From Phycisphaera sp. (GTDB lineage Bacteria; Planctomycetota; Phycisphaerae; Phycisphaerales; UBA1924), in NCBI GenBank assembly GCA_025916675.1, contig CP098402.1:2041205-2105204 (forward strand): a stretch of DNA of 64,000 bases. Direction: 5' to 3'. The notes under the pieces are model-generated. The model was not told where the DNA came from and did not search any database. It was given only the letters and a program-made list of their open reading frames with translations. Position numbers and translations under genes: made by a program. Positions 1-64,000 of the stretch are shown here, in pieces. The first letter of the stretch is position 1; each line of letters starts with the position of its first letter.

Positions 1-168
1 ACCGCCTTCGTCTTGCTGGAGCTGGAAATACGACGCCAACGCGGACTGGTTGACGCCCGGCAGCGGGATCCACATCCCGATGCGATAGACCGCGAGCATG
101 CCCAGGGTGAAGAGCACCTTGGTGCGCAGCTCGGGGATGCGGAACACGTTGAACAGGGCCTGGATCAT
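1..168 (-). CDS. secY: Protein translocase subunit SecY, N-terminal part (cut by window edge)
   Basis: The minus strand encodes the first 56 residues of SecY, the channel subunit of the SecYEG translocon in the cytoplasmic membrane. The ATG at 168 is followed by a typical SecY opening: MIQALFNVFRIPELR, then a first membrane helix starting near VLFTLGMLAVYRIG and the periplasmic start WIPLPGVN. A GGAGG ribosome-binding site sits just upstream. Its place directly after L15 is the normal spc-operon order. The rest of the gene lies outside the window. Confidence 0.93.
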   Translation of the reverse strand, partial: MIQALFNVFRIPELRTKVLFTLGMLAVYRIGMWIPLPGVNQSALASYFQLQQDEGG

Positions 169-246
169 CGATCCTCCGCCGACACTCGGCAGCCGGCCCC
201 GTCCGAAGCCGGCCGCGCGGCCGGCCAGAGGGGACGGCCCGAGGCG

Positions 247-831
247 TTACTTCTTCTTGCTGTTCGCCGCCTGGCGACGCTCGAGATTCGGGCGACGCAG
301 CTTCTTCGTGAGGTTCTTGGGGGTCTTGTCGTCGCTGTTGCGATCGATGCCACGGACGCGATCGCGGCGTGTGCCGGTCTCGGTCACGCTGCCTCCAGCG
401 TCCTCGATCAGCTTGCGGGCCTGCCCGCTGACTCGGCTGACGTTGAACGTGAGCTCGGTCTTCAGGCCGCCCTCGGGCACGTTGCCCAGGATCTTGACGT
501 CCCGACTGGTGTCGCGGATGAGGCCGGCCTTGATGAGGGCCTCGGCGTCGACGGTGCCGCCGTTCTTGAAGTCCTCGTGCTCGACGATGTCCTTGATGTT
601 GACGATCCAGAACAGCGTCTTGAACTTGACGTTCGTGAAGCCGAACTTGGGCATCGTGCGGAACATGGGCATCTGCCCGCCCTCGAACTGGTGGAGGGTC
701 GAGTGGCCGCGACGGCTGCCGGCACCCTTCTGGCCGCGACCGGCGCGCTTGCCGCCGCTGGCGGGGCCGCGACCGACGCGCTTGCGCTGCTTGTAGCGTC
801 CGGCTTGGGCGGTGATCTCGTGAATCATCAT
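247..831 (-). CDS. rplO: 50S ribosomal protein L15 (uL15) with C-terminal extension
   Basis: This is 23S rRNA-binding protein L15, seen from the early glycine/arginine-rich stretch (KRVGRGPASGGKRAGRGQKG, then RRGHS and FEGGQMP). At 194 residues it is about 50 longer than the usual 144. The excess is a basic C-terminal tail, after residue 145, ending in NSKKK. The start chosen is the first of two adjacent ATGs, with GGAG ten bases upstream. In most bacteria L30 lies between S5 and L15; here only 49 bases separate them, so rpmD is absent from this position. Confidence 0.96.
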   Translation of the reverse strand: MMIHEITAQAGRYKQRKRVGRGPASGGKRAGRGQKGAGSRRGHSTLHQFEGGQMPMFRTMPKFGFTNVKFKTLFWIVNIKDIVEHEDFKNGGTVDAEALIKAGLIRDTSRDVKILGNVPEGGLKTELTFNVSRVSGQARKLIEDAGGSVTETGTRRDRVRGIDRNSDDKTPKNLTKKLRRPNLERRQAANSKKK

Positions 832-880
832 GGCTGCAATACTCCGTGGCCCGCCCGTGGCGTCGGCCCTTCGAGATCAA

Positions 881-1483
881 TCAGTTGCTGTTGTCCTGGT
901 CGCCTTCGGTGGCGGCCTCGGCCGTCTCCGAAGACGTGCCGATGCCCGCACCGGTGAGCGAGCGGGCACGCTCGATACGCTGCTCGATCACCGAATCGTC
1001 GAGTTCCACGCCGCGGCGTTCGGCCACGTCGGAGACCAGACGCAGCCGGGCCAGGCCGTCGATGGTCGCCTTGACCACGTTGAGCTTGTTGCTCGAGCCC
1101 AGGCTCTTGGTGATGCAATCGTTGTAGCCGGCCATCTCGAGCACGGCGCGGACGGTGGCGCCCGCGACGATGCCCGTACCCGGCGTGGCGGGGATCAGGC
1201 GGATCTTGGAAGCCGAGAACTTGCTCTCGACCTCGTGGGGCACGGTGGTGCCCAGCCGCTTGACGCTCACCATGCCGCGGCGGGCCTTGCGCTGGGCCTT
1301 CTCGATGGCCACCGGCACCTCGGTGCTCTTGGCGTAGCCGTAGCCCACCTTGCCCTGGCGATCGCCCACGACCACGAGCGCTCCAAAGCTGAAGCGGCGG
1401 CCACCCTTCACCGTCGCGGCGGTGCGATAGATGTTGACCGTGGTCGATTCGATCTGTCCGGATTCGTCGATCATCTCAGGCAT
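881..1483 (-). CDS. rpsE: 30S ribosomal protein S5 (uS5)
   Basis: S5 helps translational fidelity and lines the mRNA entry site of the small subunit. The double-stranded-RNA-binding N-terminal domain is clear (VNIYRTAATVKGGRRFSFGA, then VVVGDRQGKVGYGYAKS), followed by the C-terminal domain with VPHEVESKFSASKIRLIPATPGTG. The length of 200 residues includes an acidic, variable C-terminal tail (TSSETAEAATEGDQDNSN). It follows L18 in the spc-type order. Confidence 0.96.
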   Translation of the reverse strand: MPEMIDESGQIESTTVNIYRTAATVKGGRRFSFGALVVVGDRQGKVGYGYAKSTEVPVAIEKAQRKARRGMVSVKRLGTTVPHEVESKFSASKIRLIPATPGTGIVAGATVRAVLEMAGYNDCITKSLGSSNKLNVVKATIDGLARLRLVSDVAERRGVELDDSVIEQRIERARSLTGAGIGTSSETAEAATEGDQDNSN

Positions 1484-1541
1484 TCAGAGCCCTCGTTTCC
1501 AAAACTGCGGGTCGGCCTTGAGCGGGCCGGCCCGGATTGCG

Positions 1542-1904
1542 TCAGAATTTCAATCCGCCCTCGCGAGCCGCGTCGGCTAGCGCCCGGACCCGGCCGTGGT
1601 AGCGGAAGCCGCCACGGTCGAAGACCACCTTCTCGATGCCCTTGGCCTTGGCCCGCTCGGCGATGAGCTTGCCAACGGACTTGGCGGCCTCGGTGTTCCC
1701 GGTGCCGTCGCCGCTGTAGCCCTTGTCCATCGTCGAGGCGGCGCACAGCGTCGTACCGTCCAGGTCGTTGACCACCTGGGCGTAGACGTGCCGCAGCGAG
1801 CGATAGATGCACAGGCGTGGGACGGTGCCCGTGCCCGAGACACGCTTGCGGATGCCGGTGCGACGGCGGGTCCGGCGGGTTTGCTTGGCTTTCTGCCTGT
1901 CCAT
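1542..1904 (-). CDS. rplR: 50S ribosomal protein L18 (uL18)
   Basis: L18 is the 5S rRNA-binding protein of the central protuberance. The 120-residue length is normal. The basic N-terminus ([18 protein letters not shown]) and the core [19 protein letters not shown] with the [20 protein letters not shown] segment are diagnostic, and the ending [10 protein letters not shown] is typical. It lies between L6 and S5. Confidence 0.96.
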
Positions 1905-1979
1905 TGCGTCAGAACCTCAAAGAGAACCGGGACAACTTTCGAGCCCAAAAAGGGCCCACGGGAGACGAACCAGCCGGCA

Positions 1980-2531
1980 TCACGCGCCGGCGGTCTTGCC
2001 CTCCTTGCGGATGATCGTCTCGTCGCTGTACTTGATGCCCTTGCCATTGTACGGCTCGGGCTTGCGAACGGCGCGAACCTCGGCGGCAAACTGGCCCACG
2101 GCCTGCTTGTCGTGGCCCGAGACCGTGACGCTCTGCTTCTCGACCTTCACGTCCACGCCCTGGGGGATGTCCTTGAAGATCGGGTTGGCAAAGCCCACGA
2201 TCAGCTTCAGGCGGTTGCCCTCGACCGCGGCGGTGTAGCCCACGCCGTTGACCTCGAGCACCTTGGTGTAGCCGGTGGTGACACCCACGATGTTGTTCTC
2301 GACGATCGAGCGGGAGGTGCCCCAGAGGCTCTTGGCCTGGCGGTCGCCCTCCTTGCCCTCGGGCACGGCGAAGGACAGCGTCTGGGCGTCCTCATCCCAC
2401 GCGATGCTCACCATGGGGTGGACGTCATGGGAGAGCGTGCCCTTGGAGCCCTCGACGCGCACGGTCTGGCCGCTGACGCCAACCTTGACGCCCTTGGGCA
2501 CGGAAATGGGCTTCTTGCCGATGCGTGACAT
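1980..2531 (-). CDS. rplF: 50S ribosomal protein L6 (uL6)
   Basis: L6 binds 23S rRNA near the factor-binding site. The start MSRIGKKPISVPKGVKV and the C-terminal signature region with PEPYNGKGIKYSDETIIRKE identify it. The length of 183 residues is normal. An AGGAGG ribosome-binding site lies just upstream of the start codon. The two internally duplicated domains both appear intact. Confidence 0.97.
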   Translation of the reverse strand: MSRIGKKPISVPKGVKVGVSGQTVRVEGSKGTLSHDVHPMVSIAWDEDAQTLSFAVPEGKEGDRQAKSLWGTSRSIVENNIVGVTTGYTKVLEVNGVGYTAAVEGNRLKLIVGFANPIFKDIPQGVDVKVEKQSVTVSGHDKQAVGQFAAEVRAVRKPEPYNGKGIKYSDETIIRKEGKTAGA

Positions 2532-2587
2532 TTCGAATCAACCTCCTCGGTCGGCCAGCCGTCTGGCCGCCGTTGGCACTTGCCTTC

Positions 2588-2986
2588 TTACTGCACCACC
2601 GCCAGCAATTCGCCGCCCACGCGCTCGTTGCGGCACTTGCGATCGCTCATGACGCCACGGCTCGTGGACACCACGGCGATGCCCATGCCCTGCAGCGGTC
2701 GGGGCAGCTTCTCGACGCTGCTGTAGACGCGGCGGCCCGGCTTGCTCACCCGGGTGAGCGAGGCGATCAGGGGCTCGCCGGCGGCGCCGTATCGCAACGA
2801 CACGCGGAGCAGGCCCTGGCGGCCATCCTCGACGACTTCGAAGCCTTCGACGTAGCCCTCGTCCTGGAGGACCTGGGCGACACCGCGGCACACCTTACTG
2901 TTCAGGCAGTCCACACGACGGGAGCGATTGCGCAACCCATTGCGGATTCGCGTGAGCATGTCCGAGATCGGATCGTTCACTGACAT
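2588..2986 (-). CDS. rpsH: 30S ribosomal protein S8 (uS8)
   Basis: S8 binds helix 21 of 16S rRNA and in Escherichia coli represses the spc operon. The N-terminus (NDPISDMLTRIRNGLR) and the C-terminal signature near GMGIAVVSTSRGVMSDRKCR identify it. The length of 132 residues is normal. The usual KIL..EGY segment reads VAQVLQDEGYVEGFEV. It lies between S14 and L6. Confidence 0.96.
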   Translation of the reverse strand: MSVNDPISDMLTRIRNGLRNRSRRVDCLNSKVCRGVAQVLQDEGYVEGFEVVEDGRQGLLRVSLRYGAAGEPLIASLTRVSKPGRRVYSSVEKLPRPLQGMGIAVVSTSRGVMSDRKCRNERVGGELLAVVQ

Positions 2987-3080
2987 CGTTTCCGATGACC
3001 TCCTGCCGGGCCGTTGGGCCCGAGCCTTCTTCCCTGCTCGCCGTCTGCTGCGGCGTATCAGCCTGCGTTCTGGACTCGAT

Positions 3081-3266
3081 TCACCAACTGGCCTTGCGCA
3101 TGCCGGGGATCTTGCCCTCGTGGGCCAGCTTCCTCAGCATGATGCGGCTGATGCGAAACTTGCGGTACACCCCGCGAGACCGGCCCGTGAGCTCGCAACG
3201 GCGAACCTTCCGAGTCGAGAACTTGGGTGTCTTATTGCTCTTTGCGACCTGTGCCTTGGTTGCCAT
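3081..3266 (-). CDS. rpsN: 30S ribosomal protein S14 (uS14), short type, zinc ligands lost
   Basis: This 61-residue protein matches the short, zinc-type S14 in length and ending ([10 protein letters not shown]). Type-Z proteins carry two CxxC pairs. Here only the first cysteine remains (RRCELTGR); the others are replaced by Thr in CELT and by Ser and Met in RISRIML. It therefore looks like a zinc-independent version of the short form. It occupies the normal position between L5 and S8 and has a strong general match, so it is probably the functional S14. Confidence 0.95.
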
Positions 3267-3316
3267 ACTTCTGATTCACTCCCGACGGCCCGGCGGCCAT
3301 CTTGGTATTTCTTCTC

Positions 3317-3961
3317 TCAGCTCGCCTTCTTCTTGGGGGGCGTGGGCTTGCGGAACGGCATGCCCAGGCTCTCCAGCACGGCTCGGCTCTTGGCCTTGTC
3401 GGAGTTGCGGAAGACGAAGTTGATGTTCATGCCGTGCGTGAAGTTCACGTTGGCCATGTTGATCTCGGGGAACACGCCCTGCTCGTTGAGGCCCAGCGAG
3501 TAGTTGCCCGCCTTGTCGAACGAGGTCTCCGAGAGGCCGCGAAAGTCCTTGATACGGGGGGTGGCTAGGTTGATGAACCGGTCCAGGAAGTCCCACATCC
3601 GGTCGCCCCGCAGGGTGACCATCGCCGCGGTCTCCATGCCCTCGCGGACCTTGAAGTTCGAGACGCTCTTCTTGGCCTTGACCACGACGGGCTTCTGGCC
3701 GGTGATCTGGGTGAGCGTGTCGATGACCGTGGCGCGGATGTTGGGCGGCAGCTTGGGGCCGTCCAGGAAGCGTCCCATGTTCACGTTCAGCACGATGCGA
3801 TCGAGCACCGGCATGGCCATGGGGTTGGCCACGCCGAACTGCTTGGTCACCTCGGGGCGCGCCTGGTCCATGTACTGCTGGCGCAGTCGTTGGGGTCCCT
3901 CGCGCTTCGCGGCGGCCGCCTGGATGGCGGGATCGTCTTTGTCGGGCTTGTTCTTAGCCAT
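3317..3961 (-). CDS. rplE: 50S ribosomal protein L5 (uL5)
   Basis: L5 binds 5S rRNA and contacts the P-site tRNA. Diagnostic segments are VLNVNMGRF, the signature around ITGQKPVVVKAKKSVSNFKV, the VTLRGDRMWDFLDRFINLA stretch and NYSLGLNEQGVFPEIN. The length of 214 residues includes an extra, charged N-terminal segment of about 25 residues and a lysine-rich tail (PTPPKKKAS). It lies between L24 and S14. Confidence 0.96.
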   Translation of the reverse strand: MAKNKPDKDDPAIQAAAAKREGPQRLRQQYMDQARPEVTKQFGVANPMAMPVLDRIVLNVNMGRFLDGPKLPPNIRATVIDTLTQITGQKPVVVKAKKSVSNFKVREGMETAAMVTLRGDRMWDFLDRFINLATPRIKDFRGLSETSFDKAGNYSLGLNEQGVFPEINMANVNFTHGMNINFVFRNSDKAKSRAVLESLGMPFRKPTPPKKKAS

Positions 3962-4035
3962 CGGTCAAATCCTTCCAACGAACCGTGCGGTTTGAGGCCG
4001 CCGTGCTGCTTCCCATCGGGGCACCCATCTGGATC

Positions 4036-4395
4036 TCAGAGGGTGTCCTTGCTCGCCGACTCTCCGCCCTTGCGCCGGGCCTCGACGGCCAGGACCTTGC
4101 CGCCCCGCACCGCGATGCGTTGCTTCTTGCCGTCGTCGCCCACGGTGAACCGCACGCGGGTGGGCTTGCCGTCGGCCACGGGGCTGACGTTGGACATGTG
4201 GAACGGGGCTTCCTTGGTCACGCGGCCGCCCTGGGGGTTGACGCGCGTGGGCTTGACGTTGCGAGTCCGCAGGTTCAGGCCCTTGATGTAGACCCGATCC
4301 TTGGCGACATCGATACGCATCACCTCGCCCGTGCGGCCCTTGTGGTCGCCGGCGGTCACCATCACGTTATCACCCTTGCGAATATGCGCGGCCAT
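4036..4395 (-). CDS. rplX: 50S ribosomal protein L24 (uL24)
   Basis: L24 is an assembly-initiating protein that binds near the 5' end of 23S rRNA. The KOW motif is visible at the start (AHIRKGDNVMVTAGDHKGRTGEV), followed by VYIKGLNLRTRNVKP. I chose the ATG at 4395, seven bases after a GGAGG site and overlapping the L14 stop codon by one base. An in-frame GTG three bases upstream is also possible. The C-terminal 25 residues are lysine-rich and variable. Confidence 0.95.
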   Translation of the reverse strand: MAAHIRKGDNVMVTAGDHKGRTGEVMRIDVAKDRVYIKGLNLRTRNVKPTRVNPQGGRVTKEAPFHMSNVSPVADGKPTRVRFTVGDDGKKQRIAVRGGKVLAVEARRKGGESASKDTL

Positions 4396-4781
4396 CACAC
4401 CACCTCCGGAGCGAGCGAAACGATCTTCATGTAGTTCTTCTCGCGAAGCTCGCGGGCAACAGGGCCAAAGATGCGCGTGCCGCGGGGGTTGCCGTCGGCG
4501 TTCAGCAGCACCACGGCGTTGCTGTCAAACTTCACGTACGAGCCATCGGCGCGGCGCGTGTTCCGGGCGGTCCGCACAACCACGGCCTTGGACATGTCCC
4601 CCGGCTTGATGTCGGCACCGGGCAGGGCCTTCTTGACCGAGATCAGCACGCGGTCGCCCACGCCGGCCCAGGGGCGGGTGTTGTTACCGCTCGCGCTGGT
4701 CTTGCCGTAGACGCGGATGACGTAGGCGATCTTCGCCCCCGAGTTGTCCGCGACTTCGCATCGTGATTCTTGCTGAAGCAT
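4395..4781 (-). CDS. rplN: 50S ribosomal protein L14 (uL14)
   Basis: L14 is part of the inter-subunit bridge. The start [17 protein letters not shown], the segment [20 protein letters not shown] and the ending [16 protein letters not shown] are unmistakable. The length of 128 residues is slightly over the usual 122, owing to a small insertion near [14 protein letters not shown]. The stop codon overlaps the L24 start (TGATG), which implies translational coupling. Confidence 0.97.
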
Positions 4782-4880
4782 GGCTTGCTACTTCCTACGT
4801 GCCCTGTGACGAACGGGCGTGCGAGACTTCTTCTTGACGGTCGGGCGTTCGAGGCCAGACCCTGACCGATCGGTTCGGGC

Positions 4881-5177
4881 TCAGTCGCCCTGGTGCTTCT
4901 CGAGGACCCGCGACAGCGTCCATGACTTGGTCTTGCTCATGGGCTTGCACGGCACCACCTCGACGCGGTCGCCCACCTGGGCCTGGTTGCCCTCGTCGTG
5001 GGCGTGGAGCACCGTGCGGCGGCGGACGTACTTGCCGTACTTGGGGTGCTTGGCCACGTAGCTCACGACGACCTTGATGGTCTTGTCGCGGTCGGCCGTG
5101 GCCACCTCGCCCGTGCGGGCGCCCTTGGCCTTCTGACCGGTGGTGCTCTGTGTCGTGGTGGCGGTGTTGTCGCTCAT
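4881..5177 (-). CDS. rpsQ: 30S ribosomal protein S17 (uS17)
   Basis: S17 is an early-binding 16S rRNA protein with an OB fold. The core begins at GEVATADRDKTIKVVVSY and continues through HPKYGKYVRRR, HAHDEGNQAQVGDRVEV and CKPMSKTKSW. The start ATG at 5177 gives 98 residues, with a Thr/Ser/Gln-rich N-terminal extension of about 20 residues before the core. A longer open frame continues upstream, but it would run into L29 and adds nothing resembling S17. Confidence 0.94.
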   Translation of the reverse strand: MSDNTATTTQSTTGQKAKGARTGEVATADRDKTIKVVVSYVAKHPKYGKYVRRRTVLHAHDEGNQAQVGDRVEVVPCKPMSKTKSWTLSRVLEKHQGD

Positions 5178-5236
5178 ACGCTTTCGTTCTCTTCTGTGAC
5201 GGTGTGTCCGTACCGGACTCTGGAATCCCGTGGCGT

Positions 5237-5440
5237 TCAGCCGGCCTGCCTGGCGATCTGCCTGGACGACCGCTCGGTCATCAGGCGGGCGATGTCCTTG
5301 CGGGTCTTGGAGAACTCGCTGTTGTCCTCGACCTTCTCGGTGGAGGCCTGCACGCGCAACTGGAACAGGTGCTTGCGCAGGCGGACGAGTTCCGCCTGGA
5401 TCTCGTTGTTGTCGAGCTTGCGAACTTCTTCGCCGGTCAT
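5237..5440 (-). CDS. rpmC: 50S ribosomal protein L29 (uL29)
   Basis: L29 is a small two-helix protein at the peptide-exit tunnel. The ATG at 5440 follows a GGAGAAGG site and gives 67 residues, the normal size. The helices are TGEEVRKLDNNEIQAELVRL and the C-terminal stretch with SKTRKDIARLMTER. An upstream in-frame ATG would add 12 residues without a good ribosome-binding site, so it was not used. Confidence 0.94.
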   Translation of the reverse strand: MTGEEVRKLDNNEIQAELVRLRKHLFQLRVQASTEKVEDNSEFSKTRKDIARLMTERSSRQIARQAG

Positions 5441-5511
5441 ATCGCCTTCTCCAACACCCACCCACTGGCGGGCCACTGTTCGTTCCGTGGTGCTTTCTTT
5501 GAAAGCCCCTT

Positions 5512-5940
5512 TTAACCCACCGTTGTCCGGCGCTTAACGAATCGGCAGCGGATGGGCATCTTCATGGCCATGCGCTTCATCGCCTCGCGAGCCATCTCTT
5601 CGGGCACGCCGGCCAGCTCGTAGATCATGGTGCCCGGGCGAACCCGCGCCGCCCAGTAATCCACGTCGGCCTTGCCCTTACCCATGCGCTGCTCGAGGGG
5701 CTTCTTGCTCACCGGCTTGTCGGGAAACACGCGGATGAACAGCTTGCCCTGACGCTTGAGATAGTGCGTCGACGCGATGCGCCCCGCCTCGATCTGGTTG
5801 CTCTTGAGCCAGCAGCCTTCCAGAGCCTGCAGCCCAAAGTCGCCGAAGGCCACGTAGTTGCCCTTGGTCGCCTTGCGATCGCGAACGCGGCGGAACTCCT
5901 TGCGGAACTTCACTCGCTTTGGGATCTTATACGGTGGCAT
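5512..5940 (-). CDS. rplP: 50S ribosomal protein L16 (uL16)
   Basis: L16 sits near the A-site and peptidyl-transferase centre. The start (MPPYKIPKRVKFRKEFRR), the segment ALEGCWLKSNQIEAGRIA and the signature RMGKGKADVDYWAARVRPG are diagnostic. The length of 142 residues is normal. It lies between S3 and L29. Confidence 0.96.
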   Translation of the reverse strand: MPPYKIPKRVKFRKEFRRVRDRKATKGNYVAFGDFGLQALEGCWLKSNQIEAGRIASTHYLKRQGKLFIRVFPDKPVSKKPLEQRMGKGKADVDYWAARVRPGTMIYELAGVPEEMAREAMKRMAMKMPIRCRFVKRRTTVG

Positions 5941-6000
5941 CGTTCAAACCCTTCCTGACGGCCTTCCCAACGGAGGGAAGCGCCGGATTCCTGATCTCGC

Positions 6001-6708
6001 TTACCTGCGTCCCCGGCTGGCGACGCGTGCGCCGGCGGCCTTCGAGGTCGTCTCTTCGTCCTGGGCCTCGTACTCGCCCTTGTAGATCCACACCTTCACG
6101 CCCAGGCGACCCGCGGTCGTGCGGGCCTCCTCGAAGCCGTAGTCGATGTTGGCCTGCAGCGTCGACAGGGGCAATGCGCCCAGGCGGACGTCCAGGCGGC
6201 GGCTCATCTCGGCACCACCCAGGCGGCCCGAGATCTGGATCTTCACGCCCTTGGCGCCGTTCTGCATCACGCCCTCGGCACGCATCTTCACGACGCGGCG
6301 GAAGCTGGAGCGACGACTGAGCTGCTCGGCCACGTTAGCGGCCACCAACTGGGCGCTCATGTCGGGGTTCTTGATCTCGAGGATCTTGATCGACACCTTG
6401 CGGCCGGTCATGAGCATCAGCTCTTCGGTCATGCGCTCGACCTCGGCACCCTTGGGGCCGATGACCACGCCCGGGCGGGCCGTGCGGATGAGCACGACCA
6501 GCTCCTCGCGGGTGCGCTCGATCTCGACGCTGGCCACCGCCGCGTGGGGGCGGCCCGGGTTGCGGTTCAGGCGCTTGTCGAGGTACTCGCGGATCTTCTG
6601 ATCCTCAACGAGCAATTCGCCGTAGATGGCCTTGGGGGCGTACCACCGGCTGCGGTGGGCTTCGGTGACTCCCAATCGGAAGCCGAAGGGGTGGATCTTT
6701 TGTCCCAT
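6001..6708 (-). CDS. rpsC: 30S ribosomal protein S3 (uS3)
   Basis: S3 forms part of the mRNA entry helicase of the small subunit. The ATG at 6708 gives 235 residues, starting MGQKIHPFGFRLGVTEAHRS. The KH domain contains VVIGPKGAEVERMTEELM, and the C-terminal domain has GRLGGAEMSRR and the IDYGFEEARTTAGRLGVKVW stretch. The start overlaps the L22 stop by one base (TAATG). Confidence 0.97.
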   Translation of the reverse strand: MGQKIHPFGFRLGVTEAHRSRWYAPKAIYGELLVEDQKIREYLDKRLNRNPGRPHAAVASVEIERTREELVVLIRTARPGVVIGPKGAEVERMTEELMLMTGRKVSIKILEIKNPDMSAQLVAANVAEQLSRRSSFRRVVKMRAEGVMQNGAKGVKIQISGRLGGAEMSRRLDVRLGALPLSTLQANIDYGFEEARTTAGRLGVKVWIYKGEYEAQDEETTSKAAGARVASRGRR

Positions 6709-7253
6709 TACGCTCGCTCCTGGACACCCACGGTGATGTGGCTGGTCTGCTTGATGATCGGATGGGCCCGGCCACGATCCTTGGGGCGGAACCGCTTGAT
6801 GTGCGGGCCCTCGTCCACGCGGCTCTCGACCACGAACAACTCGGTGACGTCCGCGTCGGCCAGCTCGGCGTCGGCGATGGCCGCGTTGAGGGCCTTGGAC
6901 ATGTTGTCCGAGGCACGCTTCTGGCTGAAGTTCAGCAGGTTGAGCGCCTCGTCCACGGTCTTGCCGCGGATGAGGTCGGCCACCAGCCGCGCCTTCTGCG
7001 TGCTGCCTCGGTGGAACCGCACCTCGCTGACGAACCGGGCAATGTCGCGCGGCTCGGCATTCACCACCCGGGCCAGGGCCTGGATGTGGGCGGCCTTGCA
7101 CGTGGGCCTCGGACGCCCCGCCAGCCAGTTGCGCACCGCGCTCTCGGCTTTGTCACCGGGCAGGCCAAGCGGACGGACGGCCTCGGCCAGGTCCTCGACC
7201 TTGGCGCCGGCCTCGTCGGCAAACTTCTTGAGTTGGTCGCTACGCAGTCTCAC
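6708..7253 (-). CDS. rplV: 50S ribosomal protein L22 (uL22) with N-terminal helix-turn-helix-like extension
   Basis: Residues about 76-181 are standard L22, which lines the peptide-exit tunnel: RGSTQKARLVADLIRGKTV, then DNMSKALNAAIADAE, RVDEGPHIKRFRPKDRGRAH and SHITVGVQER. Bacterial L22 is normally about 110 residues. The first ~75 residues are extra and resemble an XRE-type DNA-binding fold (AESAVRNWLAGRPRPT, then HIQALARVVNAEPRDIARF). The start is a GTG at 7253 with a GGAG site at good spacing, and there is no in-frame ATG before the L22 core, so the extension is very likely translated. Whether it binds nucleic acid is not known. Confidence 0.93.
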   Translation of the reverse strand: MRLRSDQLKKFADEAGAKVEDLAEAVRPLGLPGDKAESAVRNWLAGRPRPTCKAAHIQALARVVNAEPRDIARFVSEVRFHRGSTQKARLVADLIRGKTVDEALNLLNFSQKRASDNMSKALNAAIADAELADADVTELFVVESRVDEGPHIKRFRPKDRGRAHPIIKQTSHITVGVQERA

Positions 7254-7336
7254 CGATAGATCTCCGAAGTCGTCCGTTCCCGAATCCCTGTCACTGACAA
7301 AACGAGTCTGATTCCTGCTTCTGGCTCAGGCTGGGC

Positions 7337-7621
7337 TTACTTGCCCGACTTGATGCCTTCCTTCTTGTTCGTGTGACCCCGGAAGGTCCGCGTCATCGAG
7401 AACTCGCCGAGCTTGTGGCCCACCATGTCCTCGGTCACGAACACCTCCAAGAATGCACGGCCGTTATGCACCTGGAACGTGTGGCCCACGAACTCGGGCA
7501 CGATCGTGCACCGGCGGGCCCAGGTCTTGATGGGCTCGCGCTCGCCCGACTCCTGCTGCTTCATCACCTTCGTGTACAGCTTCTCGTCGACGTACGGACC
7601 CTTCTTGAGGCTACGACCCAT
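7337..7621 (-). CDS. rpsS: 30S ribosomal protein S19 (uS19)
   Basis: S19 binds the head of the small subunit with S13. The start [19 protein letters not shown], the strand [18 protein letters not shown] and the signature [15 protein letters not shown] identify it. The length of 94 residues is normal. It lies between L2 and L22. Confidence 0.97.
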
Positions 7622-7666
7622 GCTTCACGCTCCTGCTCGTGCTTGCGACACCGCGAATCACTCGAA

Positions 7667-8527
7667 TCATTTGGCCAGCTGCCCGTACCGCTTGCTGCGG
7701 CGGCGACGGATGATCAGCTGGGTGCTGTACTGCTTCTTGTTGCGGGTGCCGCCGCCCTTGGCGTCCACACCGCTGGGGCTCACCGGCGTGCGGTTGCCCT
7801 TACTGCGTCCCTCACCACCACCCAGCGGGTGGGCGTGGTGGCTCTTGGCCACACCGCGGGTGATCGGCCGGCGGCCGAGGTGGCGCGTCAGGCCGGCCTT
7901 GCCCAGGCGGCGACGCTGGTGGTCGCTGTTGCCCACGGCCCCCACCACGGCGCGGCAGTCCAGGCTCACGCGGCGGGTCTCGCCCGAGGGCAGGACCAGC
8001 GTGGCGTACTTGCCCTCGCGGTTGGTCAGGCGGGCGTACGACCCTGCCGAGCGGCAGATCTGGGCACCCTTACCCACGGCCAGCTCGATGCAATGGACTT
8101 CCATGCCCGAGGGGATGAACCGCAGCGGCATGCAGTTGCCCACGTTGGGCTCGATGGCCGAATCGCTCGAGGTCAGGACGGTCATGCCCGTCTTCAGGCC
8201 TTTGGGGCAGATGACGTAGCGTTTGACGCCGTCGGTGTATTCGACCAAGGCGATGTGGCTCGAGCGGTTGGGATCGTACTCGATGCCGATGACCTTGCCC
8301 TCGATGCCGTCGCGGTCTTTGCGGCGGAAGTCGATCTGGCGGTACATGCGCTTCGCGCCGCCGCCACGACCCCGCACCGTGATCACGCCCGTGTGGTTGC
8401 GGCCGCCCTTCTTGTTCAAGGGGCTCAGCAGGGCCTTCTCGGGGCGCTTCTTGTCGACCTCGACGTGGAGGTTGACCGAGGCGTTGCGACGCCCGGGCGA
8501 GGTTGGTTTGTAGACGCGGATGGCCAT
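7667..8527 (-). CDS. rplB: 50S ribosomal protein L2 (uL2)
   Basis: L2 is needed for subunit association and peptidyl transfer. Segments that identify it include NKKGGRNHTGVITVRGRGGG, YRQIDFRRKDRDGI, SPNRSSHIA-like YDPNRSSHIALVEY and the C-terminal VAKSHHAHPLGGGEGRSKGN, which holds the conserved histidine region. The length of 286 residues is normal for the family. Confidence 0.97.
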   Translation of the reverse strand: MAIRVYKPTSPGRRNASVNLHVEVDKKRPEKALLSPLNKKGGRNHTGVITVRGRGGGAKRMYRQIDFRRKDRDGIEGKVIGIEYDPNRSSHIALVEYTDGVKRYVICPKGLKTGMTVLTSSDSAIEPNVGNCMPLRFIPSGMEVHCIELAVGKGAQICRSAGSYARLTNREGKYATLVLPSGETRRVSLDCRAVVGAVGNSDHQRRRLGKAGLTRHLGRRPITRGVAKSHHAHPLGGGEGRSKGNRTPVSPSGVDAKGGGTRNKKQYSTQLIIRRRRSKRYGQLAK

Positions 8528-8614
8528 TGATGAATCTCCGAAGCTCTGCGACTCAAATCCCGTGAAGAAACTCGCTCGAAACTATCTTGCTTACCCGAAT
8601 CAATCTCGCCCGAA

Positions 8615-8893
8615 TCAGAACAGGTCGATGGTCTGGCCCTCGGCCAGGCGCACGATGGCCTTCTTGGTCGGTGGGGCCTGGACGTAGCCGTACTTCAGCC
8701 GACGCTCGCGGCTCTTGCGCAGCTGTGTGGTGACCGCCAGCACGCTGACGCCGTAGAGCGTCTCGACGGCGTGCTTGATGGACGTCTTGTCGGCCCGGCG
8801 GTCGACCAGGAAGGTGTAGCGGTTGTCGTCGGCCATGGTCGCCGTGCTGCGCTCGGTGACGATGGGCTTCTTGATGACGGTGCTCGGGTGCAT
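8615..8893 (-). CDS. rplW: 50S ribosomal protein L23 (uL23)
   Basis: L23 lies at the tunnel exit and docks trigger factor and the signal-recognition particle. The ATG at 8893 gives 92 residues: IKKPIVTERSTATM, YTFLVDRRADKTSIKHAVE, then VLAVTTQLRKSRERRLKYGY. The start overlaps the L4 stop codon by one base (TGATG), so the two genes are translationally coupled. Confidence 0.96.
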   Translation of the reverse strand: MHPSTVIKKPIVTERSTATMADDNRYTFLVDRRADKTSIKHAVETLYGVSVLAVTTQLRKSRERRLKYGYVQAPPTKKAIVRLAEGQTIDLF

Positions 8894-9591
8894 CAGGCGG
8901 CCTCCCCGTCGGTAGTTGCGGCCTGGCGGCCACGCGGTTCGGTCTTGGCGTCCTTGCCGGTCTGCGTGTGCGGGCCGGCCAGGAAGGCCTCCAGTTCGGC
9001 CTTCTCGATGATGACAAAGCGGTTGTTGAGCAGGTTCCAGGCCGTGAGCTGATCGCTTCGGCACAAGCTGATGTCGTCGATGTTGCGGGCGCTCAGCCGG
9101 GCGTCAACGGCACCCTCGGGGAGGGCCAGCAGCACCGTGCGGTTGATGCCAAGGGCGCTCAGCAGGCTGTTCATGCCCTTGGTCGAGGGCTTGTCGAACT
9201 TGACGCTGTCGACAATCTTGACCTCGTTGTCGATGAGCTTGGCCAGCAGGGCGTTGAGGTTCGCCTTGCGACGCATCTTCTTGGGCATCGACATGTGGTA
9301 GTCGACGCGGGTGCGACGCTTCTCGTGGGCATGGCCGCCCTTGCGGAACTGGGGGGCCTTATTGTTGCCGTGGCGGGCGCGGCCGGTGCCCTTCTGCTTG
9401 TAGATCTTGCGGGTTGAGCCGTGGATCTCGCCGCGGCCCTTGGTCCGGGCGCTGCCCTGGCGCAGATTGGCGTGGTAGCAGACGTAGGCCTGCTTGATCA
9501 GTTGCGGGTTCAGCGACCCGCCGAGAATGGCCTCGTCGATCGACATCGAGCCGACCGAATCGCCCTTCATGTTGTAGACCGGCACATCCAT
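8893..9591 (-). CDS. rplD: 50S ribosomal protein L4 (uL4)
   Basis: L4 contacts the exit tunnel; in Escherichia coli it also represses its own operon. The ATG at 9591 begins MDVPVYNMKGDSVG. The tunnel loop is clear (RTKGRGEIHGSTRKIYKQKG, then RARHGNNKAPQFRKGGHAH). The globular domain ends with NNRFVIIEKAELEAFL, followed by a variable tail of about 28 residues. The length is 232. An unusually long untranslated gap of 281 bases separates it from L3. Confidence 0.96.
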   Translation of the reverse strand: MDVPVYNMKGDSVGSMSIDEAILGGSLNPQLIKQAYVCYHANLRQGSARTKGRGEIHGSTRKIYKQKGTGRARHGNNKAPQFRKGGHAHEKRRTRVDYHMSMPKKMRRKANLNALLAKLIDNEVKIVDSVKFDKPSTKGMNSLLSALGINRTVLLALPEGAVDARLSARNIDDISLCRSDQLTAWNLLNNRFVIIEKAELEAFLAGPHTQTGKDAKTEPRGRQAATTDGEAA

Positions 9592-9872
9592 CGTGCTCGC
9601 TCCTGACGCCTGTGCGACCTTGTCGGGTCGCCTGCCGCACCGGACCGCCCCTATCGGGCTCAGACCCTCTCGGATCTGTTCCCCACCAGGCGACGCGCCT
9701 GGCGGGAGCGGACTCGGATCAGACTCGGCTGTCTGTTCCTGGGATCCCGCCGAAGAAGCAGGGACCCCAAACCTGTTTGTCCTGACCCGGTGGTTTCGCC
9801 TGAGCGACCCTCCGGGCCGCCCCACCGCCGAACTGTTCGACGAGAGGGCGTCCTACATACTGCGTTACCCGG
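9592..9872 (-). other. Long untranslated spacer between L3 and L4 genes with inverted repeats
   Basis: This 281-base gap interrupts an otherwise compact ribosomal operon. I see no supported gene in it. It contains two short perfect inverted repeats: CCAGGCG/CGCCTGG with a 3-base loop at 9686-9702, and GCGACC/GGTCGC with a 6-base loop at 9614-9631. They could be structured mRNA, such as an attenuator or L4-responsive leader, or just remnants of lost sequence. No T-tract terminator is evident. Confidence 0.45.
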
Positions 9873-10571
9873 TCAGCCAGCGGCCTTCTGGGCGGCGGCC
9901 TTGGTGGGCCGCAAACGGATCGAGGGGCGGATGTGAACCACGCCGCCGTTGGCCCCGGGCACGGGGCCCTTGACCAGCAGGAGGTTACGCTCCGGCTCGA
10001 CCCGAACAACATCGAGATTGCGAACGGTGACGCGCACGTTGCCCATCTGGCCGTTCATCTTCTTGCCCTTCTTGATCCGACCGGCCTTACCCGCGTTGTT
10101 CGCGTGACCGCCGATCGAACCGGGCGAACGGTGCTTGCGCTCCACGCCGTGGGTGGCGCGCAGGCCCTTGAAGTTGTGCCGCTTCATGGTACCGGCGAAG
10201 CCCTTGCCCTTGCTGGTGCCTGCGACGTCAACGTACTTGACGTTCTGGAAATGCTCGACCGAGAGGGTCTGGCCCAGCTCGAACTCGCCCGCCTCGGCCT
10301 CGTCCATGCGATACTCGACGTGGACGGCTTTGGGGCCCGTGCCCGCCTTGGCGTCGTGGCCCATGATCTGGAAGGTGGAGCGGCGCGGGCGGGCGTCCTC
10401 GCCGCCGATCTGGACGGCCGAGTAGCCGTCACGCTCGGGCGAGCGGACCTGGGTGACCACCGCCGGAGCGACCTCGATCGCCGTCACGGGGATCGATACG
10501 CCGTCCTGGTAGACGCGGGTCATGCCGATCTTGCGACCGATGAGTCCCAGTTTGTCGTTTCCGCCTGCCAT
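9873..10571 (-). CDS. rplC: 50S ribosomal protein L3 (uL3)
   Basis: L3 starts 50S assembly and reaches toward the peptidyl-transferase centre. The ATG at 10571 gives 232 residues, beginning MAGGNDKLGLIGRKIGMTRV. The signature region is FAGTMKRHNFKGLRATHG, followed by RSPGSIGGHANNAGKAGRIK and KKMNGQMGNVRVTVRNLDVV. An in-frame GTG twelve bases upstream is less likely because it overlaps the AAGG site. Confidence 0.96.
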   Translation of the reverse strand: MAGGNDKLGLIGRKIGMTRVYQDGVSIPVTAIEVAPAVVTQVRSPERDGYSAVQIGGEDARPRRSTFQIMGHDAKAGTGPKAVHVEYRMDEAEAGEFELGQTLSVEHFQNVKYVDVAGTSKGKGFAGTMKRHNFKGLRATHGVERKHRSPGSIGGHANNAGKAGRIKKGKKMNGQMGNVRVTVRNLDVVRVEPERNLLLVKGPVPGANGGVVHIRPSIRLRPTKAAAQKAAG

Positions 10572-10675
10572 GCTCTGTTCCACCTTGCTTCGTGGCTCTC
10601 GGGGGTTGCCCGGGCCAGAGGAAGCGAATCGTTCCTGTTGTGCTGACGCCGTCTATCTAGCGAGTAGAGGGGCGG

Positions 10676-10984
10676 TCAGGCCTTGATCTTTACGAACACG
10701 CCCGCGGGCACCACCAGCCGGTTCAACGCCTCGACGGTGCGGGCGTTGGGCTCGTGGATATCGATGATCCGCTTGTGCGTGCGGATCTCGAACTGCTCGC
10801 GGCTCTTCTTGTCGATGAACGGTCCACGGAGGACCGTGTACCGCTCGATCCGCGTCGGCAGAGGGACCGGACCGGCCACTCGGGCGTTGGTCCGCTTGGC
10901 GTGGTCCACGATCTCTCGAGCCGAAGCATCGAGGGCGATGTGGTCATACGCTTCCATCCGAATTCGAATGCGACCACCTTGCAT
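10676..10984 (-). CDS. rpsJ: 30S ribosomal protein S10 (uS10), first gene of the cluster
   Basis: S10 is both a head protein of the small subunit and the NusE antitermination factor. The ATG at 10984 gives 102 residues: [40 protein letters not shown] and [18 protein letters not shown]. An AGGAGG site lies 12 bases upstream. It is the promoter-proximal gene of the S10-spc cluster here; EF-Tu, often upstream, is not adjacent. The 241-base divergent gap to the next gene presumably carries the operon promoter, but I cannot point to a convincing one. Confidence 0.96.
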
Positions 10985-11225
10985 GGGCCCGCCAACCTCC
11001 TGACCTGCCAAGTTCTGCGTCAACCGCCCGGTGAGCCCGGCCGGTACTGACCCACGCCCTGGGGGCCGCAGCCCCCGCCACAAGCGCGGAGAGAAGGATA
11101 GATCGATCCGAACCCCCGTCAACCGCCGGACGCAAGGAATGTGAAGATCGGGACAACCGGGCCGCCGACCTATCCTGTCTTACGGCTCGCACATTGACCC
11201 ACAAGATCGACCCACGGAGGGGTAC

Positions 11226-12695
11226 ATGAAGCCCACGAAAACTCCCGCGATTGTTCCCTTTGCCGCCGCCGCACTGTCCCTCGGGGCGGTGCTGGGGGCT
11301 GCCGATGCCGCTCGGGCCCAGGGCAGCGGTGCCTCGAGCGTGGTCATGGCCGAGGAGCCGCTGGTCCTCGCTCCGGTGGGCCTGGAAGTCCAGATCCCCG
11401 AAGAATCGAACGGCTTCCGGGCCGATCGTGGGGATGTCCCGACCTTAGAGATCAGCCCGATGCTCGGGCACTGGTTCATGATGATCCAGGCGCCCCAGCA
11501 GCAAGCCATCGACGTGCAGACCCAGGTGGGCGGCAAGCTGCCCGTTGATCACCTGACCGACCGGATCCTCGAAAACCTGCTCGGCAGCTACCGCGACGAT
11601 CGGGCCGGGACCGAGGCCATCGAGAGCCGAGCCCGCGTATTGCTGCGTGAGACCGGCCTGGTCGTGGCCGGACGGCCGGCATCGCGGTTCTACGTGGCGT
11701 ATCCCGAGGATGATCGCGAACGCATCCGCATGTACACGCTGGTGGACGCCGGTGCGGGACAGATGGTGAGATTCGACCTGTTTTGTGAGCCCGAGGACGA
11801 GCGGGAAGCCCGCTTGGCGTACCTCTCGGTGCTGGCCAGCGCCCAGTTTTCTGGAAACACCAAGGTCGCCGCTGCCCGGGCTTTTGCCATCGAAACCACC
11901 GAGGCGATGCTCGAGACGCTGACGGCGACCGATTATGAGCGGGCCCTCGCCCAGGCGAACGACCGGTGGGATCGGCTGAGCGAGCCGGCGGGCACGGGGC
12001 TGACGATGGACGACACCGAGCGCGGGTACCGGTGGATCCGAGCGTGGAAGGGCCAGCGGGGCGAGATCGACCCCGAACGCAGCCAGGAAAGCTGGAGCGA
12101 GGAGGACCACGCCGAGGGCTACCTCGTGCGCCTGGATGGCCGCATGATCCAGCGATGGCGACGCGACCAGTGGACGCTGATCGACACCAGGATCATCTGC
12201 TTCATGACACCGGATCGCCTGCACGAAGCGTGGACGGCCTCGACGACCTTCCGCCAGGGCGACCAGCCGCCAGTGGTCAATACCGAGTTCGGCGTGCGAG
12301 ACGGGAAGGTGATGAACATCGCCCGGAGGGGCAGCACGTCCAACACGCTCAAGCCGGCCGTACCGCCGCGCGGATACCTCAACCAGGTGGAGTTCTACCT
12401 GCTGCCGCAGTTGCTGATCGGCCGAGGAGCTGAGGCGGCGTACGGCGTGTACGCCTACGCGGGCGGCGACACCAACGTGCGGTACCGCCAATTCGAACTC
12501 GAGGCCAAGCAGGGGCGGGCGTCCTGGCAACTGAGCACGGAATTGGGCGATGAGGCCAAATCAATCTCGCTCTTCGACGCCAAGGGCGATTTCCTGGGCA
12601 GCGAGCGGGGAGACGATTCGCGATGGACGCACACGACGAGAGCCGATCTGCTCGACCTGTGGCGGCGAAAGGGCCTGCCCACCAGCGCCAGGTGA
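11226..12695 (+). CDS. Exported protein of unknown function, 489 residues
   Basis: The protein starts with a clear Sec signal peptide (MKPTKTPAIVPFAAAALSLG, ending around ARAQG), so it is secreted or periplasmic. An ACGGAGG-type ribosome-binding site precedes the ATG. The mature part is acidic and mixed alpha/beta, with no motif that I recognise and no later membrane segment. Tryptophan-rich stretches (YRWIRAWKGQRGE, MIQRWRRDQWTLID) suggest a compact folded domain. It is transcribed away from the ribosomal cluster, 49 bases before ruvB. Function is unknown. Confidence 0.75.
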   Translation: MKPTKTPAIVPFAAAALSLGAVLGAADAARAQGSGASSVVMAEEPLVLAPVGLEVQIPEESNGFRADRGDVPTLEISPMLGHWFMMIQAPQQQAIDVQTQVGGKLPVDHLTDRILENLLGSYRDDRAGTEAIESRARVLLRETGLVVAGRPASRFYVAYPEDDRERIRMYTLVDAGAGQMVRFDLFCEPEDEREARLAYLSVLASAQFSGNTKVAAARAFAIETTEAMLETLTATDYERALAQANDRWDRLSEPAGTGLTMDDTERGYRWIRAWKGQRGEIDPERSQESWSEEDHAEGYLVRLDGRMIQRWRRDQWTLIDTRIICFMTPDRLHEAWTASTTFRQGDQPPVVNTEFGVRDGKVMNIARRGSTSNTLKPAVPPRGYLNQVEFYLLPQLLIGRGAEAAYGVYAYAGGDTNVRYRQFELEAKQGRASWQLSTELGDEAKSISLFDAKGDFLGSERGDDSRWTHTTRADLLDLWRRKGLPTSAR

Positions 12696-12743
12696 GCGCA
12701 GCCTTCCGAACGAACCTATAACTTCTACGGAAGGAACCGCCCC

Positions 12744-13784
12744 ATGGCCCTGGATCGGGTGATCGCCCCCACCGCTACCGACACCGCCGAAGAGCACGCC
12801 GGCTGGGCCTTACGCCCGCAGCGGCTGGCCGAGTACGTGGGCCAGCGCGACACGCTCGAGCGGCTGGCCATCGCGGTGCAGGCCGCCCGGGGGCGCGGCG
12901 AGGCCCTGGATCACGTCCTGCTGCACGGGCCGCCGGGCCTGGGGAAGACGACGCTGGCCCACGTCATCGCCGCCGAGATGGGCACGAAGGTGCACGTCAC
13001 CAGCGGGCCGGCGCTCTCACGTGGGACCGACCTGGTCGCGGCGCTCACGCGGCTCGAAGCGGGTGACGTGCTGTTCATCGACGAGATCCACCGCACGCCG
13101 GCGGCGGTCGAGGAGTTCGTCTACCCCGCCATGGAAGACTTCCGCGTGGACGTGACGCTCGACGCGGGGCTGAACGCTCGAACCGTGCAGATCAAGTGCA
13201 AGCCGTTCACGCTCATTGGGGCCACGACGCGGGCGGGCCTGCTCAGCGCGCCGCTGCGCAGCCGCTTCGGGCTCATCCACCACCTTCGGTTCTACGAGGT
13301 TGCCGAGCTGGCCTCGATCGTGGAACGCAGCGCCGGGCTGCTGGAACTCGCGATCGAGGCACCGGCCATCGACGCCATCGCTAAACGCAGCCGGGGCACG
13401 CCGCGTATCGCCAACCGTTTGCTGCGGCGCGTTCGAGACTTCTCGTCGGTGCGTTCGGACGGCCGCGCGACGGCGGGCACGGTGGACGAGGCGCTCGCCC
13501 TCGAGGGGGTTGACTCATTCGGCCTCGACGAGCTCGATCGGACCTACCTGCGGACCATCGGCACGACCTACGGCGGCGGGCCCGTCGGCCTCGAAGCCCT
13601 CGCGGCAACCATGAACGAGGACTCGGGCACGCTCGAGGATATGGTCGAGCCCTTCCTCCTGAAATTAGGTTTCGTGGCCAGGCACCGGCGTGGACGCGAG
13701 CTCACCGAAGCGGGCGCGGACCATGTCGGGGTAACCACCGCCCCGCGGCCGGGCCGCGACGACATCGCGCTCTTCGACGACTGA
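12744..13784 (+). CDS. ruvB: Holliday junction branch-migration helicase RuvB
   Basis: RuvB is the AAA+ hexameric motor that, with RuvA, drives branch migration of Holliday junctions. The 346-residue protein has the N-terminal LRPQRLAEYVGQ, Walker A GPPGLGKTT, Walker B LFIDEIH, sensor I IGATTRAGLLSAPLRSRFG and sensor II GTPRIANRLLRRVRD. The winged-helix DNA-binding domain follows (GLDELDRTYL, then GGGPVGLEALA and EDMVEPFLLKLGF). An AAGGA site precedes the ATG. ruvA and ruvC are not adjacent. Confidence 0.97.
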   Translation: MALDRVIAPTATDTAEEHAGWALRPQRLAEYVGQRDTLERLAIAVQAARGRGEALDHVLLHGPPGLGKTTLAHVIAAEMGTKVHVTSGPALSRGTDLVAALTRLEAGDVLFIDEIHRTPAAVEEFVYPAMEDFRVDVTLDAGLNARTVQIKCKPFTLIGATTRAGLLSAPLRSRFGLIHHLRFYEVAELASIVERSAGLLELAIEAPAIDAIAKRSRGTPRIANRLLRRVRDFSSVRSDGRATAGTVDEALALEGVDSFGLDELDRTYLRTIGTTYGGGPVGLEALAATMNEDSGTLEDMVEPFLLKLGFVARHRRGRELTEAGADHVGVTTAPRPGRDDIALFDD

Positions 13785-13893
13785 ATGGGCCATCGTGGGT
13801 GGACTGGCTGCGGACTAGTAGGTGGTCCGGCGGGGATCATCGCCCGATCGCACAGTTGCTCTTTGATACATTGTGATTGCCCCGAGGACACGA

Positions 13894-14700
13894 ATGCTAC
13901 GAAGGCCCCGTAGGACAACGGCACGATTCCTATTCTGCGCTGCCTTGATCGGCACTTCGCTCACGATCCACGCGTGCCGCAACCGAGCGATCGCGTACTA
14001 CGAGATCCAAACAGGCTCCCCGATCAGACTCACCACTCGTGACAGCGGGCTGAGGGTTGGCGAGTTGGACGAGTCTGGATCGCTGCACGCGGGCCAGCTC
14101 TTGGTCGATCGTGCGCGGACGGACCGCTTTCTCAGGTTCACGTCGGGATCCGATGAACCAGAGACGGTGCTCCGATCGATCACGCCCGCGGCGGACGGCT
14201 CGCTGACCATCGTGCTGGCCACCGGTTCCACCTCCGCGGCGTCCGGTCGCTCCGTGCTCGTCCTGGACGAGACCGGCGATCTGCTAATCGATTCGAACCT
14301 GGCCAACAACATCGAGAGCACCTTCGAGCCCAGAGCACTCTTCCTGCCAGCCATGCTCAGCGCTGGAGAAGAGTTTGTCCGCCCGATCCGGGTGCAATCT
14401 GAGGGCAATCTGTTCAGCTCGGGATCGGGCGAGGGCACTTCGACCATCAGGGGCATCGGAATTCAGCTCGTCGAGGTGCCCGCGGGGCTCTACGAGGCGT
14501 TCGTGGTCGAGTCAGAACTCTCGTTCGCCATCGGGCCCGCGCGCATCGTGCTCACCCAGCGAGCCTGGTTCGCGATCAATCGCAATGGTGTCGGGGTCGT
14601 GGCCGAGGAGGGCCGCGAACTCGTCAGGGTGTTCGGCATCCCGGCGCACAACGAGAAGCGTGTCAGCGTGCTGGCCCAAGAGATGATTGAAGACGAGTGA
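13894..14700 (+). CDS. Predicted exported or lipid-anchored protein of unknown function
   Basis: The ATG at 13894, five bases after GAGGA, is preferred to an in-frame GTG at 13873. The 268-residue product begins with basic residues and a hydrophobic signal (RFLFCAALIGTSLTIHAC). The cysteine at its end could be a lipoprotein attachment site, although His at position -2 is unusual. The remainder looks like a beta-rich periplasmic domain with no recognised motif. Its last 38 bases overlap the 3' end of the convergent glycosyltransferase-Idi gene. Confidence 0.65.
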   Translation: MLRRPRRTTARFLFCAALIGTSLTIHACRNRAIAYYEIQTGSPIRLTTRDSGLRVGELDESGSLHAGQLLVDRARTDRFLRFTSGSDEPETVLRSITPAADGSLTIVLATGSTSAASGRSVLVLDETGDLLIDSNLANNIESTFEPRALFLPAMLSAGEEFVRPIRVQSEGNLFSSGSGEGTSTIRGIGIQLVEVPAGLYEAFVVESELSFAIGPARIVLTQRAWFAINRNGVGVVAEEGRELVRVFGIPAHNEKRVSVLAQEMIEDE

Positions 14701-16351
14701 GCGAGTCGCCGCCCTCGAACACTCGTGCCAACGCGAGCGGGAGCCAGGGCGTATACAGGCCTGGCTGACGTTCGAGCGACTCACGCAGTTCAGATAGCTC
14801 GATCCAGCGCCAGTCTTCGGCCTCATCCTCGTTAAGAGCAGGCTCCCCCGAAAAATGCCCAACAAACACGTGATCGAGTTCGTGCTCGGTCAGGCCGCTA
14901 GCCTCATCGTGTGCCTTGTACACGAACCAGCCCTGCGGCTCGAGCGGGATGTTGATGCCCATCTCCTCGTACAGCCGCCGGCGTGCTCCATCGACGGGCG
15001 CTTCCCCGGGCCTTGGATGGCTGCAACAGGTATTGGTCCACAGCCCGCCGAAGTGATACTTCCCCGACGCTCGCTTCTGCAGCAGGACCCTGCCCTGGTC
15101 ATCGAAGACAAAAACGGAAAACGCGCGATGGAGCCTGCCCCCGTCGAGATGGGCGGCCTGCTTGTCCATCGTTCCTAGTTCGCGATCGTCGGCGTCGACG
15201 AGGACGACTTGCTCTTCAACAGGTTGCGACAACGTGCGCCCCTTCCAAGTCCGTCCAGACGCCCGGTGCAGCACATAAGAATGCCACTGGATCAACGTAA
15301 GCATCCAGACCGAGATCGGATGCAACATCGCAAGGCCTGGTGCGTGATCGAATCGACGAGTAAGCACGAGCCGCTGCGCTACCTGCAGCACGATGGCTCC
15401 AGCAGCAAGCGTGACCGCCAAAGCCGATCCACCCGTGATGAGGATCAATGGCAAGGCAACCCACGGCACGACGTGGATCATCACGTGCAGCGTTGTCAAG
15501 AATGTGAGCAGCCCGAGTGAGCCGAGGCCCTCGAACGCGTTCTTCGCAAACCCGTGCCAGGTCTGGGCGAAACCCGCGTACATCCGAACGTGGCACAATT
15601 GGGTGCCATCGAACAGATCAGTCCCATATCCCGCCTTGCGACACAGGCGGGGGAGCTTGACCCCGTCGTGCATGGAATCTTTGATCGCCGCATGCCCGCC
15701 GGAGGCCTCGTACGCGGCTCGTTCGATCATCAGGAACTGGCCACAAGCGGCGCTGGCCGACGGCGAGCGCGTGCGGCGCATCCGTGAGAAGGGCAGATAC
15801 CCGATCAGCAGGAAGAACATCATCGGGACGACCAACGCCTCGCCCAGCGTGCCGGTGATCTGGCGGGGGAACGTGGACACCAGCGACGATTGCGACGTTC
15901 GGGCGAACGCGAGAGCCCTGCCGATCGCGTCGGGCTCGAGCCGCACGTCCGCATCGATGAACAGCATCCACTCGCCCCGGGCAACCTGCGACAAGCGGTG
16001 GCAGGCGTGCTGCTTGCCCACCCATCCCGGCGGCAGCGTCTGCGACTCTACAACGTTCAGGCGATCGTAACGCTCGACAAGCCGGGCCAGGATCTCGCCG
16101 GTGCCGTCCGTCGAGTCGTCGTCGTAGACAAGCACCTCGAGCGCCCCGTGGTGCGATGCGAGCACGGACTCGACGACCGCCTCGACGTTATGCGCCTCGT
16201 TCCGGCACGGAATGCAGACGCTGACGAGCGCTTCATCCGAGCCATCCGCTGCCGGTGGCGGGCCGAACGCCCGCAGGTTGCGCAGGGTCAGCGCGAACGT
16301 GAACAGCGAGACCAGAACGCACAAGGCCAGGTACCACACGAGCACGGTCAT
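14663..16351 (-). CDS. Family-2 glycosyltransferase fused to type I isopentenyl-diphosphate isomerase (CrtQ-Idi)
   Basis: This 562-residue protein has two parts. Residues 1-370 are a membrane-associated GT2 glycosyltransferase: an N-terminal helix, VSVCIPCRNEAHNVE, VYDDDSTDGT, the DxD in FIDADVRLE (133-135) and C-terminal helices, like the CrtQ carotenoid glycosyltransferase. Residues about 378-545 are a Nudix-type isopentenyl-diphosphate isomerase: TNTCCSHPRPGE holds the catalytic Cys (443), RRLYEEMGI the Nudix helix, and EHELDHVF the catalytic Glu. The isomerase makes DMAPP for prenyl synthesis; the GT would glycosylate a carotenoid acid. The start ATG overlaps the acyltransferase stop by 4 bases (ATGA). 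Domain identities are clear; carotenoid specificity is inferred from the neighbours. Confidence 0.85.
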   Translation of the reverse strand: MTVLVWYLALCVLVSLFTFALTLRNLRAFGPPPAADGSDEALVSVCIPCRNEAHNVEAVVESVLASHHGALEVLVYDDDSTDGTGEILARLVERYDRLNVVESQTLPPGWVGKQHACHRLSQVARGEWMLFIDADVRLEPDAIGRALAFARTSQSSLVSTFPRQITGTLGEALVVPMMFFLLIGYLPFSRMRRTRSPSASAACGQFLMIERAAYEASGGHAAIKDSMHDGVKLPRLCRKAGYGTDLFDGTQLCHVRMYAGFAQTWHGFAKNAFEGLGSLGLLTFLTTLHVMIHVVPWVALPLILITGGSALAVTLAAGAIVLQVAQRLVLTRRFDHAPGLAMLHPISVWMLTLIQWHSYVLHRASGRTWKGRTLSQPVEEQVVLVDADDRELGTMDKQAAHLDGGRLHRAFSVFVFDDQGRVLLQKRASGKYHFGGLWTNTCCSHPRPGEAPVDGARRRLYEEMGINIPLEPQGWFVYKAHDEASGLTEHELDHVFVGHFSGEPALNEDEAEDWRWIELSELRESLERQPGLYTPWLPLALARVFEGGDSLTRLQSSLGPAR

Positions 16352-17139
16352 GGGTGCGCCCCGCGTTGCTTTGGCGTAACGTGCGATCGCCGGCCCCGTA
16401 GCCGTTGCCACAGGTCATAGGCCGGGTTCACGTCCGATCCGCTCCTCGCCAGGATGGGCACGAACGGTTCGGCGCTGCGAGCGATCGCGAGTTCCGCCAG
16501 ACGATCGGCACCGCCCTGCATGCCGTCGCGAATGGCTCGCGTCCAGCCCGCGGTGGTTGGCCGTGCGGGCTGGGAACACGCCCGAGCCAACAGCAAGAGC
16601 TCGGGGCGCTTGTCCTCCCAAAACACGAGTTCCGAGAGGATCGCCAGCACGCGGACATCGTCCATGCCCGACGCGACGGCGCCCGCGCCGGGGCGTACGA
16701 CGATGGGCGTCCGGACATCGGCGAACCCGCCCTGGGGCGTCATGAAGAGCGCGGTGCGAGGGTCTTGCTCGTAGCACTCGCGCACGTACTGCACCATGGC
16801 CTGGGAGGCCTCTGGGTGCTCGGTATCGATCCCGAACATGCCGAGCTTTCGCATGAACCGGAATCGATCGAACATCGCCATCTCGATGGGCGCGATCGCC
16901 GGGCGGTCGGGCATGTAGATGTGCTTGATGGCGACGCCGATGATCGGATCCCACCAGCTGGGGTGGTTGAACGCGACCACCAGCGGGCCATGATGCGCGG
17001 CGGCATCGCGCAGCACTCGTTCGCTCTCTTGCTGTAGATGGACACTTGCGAATCGCTTGCGCAACATTCGGCACGCGTAGCTCCCGAAGAATCGCACGAA
17101 GCGCGGCGACGCACGAGCTGGGGCGATGGGAGCGGTCAT
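16348..17139 (-). CDS. 1-acylglycerol-3-phosphate-type acyltransferase, probably carotenoid O-acyltransferase (CrtO-like)
   Basis: The 263-residue protein has the HX4D catalytic motif of glycerolipid-type acyltransferases (VAFNHPSWWDPIIGV) and the downstream FMTPQGGFADVRTP region that matches the acceptor-binding EGTRS-like block. In the staphyloxanthin pathway an acyltransferase adds a fatty acid to the carotenoid glycoside, and this gene sits exactly between the oxidase and the glycosyltransferase genes. It overlaps both neighbours by ATGA. A general lipid role cannot be excluded from sequence alone. Confidence 0.8.
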   Translation of the reverse strand: MTAPIAPARASPRFVRFFGSYACRMLRKRFASVHLQQESERVLRDAAAHHGPLVVAFNHPSWWDPIIGVAIKHIYMPDRPAIAPIEMAMFDRFRFMRKLGMFGIDTEHPEASQAMVQYVRECYEQDPRTALFMTPQGGFADVRTPIVVRPGAGAVASGMDDVRVLAILSELVFWEDKRPELLLLARACSQPARPTTAGWTRAIRDGMQGGADRLAELAIARSAEPFVPILARSGSDVNPAYDLWQRLRGRRSHVTPKQRGAHP

Positions 17140-18743
17140 GCCATGGCCGGCGTCGGTGCCGCGACCTCTTCGGGTGTGGGCCCGTGGCTCGTGCCCTCGA
17201 TGTCGGTCGCGGGCAAACCAAGAAACTCGGCTGCTGACTTCGCCGCCGTCACGCCGCTCATCAGCACCATGGGGACACCCGGCCCGGGGTTGGTGCTGCC
17301 GCCGGCCAGGAACAAGCCCGGGATCTTCGACGAATTGCGGGGCTTGAACCCGCCCGCGAGCCGGCCGTGCGAGGCCAGGCCGTAGATCGCCCCACCCTCG
17401 GCGTTGTACATCCGTTCGATGCCGGTCGGAGTGAGCGAGCGTTCGACGACGATGTGCTCCTGGATGTCCTCCATCTGGAAGCGGGCCAGTTTGTCCATGA
17501 CCACGGGCCGGTAGTGCTCGAGCATCCCGCCCGGCTCGTTCCACTCGTGGCCCGGACGCAGATAGGGAGTGTGGATGAGGATGTAGAGCGCTTCGCCCCC
17601 GGGCGGGGCCTGGTCGGGGTCGGTCCGCGATGGCGCGGCGATGTACAGCGTCGGGTCGCGGGCCGGCACGCCCCGCGTGTAGATATCGTCAAACTCCTCG
17701 TGGGAGTCCTTGCTGAAGAGGAAGTTGTGGTGTGCGAGGTGCTCGTACTGGCGGTCGAGGCCAAGGTACAGCACGACGCCGCTGCACGCGGGCGTGTGCG
17801 TGCGAGCGATCTGGTGTTGCACATTCCGGGCTTGGTCGGTCTTGATGAGGTCGCGATAGGTCCGCTGCACGTCGCAGTTCGAGACCACGGCGTCGGCCGC
17901 GATGGTCCTTCCGTCGGCCAGCCGGATGCCGGTGGCTCGCCCACCCTCGGTGAGGATCTCCTCGACGGACACCCCGACAAGAACCTCGACACCAAGATCC
18001 GTCGCAAGCCGTTCGAGTGTTTGCGCAACCTTGCGCGTGCCGCCCATGGCGTACCAGCAGCCCTGATCCACCTGGGCCGAGGCGATCATCGTGAGGATGG
18101 CCGGTGCCAGGAACGGGCTCGACCCGACATATTGCAAGAAGTGCTCGGCGATCTGCCTCGCGTGCGGCTCGCGCAGGTGCTTCTGGATCGTGGCGGCCAC
18201 CGTCGAGTGCAGCCGCATCGCCAGGGCGTCGCCCATGACCTGCTTGTCCATCGCGGGCGACTGTCGCATCACGTCACGGATGCCGCCGACGTCCTTGTAG
18301 AAGAACACGTTGCGGCTGAGCCGGTTCATCCGGCGGCTGTACTCGATCAGCTTCCGCCAACCGGCTCCGGCACCAGTTCCGGGGACCTTGGCCTCGAGCT
18401 CGCGCGCCATGGCATCAACGCTCTCGCATAAATCAATGCTGATCCCGTCCTCGAAGAAGCAACGCCACTGCGGGTCGAGGCGGACGAGGTCGATCAGGTC
18501 GGGCACCCGCCGCTCCGCGCGCCGGATGATGCCGCAGAGGACCTCGGGCAGGGTCAGGATCGTGGGCCCCATGTCGAAGGTATAGCCCTTCTCGGTGAGC
18601 ACGTTCATCTTGCCGCCGAGGTGGTCGTTGGCTTCGACGAGGGTGACCTGCGTACCCCGCCCACGGAGCTCGACCGCTGCCGCAAGGCCCGCGAGCCCGC
18701 CACCAACAACGACCACATGTTTTGGACTACTCCCGCCTTCCAT
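17136..18743 (-). CDS. CrtI/CrtN/CrtP-family carotenoid desaturase or oxidase
   Basis: This 535-residue FAD-dependent oxidoreductase has the dinucleotide-binding VVVVGGGLAGLAAAVELR, the family block KGYTFDMGPTILTLPEVL and the C-terminal FAD-contacting FLAGGSTNPGPGVPMVLMSG. The ATG at 18743 has AGGAG seven bases upstream; a GTG at 18764 overlapping the previous stop is an alternative. Being next to the aldehyde dehydrogenase, it may be the CrtP-type terminal-methyl oxidase, with the paralogue at 20183 acting as desaturase, but this division of labour is a guess. Its stop overlaps the acyltransferase start by 4 bases. Confidence 0.85.
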   Translation of the reverse strand: MEGGSSPKHVVVVGGGLAGLAAAVELRGRGTQVTLVEANDHLGGKMNVLTEKGYTFDMGPTILTLPEVLCGIIRRAERRVPDLIDLVRLDPQWRCFFEDGISIDLCESVDAMARELEAKVPGTGAGAGWRKLIEYSRRMNRLSRNVFFYKDVGGIRDVMRQSPAMDKQVMGDALAMRLHSTVAATIQKHLREPHARQIAEHFLQYVGSSPFLAPAILTMIASAQVDQGCWYAMGGTRKVAQTLERLATDLGVEVLVGVSVEEILTEGGRATGIRLADGRTIAADAVVSNCDVQRTYRDLIKTDQARNVQHQIARTHTPACSGVVLYLGLDRQYEHLAHHNFLFSKDSHEEFDDIYTRGVPARDPTLYIAAPSRTDPDQAPPGGEALYILIHTPYLRPGHEWNEPGGMLEHYRPVVMDKLARFQMEDIQEHIVVERSLTPTGIERMYNAEGGAIYGLASHGRLAGGFKPRNSSKIPGLFLAGGSTNPGPGVPMVLMSGVTAAKSAAEFLGLPATDIEGTSHGPTPEEVAAPTPAMA

Positions 18744-18760
18744 GGGCACGCTCCTGCGAC

Positions 18761-20098
18761 TCACCTGCTATACCGCCAACGCACGAATCGCTCGATGTTC
18801 CGCTGCACCCGCTGGCTCGGCTCCTCGGTGGGGAGTCGTAGCTTCCGGCTCGTCTTAGAGACGAACTGGGGCCTTGTCATTGCCAGCAACCCTAGCTCTC
18901 CCCTGGAGACCCCCCAGCCGCTGGGCCCCCGGCCCGCCAGGCTGGCACCGGGGTGGGCCGTCGGGACCATGCAATCGTTGATCGTGATAAATCCCGAGCC
19001 GATCTCCCGGGCGATTGTCTGCGCTTCGGCCGGTGAATTGGTAAAGATCGACGTTGCCAGGGCCTTGTTCGAGAGCCCGGCAAGCGAGAGCGTCTCGGAA
19101 CGGCTCCCCGATCGCAGCACCGCGATCGCGGGCCCAAAATGGTCGCTCGAAGCAACATCGGCATCGGCCGGACAATCCAGGATCGCCGTCGGTGCGAATC
19201 CAGTGCTTGAATCCAGGTCGCTGGAAACGACCCCGGCCCCCATCGCTCGCCCCTGCTCGACGAGCGATCTGCAATGCTGGGCTTCGGAGCCACGAACAAG
19301 CCGGCACCGGGCCTGCTGTTCGAACTTCTTTGTGAATGCGTCGATGAACTGTTTGTACGCCCCATCCTCGACGATCACCCGCCTCGGTGCCATGCAGCTC
19401 TGTCCCGAGTTGAGCGCCAACGCGAAGTAGATCGAGTCGGCGGCAAGCCCGGCGTCTGCATCGCCGAGCACGATCGCCGAATCCGAGCCCGAGAGCTCCA
19501 GCGTGCTTGGCGTCAGCGAGCCGGCCAGCGCTCCGGCGATGTCGCGCCCGATGGCCGTCGACCCGGTAAAGACAACGTGGTCGAACGTGCCCCGCTCCAG
19601 CATTTCCCGTCCCGCTTCGCGGGTGGCGTCGGTCCAGTCGAGCCGCGACGCGTCGAGCCCCGCATCCCGAGCGAGTTCGAGCAGCGCGAGCTGGCAGCGA
19701 GGGGATCGCTCGCTGGGCTTGACGGTCACGTTGTTTCCCGCGGCGATCGCCTGCACAAGCTGGATGCCCAGGAGCTGATACGGATAATTCCAGGTTGCGA
19801 TGATCGCGACATGACCGAGCGGTGCCCTTCGGACGGTCACGCGTTGTCCGAAACGCCAGACCCCACCGTGGCCGATACGCTTGGTTCTCAAGATGCGCTT
19901 TGTCCGCCTCTCATGCCACACGCAGGCGTCCAGCAGCGGTACGATGTCCGACATGAGGACTTCGAAGCCTGGACGGTCGAGTTCTTCCGTACACTCCCGA
20001 ACGAGTCTTGGTACTTCCCCGACAATGGATCGCCTCCATCGCCGAATCCAGGCGATGTCATATCGTGACGGCGTCTTCTCGAAGCTGTCGTGGTTCAC
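18761..20098 (-). CDS. Aldehyde dehydrogenase, probably carotenoid-aldehyde specific
   Basis: The 445-residue protein has the ALDH signatures: IIATWNYPYQLL with the oxyanion Asn (104), VVFTGSTAIGRDIA for cofactor binding, the catalytic Glu (201) in LELSGSDSAIV and the catalytic Cys (235) in NSGQSCMAPRRV. It would oxidise a carotenoid aldehyde to the acid, as AldH does in staphyloxanthin synthesis. Family members usually read LELGGK at the Glu; LELSGSD is a variant. The start is GTG. It is the first gene of the leftward carotenoid operon. Confidence 0.85.
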   Translation of the reverse strand: MNHDSFEKTPSRYDIAWIRRWRRSIVGEVPRLVRECTEELDRPGFEVLMSDIVPLLDACVWHERRTKRILRTKRIGHGGVWRFGQRVTVRRAPLGHVAIIATWNYPYQLLGIQLVQAIAAGNNVTVKPSERSPRCQLALLELARDAGLDASRLDWTDATREAGREMLERGTFDHVVFTGSTAIGRDIAGALAGSLTPSTLELSGSDSAIVLGDADAGLAADSIYFALALNSGQSCMAPRRVIVEDGAYKQFIDAFTKKFEQQARCRLVRGSEAQHCRSLVEQGRAMGAGVVSSDLDSSTGFAPTAILDCPADADVASSDHFGPAIAVLRSGSRSETLSLAGLSNKALATSIFTNSPAEAQTIAREIGSGFITINDCMVPTAHPGASLAGRGPSGWGVSRGELGLLAMTRPQFVSKTSRKLRLPTEEPSQRVQRNIERFVRWRYSR

Positions 20099-20182
20099 GA
20101 GCGGGCAGATTCTAGTGGCCGAGACTTAAAGAATCGCTCTCGAAGAGAGCAGCGTACGATTGAGCGCTAGGGACCTTAAACG
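20099..20182. promoter_or_regulatory. Divergent control region of the carotenoid operons
   Basis: These 84 bases separate the leftward operon (aldehyde dehydrogenase to GT-Idi) from the rightward one (CrtN-like, synthase), so they must hold promoters for both. A perfect inverted repeat GCTCTC-GAA-GAGAGC at 20136-20150 is a candidate operator. I could not identify convincing -35/-10 pairs. Confidence 0.5.
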
Positions 20183-21739
20183 ATGAAAACACCAAAGATC
20201 GCCGTCATTGGTGCCGGCCCCGGCGGTCTGGCCACAGCCGTCCTGCTCGCGGGGCAGGGCCTGGATGTCACGATCTACGAGTCCCAGCCCGACATTGGCG
20301 GACGCACCGGACGCGTCACGACAGGCGACTTCGCGTTCGACCTCGGCCCAACTTTCTTCTTGATGCCGTACGTCTTGCAGGAGATTTTCACTGCCGTCGG
20401 CAAAGATTTAAACGACTACGTTGACCTGCGGCGTCTCGATCCGATGTACCGGCTCTTGATCGGGCAGCAGGATGGCCCAGACATCACGATCGACGCCACG
20501 CAGGACACCGGGCGCATGGCGGCCCAACTTGGCGTCCTCCATCCGGACGACGGCCTGGCCTTCGAGTCGTTTGTTGTTCACAACCGCCGAAAGCTGAACG
20601 CCGCCGAGCCGATCCTCCGCCGCCCAATCCGCTCGTTCCGGGACCTCATCCGGGCCGACGCCGCCCGGGTCTTGCCGGTCTTGAAGCCAACCGAGACCGT
20701 CGATTCGCTGAGTTCGAAGTACTTCAAGCACCCCGCATCCAAGATCGCCGTCGGCTTCCAGAGCAAGTACCTGGGCATGAGCCCGTACGACTGCCCCAGC
20801 CTGTTCACCATCCTGCCCTTCATCGAGTACGAGTACGGCGTCTGGCACCCCATCGGTGGGTGCCACGCGCTCATGAAAGCCCTGGCGCAGGTTTTCACGG
20901 AACTCGGCGGCACCATCCGCACCAACACGCCCGTCGACGGCGTTCGCGTCGAGCGCGGCCGCGTCACCGGCCTCGACTTGGGTGATCGCGTCGTGCACTA
21001 CGACCATGCGGTGATCAACGCTGACGCGACATGGGCTCTCAAGAACCTCTTCCCCGAGTCGATCCGCGGCAAGACGACCGATGCCTCGCTCGACCGCAAG
21101 AAGTACTCGTGTTCGACATACATGATGTACCTGGGCGTCGAGGGCAGCGTCGACCTTCCACACCACACCATCCGCACGGCACCGGACTACAGGGGCAACC
21201 TGGAAGACATCGGCCGCCGCGAAGGGACCGGCGGGTCACTGACCCAAGACCCGAGTTTCTACGTATGCAACCCCAGCGTCACCGATCCGACGCTCGCACC
21301 GGCTGGCCATAGCTCGCTCTATATACTTATGCCAACACCAAACACGCGAGCCGCGATTGATTGGAAGGCCGAGGCTCCTGTCTGCCGTGGTCGGCTCCTC
21401 GAACGCATGCGTACGCTGCTCGGCGTCGATCTCACCGATCGAATCCACGAAGAACGCACCCTGACACCCGATGATTGGGCGAGCCACAACATCAACTTCG
21501 GCGCCACGTTCAATCTCTCCCACTCTCTCGACCAGATGCTCCACAAGCGACCGCAGCATCGCGTCCCGTTCGCCGATGGAGCCTGGCTCGTCGGCGGCGG
21601 CACCCATCCGGGCTCGGGCCTGCCCGTGATCTTCCTCTCGGCCCAGATTACCTCGAATCTCGTGCTCAAGGATCTCGGTGTCCGGTCCCAGCCTGGACGG
21701 CGGGCCACCGAACGAGCGTTGGCGGAGACTGCGGTATGA
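20183..21739 (+). CDS. crtN: CrtN-family carotenoid (dehydrosqualene) desaturase
   Basis: This 518-residue FAD enzyme of the phytoene-desaturase family has IAVIGAGPGGLATAVLLAGQ at the N-terminus, the block DFAFDLGPTFFLMPYV and the C-terminal WLVGGGTHPGSGLPVIFLSA. It would introduce double bases into the C30 backbone made by the coupled synthase, giving the coloured polyene. It overlaps that synthase by ATGA. It is only distantly similar to the paralogue at 17136-18743. CrtN versus squalene-forming HpnE function cannot be settled by eye. Confidence 0.85.
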   Translation: MKTPKIAVIGAGPGGLATAVLLAGQGLDVTIYESQPDIGGRTGRVTTGDFAFDLGPTFFLMPYVLQEIFTAVGKDLNDYVDLRRLDPMYRLLIGQQDGPDITIDATQDTGRMAAQLGVLHPDDGLAFESFVVHNRRKLNAAEPILRRPIRSFRDLIRADAARVLPVLKPTETVDSLSSKYFKHPASKIAVGFQSKYLGMSPYDCPSLFTILPFIEYEYGVWHPIGGCHALMKALAQVFTELGGTIRTNTPVDGVRVERGRVTGLDLGDRVVHYDHAVINADATWALKNLFPESIRGKTTDASLDRKKYSCSTYMMYLGVEGSVDLPHHTIRTAPDYRGNLEDIGRREGTGGSLTQDPSFYVCNPSVTDPTLAPAGHSSLYILMPTPNTRAAIDWKAEAPVCRGRLLERMRTLLGVDLTDRIHEERTLTPDDWASHNINFGATFNLSHSLDQMLHKRPQHRVPFADGAWLVGGGTHPGSGLPVIFLSAQITSNLVLKDLGVRSQPGRRATERALAETAV

Positions 21740-22680
21740 AACCCATCAACGAACTCCTTGGACAAACAAGCCGGACGTTCGCCCTGTCGATCCCGTTCCT
21801 GCCGGCGGAGTTGCAGCGATCGGTTACCGTGGCGTATCTGCTCTTCCGAATCGCCGACACCGTCGAGGATGAGTTCCGGGGATCAACCCAGGAGCGTGCC
21901 TTGGCACTCGGAGCAATCGCCGATCGCTTCGCGGCATCGAGCGATGTCTTGTCCGAGACAATCGGCGACCTGCTCAGCGACCAGCCCCCCATCCAGGACA
22001 GCGGCTACGCCACCCTTCTGAGCAACACCCGTGTGGTGCTTGACGAGTATGGTCGTCTCGACGCTGCCCACCAGAAGATCATCGCCGAACACCTGTCGAG
22101 AACGGCCCGAGGCATGGCCCGATTCCTCGACCGTGATCTGTCGGAAGCGGGGGTTGATGATCTCCGAGGGTACTGCTACATCGTGGCGGGCATCGTCGGA
22201 GAGATGTGCTCGGCACTGTTCGTCGCTTACCAGCCAGAACTCGCAGCCGTACGCGCACCGCTGAAGAACAGTTCCGCGGCGTTCGGCGAGGGCCTGCAAC
22301 TCGTCAACATCATCCGAGATGCTGACGACGATCTCCACGCCGGCCGGTGCTATCTACCGAAGTGCGTCGATCGCAACGAGCTCATTGCCCTGGCCCGCGA
22401 AGACCTGGAGACCGCCGCGGCGTACGTCGAAACTCTCGAACGCGCCTCCGCACACCCTGGCATCGTGGCATTCAACACCTTCAACGCGGCCCTGGCCCAC
22501 CAAACGCTGCGTGCCGTCGAACAGGATGGGGTCGGTGCCAAAGTTTCGAGAGAGCGCGTCATAGAGTTGAATGAGGCAATCCAGAATCGCGTCCGGACTG
22601 GGACCCCGCTCGCCTCCCTCGCGGTGGCCGAGCCGATCGCCAATGCGGCCCATGTGAGGGCAACACCGGGTCCCAGTTGA
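21736..22680 (+). CDS. Squalene/phytoene synthase family protein (dehydrosqualene or squalene synthase)
   Basis: The 314-residue protein has both aspartate-rich motifs that bind prenyl diphosphates: DTVED at residues 41-45 and NIIRDADDD at about 193-201, with the characteristic GRCYLP just after. The family condenses two prenyl diphosphates head to head; in a C30 carotenoid locus the substrate would be farnesyl diphosphate, giving squalene or dehydrosqualene (CrtM/HpnD-like). The start overlaps the desaturase stop (ATGA). A C40 phytoene synthase remains possible, because chain length cannot be read from the motifs. Confidence 0.87.
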   Translation: MKPINELLGQTSRTFALSIPFLPAELQRSVTVAYLLFRIADTVEDEFRGSTQERALALGAIADRFAASSDVLSETIGDLLSDQPPIQDSGYATLLSNTRVVLDEYGRLDAAHQKIIAEHLSRTARGMARFLDRDLSEAGVDDLRGYCYIVAGIVGEMCSALFVAYQPELAAVRAPLKNSSAAFGEGLQLVNIIRDADDDLHAGRCYLPKCVDRNELIALAREDLETAAAYVETLERASAHPGIVAFNTFNAALAHQTLRAVEQDGVGAKVSRERVIELNEAIQNRVRTGTPLASLAVAEPIANAAHVRATPGPS

Positions 22681-22814
22681 CCAGTAAGGCGCGACGCTGG
22701 CCTAGAGACTCGCTAGAATCAAACGCAGAGACAACCGGAGCGGCATGCTTTAGCCTCTTCCTGCCAGTCGACAAGCGGTGCAAATAATTGCGCCACAACG
22801 ACTTGCGGCGTTTC

Positions 22815-22886
22815 GCGGGTGTAGTTCAGTGGTAGAACGTCAGCTTCCCAAGCTGAATGTCGACGGTTCGATCCCGTTCACCCGCT
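22815..22886 (+). tRNA. tRNA-Gly (anticodon CCC)
   Basis: The sequence folds into a full cloverleaf: acceptor GCGGGTG pairs with CACCCGC, D stem GTTC/GAAC, anticodon stem TCAGC/GCTGA with loop TTCCCAA, and a T arm GACGG/CCGTT with loop TTCGATC (one G-U pair). The anticodon CCC reads GGG glycine codons. The discriminator base is T, as expected for tRNA-Gly. The 3' CCA is not encoded. Confidence 0.95.
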
Positions 22887-23000
22887 TTTAGTCAACCTAT
22901 GGGAAAATTGTCCCGGAAATGGGCTGAAACCCATGGTTACCTCCCCCTAATAACATGACCGGCAGGGTCCGGGTTCGGGCCGCCGCTGGAGGTTATCGGC

Positions 23001-23228
23001 ATGGAAACGATCATCGAGCAGATCATCGATAACGGCGGGGTGTTCTGGATCGTCGGCGGCACGATCGCGATTGTGGCCATCGTCTTCAGCATCCTGGGCA
23101 GCACCGTCAAGTCGGTCGCCCGCGAGAAGACCCGCCGCGAGATCGCGGCCTACATCGCAGAGGGCTCGATGACCCCCGAGCAGGGCGAGAAGCTGATGCG
23201 GGCCGCTCCAAAAGACGAGGACGACTGA
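23001..23228 (+). CDS. Small single-span membrane protein with SHOCT-like tail
   Basis: The 75-residue protein has one hydrophobic segment (VFWIVGGTIAIVAIVFSILG) followed by a charged helix ending REIAAYIAEGSMTPEQGEKL, which resembles the short C-terminal SHOCT-like motif. A GGAGG site precedes the ATG at good distance. It stands alone between the tRNA and the Q-rich protein gene. Function is unknown. Confidence 0.75.
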   Translation: METIIEQIIDNGGVFWIVGGTIAIVAIVFSILGSTVKSVAREKTRREIAAYIAEGSMTPEQGEKLMRAAPKDEDD

Positions 23229-23402
23229 GCGAGGCGGCTTCGAGCCGGCTGCTTCAGAACCAGCGATCGAGCCGGGTTTGCCCGGCCGTGTTGCGTTGGG
23301 CGGCCATGGTGTCCGTGGCCCGATAGGGTTGTTACCGTCGGACGCACCTGGCGGTGGGATCCGCCGTATAGCTCTTCGTGAGTATGGGCCCAAGCCCAGG
23401 GC

Positions 23403-25766
23403 ATGGCCATGAACCCATCAGATCAACAACCCGGTTCTGAAGCACCGCGAACGCGGCGGCTGGCATCCGCGATTGCTCGACGCTGGCGATTGGCCGGCAC
23501 GCTCTCACTATTGGGAAAATGTCTGGTGGGTGCCGGGGCGGCGGGTCTGGTCTTGGTGCTGTCGGCGCGAGGGCTCGGGCCTGCGACGTGGGCCATCTGG
23601 GCCGTCATCGCCCTCGCCCTGGCGGCGGGCGTGCTGGCAGCGGGGTGGGCCCTCTCACGCCGGCCTTCCTTGCGAGCCGCAGCCGCAGCCGCGGATCGGC
23701 ACGCGAAACTCAAGGACGTGTTGGTCAGTGCCTTGCTGCTGAGCAGCAGGGCGGATGACGAAGACCCGGGTTTTTCCGCGCTGGCCATCGCCCGAGCCGA
23801 GTCGGTCGCGCCGGATGTCAAGCCCACCGAGGTCGTGCCCGTGCGGCTGGGCAGGGCGTGGCTCGTGTGGCCGGCCCTCGTGGCCCTCGCGTGCACCGCC
23901 GCGGTGTTCGTCCCACCCTGGGGATACCAGCCAACGACCGAGGAGGCCAGCGTTGCCCTGGTCGACGAAGAGCAGGCCGAGCGTGCCCGACAGGGCATCG
24001 AGGATCTGGCAACCGCTCTCGAACAGCAAACCGCGGAAATGGACGGCCAGGGAAGCCAAGACCAGGACGAGCGGCTCGAACGACAACTCGAGCGTTTGCG
24101 AGAGATCGAGGAAGAACTAACCGCGGGCCAGCGCAAGCCCGAAGAAGCCGTGACCGAGGCAACGGCCGCGGCTACCGAGGCGGCCGAGGCGCTCGAAGAA
24201 GCCGCCCGCGAGCGGGAACTGGCCGACGAGGCGCTGCGTGATGCGCTCGCCAACCTTGACCCGACCGGTGACCGTGAACAACTGGACGAGGACTCGCTGC
24301 GTGGCGCCGCCGAGCGACTCGCCGAAGCGTTGGAGCGCGGCGACCTCGAACGTGCGGCGGAAGCGGCCGAGGAGTTGAGGCAGCGATCGCAGGATCCACA
24401 GGCCGGCGAGCAGGAACGCCGTGAGGCCGCGGAGCGGCTGCGCGAACTGGCCGAGAAGCTCGATCCACAAGCACCCACCGAAGCACAACCCCAAACCGGA
24501 CAAGCCGAGCAAACCGAACAAGGCGAGCAAGAGCCACCGACGCCCGGCGAGCCCACGGGGGGCGCATCAACCCAACCCGAAGACCAAGACCAGCAAATCC
24601 CTCCACCATCACAGACCGAGACTCGCGACGAACAGAGCGAGCAGCAGAACCAAGAAGAGCCTCCCGCCAGCGATCCCGCGTCGGCTGAAACCCAGGACAA
24701 CGGGGCCCAAGACAACCCCGAAGAACAACGCCGCGAACGAGAGGCCCAGCAGCGCGAGCGGGCCCAACGCGATGCCCAGGAACAACAGCGCGAGTTGGGC
24801 GAGTCGGTGCGCGAGGCCGCCGACGAGGTCGAACGCGGCCCAGAGCAACAGCAGGAGCAAGATCAGCAGTCGCGTGGGGGCCAGCCGCAAGAGCAACGCG
24901 AGGGCGAATCTGGAGAACAGCCTGGGCAGGAGCAGTCAGGACAAGAGCAAAGCGGGCAAGAACAGCGCGAGCAACAGGGCCAAGAACCAGGACAACAGCA
25001 AGGCCAACAGCAGGGCGAGGAGCCAAGCCAGGAGCAAGGGAAAGAGCCCCAGCCGGGGGCAGATCAAACCCAGGAGCAAACCCGGGAGCAAGGCCAGGAG
25101 CAGAGCGAGCGGCCCGGTGGTGAGCGGCCCGGCGATCAATCCGCAGAACAACCCGGCGAACAACAGGGCCAGCAAGAGCAAACCAGCGAACAAGGCCTGG
25201 CCGAGCGGCTGCGCGAATTGGCCGACCGCCCCGGTGACGCCCAGCGGCAGCAGGAGCAAGCCCAGGAACTCCGCGAGCGGGCCCGTGAAGTGTTCGAACG
25301 CATGTCCCCCCAAGAGCAGCAAGACCTGCTCGAACAGCTGCGCGAGCAGCAACAAGGCGGCCAGCCCGAGGGCGAGGATGGCGCCGGTTTATCGCCCTCG
25401 ATCGAAGGGGACGGCAACCCCTCACCACAGGGCGTCGGCGAGGGCGAGGGCGAGGCCAGTGGCGACCAGCCCCAATCGACCGATCCCTGGCAGCGGGAGC
25501 TGATGGACCTGCCCCCGCAAGAGGACGGGGCCGGCCAGGACGGCATGCGCACCGTCGCGGAGTGGTTCGGCGATGGCCGTGACGCACCGGGCGGGCAGGG
25601 CCGCACCGTCTCCGACGACGTGCGGCAAGCCGCGCGCGGAGCGCAAGAGGCCATCGAGCGTGAGCGTGTCCCGCAGCGACGCAGCGAGTTCATCCGCCGT
25701 GTCTTTGAGCGGTACGCCGAGCAGTTCGCCCGCGAAAAGCCCACTCAGGGTGGTGATGGCTCGTGA
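23403..25766 (+). CDS. Membrane-anchored, extremely Q/E-rich low-complexity protein
   Basis: The first ~175 residues contain hydrophobic segments (about 38-57, 60-82 and 152-172). After that comes a long charged coiled-coil-like region, and from about residue 355 to 615 a very biased stretch of Gln, Glu, Gly, Arg and Pro, with repeats such as GQEQSGQEQ and QQGQQQGEEP. The last ~150 residues are again more normal (LAERLRELADRPGDAQ, ARGAQEAIERERVPQRRSEF). The overall plan resembles the conserved low-complexity membrane proteins (DUF4175-like) known from other bacteria. Its stop overlaps the GTG start of the VWA gene (GTGA), so the two are coupled. Two in-frame ATGs (23403, 23409) are possible starts. 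Confidence 0.8.
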   Translation: MAMNPSDQQPGSEAPRTRRLASAIARRWRLAGTLSLLGKCLVGAGAAGLVLVLSARGLGPATWAIWAVIALALAAGVLAAGWALSRRPSLRAAAAAADRHAKLKDVLVSALLLSSRADDEDPGFSALAIARAESVAPDVKPTEVVPVRLGRAWLVWPALVALACTAAVFVPPWGYQPTTEEASVALVDEEQAERARQGIEDLATALEQQTAEMDGQGSQDQDERLERQLERLREIEEELTAGQRKPEEAVTEATAAATEAAEALEEAARERELADEALRDALANLDPTGDREQLDEDSLRGAAERLAEALERGDLERAAEAAEELRQRSQDPQAGEQERREAAERLRELAEKLDPQAPTEAQPQTGQAEQTEQGEQEPPTPGEPTGGASTQPEDQDQQIPPPSQTETRDEQSEQQNQEEPPASDPASAETQDNGAQDNPEEQRREREAQQRERAQRDAQEQQRELGESVREAADEVERGPEQQQEQDQQSRGGQPQEQREGESGEQPGQEQSGQEQSGQEQREQQGQEPGQQQGQQQGEEPSQEQGKEPQPGADQTQEQTREQGQEQSERPGGERPGDQSAEQPGEQQGQQEQTSEQGLAERLRELADRPGDAQRQQEQAQELRERAREVFERMSPQEQQDLLEQLREQQQGGQPEGEDGAGLSPSIEGDGNPSPQGVGEGEGEASGDQPQSTDPWQRELMDLPPQEDGAGQDGMRTVAEWFGDGRDAPGGQGRTVSDDVRQAARGAQEAIERERVPQRRSEFIRRVFERYAEQFAREKPTQGGDGS

Positions 25767-28700
25767 GGCAGATCGCCTTCGACAACCACTGGTGGTTGAT
25801 GGTGGCCATCGCGGCGGTCCCGCTTGGAGTGATGGCCCTGGCTGCCTTCCGAACGATGAGCCGGACCCGGCGGGGGAGCGCCGCAATCGCTCGCGTGGTG
25901 CTGTTCTCGCTCCTCGCGCTCGCACTGGCAGGAGCCAGCGGCATCCGCCAGAGCGATCGCATGGCCGTCGTGGTCGTGGCCGACGTGTCGGGATCGGTGC
26001 TGCGATACGGGCCCGCGGCCGAGGGCCAGGAAGGCGCGCCCACACTCGCGATGCGCCGATTCATCGAGGCCTCGGGCCAGGCCCGCGGCAGCGAAGACCT
26101 GCTGGGCGTGGTCGCCTTTGCCGACGACCCGCTGCCCGTGTTCTCGCCAACGGCCGGCCCGGTCGCCGACCGAGCGTTGCCCGAACTACCCGATGGTGGG
26201 ACGAACATCGCCGCGGCGCTCAACGCGGCGGCGGCGATGATCCCACCCGATGCCGCCGGCCGGATCGTGCTGATCTCCGATGGCAACCAGACGGTCGGGA
26301 ACGCGCTCGAAGCGGCCGATCGACTCGCACGCGCTCGGGCGCTGGGCGAGGGTGCCCGGGGCGGGCTCCCGATCGACACCGTGGCGATCGACTACCGCGT
26401 GCAGCGAGAGGTCCTGGTCGAGTTCGTTGACGCGCCGCCGCGAGCCGCGCGAGGCAGCACGGTGCCCATCCGCATCGGGCTGCGCTCGACATCGCCCGCG
26501 GCCGGGACATTGCGGTTGCTGATGGACGGCCGGGACATCGGCGTGCAGCGGCGCGTCCTGCTCGACGCGGGCCGCAGCGCCGAGGTGTTCGAGGTGCCGC
26601 TGCCCGAGGGACGGATCCACCGATTCGAGGCCGTGTTCGAGCCCGAAGAGCAGGAAGGGCTGGTCGCCGACACCACGCTCGCCAACAACAGCGGAGAGGC
26701 GTTCACGATCTCGCCCGGCGACGGCTCGGTGCTCATCGTCCACCGACCCGGAAGCACCGAGAGCGACACGCTGGCGAGCACGCTTGAGGGATTGGACCTG
26801 GCCATCGAGCAGCGCCCCCCGCTGGGGGTGCCGACCGATCTCGTCGGACTGGAAGCGTACGACCTGATCATCCTGGCTGGCGTCGGCGCCGACGAGGTAC
26901 CAACCGACGCGCAAGCAGCGATCGCGAGTTTTGTCACCCAACTCGGCGGCGGGCTGGTCATGATGGGCGGGCAACGCTCCTTTGGGTCGGGCGGCTGGCG
27001 CGGCTCGCCGATCGAACCCATCCTGCCGGTCCACCTCGACCTGCCACAGCTCGTGCAAACCCCCGAAGTCGCCATCGCCATCGTGCTCGACAATTCCGGG
27101 AGCATGAACCGCAGCGTGCTCGGGTCGTCCAGGTCGCAGCAGCAGATCGCCAACGAGGCAGCGGCGATCGCCGTGCTGAACCTGCACGCGTCCGACCAGG
27201 TGTGCGTGATCTCATTCAACAGCTCGACCAGGCTGGTCGTGCCGATTGCGCCCAATGCCAACCCGCGCAAGACCGCCCAGACGATCCGATCGATCCCCTC
27301 GGGTGGCGGCACGCGCGTCGGTCCGGCGTTGCGAATGGCCGCCGAACAGCTTGGCAGCGTCGACGCCAAGAGCCGCCACATCATCGTGCTCACCGACGGG
27401 CTCTCGATGGATGCCGACGTGCTCCCCAGCCTCGCAAAGCAGATTCGCGGGCAGGACATCACCATCAGCACCATCGCCGTGGGCGACAGCGCCGACACCG
27501 AATCGATGAAGAAGGTCGCCGAAGCCGCCGACGGCACGTTCTACAATGTCGTGAACCCGAACGTGCTGCCCCAGGTGTTCCTGAGCGAGGTACAGGTTAC
27601 CCGAACGCCGCTGGTACGCGAAGGGGACATCACGCCAGTTGTGCTCCCGACCCCATCACCGGCCACGGCCGGGCTGCCCACACCCCCACCGCTCACGGGA
27701 ATCAACCTCACACGCGCCAAGCAGGAACCAACCATCACGCTGGCCATGGCCACCCGCCAGGGCGAGCCGCTGCTCGCCCATTGGAACGCCGGCGTTGGTC
27801 AGGTCGCCGCGTTCACTTCCGACTCCCAGCAATGGGCCAAGCGGTGGATCGATTGGCCCGGCTACGAGCAATTCTGGGGACAGTTGGTCCGCTCTATGAG
27901 CCGGAGCACCGAAGACTCGGGCCTGACGATGCGTGTGCAGCAGGAAGACGGTCGCATCCGGCTCGAGGTCGAAGCCATCGACGACACCGGCGCGACCGGG
28001 GACGCGATCTCCGCGTTGGCAACCGTGTACGACCCACAGGGCCGGAGCGTCGAAACCAGCTTCACGCAGGTCGGCCCCGGGACCTATGAAGCGACCGCGA
28101 CCGCGGATGACCCCGGCTCGTATGTCGTGGTGGTGCGCCCGACACGCGACGGTCGGGGGCTGCCACCGATGCTCGCCGGCGTATCGGTTTCGGGTGGGCA
28201 GGAGTATCGCATGCTGGCCTCGGATGTGGACCGGCTCGAAGCGATCGCCCGGGCAACCGGCGGGCGGGTGCTGAGCTTCGCAGAGGCGAGCCGGGTGTTC
28301 GATCGCGGGGACATCGGCCCCAGCGAGGCCCGAAGCCCGCTGTGGCGGCTGTTGTTGGCATGGGCGCTCGCCGTGCTCGTGCTCGACATCGGCACTCGAC
28401 GCGTAGCCTGGGACCGGCTGGTCAGCAGCGCCTTCGGGGCCGAGTGGCTCCGCGCAACCGCCGTACTCGGCAAGCAGGGCAAGGGCGCGGCCACCGCCGT
28501 CGGCACGCTCCGGGAGAGCGGCGGCGCGAAGGGTGACCAACGCGTCAGGCGAGCGCGAGGCGGCGACGTTGACGTCTCCGCGACAGAGTCGGATGCACAG
28601 CGGTCGGCCCACGAAGCCCAGCAACGCATCTTGCGTGCCCGCGCCGAGAGGATGGCAACCCAAGCCGCGCCCCCACCGCAACCGCACGACACCGCCAAGC

Positions 28701-28798
28701 CCGACGTCGACCCCGCAACCAAGCCGACCGATGACACATCGAACGAGAGCGGGTTGCTGGCCGCCAAACGCCGGGCCCGCCAGCGTTTCGAAGACTGA
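25763..28798 (+). CDS. Membrane protein with two von Willebrand factor A domains
   Basis: The 1011-residue protein has N-terminal membrane helices (residues about 8-28 and 43-60), a first VWA domain with MIDAS DVSGS (74-78), an Ig/beta-rich linker, a glutamine-amidotransferase-like alpha/beta segment (LIILAGVGADEVPTD, then GGGLVMMGG), a second VWA domain with IVLDNSGSM near 441, and a C-terminal helix near 861-880 followed by a basic tail. Such proteins are common in planctomycetes and often work with MoxR ATPases, but no MoxR gene is in the window. MIDAS residues are intact in both domains, suggesting metal-dependent ligand binding outside the cytoplasm. The GTG start overlaps the preceding stop. 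Confidence 0.87.
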   Translation: MRQIAFDNHWWLMVAIAAVPLGVMALAAFRTMSRTRRGSAAIARVVLFSLLALALAGASGIRQSDRMAVVVVADVSGSVLRYGPAAEGQEGAPTLAMRRFIEASGQARGSEDLLGVVAFADDPLPVFSPTAGPVADRALPELPDGGTNIAAALNAAAAMIPPDAAGRIVLISDGNQTVGNALEAADRLARARALGEGARGGLPIDTVAIDYRVQREVLVEFVDAPPRAARGSTVPIRIGLRSTSPAAGTLRLLMDGRDIGVQRRVLLDAGRSAEVFEVPLPEGRIHRFEAVFEPEEQEGLVADTTLANNSGEAFTISPGDGSVLIVHRPGSTESDTLASTLEGLDLAIEQRPPLGVPTDLVGLEAYDLIILAGVGADEVPTDAQAAIASFVTQLGGGLVMMGGQRSFGSGGWRGSPIEPILPVHLDLPQLVQTPEVAIAIVLDNSGSMNRSVLGSSRSQQQIANEAAAIAVLNLHASDQVCVISFNSSTRLVVPIAPNANPRKTAQTIRSIPSGGGTRVGPALRMAAEQLGSVDAKSRHIIVLTDGLSMDADVLPSLAKQIRGQDITISTIAVGDSADTESMKKVAEAADGTFYNVVNPNVLPQVFLSEVQVTRTPLVREGDITPVVLPTPSPATAGLPTPPPLTGINLTRAKQEPTITLAMATRQGEPLLAHWNAGVGQVAAFTSDSQQWAKRWIDWPGYEQFWGQLVRSMSRSTEDSGLTMRVQQEDGRIRLEVEAIDDTGATGDAISALATVYDPQGRSVETSFTQVGPGTYEATATADDPGSYVVVVRPTRDGRGLPPMLAGVSVSGGQEYRMLASDVDRLEAIARATGGRVLSFAEASRVFDRGDIGPSEARSPLWRLLLAWALAVLVLDIGTRRVAWDRLVSSAFGAEWLRATAVLGKQGKGAATAVGTLRESGGAKGDQRVRRARGGDVDVSATESDAQRSAHEAQQRILRARAERMATQAAPPPQPHDTAKPDVDPATKPTDDTSNESGLLAAKRRARQRFED

Positions 28799-28837
28799 CC
28801 AGCAGAGCCCTATACGGTTCGCACACGCCGAATAAAG

Positions 28838-28867
28838 ACGCCCCGTGGCCTCTCGACCACGGGGCGT
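28838..28867 (-). terminator. Stem-loop terminator between convergent genes
   Basis: A perfect 11-base stem (ACGCCCCGTGG / CCACGGGGCGT) encloses an 8-base loop. On the minus strand the stem is followed by TCTTTATT, a usable T-tract, so it best terminates the leftward gene ending at 28921. It may also stop transcription from the VWA gene, although the plus side lacks a T-run. Confidence 0.7.
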
Positions 28868-28920
28868 GATAGACGAATCATGGGGTCCCACGATCAGGGA
28901 TCGCGGGGCAGTAACAGGCG

Positions 28921-29550
28921 TTAGTTGCCCGAGACCTGACCCGAGCTGGCGTCGAGAGCGACGGCAACTTCTTCTTCCTGCGGGCTGAAGCGACGGATCT
29001 GGGCGGCGACCTCGTCGAGGATGCCGGCCTTGGTCTGCTCGCTCAGCGTCTCGTTCTGGGCCAGCAGGGTGCTGATCTTGTCGGCGTCGAACGCCTTGAT
29101 GCCCGCGGCGTCGGCCAGGGCCGACTCCTGCGCGATGCGATTGGCATCGACGCGCTCGGGCAGCTCGGGCGTGCCGAACCAGATCTTGACCTTGCTCAGA
29201 TCCATGGCCTTCTCGCCGGTGATGTCAGCGCCGACGACGGCGACAACATAGCCCGAGCGGTAGCCGACGTTCATGCGCTCGGCGGTGGTGTCACCGACGT
29301 AGAGCACGGGCTCGGCGCTCTGGCGCGGGTACACCAGATCGGGGTTGACCTTCAGGACGAGGATGTAGCCGCTGTCCACGACAGGACGCTCGGCTCGCCA
29401 CGTGCTGACCTCACCCCGGTCAAGGGTGAAGGGCTGGGCGAAGACGATGTCCTGCACGGCCGCCGGAGTGGCGGGCACCTGCGGGGGAGCGGCGATGACG
29501 ACGGCGGCAGCCAGGGCGGACGCCGCGAGAGTTGTGTTCAGAAACTTCAT
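28921..29550 (-). CDS. Exported protein of unknown function, 209 residues
   Basis: A Sec signal peptide is obvious (MKFLNTTLAASALAAAVVIA, then AAPPQVPA). I chose the ATG at 29550 with GGAG upstream; a TTG nine bases earlier is possible. The mature protein is beta-rich in its first half (GYILVLKVNPDLVYPRQS, EPVLYVGDTTAERMNVGY) and helical and acidic near its end. No family is recognised. It is the last gene before the stem-loop and lies 86 bases downstream of the dockerin-hydrolase gene on the same strand. Confidence 0.75.
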   Translation of the reverse strand: MKFLNTTLAASALAAAVVIAAPPQVPATPAAVQDIVFAQPFTLDRGEVSTWRAERPVVDSGYILVLKVNPDLVYPRQSAEPVLYVGDTTAERMNVGYRSGYVVAVVGADITGEKAMDLSKVKIWFGTPELPERVDANRIAQESALADAAGIKAFDADKISTLLAQNETLSEQTKAGILDEVAAQIRRFSPQEEEVAVALDASSGQVSGN

Positions 29551-29636
29551 GGTCTTCAAACTCCGATGTTGATCGGTGATGGTTCAGTTTCGTTCACGCC
29601 ATGACTCGGCGTGAAACCCGACACGATGCGACGTGA

Positions 29637-31850
29637 TTAGCGGAGCAACTCCAGGTCATCGAAGCCAATACGGCCGCGAGACGTGCCGAAGGACGGCCCG
29701 AACTCGAAGCGAACGGCATCGATGTTGGTCAGGTCGAGGGTCACGCCATCACGCAGGAAGTCCTGGATGTTGATGCGGTACGTCTCGAACTCGTTGGCCC
29801 AACCCACGCCCGAGCCAGCGCCCGTGCGGGGGAACGGCTCGTTCAGGCCGGCGCCACCGTAGGCACCGATGTTGATCGAGCTGGTGTTGCCGTCGCCGTC
29901 GCGCACGGTGACCGTGAAGGTCTGGTTGGCGGTAATAGCGATCGTGTCCGGGTCACGGGTGCCCTGGCATGCACGGAAGCTCAGGATGCCGTACTGCGTC
30001 CAATCGCTGAACTGAGCGGTGCCCAGCAGGTCCCACTCGAGGAAGCGATCGCTGGTGTAATCGAACACGATGCCGCGGTGCTGATCCTGGCTGTTGTCAG
30101 CGCGGGTCATGCCGTTCATCGGGTCACTGGCCACGGCCGTGAACGACGTGTTGTTGTCGTCCAGGCGTCCTTCGGTCAAGCTGCCGACATTGAAGCTCAC
30201 CGTTGCGCCAGAGCTGGCGATCGTCGAGGACGTCTGGCTCTGGAAGTCATCGATGATGGTCTTCTGCGACAGGTCGAACGCCGCCTTGTACTCGTTGACC
30301 ACGTTGGTGGACTCACGAACGCCCAGGGGTCGGGTCGACTCCTTCTCGCGCTGGACAAACTCCATCGCAACGTCGTTGCCACGGACCGCGTCCTGGATCA
30401 GCACGAGCCAGGCAATCTTGGCGACCTGCTGCGCCTCGGCGCGACCGATCTGCAACGCGGCCGGACCGGTGTAATCGTTGAAGCCGCAGCAGTTGAAGTC
30501 GTTGTGATCAGCACCCAGCACATACGTGTTGGTGCGCTGGTTGTCACCGACGTCGTTGTTCGCACGCTCGTAGATGGCAAAGTACTGCACGATGGGCGTG
30601 GTCGGCCCGCCGTTCACGTCGCCGTCGCCCGAGCCGGCGATGTGGTGGTGGTTCGAACCGTGCGGGTTCGAGCGGCTGGTCAGCAGGAAGTCGGTCGGCG
30701 CGATGCTCGACACCAGGTTGATGTCGCTCAGGGCGTAGTTGACCGGGTTGTACGCACCGTCGAGGATCTTGTCGTACGCGCGGGCGACGCCTTCGCCACC
30801 ACGGCTGTGGCCGATCCAGGAGGTGTTGCTCTTGTCCAGGCGGCCGTTGAGCACGCCGCCGGCGATGGTGCCCAGGTTGCCCCAGAAGTAATCGGTGTGG
30901 CGCAGGATGGTCTCGCTGGCCGTCTCGATGCCGGGGACGGTGTCGTTCTGGTGGCTCATGACGACCCAGCCATGGCTGGCGAAGTGGTCGTGCATGTAGT
31001 CATACCAGCGGTAGTCCTGGCCGTTGCCGTGAGCGATGATCACCACGGGCACGTCGGTCCGGCTGGCGATGTCGCTCGGGTAGGTCAGGCGCTGCTGGTT
31101 GCGCGACCCGGGGATGCCCGGGAAGCTCGCGGTGTAGGTGTCCACGCGGGTGCGGGCGGCCGGGCCCAGCGTGGTCAGGTCCTTGAACAGCCACATTCCG
31201 GGGCCGTCCAGACCATCGATGATGTCACCGCCGCTCAACTCACCGTTGCCGTCGACGTCGATCACGACGTCGTAGGGCACGCCGAGGTTCTCGCCCGCGT
31301 CGGCGTTCAGGAAGGCCACGCCGCCGATGTCAACCTTGTTGTCATCGGTCGAGGGGCCACCGCTGAAGGTGCCCGGCTGGGGAAGGCCGCGAGCGTCGAC
31401 CAGCGACGGATCGGCGTCCCACTCGGCAGCCGTCTTGTGGTCGACGATATAAATGTCGACCGAACCGGCGGGGGGAGTGGTCACGCCCGGGTCGATGGCG
31501 ACGGTGAACGTACGACCCTCGCTGAACGCCTTGACGTAGTCAGCGAAGGGATACTCGCTCAGCGACTCGGCGGCCAGCTCGGCCGAGATGACGTCGCCCG
31601 AGGGGCAGCCCAGCACGAACTCGTTCTGGAACGCGAGGAAGTCGAAAATGTCCAGGCGGCCGTTGCCGTCGAAGTCGGCCCGCAGGTCGCCCGCGCCGAA
31701 CAGGTTCTGGAACTCAAGGAAGTCGAAGACGGTCAACTCGCCGTCCCCGTCAAGGTCAGCTCGGCATGTGCCCTGGGCGTTCGCTGCTCCAGCGAAAACC
31801 AGGCCAGCCGCTGCGGCCAAGATGGCCGCGCGACGGAATTGCATCGGCAT
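29637..31850 (-). CDS. Secreted alpha/beta hydrolase with N-terminal dockerin-like calcium loops
   Basis: After a signal peptide (cleavage near ANAQG) come two dockerin-like loops between Cys29 and Cys82: ADLDGDGELTVFDFLEFQNLF and ADFDGNGRLDIFDFLAFQ units. A long linker follows, then an alpha/beta hydrolase with VPVVIIAHGNGQDYRWYDY and the nucleophile elbow GHSRGG (Ser near 348). Candidates for the catalytic acid/His lie around LGADHNDFN. The C-terminal ~200 residues are beta-rich (VSFNVGS to IGFDDLELL), like a jelly-roll binding module. It could be a secreted esterase or polyester hydrolase; the substrate is unknown. A GAGGAG site precedes the ATG. Confidence 0.85.
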   Translation of the reverse strand: MPMQFRRAAILAAAAGLVFAGAANAQGTCRADLDGDGELTVFDFLEFQNLFGAGDLRADFDGNGRLDIFDFLAFQNEFVLGCPSGDVISAELAAESLSEYPFADYVKAFSEGRTFTVAIDPGVTTPPAGSVDIYIVDHKTAAEWDADPSLVDARGLPQPGTFSGGPSTDDNKVDIGGVAFLNADAGENLGVPYDVVIDVDGNGELSGGDIIDGLDGPGMWLFKDLTTLGPAARTRVDTYTASFPGIPGSRNQQRLTYPSDIASRTDVPVVIIAHGNGQDYRWYDYMHDHFASHGWVVMSHQNDTVPGIETASETILRHTDYFWGNLGTIAGGVLNGRLDKSNTSWIGHSRGGEGVARAYDKILDGAYNPVNYALSDINLVSSIAPTDFLLTSRSNPHGSNHHHIAGSGDGDVNGGPTTPIVQYFAIYERANNDVGDNQRTNTYVLGADHNDFNCCGFNDYTGPAALQIGRAEAQQVAKIAWLVLIQDAVRGNDVAMEFVQREKESTRPLGVRESTNVVNEYKAAFDLSQKTIIDDFQSQTSSTIASSGATVSFNVGSLTEGRLDDNNTSFTAVASDPMNGMTRADNSQDQHRGIVFDYTSDRFLEWDLLGTAQFSDWTQYGILSFRACQGTRDPDTIAITANQTFTVTVRDGDGNTSSINIGAYGGAGLNEPFPRTGAGSGVGWANEFETYRINIQDFLRDGVTLDLTNIDAVRFEFGPSFGTSRGRIGFDDLELLR

Positions 31851-32207
31851 AGGTGCTCTCCTCTGTGATTGGTGCTCTCGGATCTCTCAGTACCGTATCC
31901 GCACGTTCAGTGTACCAGCAACCCCTCCAAATGGGAGGGAAAAACGTTGGTTTTGAGGAATTGGAAAGGTTCTGGGACCAAACAGCCCGCAGCCTATCCA
32001 TCGCCCTCTCACACTTTGTACAAAGCACGAGCGGGCTCCGTTACCCTCGTCTGGAGTGCAGGATGGGCACATTAATCTGGGAATAAAAATACATTAATAC
32101 CCTTACGGGATACTATTAATCATATGGGATAACCCTAGAACCCCAGCGGGGCCGAATGGGTGCTGATTGAATACGCATGATCGGGTCAGGATTCCGAGTA
32201 CAGCATA
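31851..32207. promoter_or_regulatory. Divergent intergenic region, AT-rich near the kinase gene
   Basis: The 357 bases between the hydrolase gene and the histidine-kinase gene hold no supported gene. The half nearest the kinase (32070-32130) is strikingly AT-rich for this genome and carries the triple ATTAAT array listed separately. A short inverted repeat CCCTCC-AAATG-GGAGGG lies around 31925-31942. Confidence 0.5.
32071..32120. repeat. Three ATTAAT motifs at exact 22-base spacing, candidate operator
   Basis: The self-complementary hexamer ATTAAT occurs at 32071, 32093 and 32115, that is with a period of exactly 22 bases (about two helical turns), so all three face the same side of the DNA. 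The array ends 88 bases before the kinase start codon. In high-GC DNA three such AT hexamers in register are unlikely by chance. It may be a binding site for the response regulator or another factor. Confidence 0.55.
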
Positions 32208-33857
32208 ATGGCAACGAACAACCGACAACTTGAGTCAACATCAGTGAACGCTGCGAGCGACTCGTTCGAGCGGCTGTCGGCCGGAAACACCGACGCCGTG
32301 TTCGGTATTCGTTCAGATTCCGGGAGAGCTACCTTAACCTGGCTCAACGCAGCGGCCCGTCGAGACCTCCCCACTCTCACCCTTGATGATGACATGGATC
32401 TCGACGCCGCCCTCGAGATATTCCAAGTGGATGAGCAGACGCGGTTGGGGGCCCGGGATGCGATCGAGAACAACACGAGTTTTCGCTCCCAACCCAGCAA
32501 TCGCTCGCCAAACAGCTCTCGTGCCGCAGAGAGCGTTGAAGTTCTTCCCGATCATCTCGCCGGCGATGGGCACTTTGCCCTCATCGTCCGCCGGCAGAAC
32601 CCAGCTGTTGGTTATGGACTCAACCTGCTCGACATCCAGCCGGCGGCCGACACCATGGATCTCTTGGTGCGAGCCCTCGACGCGTTGTCGGCCGAGGTGG
32701 CGCTGCTCGACGCCTCGGGACGCATCGTTGCCGTCAATCGTGCGTGGCGGGACTTCGCCCGGCTCAACGGCTTTGAAAGCGAAGACGCCGGGGTTGGCAC
32801 GAATTACCTTGCCATCTGTGATGGTGCCGAGGGAACGGCGGAGACCGAAGCCCACACCATCGCGTCTGGACTCCGCTCGGTGCTGTCTGGACAACAGTCG
32901 GCGACATACGTGGAGTACCCGTGCGACAGCCCCGACGAGCAGCGTTGGTTCCAGGTGCGCGCCTCGGGATTCGATTGGGAAGGCCGCCGCTACGCTGTCG
33001 TCTCGCACGAGTCGCTCACCGAATCGAAGCGTACAGAGCAACGGCATCGAGAGCAACTCGACGAGATGGCCCACCAGTGGCAGATGAGCTCGCTCGGCGA
33101 ATTGGCCAGCGGCATCGCGCATGAATTAAACCAGCCATTGGGTGCGATCACAAACTACATGAACGGTTGCCTCCGCCGCCTGGAAGCCGGCACGATCGAT
33201 CGCGAGCAACTCATTAAGACCGCACGCGAGTGCGCCGAACTCGCGGAGTTTGCCGGCGGAATTATCAAGCGGATGCGCGGGTTTGCCTCGCATAACAAGT
33301 GCCAGTACCAACCCATTTCCTTTAACGACACGATCGCTAAAGCGATGCAATTCTTCAAAGCCGGGCCGGAGAGTGGCAAGGTGCGGCTCAGTATCGAATT
33401 GGCACGCGATCTTCCGCGAGTGCGGGCCGATGAGGTGCAGATCCAGCAGGTCGCACTCAATCTGGTGCGCAACGCCAGTGATTCGGTCCGTGAGTGCGGC
33501 TGCGCACCGGCTCGGGTGCAAGTCACCACGTTCCTCGATGGCGAGGGCATGGTGTGCCTGGCGGTGGCCGACAATGGGCGGGGGCTGCCCAATGGAGTCG
33601 AGAATCGATTGTTCGAGCCATTTTTCTCAACCAAGACGAAGGGGATGGGCCTCGGCCTATCCATCAGCAAGACCATCGCCGAGGTGCATGGCGGACGTTT
33701 AACTGCCCGCAACGTGCCCGATGGTGGCGCCGTGTTCGAGCTCAGACTGCCGCCGCTCAAGCGGCCGGCGGGCCTGTCCGACGAGTCCGCGGCGTGCCGG
33801 AGCGGGACGATCGCTCCCACCAACATCCGATCCAAGAGCCAAGGAGGCGCACTATGA
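32208..33857 (+). CDS. Cytoplasmic PAS sensor histidine kinase (FixL/NtrB-like)
   Basis: The 549-residue protein has no membrane segment. It contains a variable N-terminal region, a PAS domain (about 150-275: LLDASGRIVAVNRAWRDFAR, then RWFQVRASGFDWEGRRYAVV), a HisKA domain with phospho-acceptor His305 (ELASGIAHELNQPLGAITNY) and an HATPase domain with N box LVRNASDSV, G1 DNGRGLP and F/G2 FEPFFSTKTKGMGLGLSIS. It would sense an intracellular signal and phosphorylate the coupled response regulator, whose start overlaps its stop (ATGA). Heme binding as in FixL is not evident. Confidence 0.93.
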   Translation: MATNNRQLESTSVNAASDSFERLSAGNTDAVFGIRSDSGRATLTWLNAAARRDLPTLTLDDDMDLDAALEIFQVDEQTRLGARDAIENNTSFRSQPSNRSPNSSRAAESVEVLPDHLAGDGHFALIVRRQNPAVGYGLNLLDIQPAADTMDLLVRALDALSAEVALLDASGRIVAVNRAWRDFARLNGFESEDAGVGTNYLAICDGAEGTAETEAHTIASGLRSVLSGQQSATYVEYPCDSPDEQRWFQVRASGFDWEGRRYAVVSHESLTESKRTEQRHREQLDEMAHQWQMSSLGELASGIAHELNQPLGAITNYMNGCLRRLEAGTIDREQLIKTARECAELAEFAGGIIKRMRGFASHNKCQYQPISFNDTIAKAMQFFKAGPESGKVRLSIELARDLPRVRADEVQIQQVALNLVRNASDSVRECGCAPARVQVTTFLDGEGMVCLAVADNGRGLPNGVENRLFEPFFSTKTKGMGLGLSISKTIAEVHGGRLTARNVPDGGAVFELRLPPLKRPAGLSDESAACRSGTIAPTNIRSKSQGGAL

Positions 33858-34534
33858 GCCAAGTCCATACCGACGACCCCACCACCACGAAAGCCGCAAC
33901 GGTATTCGTAGTCGACGACGACCCTTCGATGCGTGACTCGATGCGTTGGCTGATCGAATCGGTCGGCCTGAAGGTCGAGCCATTCGCCAACGCCGACGCG
34001 TTCCTCGAGCAGTTCTCGGGCGACGAGCCCGGCTGCCTCGTCCTCGACGTGCGCATGCCCGGCACCAGCGGCATGGAGTTGCTCGACATGCTCAAGAGCC
34101 GCGGCGTCGAACTTCCCATCATCATGATCAGCGGTCATGGTGACGTGCCGATGGCCGTTCAGGCGCTCAAGCGGGGCGCCATCGACTTCCTCGAGAAGCC
34201 GTTCCGCGACCAGGAGCTGCTCGAGCAGATCGCCCGGGCGATCGACGTCGACGAGGACCGGCGCAAGAAGGCCGCCAGCGTTGCGGGCATCCACTCCCGC
34301 CTCGAGAAGCTGACGCCGCGCGAGCGCGAGGTCATGGAGCTCGTCGTCGCGGGTTATGCCAATAAGCAGGTGGCCGCCAAGCTGGGCCTGAGCGAGAAGA
34401 CCATCGAGGTCCACCGCTCGCGCGTCATGAGCAAGATGAAGGCCCGGACCCTGCCGTGCCTGGTCAAGATGGCCGTCGCCGTGGGCGTGGCCGAGGCCAC
34501 CGATTGCGCCGAGCAGGACACCAGCACGGTCTGA
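33854..34534 (+). CDS. FixJ-like response regulator with LuxR-type DNA-binding domain
   Basis: The 226-residue protein has a receiver domain (acidic pocket VVDDDP at 19-24, phospho-acceptor Asp65 in CLVLDVRMPG, conserved Lys in DFLEKPF) and a LuxR/GerE helix-turn-helix (LTPREREVMELVVAGYANKQ, then VAAKLGLSEKTIEVHRSRVM). An AAGGAGG site lies inside the end of the kinase gene, and the ATGA overlap shows coupling. It is expected to activate transcription when phosphorylated by the upstream kinase; the ATTAAT array upstream is a candidate target. Confidence 0.94.
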   Translation: MSQVHTDDPTTTKAATVFVVDDDPSMRDSMRWLIESVGLKVEPFANADAFLEQFSGDEPGCLVLDVRMPGTSGMELLDMLKSRGVELPIIMISGHGDVPMAVQALKRGAIDFLEKPFRDQELLEQIARAIDVDEDRRKKAASVAGIHSRLEKLTPREREVMELVVAGYANKQVAAKLGLSEKTIEVHRSRVMSKMKARTLPCLVKMAVAVGVAEATDCAEQDTSTV

Positions 34535-34554
34535 TCGCTCATAGACTTGGGCCC

Positions 34555-36483
34555 ATGAGCGAGCGTCCCGATCACACTCCAGAATTCGCGGTTGTCGTCA
34601 TCGGCGGCGGGCACGCGGGCGTCGAGGCCGCGTGGGCCGCCGCCAATCTGTTGGGCCGCGAGCGATCGGTGGCCCTGGTGACCCTGCGCGCCGACACCAT
34701 CGGCGCAATGAGTTGCAACCCGGCCATCGGCGGGCTGGCCAAGGGCCAACTGGTCAACGAGATCGACGCCCTCGGCGGGCTCATGGGCCTGGCGGCCGAC
34801 GCCACCGGCATCAATTTCGCGCTGCTCAACCGCAGCCGCGGGCCGGCGGTGCGTGGCCCGCGTACCCAGAGCGACAAGCACGCGTACGCGCGGGCGATCC
34901 GGTCGATGGTCGCCTCCCGCCCCGAAATCGTGATCTATGAGGCGGCCGTCGAGAACTTCGTTCTGGATGGCGACCGTGTTGTGGGCGTGCGACTCGGCCC
35001 GGGCACCGGCGAGAACCACGACTTTCCCAGCGAGCTGCGCGCCAGCGCGGTCGTGCTCACGACCGGCACCTTCATGCGCGGGTTGATGCACACTGGTGAA
35101 CAGAAGACCGCCGGCGGTCGACACGGCGAGGGGCCCGCCGTTGGCATCTCCGCCGAGCTGACACGGTTGGGCTTCGAGCTCGGCCGCCTCCGCACGGGAA
35201 CGCCACCGCGGCTCAAGAAGTCGACCATCGAGTGGGACCGCCTGGAAGATCAGCCGCCCGACGAGATGCCCGAGCCATTCAGCGCTTTGACGCCATTGTC
35301 GGGTTCCGATGGGCCGGGCTGGTCTGTTGATGATGTTCGAGCGCCCCGATTCCCAGTGCTCACGCCAACGCCTTGCAAGAAGACCTGCACCACGCCCGAA
35401 GCCCACGAGTTCGTGCGGCAGAATCTGCACCGCGCGCCCATGTTCCGTGGAGACCTCGCGGCGGGCCCGCGTTATTGCCCGAGCATCGAGGACAAGGTGC
35501 ATCGTTTCGCGGAGCGCACGTCGCACACCGTGTTCCTCGAGCCCGAGAGCCTCGAGTGCGACTCGGTCTATTGCAACGGCATCGCCACGAGCCTGCCCGT
35601 CGACGTGCAGGAGGTGGTGGTGCGCACCTTGCCGGGGTGTGCGAACGCTCAAGTGTATCAGTGGGGGTACGCCGTCGAGTACGACATGGTGCGACCGCAC
35701 CAGATCGAGGCGACCGGGCGCACGAAACGCTACGACGGGCTTTTCCTGGCGGGGCAGATCAACGGCACCAGCGGCTACGAGGAAGCGGCGGCCCAGGGGC
35801 TGGTCGCCGGCGTGAACGCGGCGCTGCTGGCAACCGGCCGCGAGCCGAGCTTCGTGCTTGGGCGCGACGAGGCCTACATCGGGGTCCTGATGGACGACCT
35901 GGTGACGCGCACGCCAGTAGAACCCTACCGCATGTTCACCAGCCGTGCGGAGTACCGGTTGCTGCTGCGGAGCGACAATGCCACGGAGCGACTCACGCCC
36001 AGGGCCGCTGAGCTTGGAATGCTCTCGACCACGCAACTCGGGAGGCAACGGATCGATTCGTTCAACGAACGCCAGCGGGAAACTGAGGCGTTGCGCGCGG
36101 CGGTGGCATCGGCAAGGGTTGACGGGCACCCGATGGCCCACGCCCTGCGCTGGCCGCAATACGACGATGCCCAATTCCAACGTGACGTGTCGACCCAGGC
36201 GAACCGCACGTTTGACCCGCGCGTGCTTCGGATGGTGTCGGCCGAGATCCGTTACGAGCCCTACATCCAACGCCAGGCGGGCGACGTGAAGCGGCAGCGT
36301 GAGATGGAACAAAAACGCATCCCAACGCACGTCGACTATCTCACGATGACGAGCCTGCGAACCGAGGCCCGCCAGTCGCTCGATCGCTTCAGGCCCGCGA
36401 CGTTTGGCCAGGCCTCACGGCTCGAGGGAGTCACACCGGCGGATCTCACGCTGCTCACCGTGTTGGTGTCGCGGCAGGGCTGA
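34555..36483 (+). CDS. mnmG: tRNA uridine 5-carboxymethylaminomethyl modification enzyme MnmG (GidA)
   Basis: MnmG, an FAD enzyme, works with the GTPase MnmE to modify the wobble uridine of several tRNAs. The 642-residue protein has the Rossmann motif VVVIGGGHAGVEAAWAAA, the signature SCNPAIGGLAKGQLVNEIDA, GPRYCPSIEDKV, the FLAGQINGTSGYEEAAAQG block and a C-terminal helical domain with YEPYIQRQ. It starts 20 bases after the response-regulator stop and may be co-transcribed with it. mnmE is not in the window. Confidence 0.96.
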   Translation: MSERPDHTPEFAVVVIGGGHAGVEAAWAAANLLGRERSVALVTLRADTIGAMSCNPAIGGLAKGQLVNEIDALGGLMGLAADATGINFALLNRSRGPAVRGPRTQSDKHAYARAIRSMVASRPEIVIYEAAVENFVLDGDRVVGVRLGPGTGENHDFPSELRASAVVLTTGTFMRGLMHTGEQKTAGGRHGEGPAVGISAELTRLGFELGRLRTGTPPRLKKSTIEWDRLEDQPPDEMPEPFSALTPLSGSDGPGWSVDDVRAPRFPVLTPTPCKKTCTTPEAHEFVRQNLHRAPMFRGDLAAGPRYCPSIEDKVHRFAERTSHTVFLEPESLECDSVYCNGIATSLPVDVQEVVVRTLPGCANAQVYQWGYAVEYDMVRPHQIEATGRTKRYDGLFLAGQINGTSGYEEAAAQGLVAGVNAALLATGREPSFVLGRDEAYIGVLMDDLVTRTPVEPYRMFTSRAEYRLLLRSDNATERLTPRAAELGMLSTTQLGRQRIDSFNERQRETEALRAAVASARVDGHPMAHALRWPQYDDAQFQRDVSTQANRTFDPRVLRMVSAEIRYEPYIQRQAGDVKRQREMEQKRIPTHVDYLTMTSLRTEARQSLDRFRPATFGQASRLEGVTPADLTLLTVLVSRQG

Positions 36484-36489
36484 GCGCCG

Positions 36490-37074
36490 CTAGCTCTTCT
36501 GGCGGCCCTCGATCACCGCGGTGAGCACGCCGATGCCGATGAGCATGAGGTCGTCGAGTTGCTCGTGGTCGTCGAGCACCGCGATCCCCAGCTTGAAGAC
36601 GAACGGGTTGAAGTGCTGCCGGAAGGTCGCGATCTCCCGGCCACCGGTGTCGCGCAGGTGATACTTCTGGGGCATGAACGCGGCCGCGGCGTCGATGCCC
36701 CGGCGCAACAGGGCGCGGAACACCGAATCCTCCTGGAGCATGCCGAGCGGCGTGTCGCTCTCATCGAACACGAGGTACTCATCGCGAACGAACGTGCTCT
36801 TGAGGCCCTTCCGGCGGAGCGAGCCGATCGACTGGCCGTTGGGCAGTCTCATGTCGTAGGTGGCCCCGAAGTCAATGACCTGGCGGGCCTTGATGCGCAG
36901 CAGTTCGGTCTCGCGGGATCGATCGGTGAAGACGACGATCTCTTCCTTGAACTTGAAGAGCTTCTGGCGGCAGTAGCCGACCATCTGGCCCTGGTGGTCG
37001 GTAATAAAAAACTGCGGGACAAGGTCGAAGACCTTGGCCCGGATGGTGTACTGCTCGGTTGGATGGTTGGCCAT
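36490..37074 (-). CDS. LURP-one-related / scramblase-like family protein
   Basis: The 194-residue protein lacks signal peptide and strong membrane segments. Its pattern of strands (YTIRAKVFDLVPQFFITDHQ, MVGYCRQKLFKFKEEIVVFT, IDFGATYDMRLPNGQSIGSL) fits the LURP-one-related (tubby/scramblase-like) beta-barrel fold. The short hydrophobic C-terminal stretch (DLMLIGIGVLTAVIEG) resembles the buried central helix of that fold. Function in bacteria is unclear. It lies 28 bases after tsf on the same strand and may share its transcript. Confidence 0.65.
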   Translation of the reverse strand: MANHPTEQYTIRAKVFDLVPQFFITDHQGQMVGYCRQKLFKFKEEIVVFTDRSRETELLRIKARQVIDFGATYDMRLPNGQSIGSLRRKGLKSTFVRDEYLVFDESDTPLGMLQEDSVFRALLRRGIDAAAAFMPQKYHLRDTGGREIATFRQHFNPFVFKLGIAVLDDHEQLDDLMLIGIGVLTAVIEGRQKS

Positions 37075-37102
37075 GAGGCCAGGATATTAGGACGGGATCG
37101 AG

Positions 37103-37915
37103 TTACTCGGCGGTCTCGCCGACAACCCAACGCTCGAAGTGGACCAGCTTGCCCTTGGAGCCGATCAGGTCCTTGATCTTGGTGCTGGGGTCCTTGACAA
37201 AGGGCTGCTCGACCAGAGCGATGGTCTCGAAGAACTTGCGCATGCCGCCCTCGACCATCATCTCGGCGATCTCGGCGTTCTTGCCGCTCTCCATGGCCTG
37301 CTCGAGGCGGAACTTGCGCTCCTTTTCGACCAGTTCCTGGGGCACGTCCTCGGGGTTCACACCCTGGGGCACCGGCACGGCGGCGACGATGTGCATGCAA
37401 ATGTCCTTGAGGACGGACGCATCGATGTCGCCCTCGGCCTGCAGCAGCACGCCGGTCTTGCCGTCATGGTGGACGTACGAGGCGAACGTGCCGCCCTTGA
37501 GGGCCTTGCCGCGGGCATAGCTGATGTTCTCGCCCGTGGTGATGCGGATCTCGTCGATGTCGCCGCTAGCCGATTCTGGCAGCGCGACGTCTCCCGCGGG
37601 CTCGTCCTTCACGGTACCGGCGATGTCGCTGATGATCTGCACGAACTTTTCGTTCTTGGCGGTGAAGTCCGTCTCGGAACGCAGTTCGACGATGGCGGCC
37701 TTGTCGCCGTCGATGGCGATGCCGATGCGGCCCTCGCCCGCCGCGCGGTCGGTGCGGGTCTCCATCTTGCCCTTGAGCTTCTTGCGCAGGAGTTCCTCGG
37801 CGGCCTCCTGGCTGCCACCGGCCTCGGTGAGGGCCTTCTTGCACTCCATCATGGAGAGGCCCGTCTTTTGACGCAGCTTCATGACGTCTTTGGCGCTGAC
37901 TTCGACTTGTGCCAT
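37103..37915 (-). CDS. tsf: Elongation factor Ts
   Basis: EF-Ts recycles EF-Tu by catalysing GDP/GTP exchange. The 270-residue protein has the N-terminal UBA-like domain (DVMKLRQKTGLSMMECKKAL), the EF-Tu-contacting region around SETDFTAKNEKF and the C-terminal VEQPFVKDPSTKIKDLI. It follows rpsB on the minus strand, the usual order. Confidence 0.97.
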   Translation of the reverse strand: MAQVEVSAKDVMKLRQKTGLSMMECKKALTEAGGSQEAAEELLRKKLKGKMETRTDRAAGEGRIGIAIDGDKAAIVELRSETDFTAKNEKFVQIISDIAGTVKDEPAGDVALPESASGDIDEIRITTGENISYARGKALKGGTFASYVHHDGKTGVLLQAEGDIDASVLKDICMHIVAAVPVPQGVNPEDVPQELVEKERKFRLEQAMESGKNAEIAEMMVEGGMRKFFETIALVEQPFVKDPSTKIKDLIGSKGKLVHFERWVVGETAE

Positions 37916-38010
37916 GCTCTGTCTTCTCCGGCTCTTTGGGCCAGCACCTTGTCGGTGCCGGTGAAAATCGTGTGGTTGGCGGTCGGGCCGCGTGCGGCCT
38001 GGACGGGTAA

Positions 38011-38877
38011 TTAGCTCTCGGACGACGCGGCGGCGGGCTGGTCGGCCTTGCCTTCGGCTGGCGCTGGGGCTGCCTCGGGCGCCGGCGCGGGGGCGTCGGC
38101 CGAGTACTGCGACCGGCGGCTGCGGCGGCGGGGCTGCTCGCCAGCGGCCTCATCCTTCTCGGTGGCCGCCTCGCTCACGCCGCGGCCCTGCTTGCCCTCG
38201 GCGATGGCCTTGCACAGCTCGCGGATGATCACGTCGATCGATCGCATGCTGTCGTCGTTGCCAGGGATGGGGATGTCGACCACGTCGGGGTCGCCGTCGG
38301 TGTCGATCAGGGCGATCGTGGGGATGCCCAACTTGCGGGCCTCGCGGATGGCGGTCATCTCGCGCTTCACGTCGACGACCATCAGGGCGCCCGGCAGCTT
38401 GTCCATCGCGCGGACGCCGTCGAGGTTGCGGCGGATCTTGGTCATCTCGCGGCGGAGCTGGCTCTCCATCTTCTTGGAGTAGCTGGCGAAGTTGTCGTCC
38501 TGCTCGATCGCCTCGAGCTCTTCGAGCCGCTTCAGCCGCGTGCGGATGGTGCGGAAGTTGGTGAGCATGCCGCCGAGCCATCGCTCGGTCACGCAGTGCA
38601 TGCCCACGTCTTTGGCACGCTCCTCCAGGATGTCCTTGGCTTGGCGCTTGGTGCCCACGAAGCACACGTCCTTGCCCTCGGACACCGTCTTGGCAAGGAA
38701 CCGCTTGGCCAGCAGCAGGCCCTTGACGGTCTCCTTGATGTCGATGACGTGCAGCCCGTTGCGGCGGTCGTAGATGTAGCGGTTCATCTTCGGGTTCCAG
38801 GCGCTGCTGCGCTGCCCGAAGTGGATGCCCGCTTCGATGAGGTCCTTGACGAGGGAGTTCTCGGTTGTCTCGGCCAT
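38011..38877 (-). CDS. rpsB: 30S ribosomal protein S2 (uS2) with Ala/Pro-rich tail
   Basis: The ATG at 38877 gives 288 residues. S2 features are DLIEAGIHFGQRSSAWNPKM, FVGTKRQAKDILEERAKD, the signature RWLGGMLTNFRTIRTRLKRL and GIPTIALIDTDGDPDVVDIP. After residue ~235 there is a variable tail of about 50 residues rich in Ala, Pro and Glu with a basic RRRSRRSQ cluster. An AAGG site lies upstream. A long in-frame extension upstream of the ATG is not S2-like and was not used. Confidence 0.96.
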   Translation of the reverse strand: MAETTENSLVKDLIEAGIHFGQRSSAWNPKMNRYIYDRRNGLHVIDIKETVKGLLLAKRFLAKTVSEGKDVCFVGTKRQAKDILEERAKDVGMHCVTERWLGGMLTNFRTIRTRLKRLEELEAIEQDDNFASYSKKMESQLRREMTKIRRNLDGVRAMDKLPGALMVVDVKREMTAIREARKLGIPTIALIDTDGDPDVVDIPIPGNDDSMRSIDVIIRELCKAIAEGKQGRGVSEAATEKDEAAGEQPRRRSRRSQYSADAPAPAPEAAPAPAEGKADQPAAASSES

Positions 38878-39232
38878 TGGAGGGAGCCTTTCGTGCAGCG
38901 ACACCGGCGGGAAGCGTGGCCCGAACCCCGCCAGCGGCACATGCCGCCAACGAGATGCCCCGCCCAGGGCGCTTATGGGGGCGGCCGGAATTGGCCGCAC
39001 CAGAATCAAGAATCGCCGGCCCCCAAACCACCAACACTCCCCAGAACGAACAGGGGGCTCTTGGATTCGGGTTTGCCCGCGTCGGCACCTTCGGACCACC
39101 GTGCCGAGGCGAAGTATAGCCATCGGCCCGAAGCCGTCCTGCCTTCTATAGACGTCTCGGGGTTGGGCCATATGCTCCCGAGCGGCCCGTTCGTACCCGG
39201 CTCGCCCGCCACGCCCCTCCGGAGACCAACCC
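38878..39232. promoter_or_regulatory. Divergent gap between rpsB and the redoxin gene
   Basis: No supported gene is seen in these 355 bases; open frames here are extensions or shadows of the flanking genes. The gap must contain the promoter for the rpsB-tsf transcript on the minus strand and probably one for the redoxin gene on the plus strand, but I could not assign elements. Confidence 0.4.
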
Positions 39233-39826
39233 ATGCCCCCCGTCGAATCGACCATGCTGCCCCTGGGCTCACCGGCACCGAACTTCTCCCTGCTGGACTA
39301 CTCGGGCGTCAGCGCCCCCGGCACGGTCATCGACCTCGAGAGCTTCCAAGGCGCCAAGGTGCTGGTGGTGGCCTTCATCTGCAACCACTGCCCCTTCGTC
39401 AAGCACATCATGGACGAGCTGGCCCGCCTGGGGCACGACTGCACCCGCAAGGGCGTGGCCTTCGTCGCCATCATGCCCAATGACGTGGACACCCACCCCG
39501 ACGACGCCCCCGAGAAGATGGCCGAGGTCGCCAAGAAGCACGGCTTTGAGTTCCCGTACATCTACGACGCCGACCAATCGGTGGCCAAGGCGTATCGGGC
39601 CGCCTGCACGCCCGATTTCTACGTGTTCGACGCCAACTTCGAGCTGGCATATCGAGGCCAGCTCGACGACAGCCGCCCGGGCACCGACGAGCCGGTGACC
39701 GGTCGCGACCTGCGGATGGCCATCGAGGCGGTCATGACCGGGCAGGAGATAGAGACCAACCAGAAGCCCAGCATCGGCTGCTCGATCAAATGGAAGCCCG
39801 GCAACGAGCCGGAATACGCCCGATAG
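39233..39826 (+). CDS. Thioredoxin-like redoxin (AhpC/TSA-related), cytoplasmic
   Basis: The 197-residue protein has a thioredoxin fold with the redox motif C50-N-H-C53 (VVAFICNHCPFVKHIMDELA), the opening LGSPAPNFSLLDYSG and the cis-Pro segment ACTPDFYVFDANFELAYRGQ. Members of this family are usually annotated as thioredoxin-family or peroxiredoxin-like proteins; their reductant and substrate are not established. There is no signal peptide. It precedes a YceI gene by 56 bases. Confidence 0.88.
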   Translation: MPPVESTMLPLGSPAPNFSLLDYSGVSAPGTVIDLESFQGAKVLVVAFICNHCPFVKHIMDELARLGHDCTRKGVAFVAIMPNDVDTHPDDAPEKMAEVAKKHGFEFPYIYDADQSVAKAYRAACTPDFYVFDANFELAYRGQLDDSRPGTDEPVTGRDLRMAIEAVMTGQEIETNQKPSIGCSIKWKPGNEPEYAR

Positions 39827-39882
39827 AGCACGGGTTCCGTGAATCCACCGATCCGTCACACTCAACCACAAGGATTCCAAAC

Positions 39883-40563
39883 ATGAAGATCAACAAGATT
39901 CTGTCGGCGAGCGGCTTGGTCGTCGCGGGGGCCGCTGGCGCGTGGGCGGTGTCCGCCCTCGTGCCCGGTACCCCAGCCACATACCAAGCCATTCAGGACG
40001 CCGCGATCACCCCCGTGTCGTTCCTCGCCGAGCCCGCTGCGTCGGTCTCGGAAGACGCCAAGAACTACGAGATCGATGGTGTGCATTCGGGCGTGGTCTT
40101 CCGAATCATGCACGCCGGGGCCGCGCCGTTCTACGGCATGTTCCACGGCACCTCGGGCACGATCACTGTCGATGCCAACAACCCCGCGGCCACGTCGATC
40201 GACGTGACCATCGATACCACCAAGGTCTCGACGGGAAACAACAGCCGCGACGACCACCTGCGCAGCGTCGACTTCTTCAACTCGGGCCAATTCCCGACGT
40301 GCACATTCAAGGCCACCGGAGCAGAATCCGCCGGCAATGGCGCGATGACCGTCAAAGGCGAACTCACCCTGCTCGGCAAGAGCCTGCCCGTGACGGCAAC
40401 CGTTACACCCACGGGCGAAGGAGAGTTCCGAGGCCAGCGCGCGGGCTTCGAGGCCAAGCTGAGCTTCAAGCGCAGCGACTTCGGCATGACCAAGTACGTC
40501 GAGGAAGGCGTGCTGGGCGACGAGGTGCAACTGACGGTGTTCATCGAAGGCATCGAGCAATAG
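39883..40563 (+). CDS. Exported YceI-family lipid-binding protein
   Basis: The ATG at 39883 starts a signal peptide (MKINKILSASGLVVAGAAGA). The mature protein has the YceI lipocalin-like barrel: YEIDGVHSGVVFRIMHAG, then FHGTSGTITVDANN, NNSRDDHLRSVDFFNSGQFP, LTLLGKSLPVTATV and LSFKRSDFGMTKYV. YceI proteins bind long isoprenoid or amide lipids in the periplasm; a link to the carotenoid or quinone pool is only speculation. It follows the redoxin gene and precedes a membrane-protein gene by 4 bases. Confidence 0.9.
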   Translation: MKINKILSASGLVVAGAAGAWAVSALVPGTPATYQAIQDAAITPVSFLAEPAASVSEDAKNYEIDGVHSGVVFRIMHAGAAPFYGMFHGTSGTITVDANNPAATSIDVTIDTTKVSTGNNSRDDHLRSVDFFNSGQFPTCTFKATGAESAGNGAMTVKGELTLLGKSLPVTATVTPTGEGEFRGQRAGFEAKLSFKRSDFGMTKYVEEGVLGDEVQLTVFIEGIEQ

Positions 40564-40567
40564 GCAG

Positions 40568-41554
40568 ATGATCCCCATACGAGAAGCCCTGATCGGCGGC
40601 GTGCTGCCGGGCGCGATCGCTACGCTCGCCCTCTTCTTCGCGGGTTTGGCTATCGCCCTTCGGCGCGGCCGCCGTCCAAGCACGCTCACACCGGCCGGCA
40701 AGCCCGAGCCCGTGTGCCCCAGCGGATGGCTCGAACGCGGGCTCGTGCTTCTCGCCACGCTGCTCGCGGGGGCCGGCGTCGTCCTTTCGATGCGAACGCT
40801 CGAGCCATACCCGGGCTGGTGGCCGTTGGGCATCAACAATCGAACCCCCGCGATGGTCGGCTTCGGTGCCATCGCGGCGGCGATCATCGCGGCCGGGCCG
40901 CGGCGGTGGTGGTTCGCGTTGCCGGTGTGCCTTGTTGGTGCGGGTGCCATCAGCTACGGCGTGCGCGAGCCGCTGCCGGCCACCGGGAACCTGCCGCTGG
41001 CCATCGCGCTCGACGCGCTGGCGATCGGGCTGCCCGCCTTTCTGATCCATTCACTTCTTGATCGTGCGAGCGACGGCGATCGGGGCAGGCTGGCCAGGCC
41101 CCTACCCATCGTCGCGCTCACCATCGCGCTGGGCCCCGCCGCCTTGGCCATCTTCCATTCGGGGAGCAGCGTTTCGGCCCGGCAGTTCGGCGTGGTGCCG
41201 GCGGTGCTCGTATCGGCCGCGATCGTGCTGGCCATCTTCGACAACCCCGGCGGCCGCGTCGCGCTCCGCGGCGTGGGCGTGCTGGTAGCCATGGCCATCG
41301 GCGTGTGGCTGCTGGTGGGCCGGACGCTGGGCTCGCCGAACCTGACGACCCCCGCGGTCGTGCTCCTGCTGCTCGCGGCCGCCGGCTCGGGCGTCGCCGC
41401 GTTCTTCATGCCGAGGCTCAAACGCTGGTGGGCGCCCGCGTTGCTCACGCTCGCGCTCGTGGGCGCGCCGGTGGGGGCCGCGGCGTTCGTGCAGCACCAG
41501 GCCGCCACCGCGGGCGACGACTCGGGCGGTTCGCCGGCCGACTACGGCTATTGA
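40568..41554 (+). CDS. Polytopic membrane protein of unknown function
   Basis: The 328-residue protein has around nine or ten hydrophobic segments spread over its whole length (for example LPGAIATLALFFAGLAIAL, VGFGAIAAAIIAAG, TTPAVVLLLLAAAGSGVAAF, ALLTLALVGAPVGAAAFVQ), and a short Gly/Asp-rich tail. Nothing identifies a transporter family. It begins 4 bases after the YceI stop, so it is probably in the same transcript. Confidence 0.7.
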   Translation: MIPIREALIGGVLPGAIATLALFFAGLAIALRRGRRPSTLTPAGKPEPVCPSGWLERGLVLLATLLAGAGVVLSMRTLEPYPGWWPLGINNRTPAMVGFGAIAAAIIAAGPRRWWFALPVCLVGAGAISYGVREPLPATGNLPLAIALDALAIGLPAFLIHSLLDRASDGDRGRLARPLPIVALTIALGPAALAIFHSGSSVSARQFGVVPAVLVSAAIVLAIFDNPGGRVALRGVGVLVAMAIGVWLLVGRTLGSPNLTTPAVVLLLLAAAGSGVAAFFMPRLKRWWAPALLTLALVGAPVGAAAFVQHQAATAGDDSGGSPADYGY

Positions 41555-41629
41555 ATGCACGAAGGCGGGCCCCAGACACCACGCGAAGGGCCGAGCGTCC
41601 GCGTTGGGAACCACGCCCGGCCGCGCCGA

Positions 41630-43497
41630 TCAGCCGCACCCCAGATCGAACGCGTTCTGGAACGCCAGGAAATCGAAAATCGTGAAGTCGCCATCGCCGT
41701 CGAAGTCGGCGGCGGGGTCCATCAGGTCGAAGAGGTTCTGGAAGGCGAGGAAGTCGAAGATGGTGAGGGCGCCGTCGCCGTCGAGGTCGGCTGGGCAGAT
41801 TACTAAGCTTCGTCCCAAGACGACATAGCTCTGACCAGAACCCTCTCGGCCTCCCGCATTGGCGTAGAGGGCTCCAATGAGGACGTCATCGACGCCGTCG
41901 CCATTGATGTCGCCCGCGCCCGCGACAACACTGCCGCTGAAGTCTTCCGCCGAGATGCCGTCCAGCCGCAGGCCATTGCGCCCATCGAGATCAACGAGAT
42001 CGAGCACGGTCGGAAACGTGCGGCCAAGTGTCGCATCGCGACCGAACACGACGTAACTCGAGCCCGCGCGGGAGCGCCCCCCCCCGGGCTGGCCCAGGGG
42101 GCACCGATGATTACGTCGCTGATCCCGTCGCCATTCACGTCGCCGGCCGACGCGACGGCCCGCCCGCTCCGATCGTCCGGGGTAGCGCCGTCGATCCGGA
42201 ACCCGCTGCGTCCATCCAGCCCGGAGAGCTCGATCACGGCCGGGAACGCCCCGCTCGATGTCACGTCCCGCCCGAAGACGACGTAGCTCGAGCCGGCGAA
42301 CGCTCGTCCGCCCGGGCTGGTCCGGTAGGCCCCGATGATGATGTCGTCCGCGCCATCGTTGTTGACATCGCCGGCCGGAGCCACCACCTTCCCGCTGAAG
42401 CCCCGATCGACGGCGCCGATGACCTCGAAGCCGTTGGTCCCATTCAGGCTGGCCAGCGAAATGGTTGCCGGGAAGGCCGGACCCGATACTGAGTCGCGGC
42501 CGAAGACAACGTAGCTCCTGCCGGCGTACTGGAGGCTACCGGCGAAGGCGTGTGGTGCGCCGATGACCACGTCATCGATGCCATCGGCATTCACATCCCC
42601 CGCCGAGGCGACGCTGGCGCCGCTCAGGTCCATCAAGCCAACGCCGTCCAGGCGGAAGCCGTTCGAGCCGTCGAGCTCATCCAGGGCCATGACGGGCGGG
42701 AACGCGTCACCCAACGACGCATCGCGTCCGAACACGACGTACGTCGAGCCGGTGTCCACGAGCGACGGGTCGGCACGGGATGCGCCGATCACCAGATCAT
42801 CGATGCCGTCGTTGTTGACGTCTCCGGCACGAGCGATGGAATCGCCGCTGCCGTCCCACCTGGCCACGCCGTCGATGCGGAAGCCGGTGCTCCCGTCGAG
42901 CCCTTCCAGGTCGATCGCCGCCGCGAAGGCCCCACCCGTCGCCGCATCGCGTCCGAATACGACGTAGCTCGAGCCGGCCGAACTCAGCCCCCCGGGATCG
43001 GCCTGGTACGCCGAGACAAAAATGTCCGCGACGCCATCGCCGTTCACGTCGCCCGCCGAGGCCACAGTGCGCCCGCATCGATCGTCCCGAACAACTCCGT
43101 CCAGGCGGAAGCCATCCGATCCGTCCAAGCCGGCCAGTGGGATCATGGCCGGGAATCCGAAGCCCATTGTCGCGTCGCGTCCGAGGACGACGTAGGCGGA
43201 TCCGGCATCGAATCGACCGCCGTCTGCCAAGTCGGCACCGACGATCAGGTCATCCAGGCCGTCGCCGTTGACGTCGCCCACAAACGCCACCGCTCGGCCG
43301 CTGCGGTCCTCGGCGCCGGCACCGTCGAGCCGGAAGCCGATCCGGCCGTCCAGATCCGCCAACTCCAGCACCGCCGGGAACGGCTCGCCCAGCGGGTCGC
43401 CCTGCCCGAACGCTCCGGCCGCGGCCAGGGCCAGCCCGGCGGCGGCCAGCAGGATGGGAACGCGAACCGGGATCGACGCGGATGGGCTGGTGGGCAT
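41630..43497 (-). pseudogene. Secreted FG-GAP (integrin-alpha-like) repeat protein with C-terminal dockerin-like pair, frameshifted
   Basis: The gene starts at the ATG at 43497 (AAGGAG upstream) with a signal peptide ending around AAAGAFGQ. About seven repeats of roughly 75 residues follow, each with LDGxxGFRxDG, an AGDVNGDGxDDxxIGA calcium loop and AGSSYVVFGRD: FG-GAP beta-propeller blades. At a run of nine C's (42077-42085; G on the coding strand) the frame breaks; the last blade and the dockerin-like pair (ADLDGDGALTIFDFLAFQ and ADFDGDGDFTIFDFLAFQ units) continue in another frame to 41630. Aligning the blades implies seven bases in the intact form, so two extra bases are present. It may be a true mutation, a phase-variable tract, or a sequencing error. 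Confidence 0.85.
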
Positions 43498-44407
43498 CGC
43501 GGGCTCCTTCTTCAACCAGAATACCACAAACGCCCCGGCGATGCAAGGCCATTGGTCTGAGGCGCAGCGCCCGGCATCGGCGCTGCGGCACGCCTGTTGC
43601 ACCATCCGTCCCGCGCGCAGCCCTCGGGATCGCACTCGCCACGCGGGACCGCGCCCGTGCTTGCCGCCATGCCCCGCCCGTGGCATGGCGGCAAGCACCC
43701 GCGGCGCGAGCCGCGACGGCTGCCGCGTGGCGGGCACGGGCTGTCGTGCGCCGCGAGGCAACTGTTTTATCGCGCTCGACACCCGTTTCGTGAGACGAAA
43801 CGGCGCGTTATCCGGGCGTTTGGCCCCGTTCTTGTTGATAAGTTCTGCGAGGGGTTCGGCGTTGGCCGGGCTCCTTGTTCATTGGGTTCGTGTTGTTGGG
43901 GCGTTCTCGAACGCTCGACGCTCTGGCGCAGCCGTCCTCGGCTCCGCCGAGCGGCCAAGGAACAGGAACCCACGATCGACACAACCCGCGTCGGGCGAAG
44001 CCCGCGCATGGCCCCGCCGGCGAGGCGACCCATAAGCCAACCGGAAAGGGCCCCTTCAGAGGCCCTCGGTTGGTGGCCAGGACACCGGCGGCGCCGGGCA
44101 ACCGCCGCTTAGGGCTGCTGCGGTCAGGCCCTGACCCGATTCGCGAGGCCACCCACGCACCGGGCCCGGCCACCAACCAAGGGCCCCCACTCCGTGGGGG
44201 CTACTCCGTAGGGGGTATGGGCCCGGGTGCTGTCGGGCGGCCGTAGTCGGCCGGCGGCACCAGGGCCAAGAACCTCCGCGGAGCGGGGCGGATGATACCG
44301 GACCCTCCGCCCGAGGGCAACACGGGGCCGCCGGGGGACGTATGGTCGATGGAAGGGGAACGCCCCGACCCCAACGCCGATTTCACACCCGGAGCCCACG
44401 CCTCGCC
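43498..44407. other. Gene-free GC-rich stretch with several inverted repeats
   Basis: I see no supported gene in these 910 bases; open frames on both strands lack ribosome-binding sites and recognisable proteins. The region holds several perfect inverted repeats: the 17-base hairpin at 43657-43698, CCGTTTCGT-GAG-ACGAAACGG at 43783-43803, and GCCCCCAC-TCC-GTGGGGGC at 44183-44201. The promoters of the FG-GAP gene (minus) and the PIN-TRAM gene (plus) must lie here. A structured non-coding RNA is possible but unsupported. Confidence 0.45.
43657..43698. repeat. Perfect 17-base inverted repeat (8-base loop)
   Basis: The arm GTGCTTGCCGCCATGCC (43657-43673) is exactly complementary to 43682-43698, with loop CCGCCCGT between them. 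There is no T-tract, so it is not an ordinary intrinsic terminator. It lies 160 bases upstream of the FG-GAP gene start. It might be an extragenic palindromic element or a protein-binding site. Confidence 0.6.
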
Positions 44408-45652
44408 ATGCCGACGAACCTGGACGCCATCGAGAGCCAGCATCGCCAGCGGCACCTGCTGGTCACCATTGTCCGGGTGGGCTTTTTTGCGCTGTTCCTG
44501 ACGGTGGCCACGCTGTTCATCTTGCGCCCTCCGCTGCCCACCGAGCGCGGGAGCGACAACCTCGCCAGCTACTGGTGGATGATCATGATCGGCGCCGCCA
44601 TCATCGGGGCCGTCGCGATCTCGATCGACCTCTTGACCCCGCGCAAGAAGATCGCCACCCTCGTGAGCATCTTCGTGGGCCTCGTGCTGGCCACGGCGGC
44701 CACGCTCATCTTGTGGACCGTGATCGACGTGGTCATCCAGGCCTGGGGCATCGAGGCGCGCGAGCTGATGGCCATGGGCAAGATCCTGCTGGGCATCGGC
44801 CTGGCGTACCTGGCCATCGTCACCGTGCTGCAGACCCAGGACGACCTGCGCTTGGTCATCCCCTACGTCGAGTTCAGCCGGCAGATCCGCGGGCCGCAGC
44901 CCTGGCTGCTGGACAGCAGCGCACTCATCGACGGCCGCGTGGTGGCGATGGCCGAGACGGGGCTCTTCCAGAGCCGGCTGATCGTGGCGCAGTTCGTGCT
45001 CGACGAATTGCAACGCCTGAGCGACAGCCACGACAAGATGAAGCGCAGCCGCGGCCGGGCCGGGCTCGATGCCGTGCGCCGCTTGCAGCGTTCGAGCGCC
45101 ATCGAGGTGAGCGTCGAGGCCGTCACCCAGCACGCCGCCGAGGTCGACCAGGCCCTCATCGAGATGGGCGGCCGCACGCCCGCGACGATCATCACCACCG
45201 ACAGCGGGCTCGAGCGGGCCGCCAACATCCACGGCGTGCGCGTGCTGAACCTGCACACCATCGCCCAGTCGATGCGATCGACCGTGATGCCGGGCGAGCG
45301 CATCGAGGTGAACCTGCTTCGCGCGGGAGAGCAGCAGGGCCAGGCCGTGGGCTACCTCGACGACGGCACGATGATCGTGGCCGAAGACGGCGGCTCGATG
45401 ATCGGCGAGCGGGTGATGCTCACCGTGCGGTCGACCCTGCAAACCTCGGCCGGACGATTGGTCTTCGCGAGGGCGAACGAGGAGAGTTCGGCATCGACCG
45501 AAGGTACAGAAACCCCGGCAGCGCCCAACGGGCAGCACGAGGAAGTCTCCGAGGCCGACACCGCGCCCGAAGCCCAGCCACCGACACTGCGCGCGAGCCC
45601 GCCAGCGCGAGCCCCCGCGCGGCCGCGGACGGGCCGCAATCCGCGACGCTAG
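44408..45652 (+). CDS. PIN-TRAM domain membrane protein (YacL-like)
   Basis: The 414-residue protein has four predicted membrane helices (about 20-40, 54-75, 84-107, 124-142), then a PIN domain starting DSSALIDGRVVAMAETG (about 169) with acidic residues including FVLDELQRL and TIITTDSGLERAA, and a TRAM domain (about 295-355, GERIEVNLLRAGEQQGQAVG). PIN domains are usually Mg-dependent ribonucleases, and TRAM binds RNA. This membrane-bound arrangement matches the YacL family, whose role is not well defined. The tail is Ala/Pro/Arg-rich. Confidence 0.9.
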   Translation: MPTNLDAIESQHRQRHLLVTIVRVGFFALFLTVATLFILRPPLPTERGSDNLASYWWMIMIGAAIIGAVAISIDLLTPRKKIATLVSIFVGLVLATAATLILWTVIDVVIQAWGIEARELMAMGKILLGIGLAYLAIVTVLQTQDDLRLVIPYVEFSRQIRGPQPWLLDSSALIDGRVVAMAETGLFQSRLIVAQFVLDELQRLSDSHDKMKRSRGRAGLDAVRRLQRSSAIEVSVEAVTQHAAEVDQALIEMGGRTPATIITTDSGLERAANIHGVRVLNLHTIAQSMRSTVMPGERIEVNLLRAGEQQGQAVGYLDDGTMIVAEDGGSMIGERVMLTVRSTLQTSAGRLVFARANEESSASTEGTETPAAPNGQHEEVSEADTAPEAQPPTLRASPPARAPARPRTGRNPRR

Positions 45653-45677
45653 CTCTAGCCCAGTCTCAGCACGGGCC

Positions 45678-46475
45678 TCAGCAAGGGTCGTCGAACGCGT
45701 CGAGGTAGCCGAGGAAGTCGAAGATATCGAACACGCCGTCGCCGTTAAAGTCGGCGCGAGGATCCCGGTCGTCGAACAGGGTCTGGTACTGGAGGAAGTC
45801 GAAGATATCGACCCGCCCATCGGCGTTCAGATCGACCCGGCACGAAGTCGTGAATAGGGCCTCGGCGTTGAGACCGGTCATCGCGTCGCCGCCGACAGCG
45901 GCCGAGTTGGCCGAAAACTCGACACTCATGCGATAACGCCCGGGCGAGAGCCTGCCGCCAACAGCCGCGCCGTCGGGCCGGTCCGAAGCTCGCAGCTCAA
46001 CCGCAGAAACAACCCGACCGTCCGAGAGCGTGATGACGCCCTCTCCCTCGACCGCCACACCCACCGTGCCGCCCGTTGCGGCTGCCCCGACGGGCGTGTC
46101 CGCGTCATAACGGGAAGACAGGCTGAAGGGCGTCTCGACCACGACATCGAATACGAGGCTATCGGTGCAGAACGCGGTAGCACGGCCGGCATCGGTTGCG
46201 GTCACTTCGAGGCGAGTCGAAACACCGAAAGCAAACTCCCCCATCGGACCGGCCAGGATGCTGGCCTGGGCCACACTCGCGGGCGGGGATCCCTGGATAA
46301 CTTCGTTCTCGAAAACGCGGTACAAGCGCTCGAACCTGACGCTCTGATCGCCATCCGCGAACGCCGAGATCGAGGCCGCGCGATCCACGGGGTTGATGGG
46401 TTCCTGAGCCAGAAGCGTTTGGCACGACGCGAAAAGCGAGACTGCGGCCAGCCGAACAGCCATGGTCACGGTCAT
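45678..46475 (-). CDS. Secreted protein with C-terminal dockerin-like pair
   Basis: The 265-residue protein begins at the ATG at 46475 with a GGAGG site; the signal peptide is MTVTMAVRLAAVSLFASCQT with likely cleavage near LLAQ. The middle is a beta-rich domain of unknown kind. Between two cysteines near the end are two dockerin-like loops (VDLNADGRVDIFDFLQYQTLF and ADFNGDGVFDIFDFLGY units), ending DDPC. The same Cys-flanked pair occurs in two other proteins in the window, so it is probably a shared sorting or anchoring module. Confidence 0.8.
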   Translation of the reverse strand: MTVTMAVRLAAVSLFASCQTLLAQEPINPVDRAASISAFADGDQSVRFERLYRVFENEVIQGSPPASVAQASILAGPMGEFAFGVSTRLEVTATDAGRATAFCTDSLVFDVVVETPFSLSSRYDADTPVGAAATGGTVGVAVEGEGVITLSDGRVVSAVELRASDRPDGAAVGGRLSPGRYRMSVEFSANSAAVGGDAMTGLNAEALFTTSCRVDLNADGRVDIFDFLQYQTLFDDRDPRADFNGDGVFDIFDFLGYLDAFDDPC

Positions 46476-46605
46476 GATGAGTACCTCCACTGAGAGTCCG
46501 AGGGAACGGAACGCAGAACTCTAACCACCTCACGGCTCCCCCGCCTCCGATTATCGCGCCTGGACGACGAACATTTTGCTCGGAGAGTGTGAAGAAATAC
46601 TCGCC

Positions 46606-49600
46606 ATGGCGGGGCGTGAGCCATCTACCATTCGCGTCCTGATGGGCGGACACTCTACGAACATCCTGGACCAAGCCCGACGCCTATCGCGTGAGCTCGA
46701 TGGTGTCATGCTCGCCGATCGGCGACGGCTTCGGCGTGAGCTGCGCACGCTCCGAGACCAGTTCTCGCACGGCCAGCACGGAGCCAACGCCGATTCTCGG
46801 CTTGCGCAGATTCGCAATCGCATCGAGATGTCCGCCGAACGCCGTAGCAAACGGTTAGCGAACATGCCCACGCCCAGCTTCGACCTCGACCTCCCGGTGC
46901 TCGCCGCCCGAGCCGAGATCGAAGAAGCCGTCCGCGACAACCAGGTCGTCGTCGTCTGCGGCGAGACCGGCTCGGGCAAGACCACCCAGCTCCCCAAGAT
47001 CTGTCTTGGGTTGGGTCGCGGCGCGGGTGGGCTCATCGGGCACACCCAGCCCCGGCGCATCGCGGCCCGAAGCGTGTCGGCACGCATCGCCGACGAATTG
47101 GGCGTTGAACTCGGGGGCCTCGTGGGGTATCAGGTCCGCTTCGACGAACGCCACGGCGAGGACACGGCCGTCAAGGTCATGACCGACGGCGTGCTGCTGG
47201 CCGAGACCCAGCGCGACCGCTGGCTGGACAAGTACGACACCATCATCGTGGACGAAGCGCACGAGCGCAGCCTGAACATCGACTTCCTGCTGGGCTACCT
47301 CAAGCGGCTGATGCCCCGCCGCCCCGACCTGCGCATCATCGTCACCAGCGCAACCATCGATCCCGAGCGCTTCAGCCGGCACTTCGACGACGCGCCGATC
47401 CTTGAGGTGTCGGGCCGTACCTACCCCGTCGAGATGCGCTACGAGCCACCCGGCGTCGACCTCACTGACACGCGCGAGTTGGTGAACGCGACTGTCGACG
47501 CGGTAAATAATGTCTGCCACGAGGGCCAGGGCGACGTGCTCGTGTTCCTGCCCGGCGAGCGCGAGATCCGCGAGGTCGCCAAGAACTTGGAGAAGGGCCG
47601 CCACCAGAATCGCAGCGTGCTGCCCTTGTACTCGCGGCTCTCGGCCGAGGAGCAGAACCGCGTGTTCCGCCCGGGTGCGGGCCGCCGCATCGTTCTGGCC
47701 ACCAATGTTGCCGAAACAAGCATCACCGTGCCGGGCATCCGCTTCGTCGTCGACCCCGGGCTGGCGCGGCTCAACCGCTACAGCCCGCGCACGCGTGTGC
47801 AGCGCCTGCCCATCGAGAACATCAGCCGCGCCTCGGCCGACCAGCGGGCGGGCCGCTGCGGCCGCGTGGGCCCGGGCATCTGCGTGCGTCTCTACGACGA
47901 GAACAGCTACGAGAGCCGCCCGCGATTTACCGACCCGGAGATCGTCCGCACCAATCTGGCCGGCGTGATCCTGCAGATGAAGGCCCTGAAGCTGGGCGAC
48001 ATCGAGGACTTCCCGCTGCTGGAGCGGCCCGATCGCCGGGCCGTGCAGGACGGGCTGCAGACCCTCCGCGAACTGAGCGCCATCGACGAGGAGCAGAAGC
48101 TCACGAAGATTGGGCGTGAACTAGCGAGGCTCCCCATCGATCCGCGCATCGGCCGCATCCTCATCGCCGCCGCGCGCGAAGACTGCCTCAACGAGGTGCT
48201 GGTCATCGCCAGCGCGCTGAGCGTGCAAGACCCGCGCGAGCGTCCCTTCGACCAGCGCGACAAGGCCGACGCCTTGCACGCCGAGTACGACCACCCCGAG
48301 AGCGACTTCCTGGCGTACTGGAACCTCTGGGAGATCGCCCACGGCGGACGCCGGAACATCACCACCGGCCGCCTGGGCAACCTGTGCCGGAGCCGGATGC
48401 TGAGCTTTACGCGCATGCGCGAGTGGATCGACACGCAGAAGCAGCTCCGCGGGCTGATGGTCGAGATGGGCTACCACGTGAACAGCAAGCCCGCAACGTT
48501 CAGCGAGATCCACAAGGCCATCCTGGCCGGCTTCCTCGGCAGCATCGGCAAGAAGGGCGAGAAGAAGGAGTTTCAGGGCGTCGGCCAGAGCTTCGTCATC
48601 CACCCCAGCAGCGCGATCCTCGAAGGTGCCAAACGCAAGGACGCCCCGGCTCTCGACTGGATCGTGTCGGCCGAGCTCGTACGCACGACCAAGCTCTTCG
48701 CCCGCACCTGCGCACGCGTGCGGCCCACATGGATCGAGCAGGTCGCCGGCGACCTGTGCAAGCGCACCTACGACAACCCCCATTTCCGCGCCGGAGCGGG
48801 CAAGGTCTACGCCTTCGAGCGTGTCTCGCTGTTCGGCTTGGAGATCATCGGCCGCCGCCGCGTCGACTACGGCCGTGTAAACCCCGCCGAGGCCCGCGAG
48901 CTCTTCATCCATCATGGCCTGGTCGACGGCCAGCTCAAGACCGACGCCCCCGCACTCGAGGCCAACAAGCAACTCCAGGACGATCTCCGCACGCTCGAAG
49001 ACAAGGCCCGTCGGCGTGACCTGGTCGCCGACATCCAACGCCGCTTCGCGTTCTACGAGAAGCGCCTGCCCGAAGACGTCTGGACCGCCGAGCGATTCGA
49101 GACCTGGCGACGGCAAATGGAGAAGGAAGAACCCGGCCGCCTGGCGATGACCACCGGCGACCTGCTGCTCAGCGACGCCTCGGCCATCACGCCAGAGAAG
49201 TATCCCGACAAGGCCGAAGTCTCGGGCACGCGACTGCCGCTCACGTATCGCTTCGAGCCCGGCGAGGCCGACGACGGCGTGACGGTCAACGTTCCTATCG
49301 AGGCCCTCGGCCGCCTGCGCACGAGCGACCTCGATTGGATGGTGCCGGGCTTGCTCGCCGAACGTGCTCAGGCCATGCTCCGCGCCCTGCCCAAGGCCGT
49401 GCGTCGTAATATTGACGCGAAGGTTGTCGCCCAAGAGTTCGCCGAAGCGCACTCGGAAACCAAGAACGACACCGACCCGCCCATGCTGGCCGAGGCGCTC
49501 GCGTTGCACGTCTCGAAGCTCACCGGCGTCGACACCGACGCGAACGAGCTCGCATCGGCCCCGGTGCCCGAGCACACGCGGCCCAACATTCGAATCATCG

Positions 49601-50628
49601 ATGGCAAGGGCCAGCAACTTGCCGAGAGCCGAGACCTGATGGGCTTGAAAGCTCGCCTGTCGGGTCGCCTGCGCGACGCGCTTCTCAAGGCCGACCGGCG
49701 CTGGCCAGATCGCCGGCACATTACCGCGTGGGACTTCGACAAGCTCCCCGAACAACTCGAGATCCGCCGCCCCGGCGTGCATGTGGTCGCCTATCCCGCC
49801 ATCGTCGATATGGGCGAGAGCGTCCGAACCGCGATGCTCGAGCGCCCCGAAGCCGCGGAAGCGGTCAACCGTCGGGGTGTGCGCCGGCTGATGATGCTCG
49901 CCGCCCGCCGCACCCTCAAGCAGCAGGTCGAGAAGCTCCCCGCGATGGACGGGTTGCTCGCAACCTACGCCGTGCTCGGCACGTCGTCGCAACTCAAGGA
50001 CGATCTGCTCGCCCTCGTCGCCGAAATGGCGTTCATGGAGGGCAAGCCCCTGCCTCGCACGAAGGATGAAATGGACGCGGCGATCGAGGACGGTCTCGGC
50101 GACCTCGGCCAGGCCGCCGATCGAGCGGTCAAACTGGCCGACGAGATCCTCGCCCGTGCCGTCCGCCTCCGCGCGCGCACCGAGGGCAATCTACCACCGC
50201 CCCAACAGCCCGCCGCAGCCGACATCGCCGAGCACGTGTATGCCCTCACGCCGGCCGGCTTCCTCTCATGCACGCCACCGCAATGGCTCGCGCGCCTGCC
50301 GCGTTATCTCGACGCCAACCGCCTCCGCCTCGACAAGCTCCGCGGCACCGCCATCGATCGCGACCACCGCGCGATGGCCGCCATCGCCCACCACGAGCAG
50401 CGTCGCCGCCGCGTACTCGGACTGGGTGCCGACGCCGCCCAGGAGGCCATGGACCGCTGCCCCGCGCTTGCGGAGTATCGCTGGATGTGCGAGGAACTCC
50501 GCGTGTCGACCTACGCCCAGGAACTCGGCGTCGCCGTGCCCGTCAGCGATGCCAAGCTCGAAGCCCTCTGGCGGCGCGTGCTCGAAGACGCAATGGGCGT
50601 GGCGCCGGAACTCGCCACCGTCGCGTAA
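46606..50628 (+). CDS. hrpA: ATP-dependent RNA helicase HrpA (DEAH box, DUF3418)
   Basis: The 1340-residue protein has helicase motif I GETGSGKTTQ, motif Ia TQPRRIAARSVSARIA, the DEAH box (IIVDEAHERSLNIDFLLGYL), motif III SAT, motif V TNVAETSITVPGI and motif VI QRAGRCGRVGPGICVRLY. The winged-helix and OB-fold follow, and the long C-terminal part fits the DUF3418 of bacterial HrpA (SDLDWMVPGLLAERAQAMLR). HrpA unwinds RNA and has been linked to mRNA processing and ribosome-collision rescue. I chose the ATG at 46606; a TTG ten codons earlier is also open. Confidence 0.95.
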   Translation: MAGREPSTIRVLMGGHSTNILDQARRLSRELDGVMLADRRRLRRELRTLRDQFSHGQHGANADSRLAQIRNRIEMSAERRSKRLANMPTPSFDLDLPVLAARAEIEEAVRDNQVVVVCGETGSGKTTQLPKICLGLGRGAGGLIGHTQPRRIAARSVSARIADELGVELGGLVGYQVRFDERHGEDTAVKVMTDGVLLAETQRDRWLDKYDTIIVDEAHERSLNIDFLLGYLKRLMPRRPDLRIIVTSATIDPERFSRHFDDAPILEVSGRTYPVEMRYEPPGVDLTDTRELVNATVDAVNNVCHEGQGDVLVFLPGEREIREVAKNLEKGRHQNRSVLPLYSRLSAEEQNRVFRPGAGRRIVLATNVAETSITVPGIRFVVDPGLARLNRYSPRTRVQRLPIENISRASADQRAGRCGRVGPGICVRLYDENSYESRPRFTDPEIVRTNLAGVILQMKALKLGDIEDFPLLERPDRRAVQDGLQTLRELSAIDEEQKLTKIGRELARLPIDPRIGRILIAAAREDCLNEVLVIASALSVQDPRERPFDQRDKADALHAEYDHPESDFLAYWNLWEIAHGGRRNITTGRLGNLCRSRMLSFTRMREWIDTQKQLRGLMVEMGYHVNSKPATFSEIHKAILAGFLGSIGKKGEKKEFQGVGQSFVIHPSSAILEGAKRKDAPALDWIVSAELVRTTKLFARTCARVRPTWIEQVAGDLCKRTYDNPHFRAGAGKVYAFERVSLFGLEIIGRRRVDYGRVNPAEARELFIHHGLVDGQLKTDAPALEANKQLQDDLRTLEDKARRRDLVADIQRRFAFYEKRLPEDVWTAERFETWRRQMEKEEPGRLAMTTGDLLLSDASAITPEKYPDKAEVSGTRLPLTYRFEPGEADDGVTVNVPIEALGRLRTSDLDWMVPGLLAERAQAMLRALPKAVRRNIDAKVVAQEFAEAHSETKNDTDPPMLAEALALHVSKLTGVDTDANELASAPVPEHTRPNIRIIDGKGQQLAESRDLMGLKARLSGRLRDALLKADRRWPDRRHITAWDFDKLPEQLEIRRPGVHVVAYPAIVDMGESVRTAMLERPEAAEAVNRRGVRRLMMLAARRTLKQQVEKLPAMDGLLATYAVLGTSSQLKDDLLALVAEMAFMEGKPLPRTKDEMDAAIEDGLGDLGQAADRAVKLADEILARAVRLRARTEGNLPPPQQPAAADIAEHVYALTPAGFLSCTPPQWLARLPRYLDANRLRLDKLRGTAIDRDHRAMAAIAHHEQRRRRVLGLGADAAQEAMDRCPALAEYRWMCEELRVSTYAQELGVAVPVSDAKLEALWRRVLEDAMGVAPELATVA

Positions 50629-50637
50629 GATCTTCCC

Positions 50638-50784
50638 ATGGGCCTCGGACTGCGAAAGCTCGCTCGGCAGGCACGCTGCCCGCGCTGCGGGTACCAGCTC
50701 ACCGGGTTAGATCGCCGCGCCACCTGCCCCGAGTGCGGCACCGACGCCACCAGCCGATTGCAACTAAGACGAAAGCGTTGCTAG
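50638..50784 (+). CDS. 48-residue zinc-ribbon protein, ends at in-frame TAG before a membrane domain
   Basis: This short frame encodes a zinc ribbon: RCPRCGYQLTGLDRRATCPE then CG, with two CxxC pairs. It starts 9 bases after hrpA. The TAG at 50782-50784 is followed after two codons, in the same frame, by the ATG of the membrane protein at 50791. The paralogue at 51209 has the same ribbon and membrane helices in one polypeptide, so this is probably the N-terminal part of a gene interrupted by an amber codon, or a true separate small protein. Confidence 0.65.
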   Translation: MGLGLRKLARQARCPRCGYQLTGLDRRATCPECGTDATSRLQLRRKRC

Positions 50785-50790
50785 TCTCGA

Positions 50791-51153
50791 ATGGGATGGC
50801 TTCAGGCCTACTGGGCCATCGCATTCGTTGCGAGCCTGCCGCTGATGACGGCCGCCATCAACATCGTCGCGGCCATGGTCTTCCTGTGGTCGTGGCCCAA
50901 CGGTCCCGGCTGGAGGCATGTTGAAACCGGCGAATTCCCCATCCTCGACATCACGATGGTCCTAACGATGCTGGGCCTGATGGGCTCGGCGCTGCTCTGG
51001 CCGTTCATGGTCCTTTTGCTTGCATGCATCGCGTGGGGCCAGTGGACCGAGCGGCAACTGCGGACCACACCGTGGTCGCTCTGGCTGCTACTCCCGCTGG
51101 CGTTACCGTGCGTGATCTGGGTTGTGATGCATCTCATGATCTTTCCGGACTGA
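50791..51153 (+). CDS. Small polytopic membrane protein, possibly the C-terminal part of the interrupted zinc-ribbon gene
   Basis: The 120-residue protein has three hydrophobic segments (AYWAIAFVASLPLMTAAINI, ITMVLTMLGLMGSALLWPFM and LWLLLPLALPCVIWVVMHL). It is in frame with the zinc-ribbon frame ending 6 bases upstream. There is no clear ribosome-binding site before its ATG, which supports the idea that it was once, or still is by readthrough, part of a longer protein. Confidence 0.6.
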   Translation: MGWLQAYWAIAFVASLPLMTAAINIVAAMVFLWSWPNGPGWRHVETGEFPILDITMVLTMLGLMGSALLWPFMVLLLACIAWGQWTERQLRTTPWSLWLLLPLALPCVIWVVMHLMIFPD

Positions 51154-51208
51154 TCGAAAGCAGCTCTGAGAACCGTTGCGCGAACAACCGCGCAGCACCC
51201 GATGTAGC

Positions 51209-51700
51209 ATGTTCGTGCGGTGCCCGTTCTGCCAGTACGACCTGTCCGGCATCCCGGACGACTACGCCTGCCCCGAGTGTAGCATGGATCCGGGTGATCG
51301 CAACGATCCTACGCGTACACCTGACCGCCAGCTCAAAATTCTCACATGGATCTATGTGTGCCTGTGGATTCCAGTGTGGCTCGCGTTGCCGGTCGCGTTC
51401 CTGTGCGCCGTCCTTGCCTACGGGATGTATGGAATCGACCCGAGCGAGACGGTTGCCTCCGCCTCGGGCCGGTACCCGGGGCTCGATCGTGTCGCGAAAG
51501 TCGCCGGCGCTCTTGCGCTCTACACGTTCCTGCTCTGGTTTGCCGCCTGGCCGCTGGGTGCCACCACGCTCGGTCTTCGCCTCTGGCAACAGCGTCGCGG
51601 CCGCAGGACTCCCGCAGGATTCTGGTGTCTGGCCTTTGGCCCCATCGCGGCCTGCCCGATCGTGTACATCGCAACGCTGATGTTCGTAGTGTCCCCCTGA
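51209..51700 (+). CDS. Zinc-ribbon membrane protein
   Basis: The 163-residue protein begins MFVRCPFCQYDLSGIPDDYA followed by CPECS, a zinc ribbon of the C-x-Y-x-L-x-G type, then three hydrophobic segments (LTWIYVCLWIPVWLALPVAF, ALALYTFLLWFAAWPLGATT, GPIAACPIVYIATLMFVV). I prefer the ATG at 51209 to a TTG at 51176. Such ribbon-plus-helix proteins are frequent in planctomycete genomes; their function is unknown. It ends 9 bases before the convergent asparaginase gene. Confidence 0.75.
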   Translation: MFVRCPFCQYDLSGIPDDYACPECSMDPGDRNDPTRTPDRQLKILTWIYVCLWIPVWLALPVAFLCAVLAYGMYGIDPSETVASASGRYPGLDRVAKVAGALALYTFLLWFAAWPLGATTLGLRLWQQRRGRRTPAGFWCLAFGPIAACPIVYIATLMFVVSP

Positions 51701-51709
51701 GGGGGCACG

Positions 51710-52852
51710 CTACTCGTATACGGAATCGCACTGTTCGATCCGAGCCCCTGCGGCATCACATATCGCAAAACGCCCGCCGGGCCTGATCGATGCCGCCCCG
51801 TACGCCCCATCCTTCCGCACGGCGTACAGCTTCACGTCGAAGTTCACGCGGCCATCTTCCCCGCGCAGCCGCTTCTCCTTCGTGCGGCGGGCGATGTCGC
51901 CGGCAACTTCGAGGCACGCCTCGGTGGGCGTCAATCCCCGTTCCATCGCGCGCACGATCGCGAAGCCGCCGCAGTTCAGGATCACCGCCTCGCCGCGCCC
52001 CGTCGCACCGGCGGCCCCGACCTCGTTGTCGCAATACATCCCCGCTCCGGTGATCGGCGAGTCGCCCACGCGACCGGGGATCTTCCAGCTCAGTCCGCTG
52101 GTCGTCGTGCAACTGGCCAGGTTGCCTTTGCCGTCGACCGCACAGCAGTTGATCGTGCCCGTCGTGTACGGCACGCCGTCCTTCCACTGCACATCGTGGT
52201 CGGCGGCCAGCCGCGACATCTCGTCACCAATCTCGTTCTTGCCGATTGGCCCACGCCCGCGGTTCCTCTCATCGCGCGGGTCCCAGTCGAGCTGGTCGTC
52301 ATCCAGCCAGTCGTCGCGGTCGTTCAGATTCCCCTTCCACCGCAACCACAGCCGCCGCGTGCGATCGGTCATCAGGTCCTCTTCCTTGAACCCGTTGGCC
52401 AGCGCGAACCGCTTCGCGCCCTCGCCCACGATGAGGCAGTGATCGGTGCGCTTGAGCACCAGCAGCGCCACGGCTGCCGGATTCTTGATGCCCTCGATGC
52501 ACGCCACCGCCCCGCTCTTGTGCGTCGGCCCGTGCATCACCGACGCGTCGAGCTGGATCACGCCCTCCTCGTTCGGCAGCCCGCCATACCCCACGCTCAA
52601 ATCATCGGCGTCGTTCTCGACGATCGTCACTCCCGCCACGATCGCGTCGACCGGGTCGGTGCCCTGTGAGATAAGCCGGTACGCCCGCTCGGTCGCCGGC
52701 AATCCGTTCGCACTCGCGATAGCCACCGGGCCGGCGTGCCCATCGCCTCGCATTGGTCTAGGCCTTGCTCGAGCAAGGGCCGCAGGTGAAAGAGCCAGGC
52801 CAACGGAAGTCGCAAGGCCGGCCGAGAGCACGTCGCGTCGGGAAAGTGCCAT
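51710..52852 (-). CDS. Exported asparaginase-2 / aspartylglucosaminidase-like Ntn hydrolase
   Basis: The 380-residue protein starts with a twin-arginine signal (MALSRRDVLSAGLATSVGLA). It belongs to the N-terminal-nucleophile asparaginase family, which self-cleaves to expose a Thr: the probable site is Thr ~233 in TTGTINCCAVDGKGNLASCT, followed by TTSGLSWKIPGRVGDSPITG and GAGMYCDNEVGAAGATGRGE, which form the substrate pocket. The N-terminal half has VGYGGLPNEEGVIQLDAS. It probably cleaves N4-(GlcNAc)-Asn or isoaspartyl bonds outside the cytoplasm. Confidence 0.9.
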   Translation of the reverse strand: MALSRRDVLSAGLATSVGLALSPAALARARPRPMRGDGHAGPVAIASANGLPATERAYRLISQGTDPVDAIVAGVTIVENDADDLSVGYGGLPNEEGVIQLDASVMHGPTHKSGAVACIEGIKNPAAVALLVLKRTDHCLIVGEGAKRFALANGFKEEDLMTDRTRRLWLRWKGNLNDRDDWLDDDQLDWDPRDERNRGRGPIGKNEIGDEMSRLAADHDVQWKDGVPYTTGTINCCAVDGKGNLASCTTTSGLSWKIPGRVGDSPITGAGMYCDNEVGAAGATGRGEAVILNCGGFAIVRAMERGLTPTEACLEVAGDIARRTKEKRLRGEDGRVNFDVKLYAVRKDGAYGAASIRPGGRFAICDAAGARIEQCDSVYE

Positions 52853-52896
52853 GGCGCAGCATAGCTCGGCTGCCGCGGCGGGGGGTATCATCGGGC

Positions 52897-53100
52897 ATGG
52901 CCGTGGGGATCATCGCCGCAATCTTCGCATACGGTGCCCTCGGCACGCTCGTGGCCATCCCGATGGTGCTGCGAGGCGTCAACCGGCTCGACCCCGCCGC
53001 CGCCGACGGCACCTGGGGCTTCCGTCTGCTCGCCATCCCAGGCGTGATGGTGCTGTGGCCGTTGGTCCTTATCCGGTGGGCAAAGGCGGGCCGATCATGA
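52897..53100 (+). CDS. Small two-span membrane protein, first gene of the Rieske operon
   Basis: The 67-residue protein has two hydrophobic stretches (VGIIAAIFAYGALGTLVAIP and RLLAIPGVMVLWPLVLI). Its TGA overlaps the next ATG (ATGA), so it is the first gene of a four-gene coupled operon. It lies 44 bases from the divergent asparaginase gene. No family is recognised. Confidence 0.65.
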   Translation: MAVGIIAAIFAYGALGTLVAIPMVLRGVNRLDPAAADGTWGFRLLAIPGVMVLWPLVLIRWAKAGRS

Positions 53101-53249
53101 ATCCCACCCAACGCCGCTTGCATGTCGTGATCTGGGTGCTGGTGCTGGTTGTTGCGCTGACGCTCATCGTGCTTGGCGCACTGCTCCGCCGCGGCCCACG
53201 ACCGACCGGGCCGAATATCGACGAGCGCACCACGGAACCAACGCCATGA
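53097..53249 (+). CDS. 50-residue single-span membrane protein
   Basis: A basic start (MNPTQRRLH) leads into one strong hydrophobic helix (VVIWVLVLVVALTLIVLGAL), then a basic anchor and a short polar tail. It overlaps both neighbours by ATGA, which is good evidence that this tiny gene is real. It may be a small subunit of the membrane redox protein encoded next. Confidence 0.7.
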   Translation: MNPTQRRLHVVIWVLVLVVALTLIVLGALLRRGPRPTGPNIDERTTEPTP

Positions 53250-54292
53250 GTGCCCGCTACCGCGCCGTGAGCTGGATGCCCCACAAGGTCAGGTACGACC
53301 TCGTGCTCGGCTCGCTGTGCGTGCTGTTCGTCGCGGTGTTCGTGGGTGTGAGTTTCGTCGTCAACCAACCGCCCAACGACATCTCCCCACCCATCCTCAT
53401 CCTGCGCGCCCTGGGCACGCTGGCCATCGTGCTGCTGCACGTCGTCCTGGCCATCGGCCCCATCGCCCGGCTCTGGCCTCGCACGACCTTCCTGCTGGCC
53501 AACCGCCGGCACTTGGGCGTCACGTTGTTCCTTGTCGCTGGCTTGCACGCCCTCATCGTCTACGGCTTCTACGGCGGTTTCGGCGTGCAGAATCCCATCC
53601 TCGCCGTGCTCGTCCGCCCCGATGGCGGCGTTGGCTTCGAGTTTCTGGGCTTCCTCGCGCTGCTCATCCTGCTGATGATGGCCGCCACCAGCCACGACTT
53701 CTGGCTCGCCTTCCTGGGCCACCGCGTGTGGAAGGCGATGCACATGACCGTGTACGTCGCCTACGTGCTGGTCATCGCGCACGTGGTGATGGGCGTGCTC
53801 AAGGACGAGAAGTCGCTCCTGTATCCTGCACTCCTCGCATTCGGCGCTGTCACGCTCGGCGCGCTGCACCTGACCGCTGGCATCCGCGAGCGGCGCCGCG
53901 ACGCGACCACCCCCACCACCGCCGACGACGGCTGGGTCGACATTGGCGATGCATCAGACATCCCCGACAAGCGAGCCCGCGTGGTGTGCCTCGGCAACGG
54001 CGAGCGCGTCGCTATATTCCGTGACGGCGCGGCACTCTCGGCCCTCAGCAACGTCTGCGCCCACCAGGGCGGCCCGCTCGGCGAGGGCGAGATCATGGAC
54101 GGCTGCGCGACTTGTCCCTGGCACGGCTACCAGTACGAAACCCACAACGGCCAGAGCCCCCCACCCTTCACCGAAAAGATCCCCACCTACGAACTCCGCG
54201 TCCGCGGCGGGCGTGTCGAGGTCAACCCCAGCGCCAACGCGCCCGGCACACCGACAACGCCCGTGACGATCCCCGAGGGCACCAACACATGA
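53246..54292 (+). CDS. Ferric-reductase-like membrane domain fused to a Rieske [2Fe-2S] domain
   Basis: The 348-residue protein has six hydrophobic segments in its first ~220 residues, with histidines in helices that may bind heme (AIVLLHVVLAIGP, LFLVAGLHALIVYG, HMTVYVAYVLVIAHVVMG). The C-terminal part is a Rieske domain with both cluster motifs: Cys271-x-His273 (NVCAHQGGPLGEGE) and Cys290-P-W-His293 (TCPWHGYQYE). This suggests an electron path between heme and an iron-sulfur centre. Its partners and substrate are unknown; it is coupled to small membrane genes upstream and to the exported Cys-rich protein downstream. Confidence 0.85.
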   Translation: MSARYRAVSWMPHKVRYDLVLGSLCVLFVAVFVGVSFVVNQPPNDISPPILILRALGTLAIVLLHVVLAIGPIARLWPRTTFLLANRRHLGVTLFLVAGLHALIVYGFYGGFGVQNPILAVLVRPDGGVGFEFLGFLALLILLMMAATSHDFWLAFLGHRVWKAMHMTVYVAYVLVIAHVVMGVLKDEKSLLYPALLAFGAVTLGALHLTAGIRERRRDATTPTTADDGWVDIGDASDIPDKRARVVCLGNGERVAIFRDGAALSALSNVCAHQGGPLGEGEIMDGCATCPWHGYQYETHNGQSPPPFTEKIPTYELRVRGGRVEVNPSANAPGTPTTPVTIPEGTNT

Positions 54293-55008
54293 GCGAGCGC
54301 GAGCCCATCTACGTTCTCTACCGCCCGCTGCCCGCCACGCTGCTCACGCTCGTGCTCGCGGCGGTTGGAGCACTGGCCGGTCTGCTCGCGGGCACAGCCG
54401 CCGCCACCGCGCTCGCCCAACGCGATCCCGGCCCGGCCGTCTGGGACACCAGCAACACCGCCACCCTCACCGGCATCATCGTCGCCGACCCGTACCCGAT
54501 GCTGCTGCCCGCCGACGGCTCGCCGGGCGTCATCCTCATGGGCGTGGGCAAGGGCGGCCCGCCTCAGAGCGTCCTCTCGATGGCCGGGCAGACCGTCGAG
54601 GCCACCGGCTACATACTCGAACGCGACGGCATGCGCGTGCTCGAGGTCGACAGCCCGCCAACCGAACTCAGCCTACCACTCCCGAACCGCGCCGCACCGG
54701 TCGACCATGGCACCCACGCCATCGCCGCCGAGATCCTCGACACCAAGTGCTATCTGGGCGCGATGAAGCCCGGCGACGGCCAGGGCCACAAGGCCTGCGC
54801 CATCCTCTGCGTCGCCGGCGGCGTCCCGCCCATGATCGCCTGGACCGACGACACCGGCAAGAACCACTACGCCCTGCTCACCGCCCCCGACGGCTCGCCC
54901 ATGCCCGAGCAATACCACGGCCTCATCGCCGAACCGGTGAAAATCGAGGGCCGCCTGACCTCCCGCGATGGCTGGCTATGGATGGCGATCACCAACGTAG
55001 CGCACTGA
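54289..55008 (+). CDS. Membrane-anchored protein with conserved Cys/His cluster, partner of the Rieske protein
   Basis: The 239-residue protein has one N-terminal helix (LPATLLTLVLAAVGALAGLL) and an extracytoplasmic domain. Two beta-rich parts are visible (ATLTGIIVADPYPMLLPADG; EPVKIEGRLTSRDGWLWMAI). Between them is a Cys/His-rich motif, DTKCYLGAMKPGDGQGHKAC then AILCVAGGVPPM, that could bind a metal. It overlaps the Rieske gene by ATGA and is presumably part of the same complex. The family is not recognised by name. Confidence 0.75.
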   Translation: MSEREPIYVLYRPLPATLLTLVLAAVGALAGLLAGTAAATALAQRDPGPAVWDTSNTATLTGIIVADPYPMLLPADGSPGVILMGVGKGGPPQSVLSMAGQTVEATGYILERDGMRVLEVDSPPTELSLPLPNRAAPVDHGTHAIAAEILDTKCYLGAMKPGDGQGHKACAILCVAGGVPPMIAWTDDTGKNHYALLTAPDGSPMPEQYHGLIAEPVKIEGRLTSRDGWLWMAITNVAH

Positions 55009-55028
55009 GCCTCGTGATCCCGACTGGC

Positions 55029-56255
55029 CTACTCCTCTAACACAAACCCCCGCTCGTCCCAGATCTTCTTTAGCCGCGCATCAATCCCCCCGCCCGGCTG
55101 CAGTTCCTGGCCGCAGGCGATCAGCAGGTCGACCAGCCCATCGAAATCACTGATCGCGATCTGCTCGCTGCCGATCGCCGGGGGCGTCGTGTTCGTGCCC
55201 GCCTGCACGGCGGCCAGGTCGGCCATGTTGTGGTAGTTGCCCAGCGGCAGGCACACGCAGGTCGCCTCATATCCCGCGGCGCAGAACACCGTCGCCTCGC
55301 ACGCGCCGCCGGCCATGAGCTTGCGCTGCCAGCGCCACGTTGGCAACTCGCTCTGCTTCTGCGAGGCCGTCGGCGACGCCGGCCCGCCCGCGACTGCCTC
55401 CGCCCGCGCTGCGACGGCTGCGGTCAGACGCGGCGTGAACACCGTCAGCCGATCGCCCACGCGAACGATCGGCCCGCCACCGATTGGCGAGTCATCGAAC
55501 GCCCGGCTGTTCTCCAGCGCGATCACCGGCGCATTCTCGGGAATTGTCTTGCTCCGGCACGCGCCGAGCGCACCCACGAAGCCGATCTCCTCGGCCCGCG
55601 TGAAGAACACCCGCACGTCACGCCCCACCGCCTCGCCAGCCGCCTTGAGCTTCAGCAACTCGTCAAAGGCCGAGAGAGCCGCCGCCGCCGCCGCCAGGTC
55701 GTCGCACACGGGGGCGCTCAAGATGCCGCCGGTGATCGACGACTCGGGCAGCAGCCAGGTGGCGATGTCCTCCGTTGTCAGGCCGTCGGTCGTCTGCCCC
55801 TCATCGAGGCGAGCACGATACCGCTTGAACATCTCCTGCTCGTCCTCCGCGGGCTCGATCCGCTCGACGATGGTCGCCAGCCGCGCATCACCGCTCACCG
55901 GATGCACCTGCACGCGCGCGCCCTTGAAGTAGTCTTCCATCACGCCACCACGGAACGCCAGCACCAACTCGGTTCCACCCTCGATCGCCTCAACCGCGAA
56001 GCCGGGATGGTCCAGGTGTGCGGTGATGTACACCGGCTCTCCCGGAGCGAACGGCTCGGTCCGACGGATCGTCAGATTGCCATGCTCGTCGGCCGACAGG
56101 GTCAGCTCCGGCCGTTCACGCACCCACGCGGTGACCCACGCGACCACGCGCCCCTCTCGGCCCGCAACCGTGGGAAGGCTCGTGATCTCGCCGAGCCAGC
56201 GGTGGTGCGTCCGGCGAGCCTCTGGTGACAGCGTGGGAGATTCGGGAGTAGCCAT
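55029..56255 (-). CDS. M42/M28-type zinc aminopeptidase-like protein
   Basis: The 408-residue protein has the co-catalytic metallopeptidase pattern: ITAHLDHPGF (His ligand), the bridging Asp in APVCDDLAAAAAALSAF, the general base pair in FFTRAEEIGFVGALGA, IALENSRAF and the late His in LPLGNYHNMADL. The start segment TVAGREGRVVAWV is typical of the M42/M20 group. There is no signal peptide, so it probably trims peptides in the cytoplasm. The ATG at 56255 is chosen; a TTG five codons upstream is open. Confidence 0.85.
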   Translation of the reverse strand: MATPESPTLSPEARRTHHRWLGEITSLPTVAGREGRVVAWVTAWVRERPELTLSADEHGNLTIRRTEPFAPGEPVYITAHLDHPGFAVEAIEGGTELVLAFRGGVMEDYFKGARVQVHPVSGDARLATIVERIEPAEDEQEMFKRYRARLDEGQTTDGLTTEDIATWLLPESSITGGILSAPVCDDLAAAAAALSAFDELLKLKAAGEAVGRDVRVFFTRAEEIGFVGALGACRSKTIPENAPVIALENSRAFDDSPIGGGPIVRVGDRLTVFTPRLTAAVAARAEAVAGGPASPTASQKQSELPTWRWQRKLMAGGACEATVFCAAGYEATCVCLPLGNYHNMADLAAVQAGTNTTPPAIGSEQIAISDFDGLVDLLIACGQELQPGGGIDARLKKIWDERGFVLEE

Positions 56256-56345
56256 ACCGCAGGGTAGCAAGCAAACCGCCGACGCCCCAAAAGAGCGCCG
56301 GCGGGCAACACCTGACCTCGAATGAACGGCCCGCGGGCCGGTGAT

Positions 56346-58166
56346 CTAGCGGCGGTTCTTGACAGGAACGTCGAGCTCCGGATCCCACGTCGCGATGACC
56401 TTGTCGTCGGCGACCATCGCCACGACCTTCACGCCACCGCTCACGCGATAGATCAGATACGTGTCCTGCTCGGCCCGGCTCTGGCTGACCGTAAACGGCA
56501 GCTTGCTCAGGTCGGTGATCGGCTGGCCGGGCGTAAACCCGATGTACGAGTTGGCATCCTCGACGCAGATGTACCCCACCGGCGGGTAGAGCTGACCTTG
56601 CTCATCGACGAGCATGGGGGCCTGGTTGCCGCTCAGGCTTTGGAACACAGAACCGTTGAGAGCCAGCGGCGAATCGCGCCCGACATCGGCCTGCACAATG
56701 CGGATATCCCGCGGCTCGGCGAAGGCACCAACACGCAACGAAGGCTCGATGAACTGCCCACGAAGTTGGGCCGAAGTAAACTGCTCGACACCACCCACAA
56801 TGGTGTAATACCGATCGTTCTCGCCCTTGAACACCTCGAGCCCGCGCTCGGTGCCCTTCTTGATGAGCATGCGACCGGGCAGATTGGCCTGGAGGTACAG
56901 GTGGTACTCCGAAGGCTCCAATTCCTGTCGACCGTTCATGGTCCTCAGTTCCACAGCCTGCGAATAATCCATGTCCGCAAGATCGACACCGCCGTATTCA
57001 AGGGTCGTGACGGCATCGTCGCGGGCGGTCGTGGTGCTGAAGGTCGAGTCCGGCTCCTTGTCCAGTTGGATGCGAGCACCGCGCACGTAGACCGCGATCG
57101 GCCGGTACGCGCGGGGCAGGGCAAACTCGAACGCCATGATCGCCTTCGCACCGCCACCCACCGAGGCGATGAACGATTCCTTGGCATCGAAGCGGAAGCG
57201 TGCCAGTGTGGGCTCCTGGGCGTCCGCCTGGCTGATGACCGCCGATGGGTGGAAGGCCCGGGTGAAGCCCGTACCGTCCTGCTCGGCCACCATCCGGATC
57301 TGGGCGTTGCCAAGAACGATCTTCGCACCACCACCGAGTTCACGCGCCTGCGCGTCGAGTTCGAGCACGACTCCGGCAACATACCCGTTGGTAATCTCCT
57401 CACCATCAAGCCCGATCACACGCTGGGGAATGCCGGGCTGCCAGCGATCACGCATCAACTCGCCCATGCTACCGCCGCGCTCGATGTCGCCAAGCGCGTA
57501 CCACTGGATGAGCTTGAATTCCTCGGGCTTCGAGGAGTTGCGAGACTGCCCGGCGAACGTGGTCCGCATGGCCGAACCCTGCTCGTGGAAGTTTGGATGC
57601 CACTTCGCGAGCGGCTCGCCCGTCGCCAGCGTCCCGCGCGACATCCACAAATACGCCTTCGCGGTCCACTCGTCGACGTAAGGCCGGAACGGTGAGGAAT
57701 TGCGCACCACGCTACCGCGAGCGCCGCCGCCCTCATCGGTAAAGACCAGCCCCTGGACGGGCTTGTCCGGGCCAAACCGCATCATCCCAAGCGACATGAG
57801 AAGAAAACCAACGGTCACGATGCCGGTGGCCAGACCGCACACGCCAGCGCCGACGTACTCGACGTTGTCGTTGAACTTGAGGTTGTTGGGCACGGCTTTG
57901 TCGACAGCCAGCCGCAAGATGACCAGCGACAGCGCAAAGGACATCCCAAGCGAGATGCCGTGGGCAGTGTCGCGAAGGATGGTGCCAAAGCCACGATCGG
58001 GAGCCTGGCTGAGCAACAGCATCGTGATCGGCTCGTAGACGGCAAAGGCCACCGCACCAGCCGCAAGCACGCACAGCATGTGCAAGAAGGCGCTGAAGAA
58101 GCCGCGGATGACCCACACCCAGGTAAAGATGAGAACGCCGGCCAGAGCGAAGATTGTAAATATCAT
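56346..58166 (-). CDS. CvpA-like membrane protein with large soluble C-terminal region
   Basis: The first ~130 residues hold four hydrophobic segments (IFTIFALAGVLIFTWVWVIR, LHMLCVLAAGAVAFAVYEPI, ISLGMSFALSLVILRLAV, GVCGLATGIVTVGFLLMSLG), the layout of the CvpA family. The remaining ~470 residues form a beta-rich soluble region with no recognised motif (ARIQLDKEPDSTFSTTT, ELEPSEYHLYLQANLPGRML). It follows the GspE-like gene by 26 bases on the same strand. Function is unknown; the context suggests an envelope role. Confidence 0.75.
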   Translation of the reverse strand: MIFTIFALAGVLIFTWVWVIRGFFSAFLHMLCVLAAGAVAFAVYEPITMLLLSQAPDRGFGTILRDTAHGISLGMSFALSLVILRLAVDKAVPNNLKFNDNVEYVGAGVCGLATGIVTVGFLLMSLGMMRFGPDKPVQGLVFTDEGGGARGSVVRNSSPFRPYVDEWTAKAYLWMSRGTLATGEPLAKWHPNFHEQGSAMRTTFAGQSRNSSKPEEFKLIQWYALGDIERGGSMGELMRDRWQPGIPQRVIGLDGEEITNGYVAGVVLELDAQARELGGGAKIVLGNAQIRMVAEQDGTGFTRAFHPSAVISQADAQEPTLARFRFDAKESFIASVGGGAKAIMAFEFALPRAYRPIAVYVRGARIQLDKEPDSTFSTTTARDDAVTTLEYGGVDLADMDYSQAVELRTMNGRQELEPSEYHLYLQANLPGRMLIKKGTERGLEVFKGENDRYYTIVGGVEQFTSAQLRGQFIEPSLRVGAFAEPRDIRIVQADVGRDSPLALNGSVFQSLSGNQAPMLVDEQGQLYPPVGYICVEDANSYIGFTPGQPITDLSKLPFTVSQSRAEQDTYLIYRVSGGVKVVAMVADDKVIATWDPELDVPVKNRR

Positions 58167-58192
58167 CGAGAACTCCTTGCGTACGGACCCGT

Positions 58193-59920
58193 TCAGGTGC
58201 TGGCGGTGGCAGGCTTGGGAGACGAAGTCGACTTGCTCTTGGACGAACCCACCGTGACGCGGATCACCTCGTCCACGCTGGTCGCGCCCTCGACGGCACG
58301 CACGATGGCGGCCTGCTGGATGCTGGGCACGCCCTGCTTGCGGAAGGCCGTCGCCAGAGCGTTCATGTCACCCTGCTCGATGGCGGCCTTCTCGTCGGCA
58401 CCGATGGTGTACAACTCGAACACACCGATCTGGCCGACAAATCCGGTGCCGCCGCTCTCGGGGCAGGGCACCATCTTCTTGTTGACCTCGATGTGCGTGC
58501 GGTGGCGGTACAGCGTCTTGACCTTGTCGGGAGACAGGCCCAGCTTCTTGAGCATGTCCGGACTCGGCACGTAGGCCTCGCGGCTGGATTCGGCCAGGGC
58601 CCGCACCAGCTTGCCCGCGACCACACCCTTCAGTGCCTGGGCCGCCAACCCATTGTCGTGCAGCGCCCGGCGGTACATCTCGACCGCCTGCAACGCGTTC
58701 TCCGCGGGCACCGACAGGTACACACGCGTGTGGTCAAGATCGCCCTTGGCCGACTCCAGAGCCGTCGCCTCGTCGACCACCTCGGCCACACCCACGACGC
58801 TCGGGTCGCGACGCAGGATCGACCGCAGCAGGGTGGCATGGTCGGGCCCCTTGCCCGTCGGGCTCCACACGTTCTGGCGGATACCCTCGAGTGTGTCCTG
58901 CTGCTCGAGTTCGATGCTCTGGATGTTCGACGTGTACGCGTCGTGCATCTTCAGCAAGGTGTACAGCATCGTCGTGCGGCCCATGCCCTTGGGGGCCGCC
59001 AGCAGCACAACACCCGTGCCATCATCGACGAGTTTCTGTAACACCTCGCGTTGCTGCGGCAACAGCCCAAGGTTGTCGCCCTTGCGGCGGACCGACTTGG
59101 ACGGGTCAACCACGATCGTAAGCTTGAGGCCCTGCTGGCCGCCGCTGGAGATCACTCGCAAGTGGTGACGCTCGCCGCCCTTGGATACGTCCGGCTCGCC
59201 CACCTGGCGGCGGCGCTCGCCGGCCTCCAGGCCCGAGGCGGTCTGCCAGAACGCGATCACCCGCATCGCGTCCTGCGGCGCCAGCGGCTCGCCTACCACG
59301 GTACGGAGCCCATCCACGGTATGGGCAACCGCGTAGCCCTGCTCGCCGGCGGGGAGCAGTTCGATCTTGTGAGCCCGCCCGGCAACACCATCGATGTACA
59401 ACTTCTCGGCAGCCGCACGCACGATCATCTCGGCGGTGCCGTCTTCGGGCGCTTCCATCGTAATGCCATCGGGCTTGACGATGGCAAGCTGGACACGCGC
59501 GGACTTCTTGGCTTCCTTCGCGGTCTTGCGTGCTTCCATCCAACTGGCGATATTCATCGTCAGGTGGTGCTCCTCGGGCACCCGCTCGTCCTTATTGGCC
59601 ATCTGCACGTACATGAGCGGCGGAACTGCCAGCAGCAACGCCACAACGGGAAAGGCGACCAGGAACGCCACGATGCCCGAGAGCGGGTTGACCACGATCA
59701 CCACGATCGCCAGCAACGCGGTCGCCATGTACACCATGTTCCACTTCTCACGAGGGAGGTAGAACCGGGCCGCGTGCTTGTCCGCCACGCTGGAGACGAA
59801 CCATCCCCAACCGGCGAACATAGCCACGAAGAGAATCGCCTTCCACCAGGAAGCGAGCACGAACGCTTCGGCCAGCATGACCGAGGGCGTAGAGGTGAGC
59901 AAGGGCTGGGTCAGATCCAC
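58193..59920 (-). CDS. Membrane-anchored GspE/PilB-family protein with degenerate ATP-binding site
   Basis: The 575-residue protein begins with hydrophobic segments (about 26-46 and 62-104), unusual for a GspE/PilB ATPase. The rest matches the family: LLPQQREVLQKLVDDGTGVV, Walker-A-like AAPKGMGRTTMLYTLL (309-320), an Asp/Glu box around SIELEQQDTLEGIRQ, and a Walker-B-like RDPSVVGVAEVVDEATA (371-387). The Walker A lysine is Arg, GE is AE and the R of GEIRD is V. The zinc motif keeps one Cys (PCPESGGTGFVGQIGVFELY). It is therefore likely catalytically weak or inactive. It precedes the CvpA-like gene and follows pilT. Confidence 0.85.
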   Translation of the reverse strand: MDLTQPLLTSTPSVMLAEAFVLASWWKAILFVAMFAGWGWFVSSVADKHAARFYLPREKWNMVYMATALLAIVVIVVNPLSGIVAFLVAFPVVALLLAVPPLMYVQMANKDERVPEEHHLTMNIASWMEARKTAKEAKKSARVQLAIVKPDGITMEAPEDGTAEMIVRAAAEKLYIDGVAGRAHKIELLPAGEQGYAVAHTVDGLRTVVGEPLAPQDAMRVIAFWQTASGLEAGERRRQVGEPDVSKGGERHHLRVISSGGQQGLKLTIVVDPSKSVRRKGDNLGLLPQQREVLQKLVDDGTGVVLLAAPKGMGRTTMLYTLLKMHDAYTSNIQSIELEQQDTLEGIRQNVWSPTGKGPDHATLLRSILRRDPSVVGVAEVVDEATALESAKGDLDHTRVYLSVPAENALQAVEMYRRALHDNGLAAQALKGVVAGKLVRALAESSREAYVPSPDMLKKLGLSPDKVKTLYRHRTHIEVNKKMVPCPESGGTGFVGQIGVFELYTIGADEKAAIEQGDMNALATAFRKQGVPSIQQAAIVRAVEGATSVDEVIRVTVGSSKSKSTSSPKPATAST

Positions 59921-59997
59921 GAGTGGCGTTCCTTTATCATCTCAAGGGCCATTCGGCTGCGAGGCCCAACGGGCTCGCGGCGGCGTTCCGAACGAAT

Positions 59998-61185
59998 TCA
60001 GCGCTTCTGCGAGGCGCCGCCAAACTTCTTCAGGCGCATCTGGAGATCATCCTTGTTGGGGCTGCTCTCCATCGCGATGCGCTGGTGGATGTACTCTTCC
60101 TCGATCAGCTTCACGAGCCACGCGTTGAAGTCCACCATGCCCTGCTGCTGGGCCTCGATGGAGTTCAGGTACTCACGAAGCTCGCCCTCGCGTTCCTCGA
60201 GGATGTGCTTCTGCACGACCGTGTCGTTGATCAGGATCTCGATGGCCGGGATACGCGGGATGTGCTCGTGCAGCGTCGGCAGCAGCTTCTGGTACACGAA
60301 CGCCCGCATCTGGTAGGCGAGCATCCGGCGGATGCCCTCGACCTCGTCGGTCTCAAACAAGCCGTAGATACGACTGAACGTTTGAGTCGTACTCGACGCG
60401 TGGATGGTCCCATACACAAGGTGGCCCGTCTCGGCCGCGTTCAGCGCGGCCTCGAAGGTCGACTTATCGCGCATCTCACCGATCAGCACGAGGTCGGGAT
60501 TCTCACGCACCAGGGCCTTCAGCGCGATGTTGAAGTCCAGCACGTCGATGCCGATCTCGCGCTGGTTAATCGTCGCCTTCTTGTCGTTGAAGATGTACTC
60601 GATCGGATCCTCGATCGTCACGATGTGGATCGGTTTGCGCTGGTTTACATAATCGATCATTGACGCGATCGTCGTCGACTTGCCCGACCCGGTCACACCG
60701 CTCAGCAGCACCACGCCCTGGGGCTGCAACGCGATCTTGCCCATCGCCTCGGGCAGGTGCAACTTCTCGAAGGGAAGGATGTTGCTCGTGATCAAGCGGG
60801 CCGCCAGCGAGATGCGGCCTCGGGCCTTGAACAGGTTCATGCGGAAACGGGCGCTGTCGTCGTAGTCGTACGCGAAATCCACGCTGCCGAAGTGGGCCAG
60901 ATCCTCGAGTTGCTGCTCGTCCAGGGTGGCCTTGATGATCTCTACCCAGTCGGCGCTGGTCACGGGGGCCGTGTCCAGCGGCTTGAGGGCACCACGCACA
61001 CGCAGCTTCGGGGGCTGGTCGGTCTTGATGATCAGGTCCGATGCCCCGAACTTGATACAGGTCTTCAGGAACTCGCCCAGCCTGGTGGCGTGGGGATCCC
61101 GCTTCACGCCCATGAAGTCCGAAATCGGGGCGGTGTGCCCCGTGGCCGACTCTTCGCTGTGGACCGCCGTGTTTCCGCTGCTCAT
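59998..61185 (-). CDS. pilT: PilT-family pilus retraction ATPase
   Basis: The 395-residue protein has the N-terminal PAS-like domain (IKFGASDLIIKTDQPPKLRV), Walker A VTGSGKSTTIASMI, the Asp box IVTIEDPIEYIF, Walker B ENPDLVLIGEMRD and the His box VYGTIHASSTTQTFSRI, all intact. The sequence is closer to PilT/PilU than to PilB. No pilin, PilC or PilM-Q genes are in the window. It lies 77 bases before the degenerate GspE-like gene on the same strand. Confidence 0.9.
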   Translation of the reverse strand: MSSGNTAVHSEESATGHTAPISDFMGVKRDPHATRLGEFLKTCIKFGASDLIIKTDQPPKLRVRGALKPLDTAPVTSADWVEIIKATLDEQQLEDLAHFGSVDFAYDYDDSARFRMNLFKARGRISLAARLITSNILPFEKLHLPEAMGKIALQPQGVVLLSGVTGSGKSTTIASMIDYVNQRKPIHIVTIEDPIEYIFNDKKATINQREIGIDVLDFNIALKALVRENPDLVLIGEMRDKSTFEAALNAAETGHLVYGTIHASSTTQTFSRIYGLFETDEVEGIRRMLAYQMRAFVYQKLLPTLHEHIPRIPAIEILINDTVVQKHILEEREGELREYLNSIEAQQQGMVDFNAWLVKLIEEEYIHQRIAMESSPNKDDLQMRLKKFGGASQKR

Positions 61186-61569
61186 GCTCTGCCAACTCCC
61201 GCCGCCGCTCGCGGCGACGCATTCCGAGGATCATCCGATTGGCCCGACCCGGGGCTGTTCGAGGCCGGCCCTCAACACCGGCCCAGACGCACGCTACCGA
61301 GCCAAACCCGATCAGCCCGAACCCGCCCGAAAGCGGAGGGTCGAGCCCTAAATGTAGCGCCGTTGCCCCCCCCGACCGTTACCAGCAATGGCCCAATCTT
61401 TGCTTATACACCACAAAATTGTTCCGGTGGCACATCGTCCGAGAAGACCCAGGCCAGGCTTGGGCCCTGTTCGTAGGCGCTCAGACGCAGGTTCCGCAAG
61501 CACCGCATTTCGATTTCCGCGCATGACAAGGGGCCCTTCCGGGCCCCCACTGTCGGTTGGTTCTTGAGA
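61186..61569. other. Gap between the sigma-factor gene and pilT, with a short stem-loop
   Basis: No supported gene is seen in these 384 bases. A GGGGCCC-TTCC-GGGCCCC stem-loop (61530-61547) lies just downstream of the sigma-factor stop; its T-tract is poor, so it is a weak terminator candidate. On the minus strand the AT-rich stretch 61388-61428 holds TATAAG-like sequence that could be part of the pilT promoter, but I see no clear -35 element. Confidence 0.4.
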
Positions 61570-62631
61570 TCAGGCCGGAGCGGCCTCGGCCTCGGCCTGC
61601 TCTTCTTCCTCTTGCCTCAGCCCAAGGAAGTTGGCCTCCAGTTCCAGACGCAGCTTTTCCATGGCCTTGTTCTGGATCTGGCGGACACGCTCCTTGGTCA
61701 CGCCGATGATCTGCCCGACCTGCTCAAGGGTCATGGGCTTCTCCTCGCCGCTCTCGAGCCCGAAGCGGTGCTCGATGACGGTGCGCTCCACGTCGGTGAG
61801 TTCGGCACGGTTGTCATTGACAATCCGCTTGACCTCCTCGGCCGCGTCACGCTCGAAGTCGGCCCGCTTGGTCTCGAGGAAGTTGGACTTCTCGAGCTTG
61901 GGGTCGAAATCGGTCGGGAAGCGCTGGCGGTACTTGCTCAGCTTCATGCCCTGGCGGCTGAAGGCCTTCAGGATGGCCCGGCAGGCGTAGGTACTGAACT
62001 TGTACCCACGACCGGCGTCGAACTTGTCAACCGCACGGAGCAGGGCCATGTTGCCCTCGCTCACCAGGTCGGCAAAGTCCACCTCGCTCATGCGGGTGCG
62101 TTTGGCCATAGCCAGCACCAGCGCGAGGTTGGTCTCGGCGATCTGCTCGCGGATCAGGTCGGCACGCCGATACCACCACAGGATCTTCTCGGCCTGCTCG
62201 GGATTCGGCTTGCGATTCGGGTTTTCCCAGACTTCCTGCTGGAGCATCCACACCCGGTGTCGCGCGTAGTTGAACTGGTGGAACAGCACCTTTTCCTCGG
62301 CGGCCGTCAGGATGACCTGCTGGCTGCTCTTCACGGTCCGGGTGCGGGTGGCCGACAGGTCGTCCATGACTGGGTGATACCACGCGGTATCGGGCTTCTG
62401 AACATCAGGAGCCTCGTCGTAGATCTTCGTGTCGGCGGCGTCCTCGTAGAACGCCGGGCTGTCGATGTAGTCCATCTCCTGGGCCATGATCTGGTCCAGC
62501 AGCCGCTCATCGTCGGGGCTCAGACGGCGCCGCGCTCCGCGCGCCACGGTGCCCTGACCCGCAATACCGGCGTGCTGCCGGCGGCGAGCCTGCTCAAGCG
62601 GGCTTGGTCCCTGGCCTCGATTCTGCCTCAT
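61570..62631 (-). CDS. Sigma-70 family RNA polymerase sigma factor with atypical architecture
   Basis: The 353-residue protein has sigma region 2 (ETNLALVLAMAKRTRMSEVD, then FADLVSEGNMALLRAVDKFD and GRGYKFSTYACRAILKAF) and region 4 (LTDVERTVIEHRFGLESGEE, then TLEQVGQIIGVTKERVRQIQ). Region 3 is short or missing: about 40 charged residues link region 2 to region 4. The region 2.4 helix reads ACRAILKAFSRQGMKLSKYR instead of the usual WWIRQAI type. An extra ~40-residue segment (HRVWMLQQEVWENPNRKPNP) sits ahead of region 2. It is probably an alternative sigma factor; its promoters are unknown. Confidence 0.88.
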   Translation of the reverse strand: MRQNRGQGPSPLEQARRRQHAGIAGQGTVARGARRRLSPDDERLLDQIMAQEMDYIDSPAFYEDAADTKIYDEAPDVQKPDTAWYHPVMDDLSATRTRTVKSSQQVILTAAEEKVLFHQFNYARHRVWMLQQEVWENPNRKPNPEQAEKILWWYRRADLIREQIAETNLALVLAMAKRTRMSEVDFADLVSEGNMALLRAVDKFDAGRGYKFSTYACRAILKAFSRQGMKLSKYRQRFPTDFDPKLEKSNFLETKRADFERDAAEEVKRIVNDNRAELTDVERTVIEHRFGLESGEEKPMTLEQVGQIIGVTKERVRQIQNKAMEKLRLELEANFLGLRQEEEEQAEAEAAPA

Positions 62632-63267
62632 CGGTCACTTCCCTTCGCACTCGGCGTGGCCCGCATCGCTCGGGGCCCTGTGGCGGCTCGTGGTGAGCCT
62701 TGCCTTGCCACACGCCATGCTGCCTGACGCCCGGACCGGCTCACCGGCCCGCACGTATAACCCAACACTTGGTGGTACGACCTTGTTCGCCCGAGCGATA
62801 CCAAAACCCGAGCGGCCGCACCAACCCGACACTGCCCAAACTCTCCCCACCACGAGGAGCTCGAACACACCAATCTCGTCGCGGACCTCCGTGCCGCCGT
62901 GGACTAAGACGCCGGGGATCTTCGCGGGATCGGCTCCCAGGGAATCCCTCGGCTTTGTCGCCCTCGGCTCTGGCAGCGGCCTTTGCTTTCGTGTAGGCTC
63001 GCCTGCCTTGGAGACGCACAATCATCATACGACGCGCACCAGACAAAAGTTTCCCCTTTCCAACGGACAAGGGGGCAACATTGCCAGAATGGCGTAAACC
63101 CTAAGAACCCCACGAACCTCGTCAGCGAGTCGATCCATCGCCATCCCTGCGACGACTCACGCGAGCACAGCCGTCAACATAACGGCAAATGCCCCTCCTG
63201 TCCATCCAAAATTATCCAGTTTTCCCCATAGGTTATCCCTAACAACGACCGCTCCCTACTATTGCCC
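62632..63267. other. Gene-free stretch upstream of the sigma-factor gene
   Basis: I see no supported gene in these 636 bases. The sigma-factor promoter (minus strand) must lie here, perhaps near the AT-richer 62750-62770. The right end holds TTATCCAGT (63212) and TTATCCCTA (63233), each two mismatches from the DnaA-box consensus, which is too little to claim an origin. Confidence 0.4.
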
Positions 63268-63444
63268 ATGGCCAAACGGTCCCGACGAAATGGGTGGAAA
63301 AAGAACGCGATCGTGACAGGGGTGCTCCTGTCGCCGATCGCGATTCTGGCTCTCTTGTTCTGGCTACTGGCTGCGGCCTACCAATCGGAACTCGACCGGC
63401 CCCGGTCGGCAGGCCCGGGCGATCAGCCCTTGGCCTTGCCGTAA
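63268..63444 (+). CDS. Possible 58-residue single-span membrane protein
   Basis: The frame encodes a basic start ([13 protein letters not shown]), one hydrophobic helix ([20 protein letters not shown]) and a short polar tail. It overlaps the 3' end of the convergent superoxide-dismutase gene by 22 bases. There is no strong ribosome-binding site. The basic-then-hydrophobic pattern looks real, but it could be a chance frame. Confidence 0.45.
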
Positions 63445-64000
63445 AGCTCGGCCACCTTGGCCCAATTTACCACGTTCCACCACGACTTCACGTAGTCCGG
63501 GCGGCGGTTCTGGTAGTTCAGGTAGTACGCGTGCTCCCAGACGTCGACGCCCAGGATGGGGGTGTGGCCGTCCATGAGCGGGCTGTCCTGGTTGGGCGTG
63601 CTGGTGACCTGGAGCTTGCCGCCGCCATCGACGACCAGCCAGGCCCAGCCCGAGCCGAAGCGGCCGGCCGCGGCCGCGGCAAAATCGTCCTTAAACTTGT
63701 CCATGCCGCCCAGGTCGGCGTCGATGGCCTTGGCCAGGTCGCCGTCGGGGCTCCCGCCGCCCTTGGGGCCCATGACCTGCCAGAACAGGCTGTGGTTGGC
63801 GTGGCCGCCGCCGTTGTTGATTACGGCCTGCCGTTTATCTTGCGGCACGTCGTTGATGTTCTTGAGGACCTCCTCGACCGACTTGTTGGCCATCGGCGAG
63901 CCTTCGAGGGCAGCGTTGAGCTTGTCGACATAGCCCTGGTGGTGCTTGCCGTGGTGGATCTCCATCGTCTTCGCATCGATATGCGGCTCGAGGGCGTCCT
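63423..64000 (-). CDS. sodA: Superoxide dismutase, Mn/Fe family, probably Mn type (start cut by window edge)
   Basis: The visible part covers nearly the whole enzyme, which converts superoxide to oxygen and hydrogen peroxide. The frame continues past the internal ATG at 63965 to the window edge with an in-frame [11 protein letters not shown] typical of the family, so the real start is outside. Metal ligands are the His in [12 protein letters not shown], the His in [10 protein letters not shown], and Asp and His in [13 protein letters not shown]. The Gln in TPNQDSPLM, together with Gly in GGHANHS, is the Mn-type arrangement. There is no evidence about export. Confidence 0.94.

Follow-up and report, generated by a model that had tools for sequence, protein, structure and literature searches.

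A glycosyltransferase fused to isopentenyl-diphosphate isomerase in carotenoid gene clusters of Phycisphaerales

The 64,000-nucleotide stretch of Phycisphaera sp. DNA analysed here (the window) carries one gene in which a CrtQ-like glycosyltransferase (GT) is joined to a complete type I isopentenyl-diphosphate isomerase (Idi). The fusion is conserved in relatives, the active-site residues are intact, the gene lies in a carotenoid cluster, and 10 of the 11 genomes with the fusion also carry a squalene-synthase-like (SQS-like) gene. The reading we favor, with a probability of about 0.68, is that a bifunctional, membrane-anchored CrtQ-Idi equips an SQS-based C30 pigment cassette with a DMAPP supply of its own; the activity, the single product, the topology and the benefit to flux that it includes are what we infer from these observations.

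Results

One reading frame for a glycosyltransferase and an isomerase

The original prediction was that one continuous frame joins a CrtQ-like GT2 glycosyltransferase to a complete type I Idi with its Nudix motif and Cys443, and both the open frame and the Pfam and NCBIfam matches bear this out. The frame runs from ATG to TGA without an internal stop, and the remaining two frames of the minus strand contain 16 and 11 stops across the same interval. A stop or frameshift between the halves, which would speak against a fusion, was not found in the 562-residue frame.

14663..16351, minus strand: crtQ-idi fusion gene, 562 aa (62 kDa), in one frame and conserved in relatives
15233..16351, minus strand: GT half, residues 1-373, with GT2 domain, motifs and predicted helices
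14663..15232, minus strand: Idi half, residues about 374-562, type I IPP isomerase (Nudix) with Cys443, by domain, cut-off and structure matches

Pfam placed Glycos_transf_2 at residues 44-215 (1.4e-23) and NUDIX at 407-534 (7.9e-25). With a GC3 of 0.82 for the GT half against 0.69 for the Idi half, the gene gives a weak hint that the two differ in origin. At its 3′ end the gene shares 38 bases (14663-14700) with a convergent ORF (13873-14700, plus strand), and a homologue of this ORF follows closely after Idi in G609, G645, G593, G510, G663 and G601.

The GT half carries the motifs DDDS (77-80) and DAD (133-135) and a C-terminal WKGR motif (369-372). Its NCBIfam matches were HpnB (160.7 bits), CruG and HpnI, all under their cut-offs, with no CrtQ equivalog model among them. 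In the AlphaFold model of the whole protein (mean pLDDT 79.2) this half resembles membrane GT2 enzymes when compared by VIA-align, with PcManGT (6yv7_B) at Z 22.2 and rmsd 5.4 over 321 residues, and hyaluronan and cellulose synthases also found. It is 41% identical to a Microvirga GT in a similar gene context. The GT2 domain together with the cluster context points to a CrtQ-type C30 carotenoid glycosyltransferase. Helices are predicted at 2-28, 279-306, 310-334 and 344-365. Given the first three, the C-terminus would be cytosolic if helix 344-365, which precedes the junction, is interfacial; this helix could also span the membrane and put the Idi half outside the cytosol. Our working model has the Idi half in the cytosol.

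The Idi half passed both NCBIfam Idi equivalog cut-offs (NF002995, 180.2 versus 127 bits; TIGR02150, 134.3 versus 105.8 bits). Fusion residues 380-540 are colinear with E. coli Idi 4-165, and the cysteine at fusion residue 443 is residue 67 of the Idi half. In the E. coli enzyme the active site comprises Cys67, Tyr104 and Glu114/116, with metal-binding His25/32/69 and with Trp161. In 11 aligned Idi sequences (10 fused ones and that of G728), H25, H32, C67, H69, Y102, E113, E115 and W160 of the Idi half are invariant. The Idi-half model aligned by VIA-align with E. coli Idi 1r67 at Z 20.4 and rmsd 2.3 over 146 residues, and model residues 407-556 with 1hzt at Z 20.1 and rmsd 2.3 over 148. The Idi halves of the fused genes are 51-77% identical to that of the window, and approximate dN was well below dS for both halves in all five pairs compared, several dS values being near saturation. 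These data suggest that the Idi half functions as a type I IPP:DMAPP isomerase; as predicted, it is complete, with its Nudix motif and Cys443, and the active-site motifs of both halves are intact.

A C30 carotenoid cluster with a separate squalene-synthase-like gene

The carotenoid context that had been proposed from the fusion gene was confirmed by its neighbors, as CrtN, CrtP-like, aldehyde dehydrogenase and acyltransferase genes lie alongside.

16348..17139, minus strand: acyltransferase gene (AcylT), overlapping crtQ-idi and crtNb by 4 bases each; start chosen by overlap, domain scan from 17085
17136..18764, minus strand: CrtN/CrtP-like desaturase or oxidase (CrtNb), crtI_fam 392 bits
18761..20098, minus strand: aldehyde dehydrogenase (AldH), by domain match
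20183..21739, plus strand: CrtN-like desaturase, divergent from the operon, crtI_fam 445 bits
21736..22680, plus strand: SQS-like gene, overlapping crtN by 4 bases; start chosen by overlap, homology search from 21760

The fusion gene closes an apparent operon, AldH-CrtNb-AcylT-CrtQ/Idi, with a 4-base overlap at each junction, and the divergent CrtN-SQS pair overlaps by 4 bases as well. The gene order is the same in all nine loci with enough sequence (the window genome included; in one of them the contig breaks off within SQS). Judged by homology, the gene set corresponds to a C30 pathway of the staphyloxanthin type. Squalene synthase chains of the eukaryotic type match the SQS-like protein better (2e-14) than do CrtM (5.5e-7) and HpnC (0.0056); the best NCBIfam model for this protein is squalene synthase TIGR01559, at 96 bits under a cut-off of 286.75. 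Idi and squalene synthase are not joined in one protein here, the SQS-like gene standing separately at the coordinates given. Downstream of it, at 23403-25766, an ORF of 787 residues contains a long low-complexity stretch rich in Gln/Glu.

Fused and unfused relatives

We searched 400 genomes of the order Phycisphaerales with the TIGR02150 profile and then read fusions by tblastn and frame reading. Thirteen genomes matched, 11 of them over the cut-off. Idi was fused to CrtQ in 11 of the 400, the window genome included, and these fall into two families; the conserved fusion in planctomycete relatives that the original prediction had proposed to look for was thus found. Both halves are complete in one frame in nine of the 11, again counting the window genome. 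In G601 the fusion is split between two contig ends, which explains its score under the TIGR02150 cut-off, and in G510 it lacks the first ~110 GT residues and lies beside a truncated crtN. At this locus (L165, about 9932-10990) AldH, CrtNb and AcylT are absent between the crtN and crtQ remnants, through either deletion or misassembly. The thirteenth profile match, in G473, gave no tblastn match to the window's Idi. No second Idi was found in the 11 fused genomes, and type II Idi had no match over the cut-off in the 400 (270 had sub-threshold matches). Of at least 579 Idi loci confirmed by a scan of GTDB the best 80 were examined, and the one among these with Idi fused to the GT was L079, which is the G708 contig; none of 294 matching plasmid records covered 80% of the query. 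An assembly artefact or a missed stop was ruled out, as nine complete fused frames were present in nine genomes, that of the window included.

In the window's family (163 genomes) 65 matched the fusion protein at 1e-30: nine fused genomes, 50 with a close unfused CrtQ (47-56% identity), G728, and five with distant GTs only, so that nine of the 59 close CrtQs are fused. In each of the 50 unfused genomes the search at 1e-30 gave one GT match and nothing for Idi, and the 13 TIGR02150 matches include none of these genomes, taking the presence of each in the 400-genome draw as given. Separate crtQ and idi genes in family relatives, which the original prediction had named as a finding that would overturn it, were therefore rejected. 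G728 (genome completeness 70%) has a free-standing Idi and no CrtQ was found in it; its type I Idi lies at about 391-936 of L036, and no carotenoid genes were seen on the 2.4 kb read of this short contig. Loci L085, L088 and L118, which belong to Phycisphaerae or Phycisphaerales by NCBI name only, have a free Idi and no GT in the stretch examined.

The fusion goes together with the SQS-like gene. The window's SQS-like protein had 13 matches in the 400 order genomes, 10 of them in fused genomes, which gives 10/11 fused genomes versus 3/389 others (the Idi and SQS searches being taken as the same draw, with genome labels agreeing where listed). The Fisher value for this table, p 1.2e-16, is uncorrected for kinship and does not describe independent events, because the link stems from one linked cassette. 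The fused genome without a match, G663, has its cluster on a 3.8-kb contig. The three genomes with an SQS-like match and no Idi belong to family f4; the gene adjoins CrtN in G496 and G721 and does not in G588, and the SQS-CrtN pairs of L184 (G721) and L185 (G496) may represent a stage before Idi joined.

Genes of the SQS_PSY type are arranged differently in fused and unfused genomes, as seen with PF00494 in 23 genomes. Nine fused genomes had a single match, the crtN-linked gene, G425 had two and G663 none. Ten of 12 unfused genomes had an adjacent SQS_PSY pair, with a third match in G034 and G432, and none was present in G500 and G728. HpnC and HpnD were the best models in all five pairs scanned, one of the ten pieces being over the cut-off. 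ispH, present in all 23 genomes, lies within about 1 kb of the HpnC/HpnD-like pair in eight of ten (G034, G002, G157, G420, G432, G319, G242 and G480) and not within that distance in G261 and G407. Where a fused genome has an SQS-like gene (10 genomes), its ispH lies elsewhere, either on a different contig or 70 kb or more away. No SQS or Idi match appeared in seven stretches of 17-20 kb from unfused genomes, three of which (L169-L171) carry just CrtNb, AcylT and CrtQ from the gene set. On a 977-kb plasmid of Microvirga ossetica (L189, 6010-11025) genes for squalene/phytoene synthase and FAD oxidoreductase and then ispH come after a crtQ-like gene within a single gene run. With ispH beside HpnC/HpnD, Idi with SQS, and ispH in Microvirga, a gene for C5 supply thus recurs next to squalene or carotenoid genes.

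Trees of the two halves

The GT tree held 43 rows after removal of duplicate loci, rows under 33% identity (Poribacteria were kept) and rows with fewer than 240 aligned residues. The 11 fused CrtQs form one branch in it, with moderate support (79/58; 78% of 200 bootstrap trees). The fused pair from family f3 falls with family f1; G407 and G500, congeners of fused G425, have a distant CrtQ; and a separate, unfused branch is made up of G002, G034 and G157, which share the window genome's genus. Taken together, these placements suggest that the cassette moved between Phycisphaerales lineages and families, as read from the gene tree. The Idi tree comprised 46 of 91 rows, G601 being left out because it is split. 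Here the fused Idis are not one branch: G728, Armatimonadetes L080, Phycisphaerae L118 and Acidimicrobiales L138 lie among or beside them, mostly with weak support, and the free Idi of G728 nests among the fused ones (97/74). The simplest account would be one fusion and one later split, and the G728 Idi is possibly the product of such a fission. A single origin is probable, in which idi would have become attached to crtQ at its 3′ end, within a C30 cluster that had an SQS-like gene of its own.

The junction and other readings of the fusion

Joining could also have been incidental. Because the genes upstream in the window's operon overlap by 4 bases at all three junctions, the loss of one stop codon could easily join two genes; a passenger fusion of this kind, arising between overlapping or adjacent operon genes, would leave both halves working, with the linkage meaning only co-expression and co-transfer of a useful cassette. 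Three features suit such an event: the spacer that links WKGR-T and the Idi core is of uneven length among the fused genes (about 5 to 22 residues), residues 362-382 are modeled with low confidence (pLDDT <50), and the nesting of the G728 Idi means that the link may have been undone once. Against it, the fusion has been kept in 11 genomes of two families across the divergence of their Idi halves, with no second Idi to take over, and we consider it an unlikely but serious alternative.

The codons around the junction raise the question of a second product.

15230..15247, minus strand: junction, TGG AAG GGG CGC ACG TTG, a purine-rich stretch followed by TTG, in principle a start for a free Idi

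If translation also began just after WKGR, the gene would yield the fusion and a free soluble Idi. In the window the purine-rich GGAAGGGG lies six bases upstream of the TTG, and ATG occupies this place in G609, G593, G663, G510 and G708, so that six of the 11 fused genes have ATG or TTG there. The other five (L037, L040, L043, L045 and L046) have no ATG, GTG or TTG at this position; moreover, the purine stretch is largely dictated by the WKGR codons and is present in unfused crtQ genes too, which makes a second product improbable.

That the Nudix half has lost isomerase activity and now does something else, for instance sense C5 diphosphates or work on a different substrate, might be imagined from a partner that works at the far end of the pathway, and is very improbable in view of its invariant active-site residues, the two equivalog cut-offs passed and the close match to E. 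coli Idi.

Discussion

We therefore return to a bifunctional CrtQ-Idi that supplies DMAPP to its own pigment cassette. The CrtQ half would glycosylate the carotenoid acid made by CrtN, CrtNb and AldH, and the acyltransferase of the cluster would then acylate the product. The fused Idi would most likely shift IPP toward DMAPP for FPP when the pigment cassette is on, and the fusion would co-express Idi 1:1 with the last operon gene and hold it at the membrane. Since ispH, through which cells make both C5 units, was found in all the genomes checked, DMAPP should be available without Idi, which would then be dispensable for growth. Since the Idi and CrtQ steps are not consecutive, no direct channeling between the halves is expected. 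Several observations count against this reading: 50 of the 59 close-CrtQ genomes of the family have no Idi match, Idi stands alone in G728, neither the GT half nor the SQS-like protein scores above a specific NCBIfam cut-off, and helix 344-365, were it to span the membrane, would place Idi outside the cytosol.

The original prediction also suggested that the fusion might tether precursor supply to the membrane or tune flux. This fits the pattern in which SQS-type clusters have the fusion and HpnC/HpnD-type ones often have an adjoining ispH; that account was incomplete, as it lacked the linked SQS-like gene and the likely single origin and movement between families of the cluster. A bolder version, which we offer tentatively, is a natural membrane-tethered IPP isomerase: a late C30 enzyme would anchor the earliest one, and a mobile SQS-type cassette would bring C5 balancing to the pigment-making membrane complex, a part that ispH beside hpnCD would play in HpnC/HpnD-type relatives.

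C30 carotenoids of planctomycetes are reportedly the subject of Santana-Molina 2022 (PNAS). The claim that no fusion of this kind had been described holds for glycosyltransferase-Idi fusions, none of which appeared in the open-access literature surveyed (titles and abstract openings, with top-ranked papers for part); Idi fused to a later terpenoid enzyme does have a precedent. The nearest is diatom IDI-SQS (PtIDISQS, HoIDISQS), in which IPP isomerase is likewise naturally joined to an enzyme that acts later in terpenoid synthesis, with both domains described as functional for Haslea (PMC9208017, PMC12168105, PMC6723447). As described there, the diatom protein is eukaryotic, with Idi N-terminal and squalene synthase as partner, whereas here Idi is C-terminal and the partner a GT2 enzyme. 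We therefore rate the fusion as a new and conserved pairing of enzymes that are each known.

The tailoring genes have counterparts in known C30 systems. CrtN, CrtP, AldH, CrtQ and acyltransferase of, for example, Methylobacterium extorquens are the same kinds of enzyme, with the GT adjoining the acyltransferase gene, and the functions of these last two were reported from gene deletion and complementation (PMC10448405). In systems of this type CrtQ is a separate protein and squalene comes from HpnCDE, unlike in the fusion cluster. The Microvirga cluster likewise has adjacent GT and acyltransferase genes, but its precursor gene is ispH, not idi. Three Poribacteria loci (L094, L125, L129) and Acidimicrobiales L138 hold a CrtQ-like gene together with idi and desaturase genes in a span of about 8 kb; there, however, idi and GT are separate and the GT is only 33-36% identical to that of the window.

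Engineering offers a parallel for the proposed effect. An Idi-CrtE assembly was reported to move Idi to the membrane and to raise carotenoids in E. coli (PMC6751169); it resembles the fusion in placing Idi at the membrane together with a carotenoid enzyme, and differs, as outlined there, in using synthetic peptide tags and the first, not a late, carotenoid enzyme. In bacteria with the MEP pathway idi is reported to be non-essential, and carotenoid production has in some cases improved when it was overexpressed, as summarized in one source (PMC4138558). Because channeling between the halves cannot explain why a near-first and a near-last step share one polypeptide, the fusion would be a clean natural test of whether tethered precursor supply raises flux. 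The crtQ-idi gene may also serve as a compact bifunctional part for carotenoid engineering and as a marker for a transferable C30 cassette.
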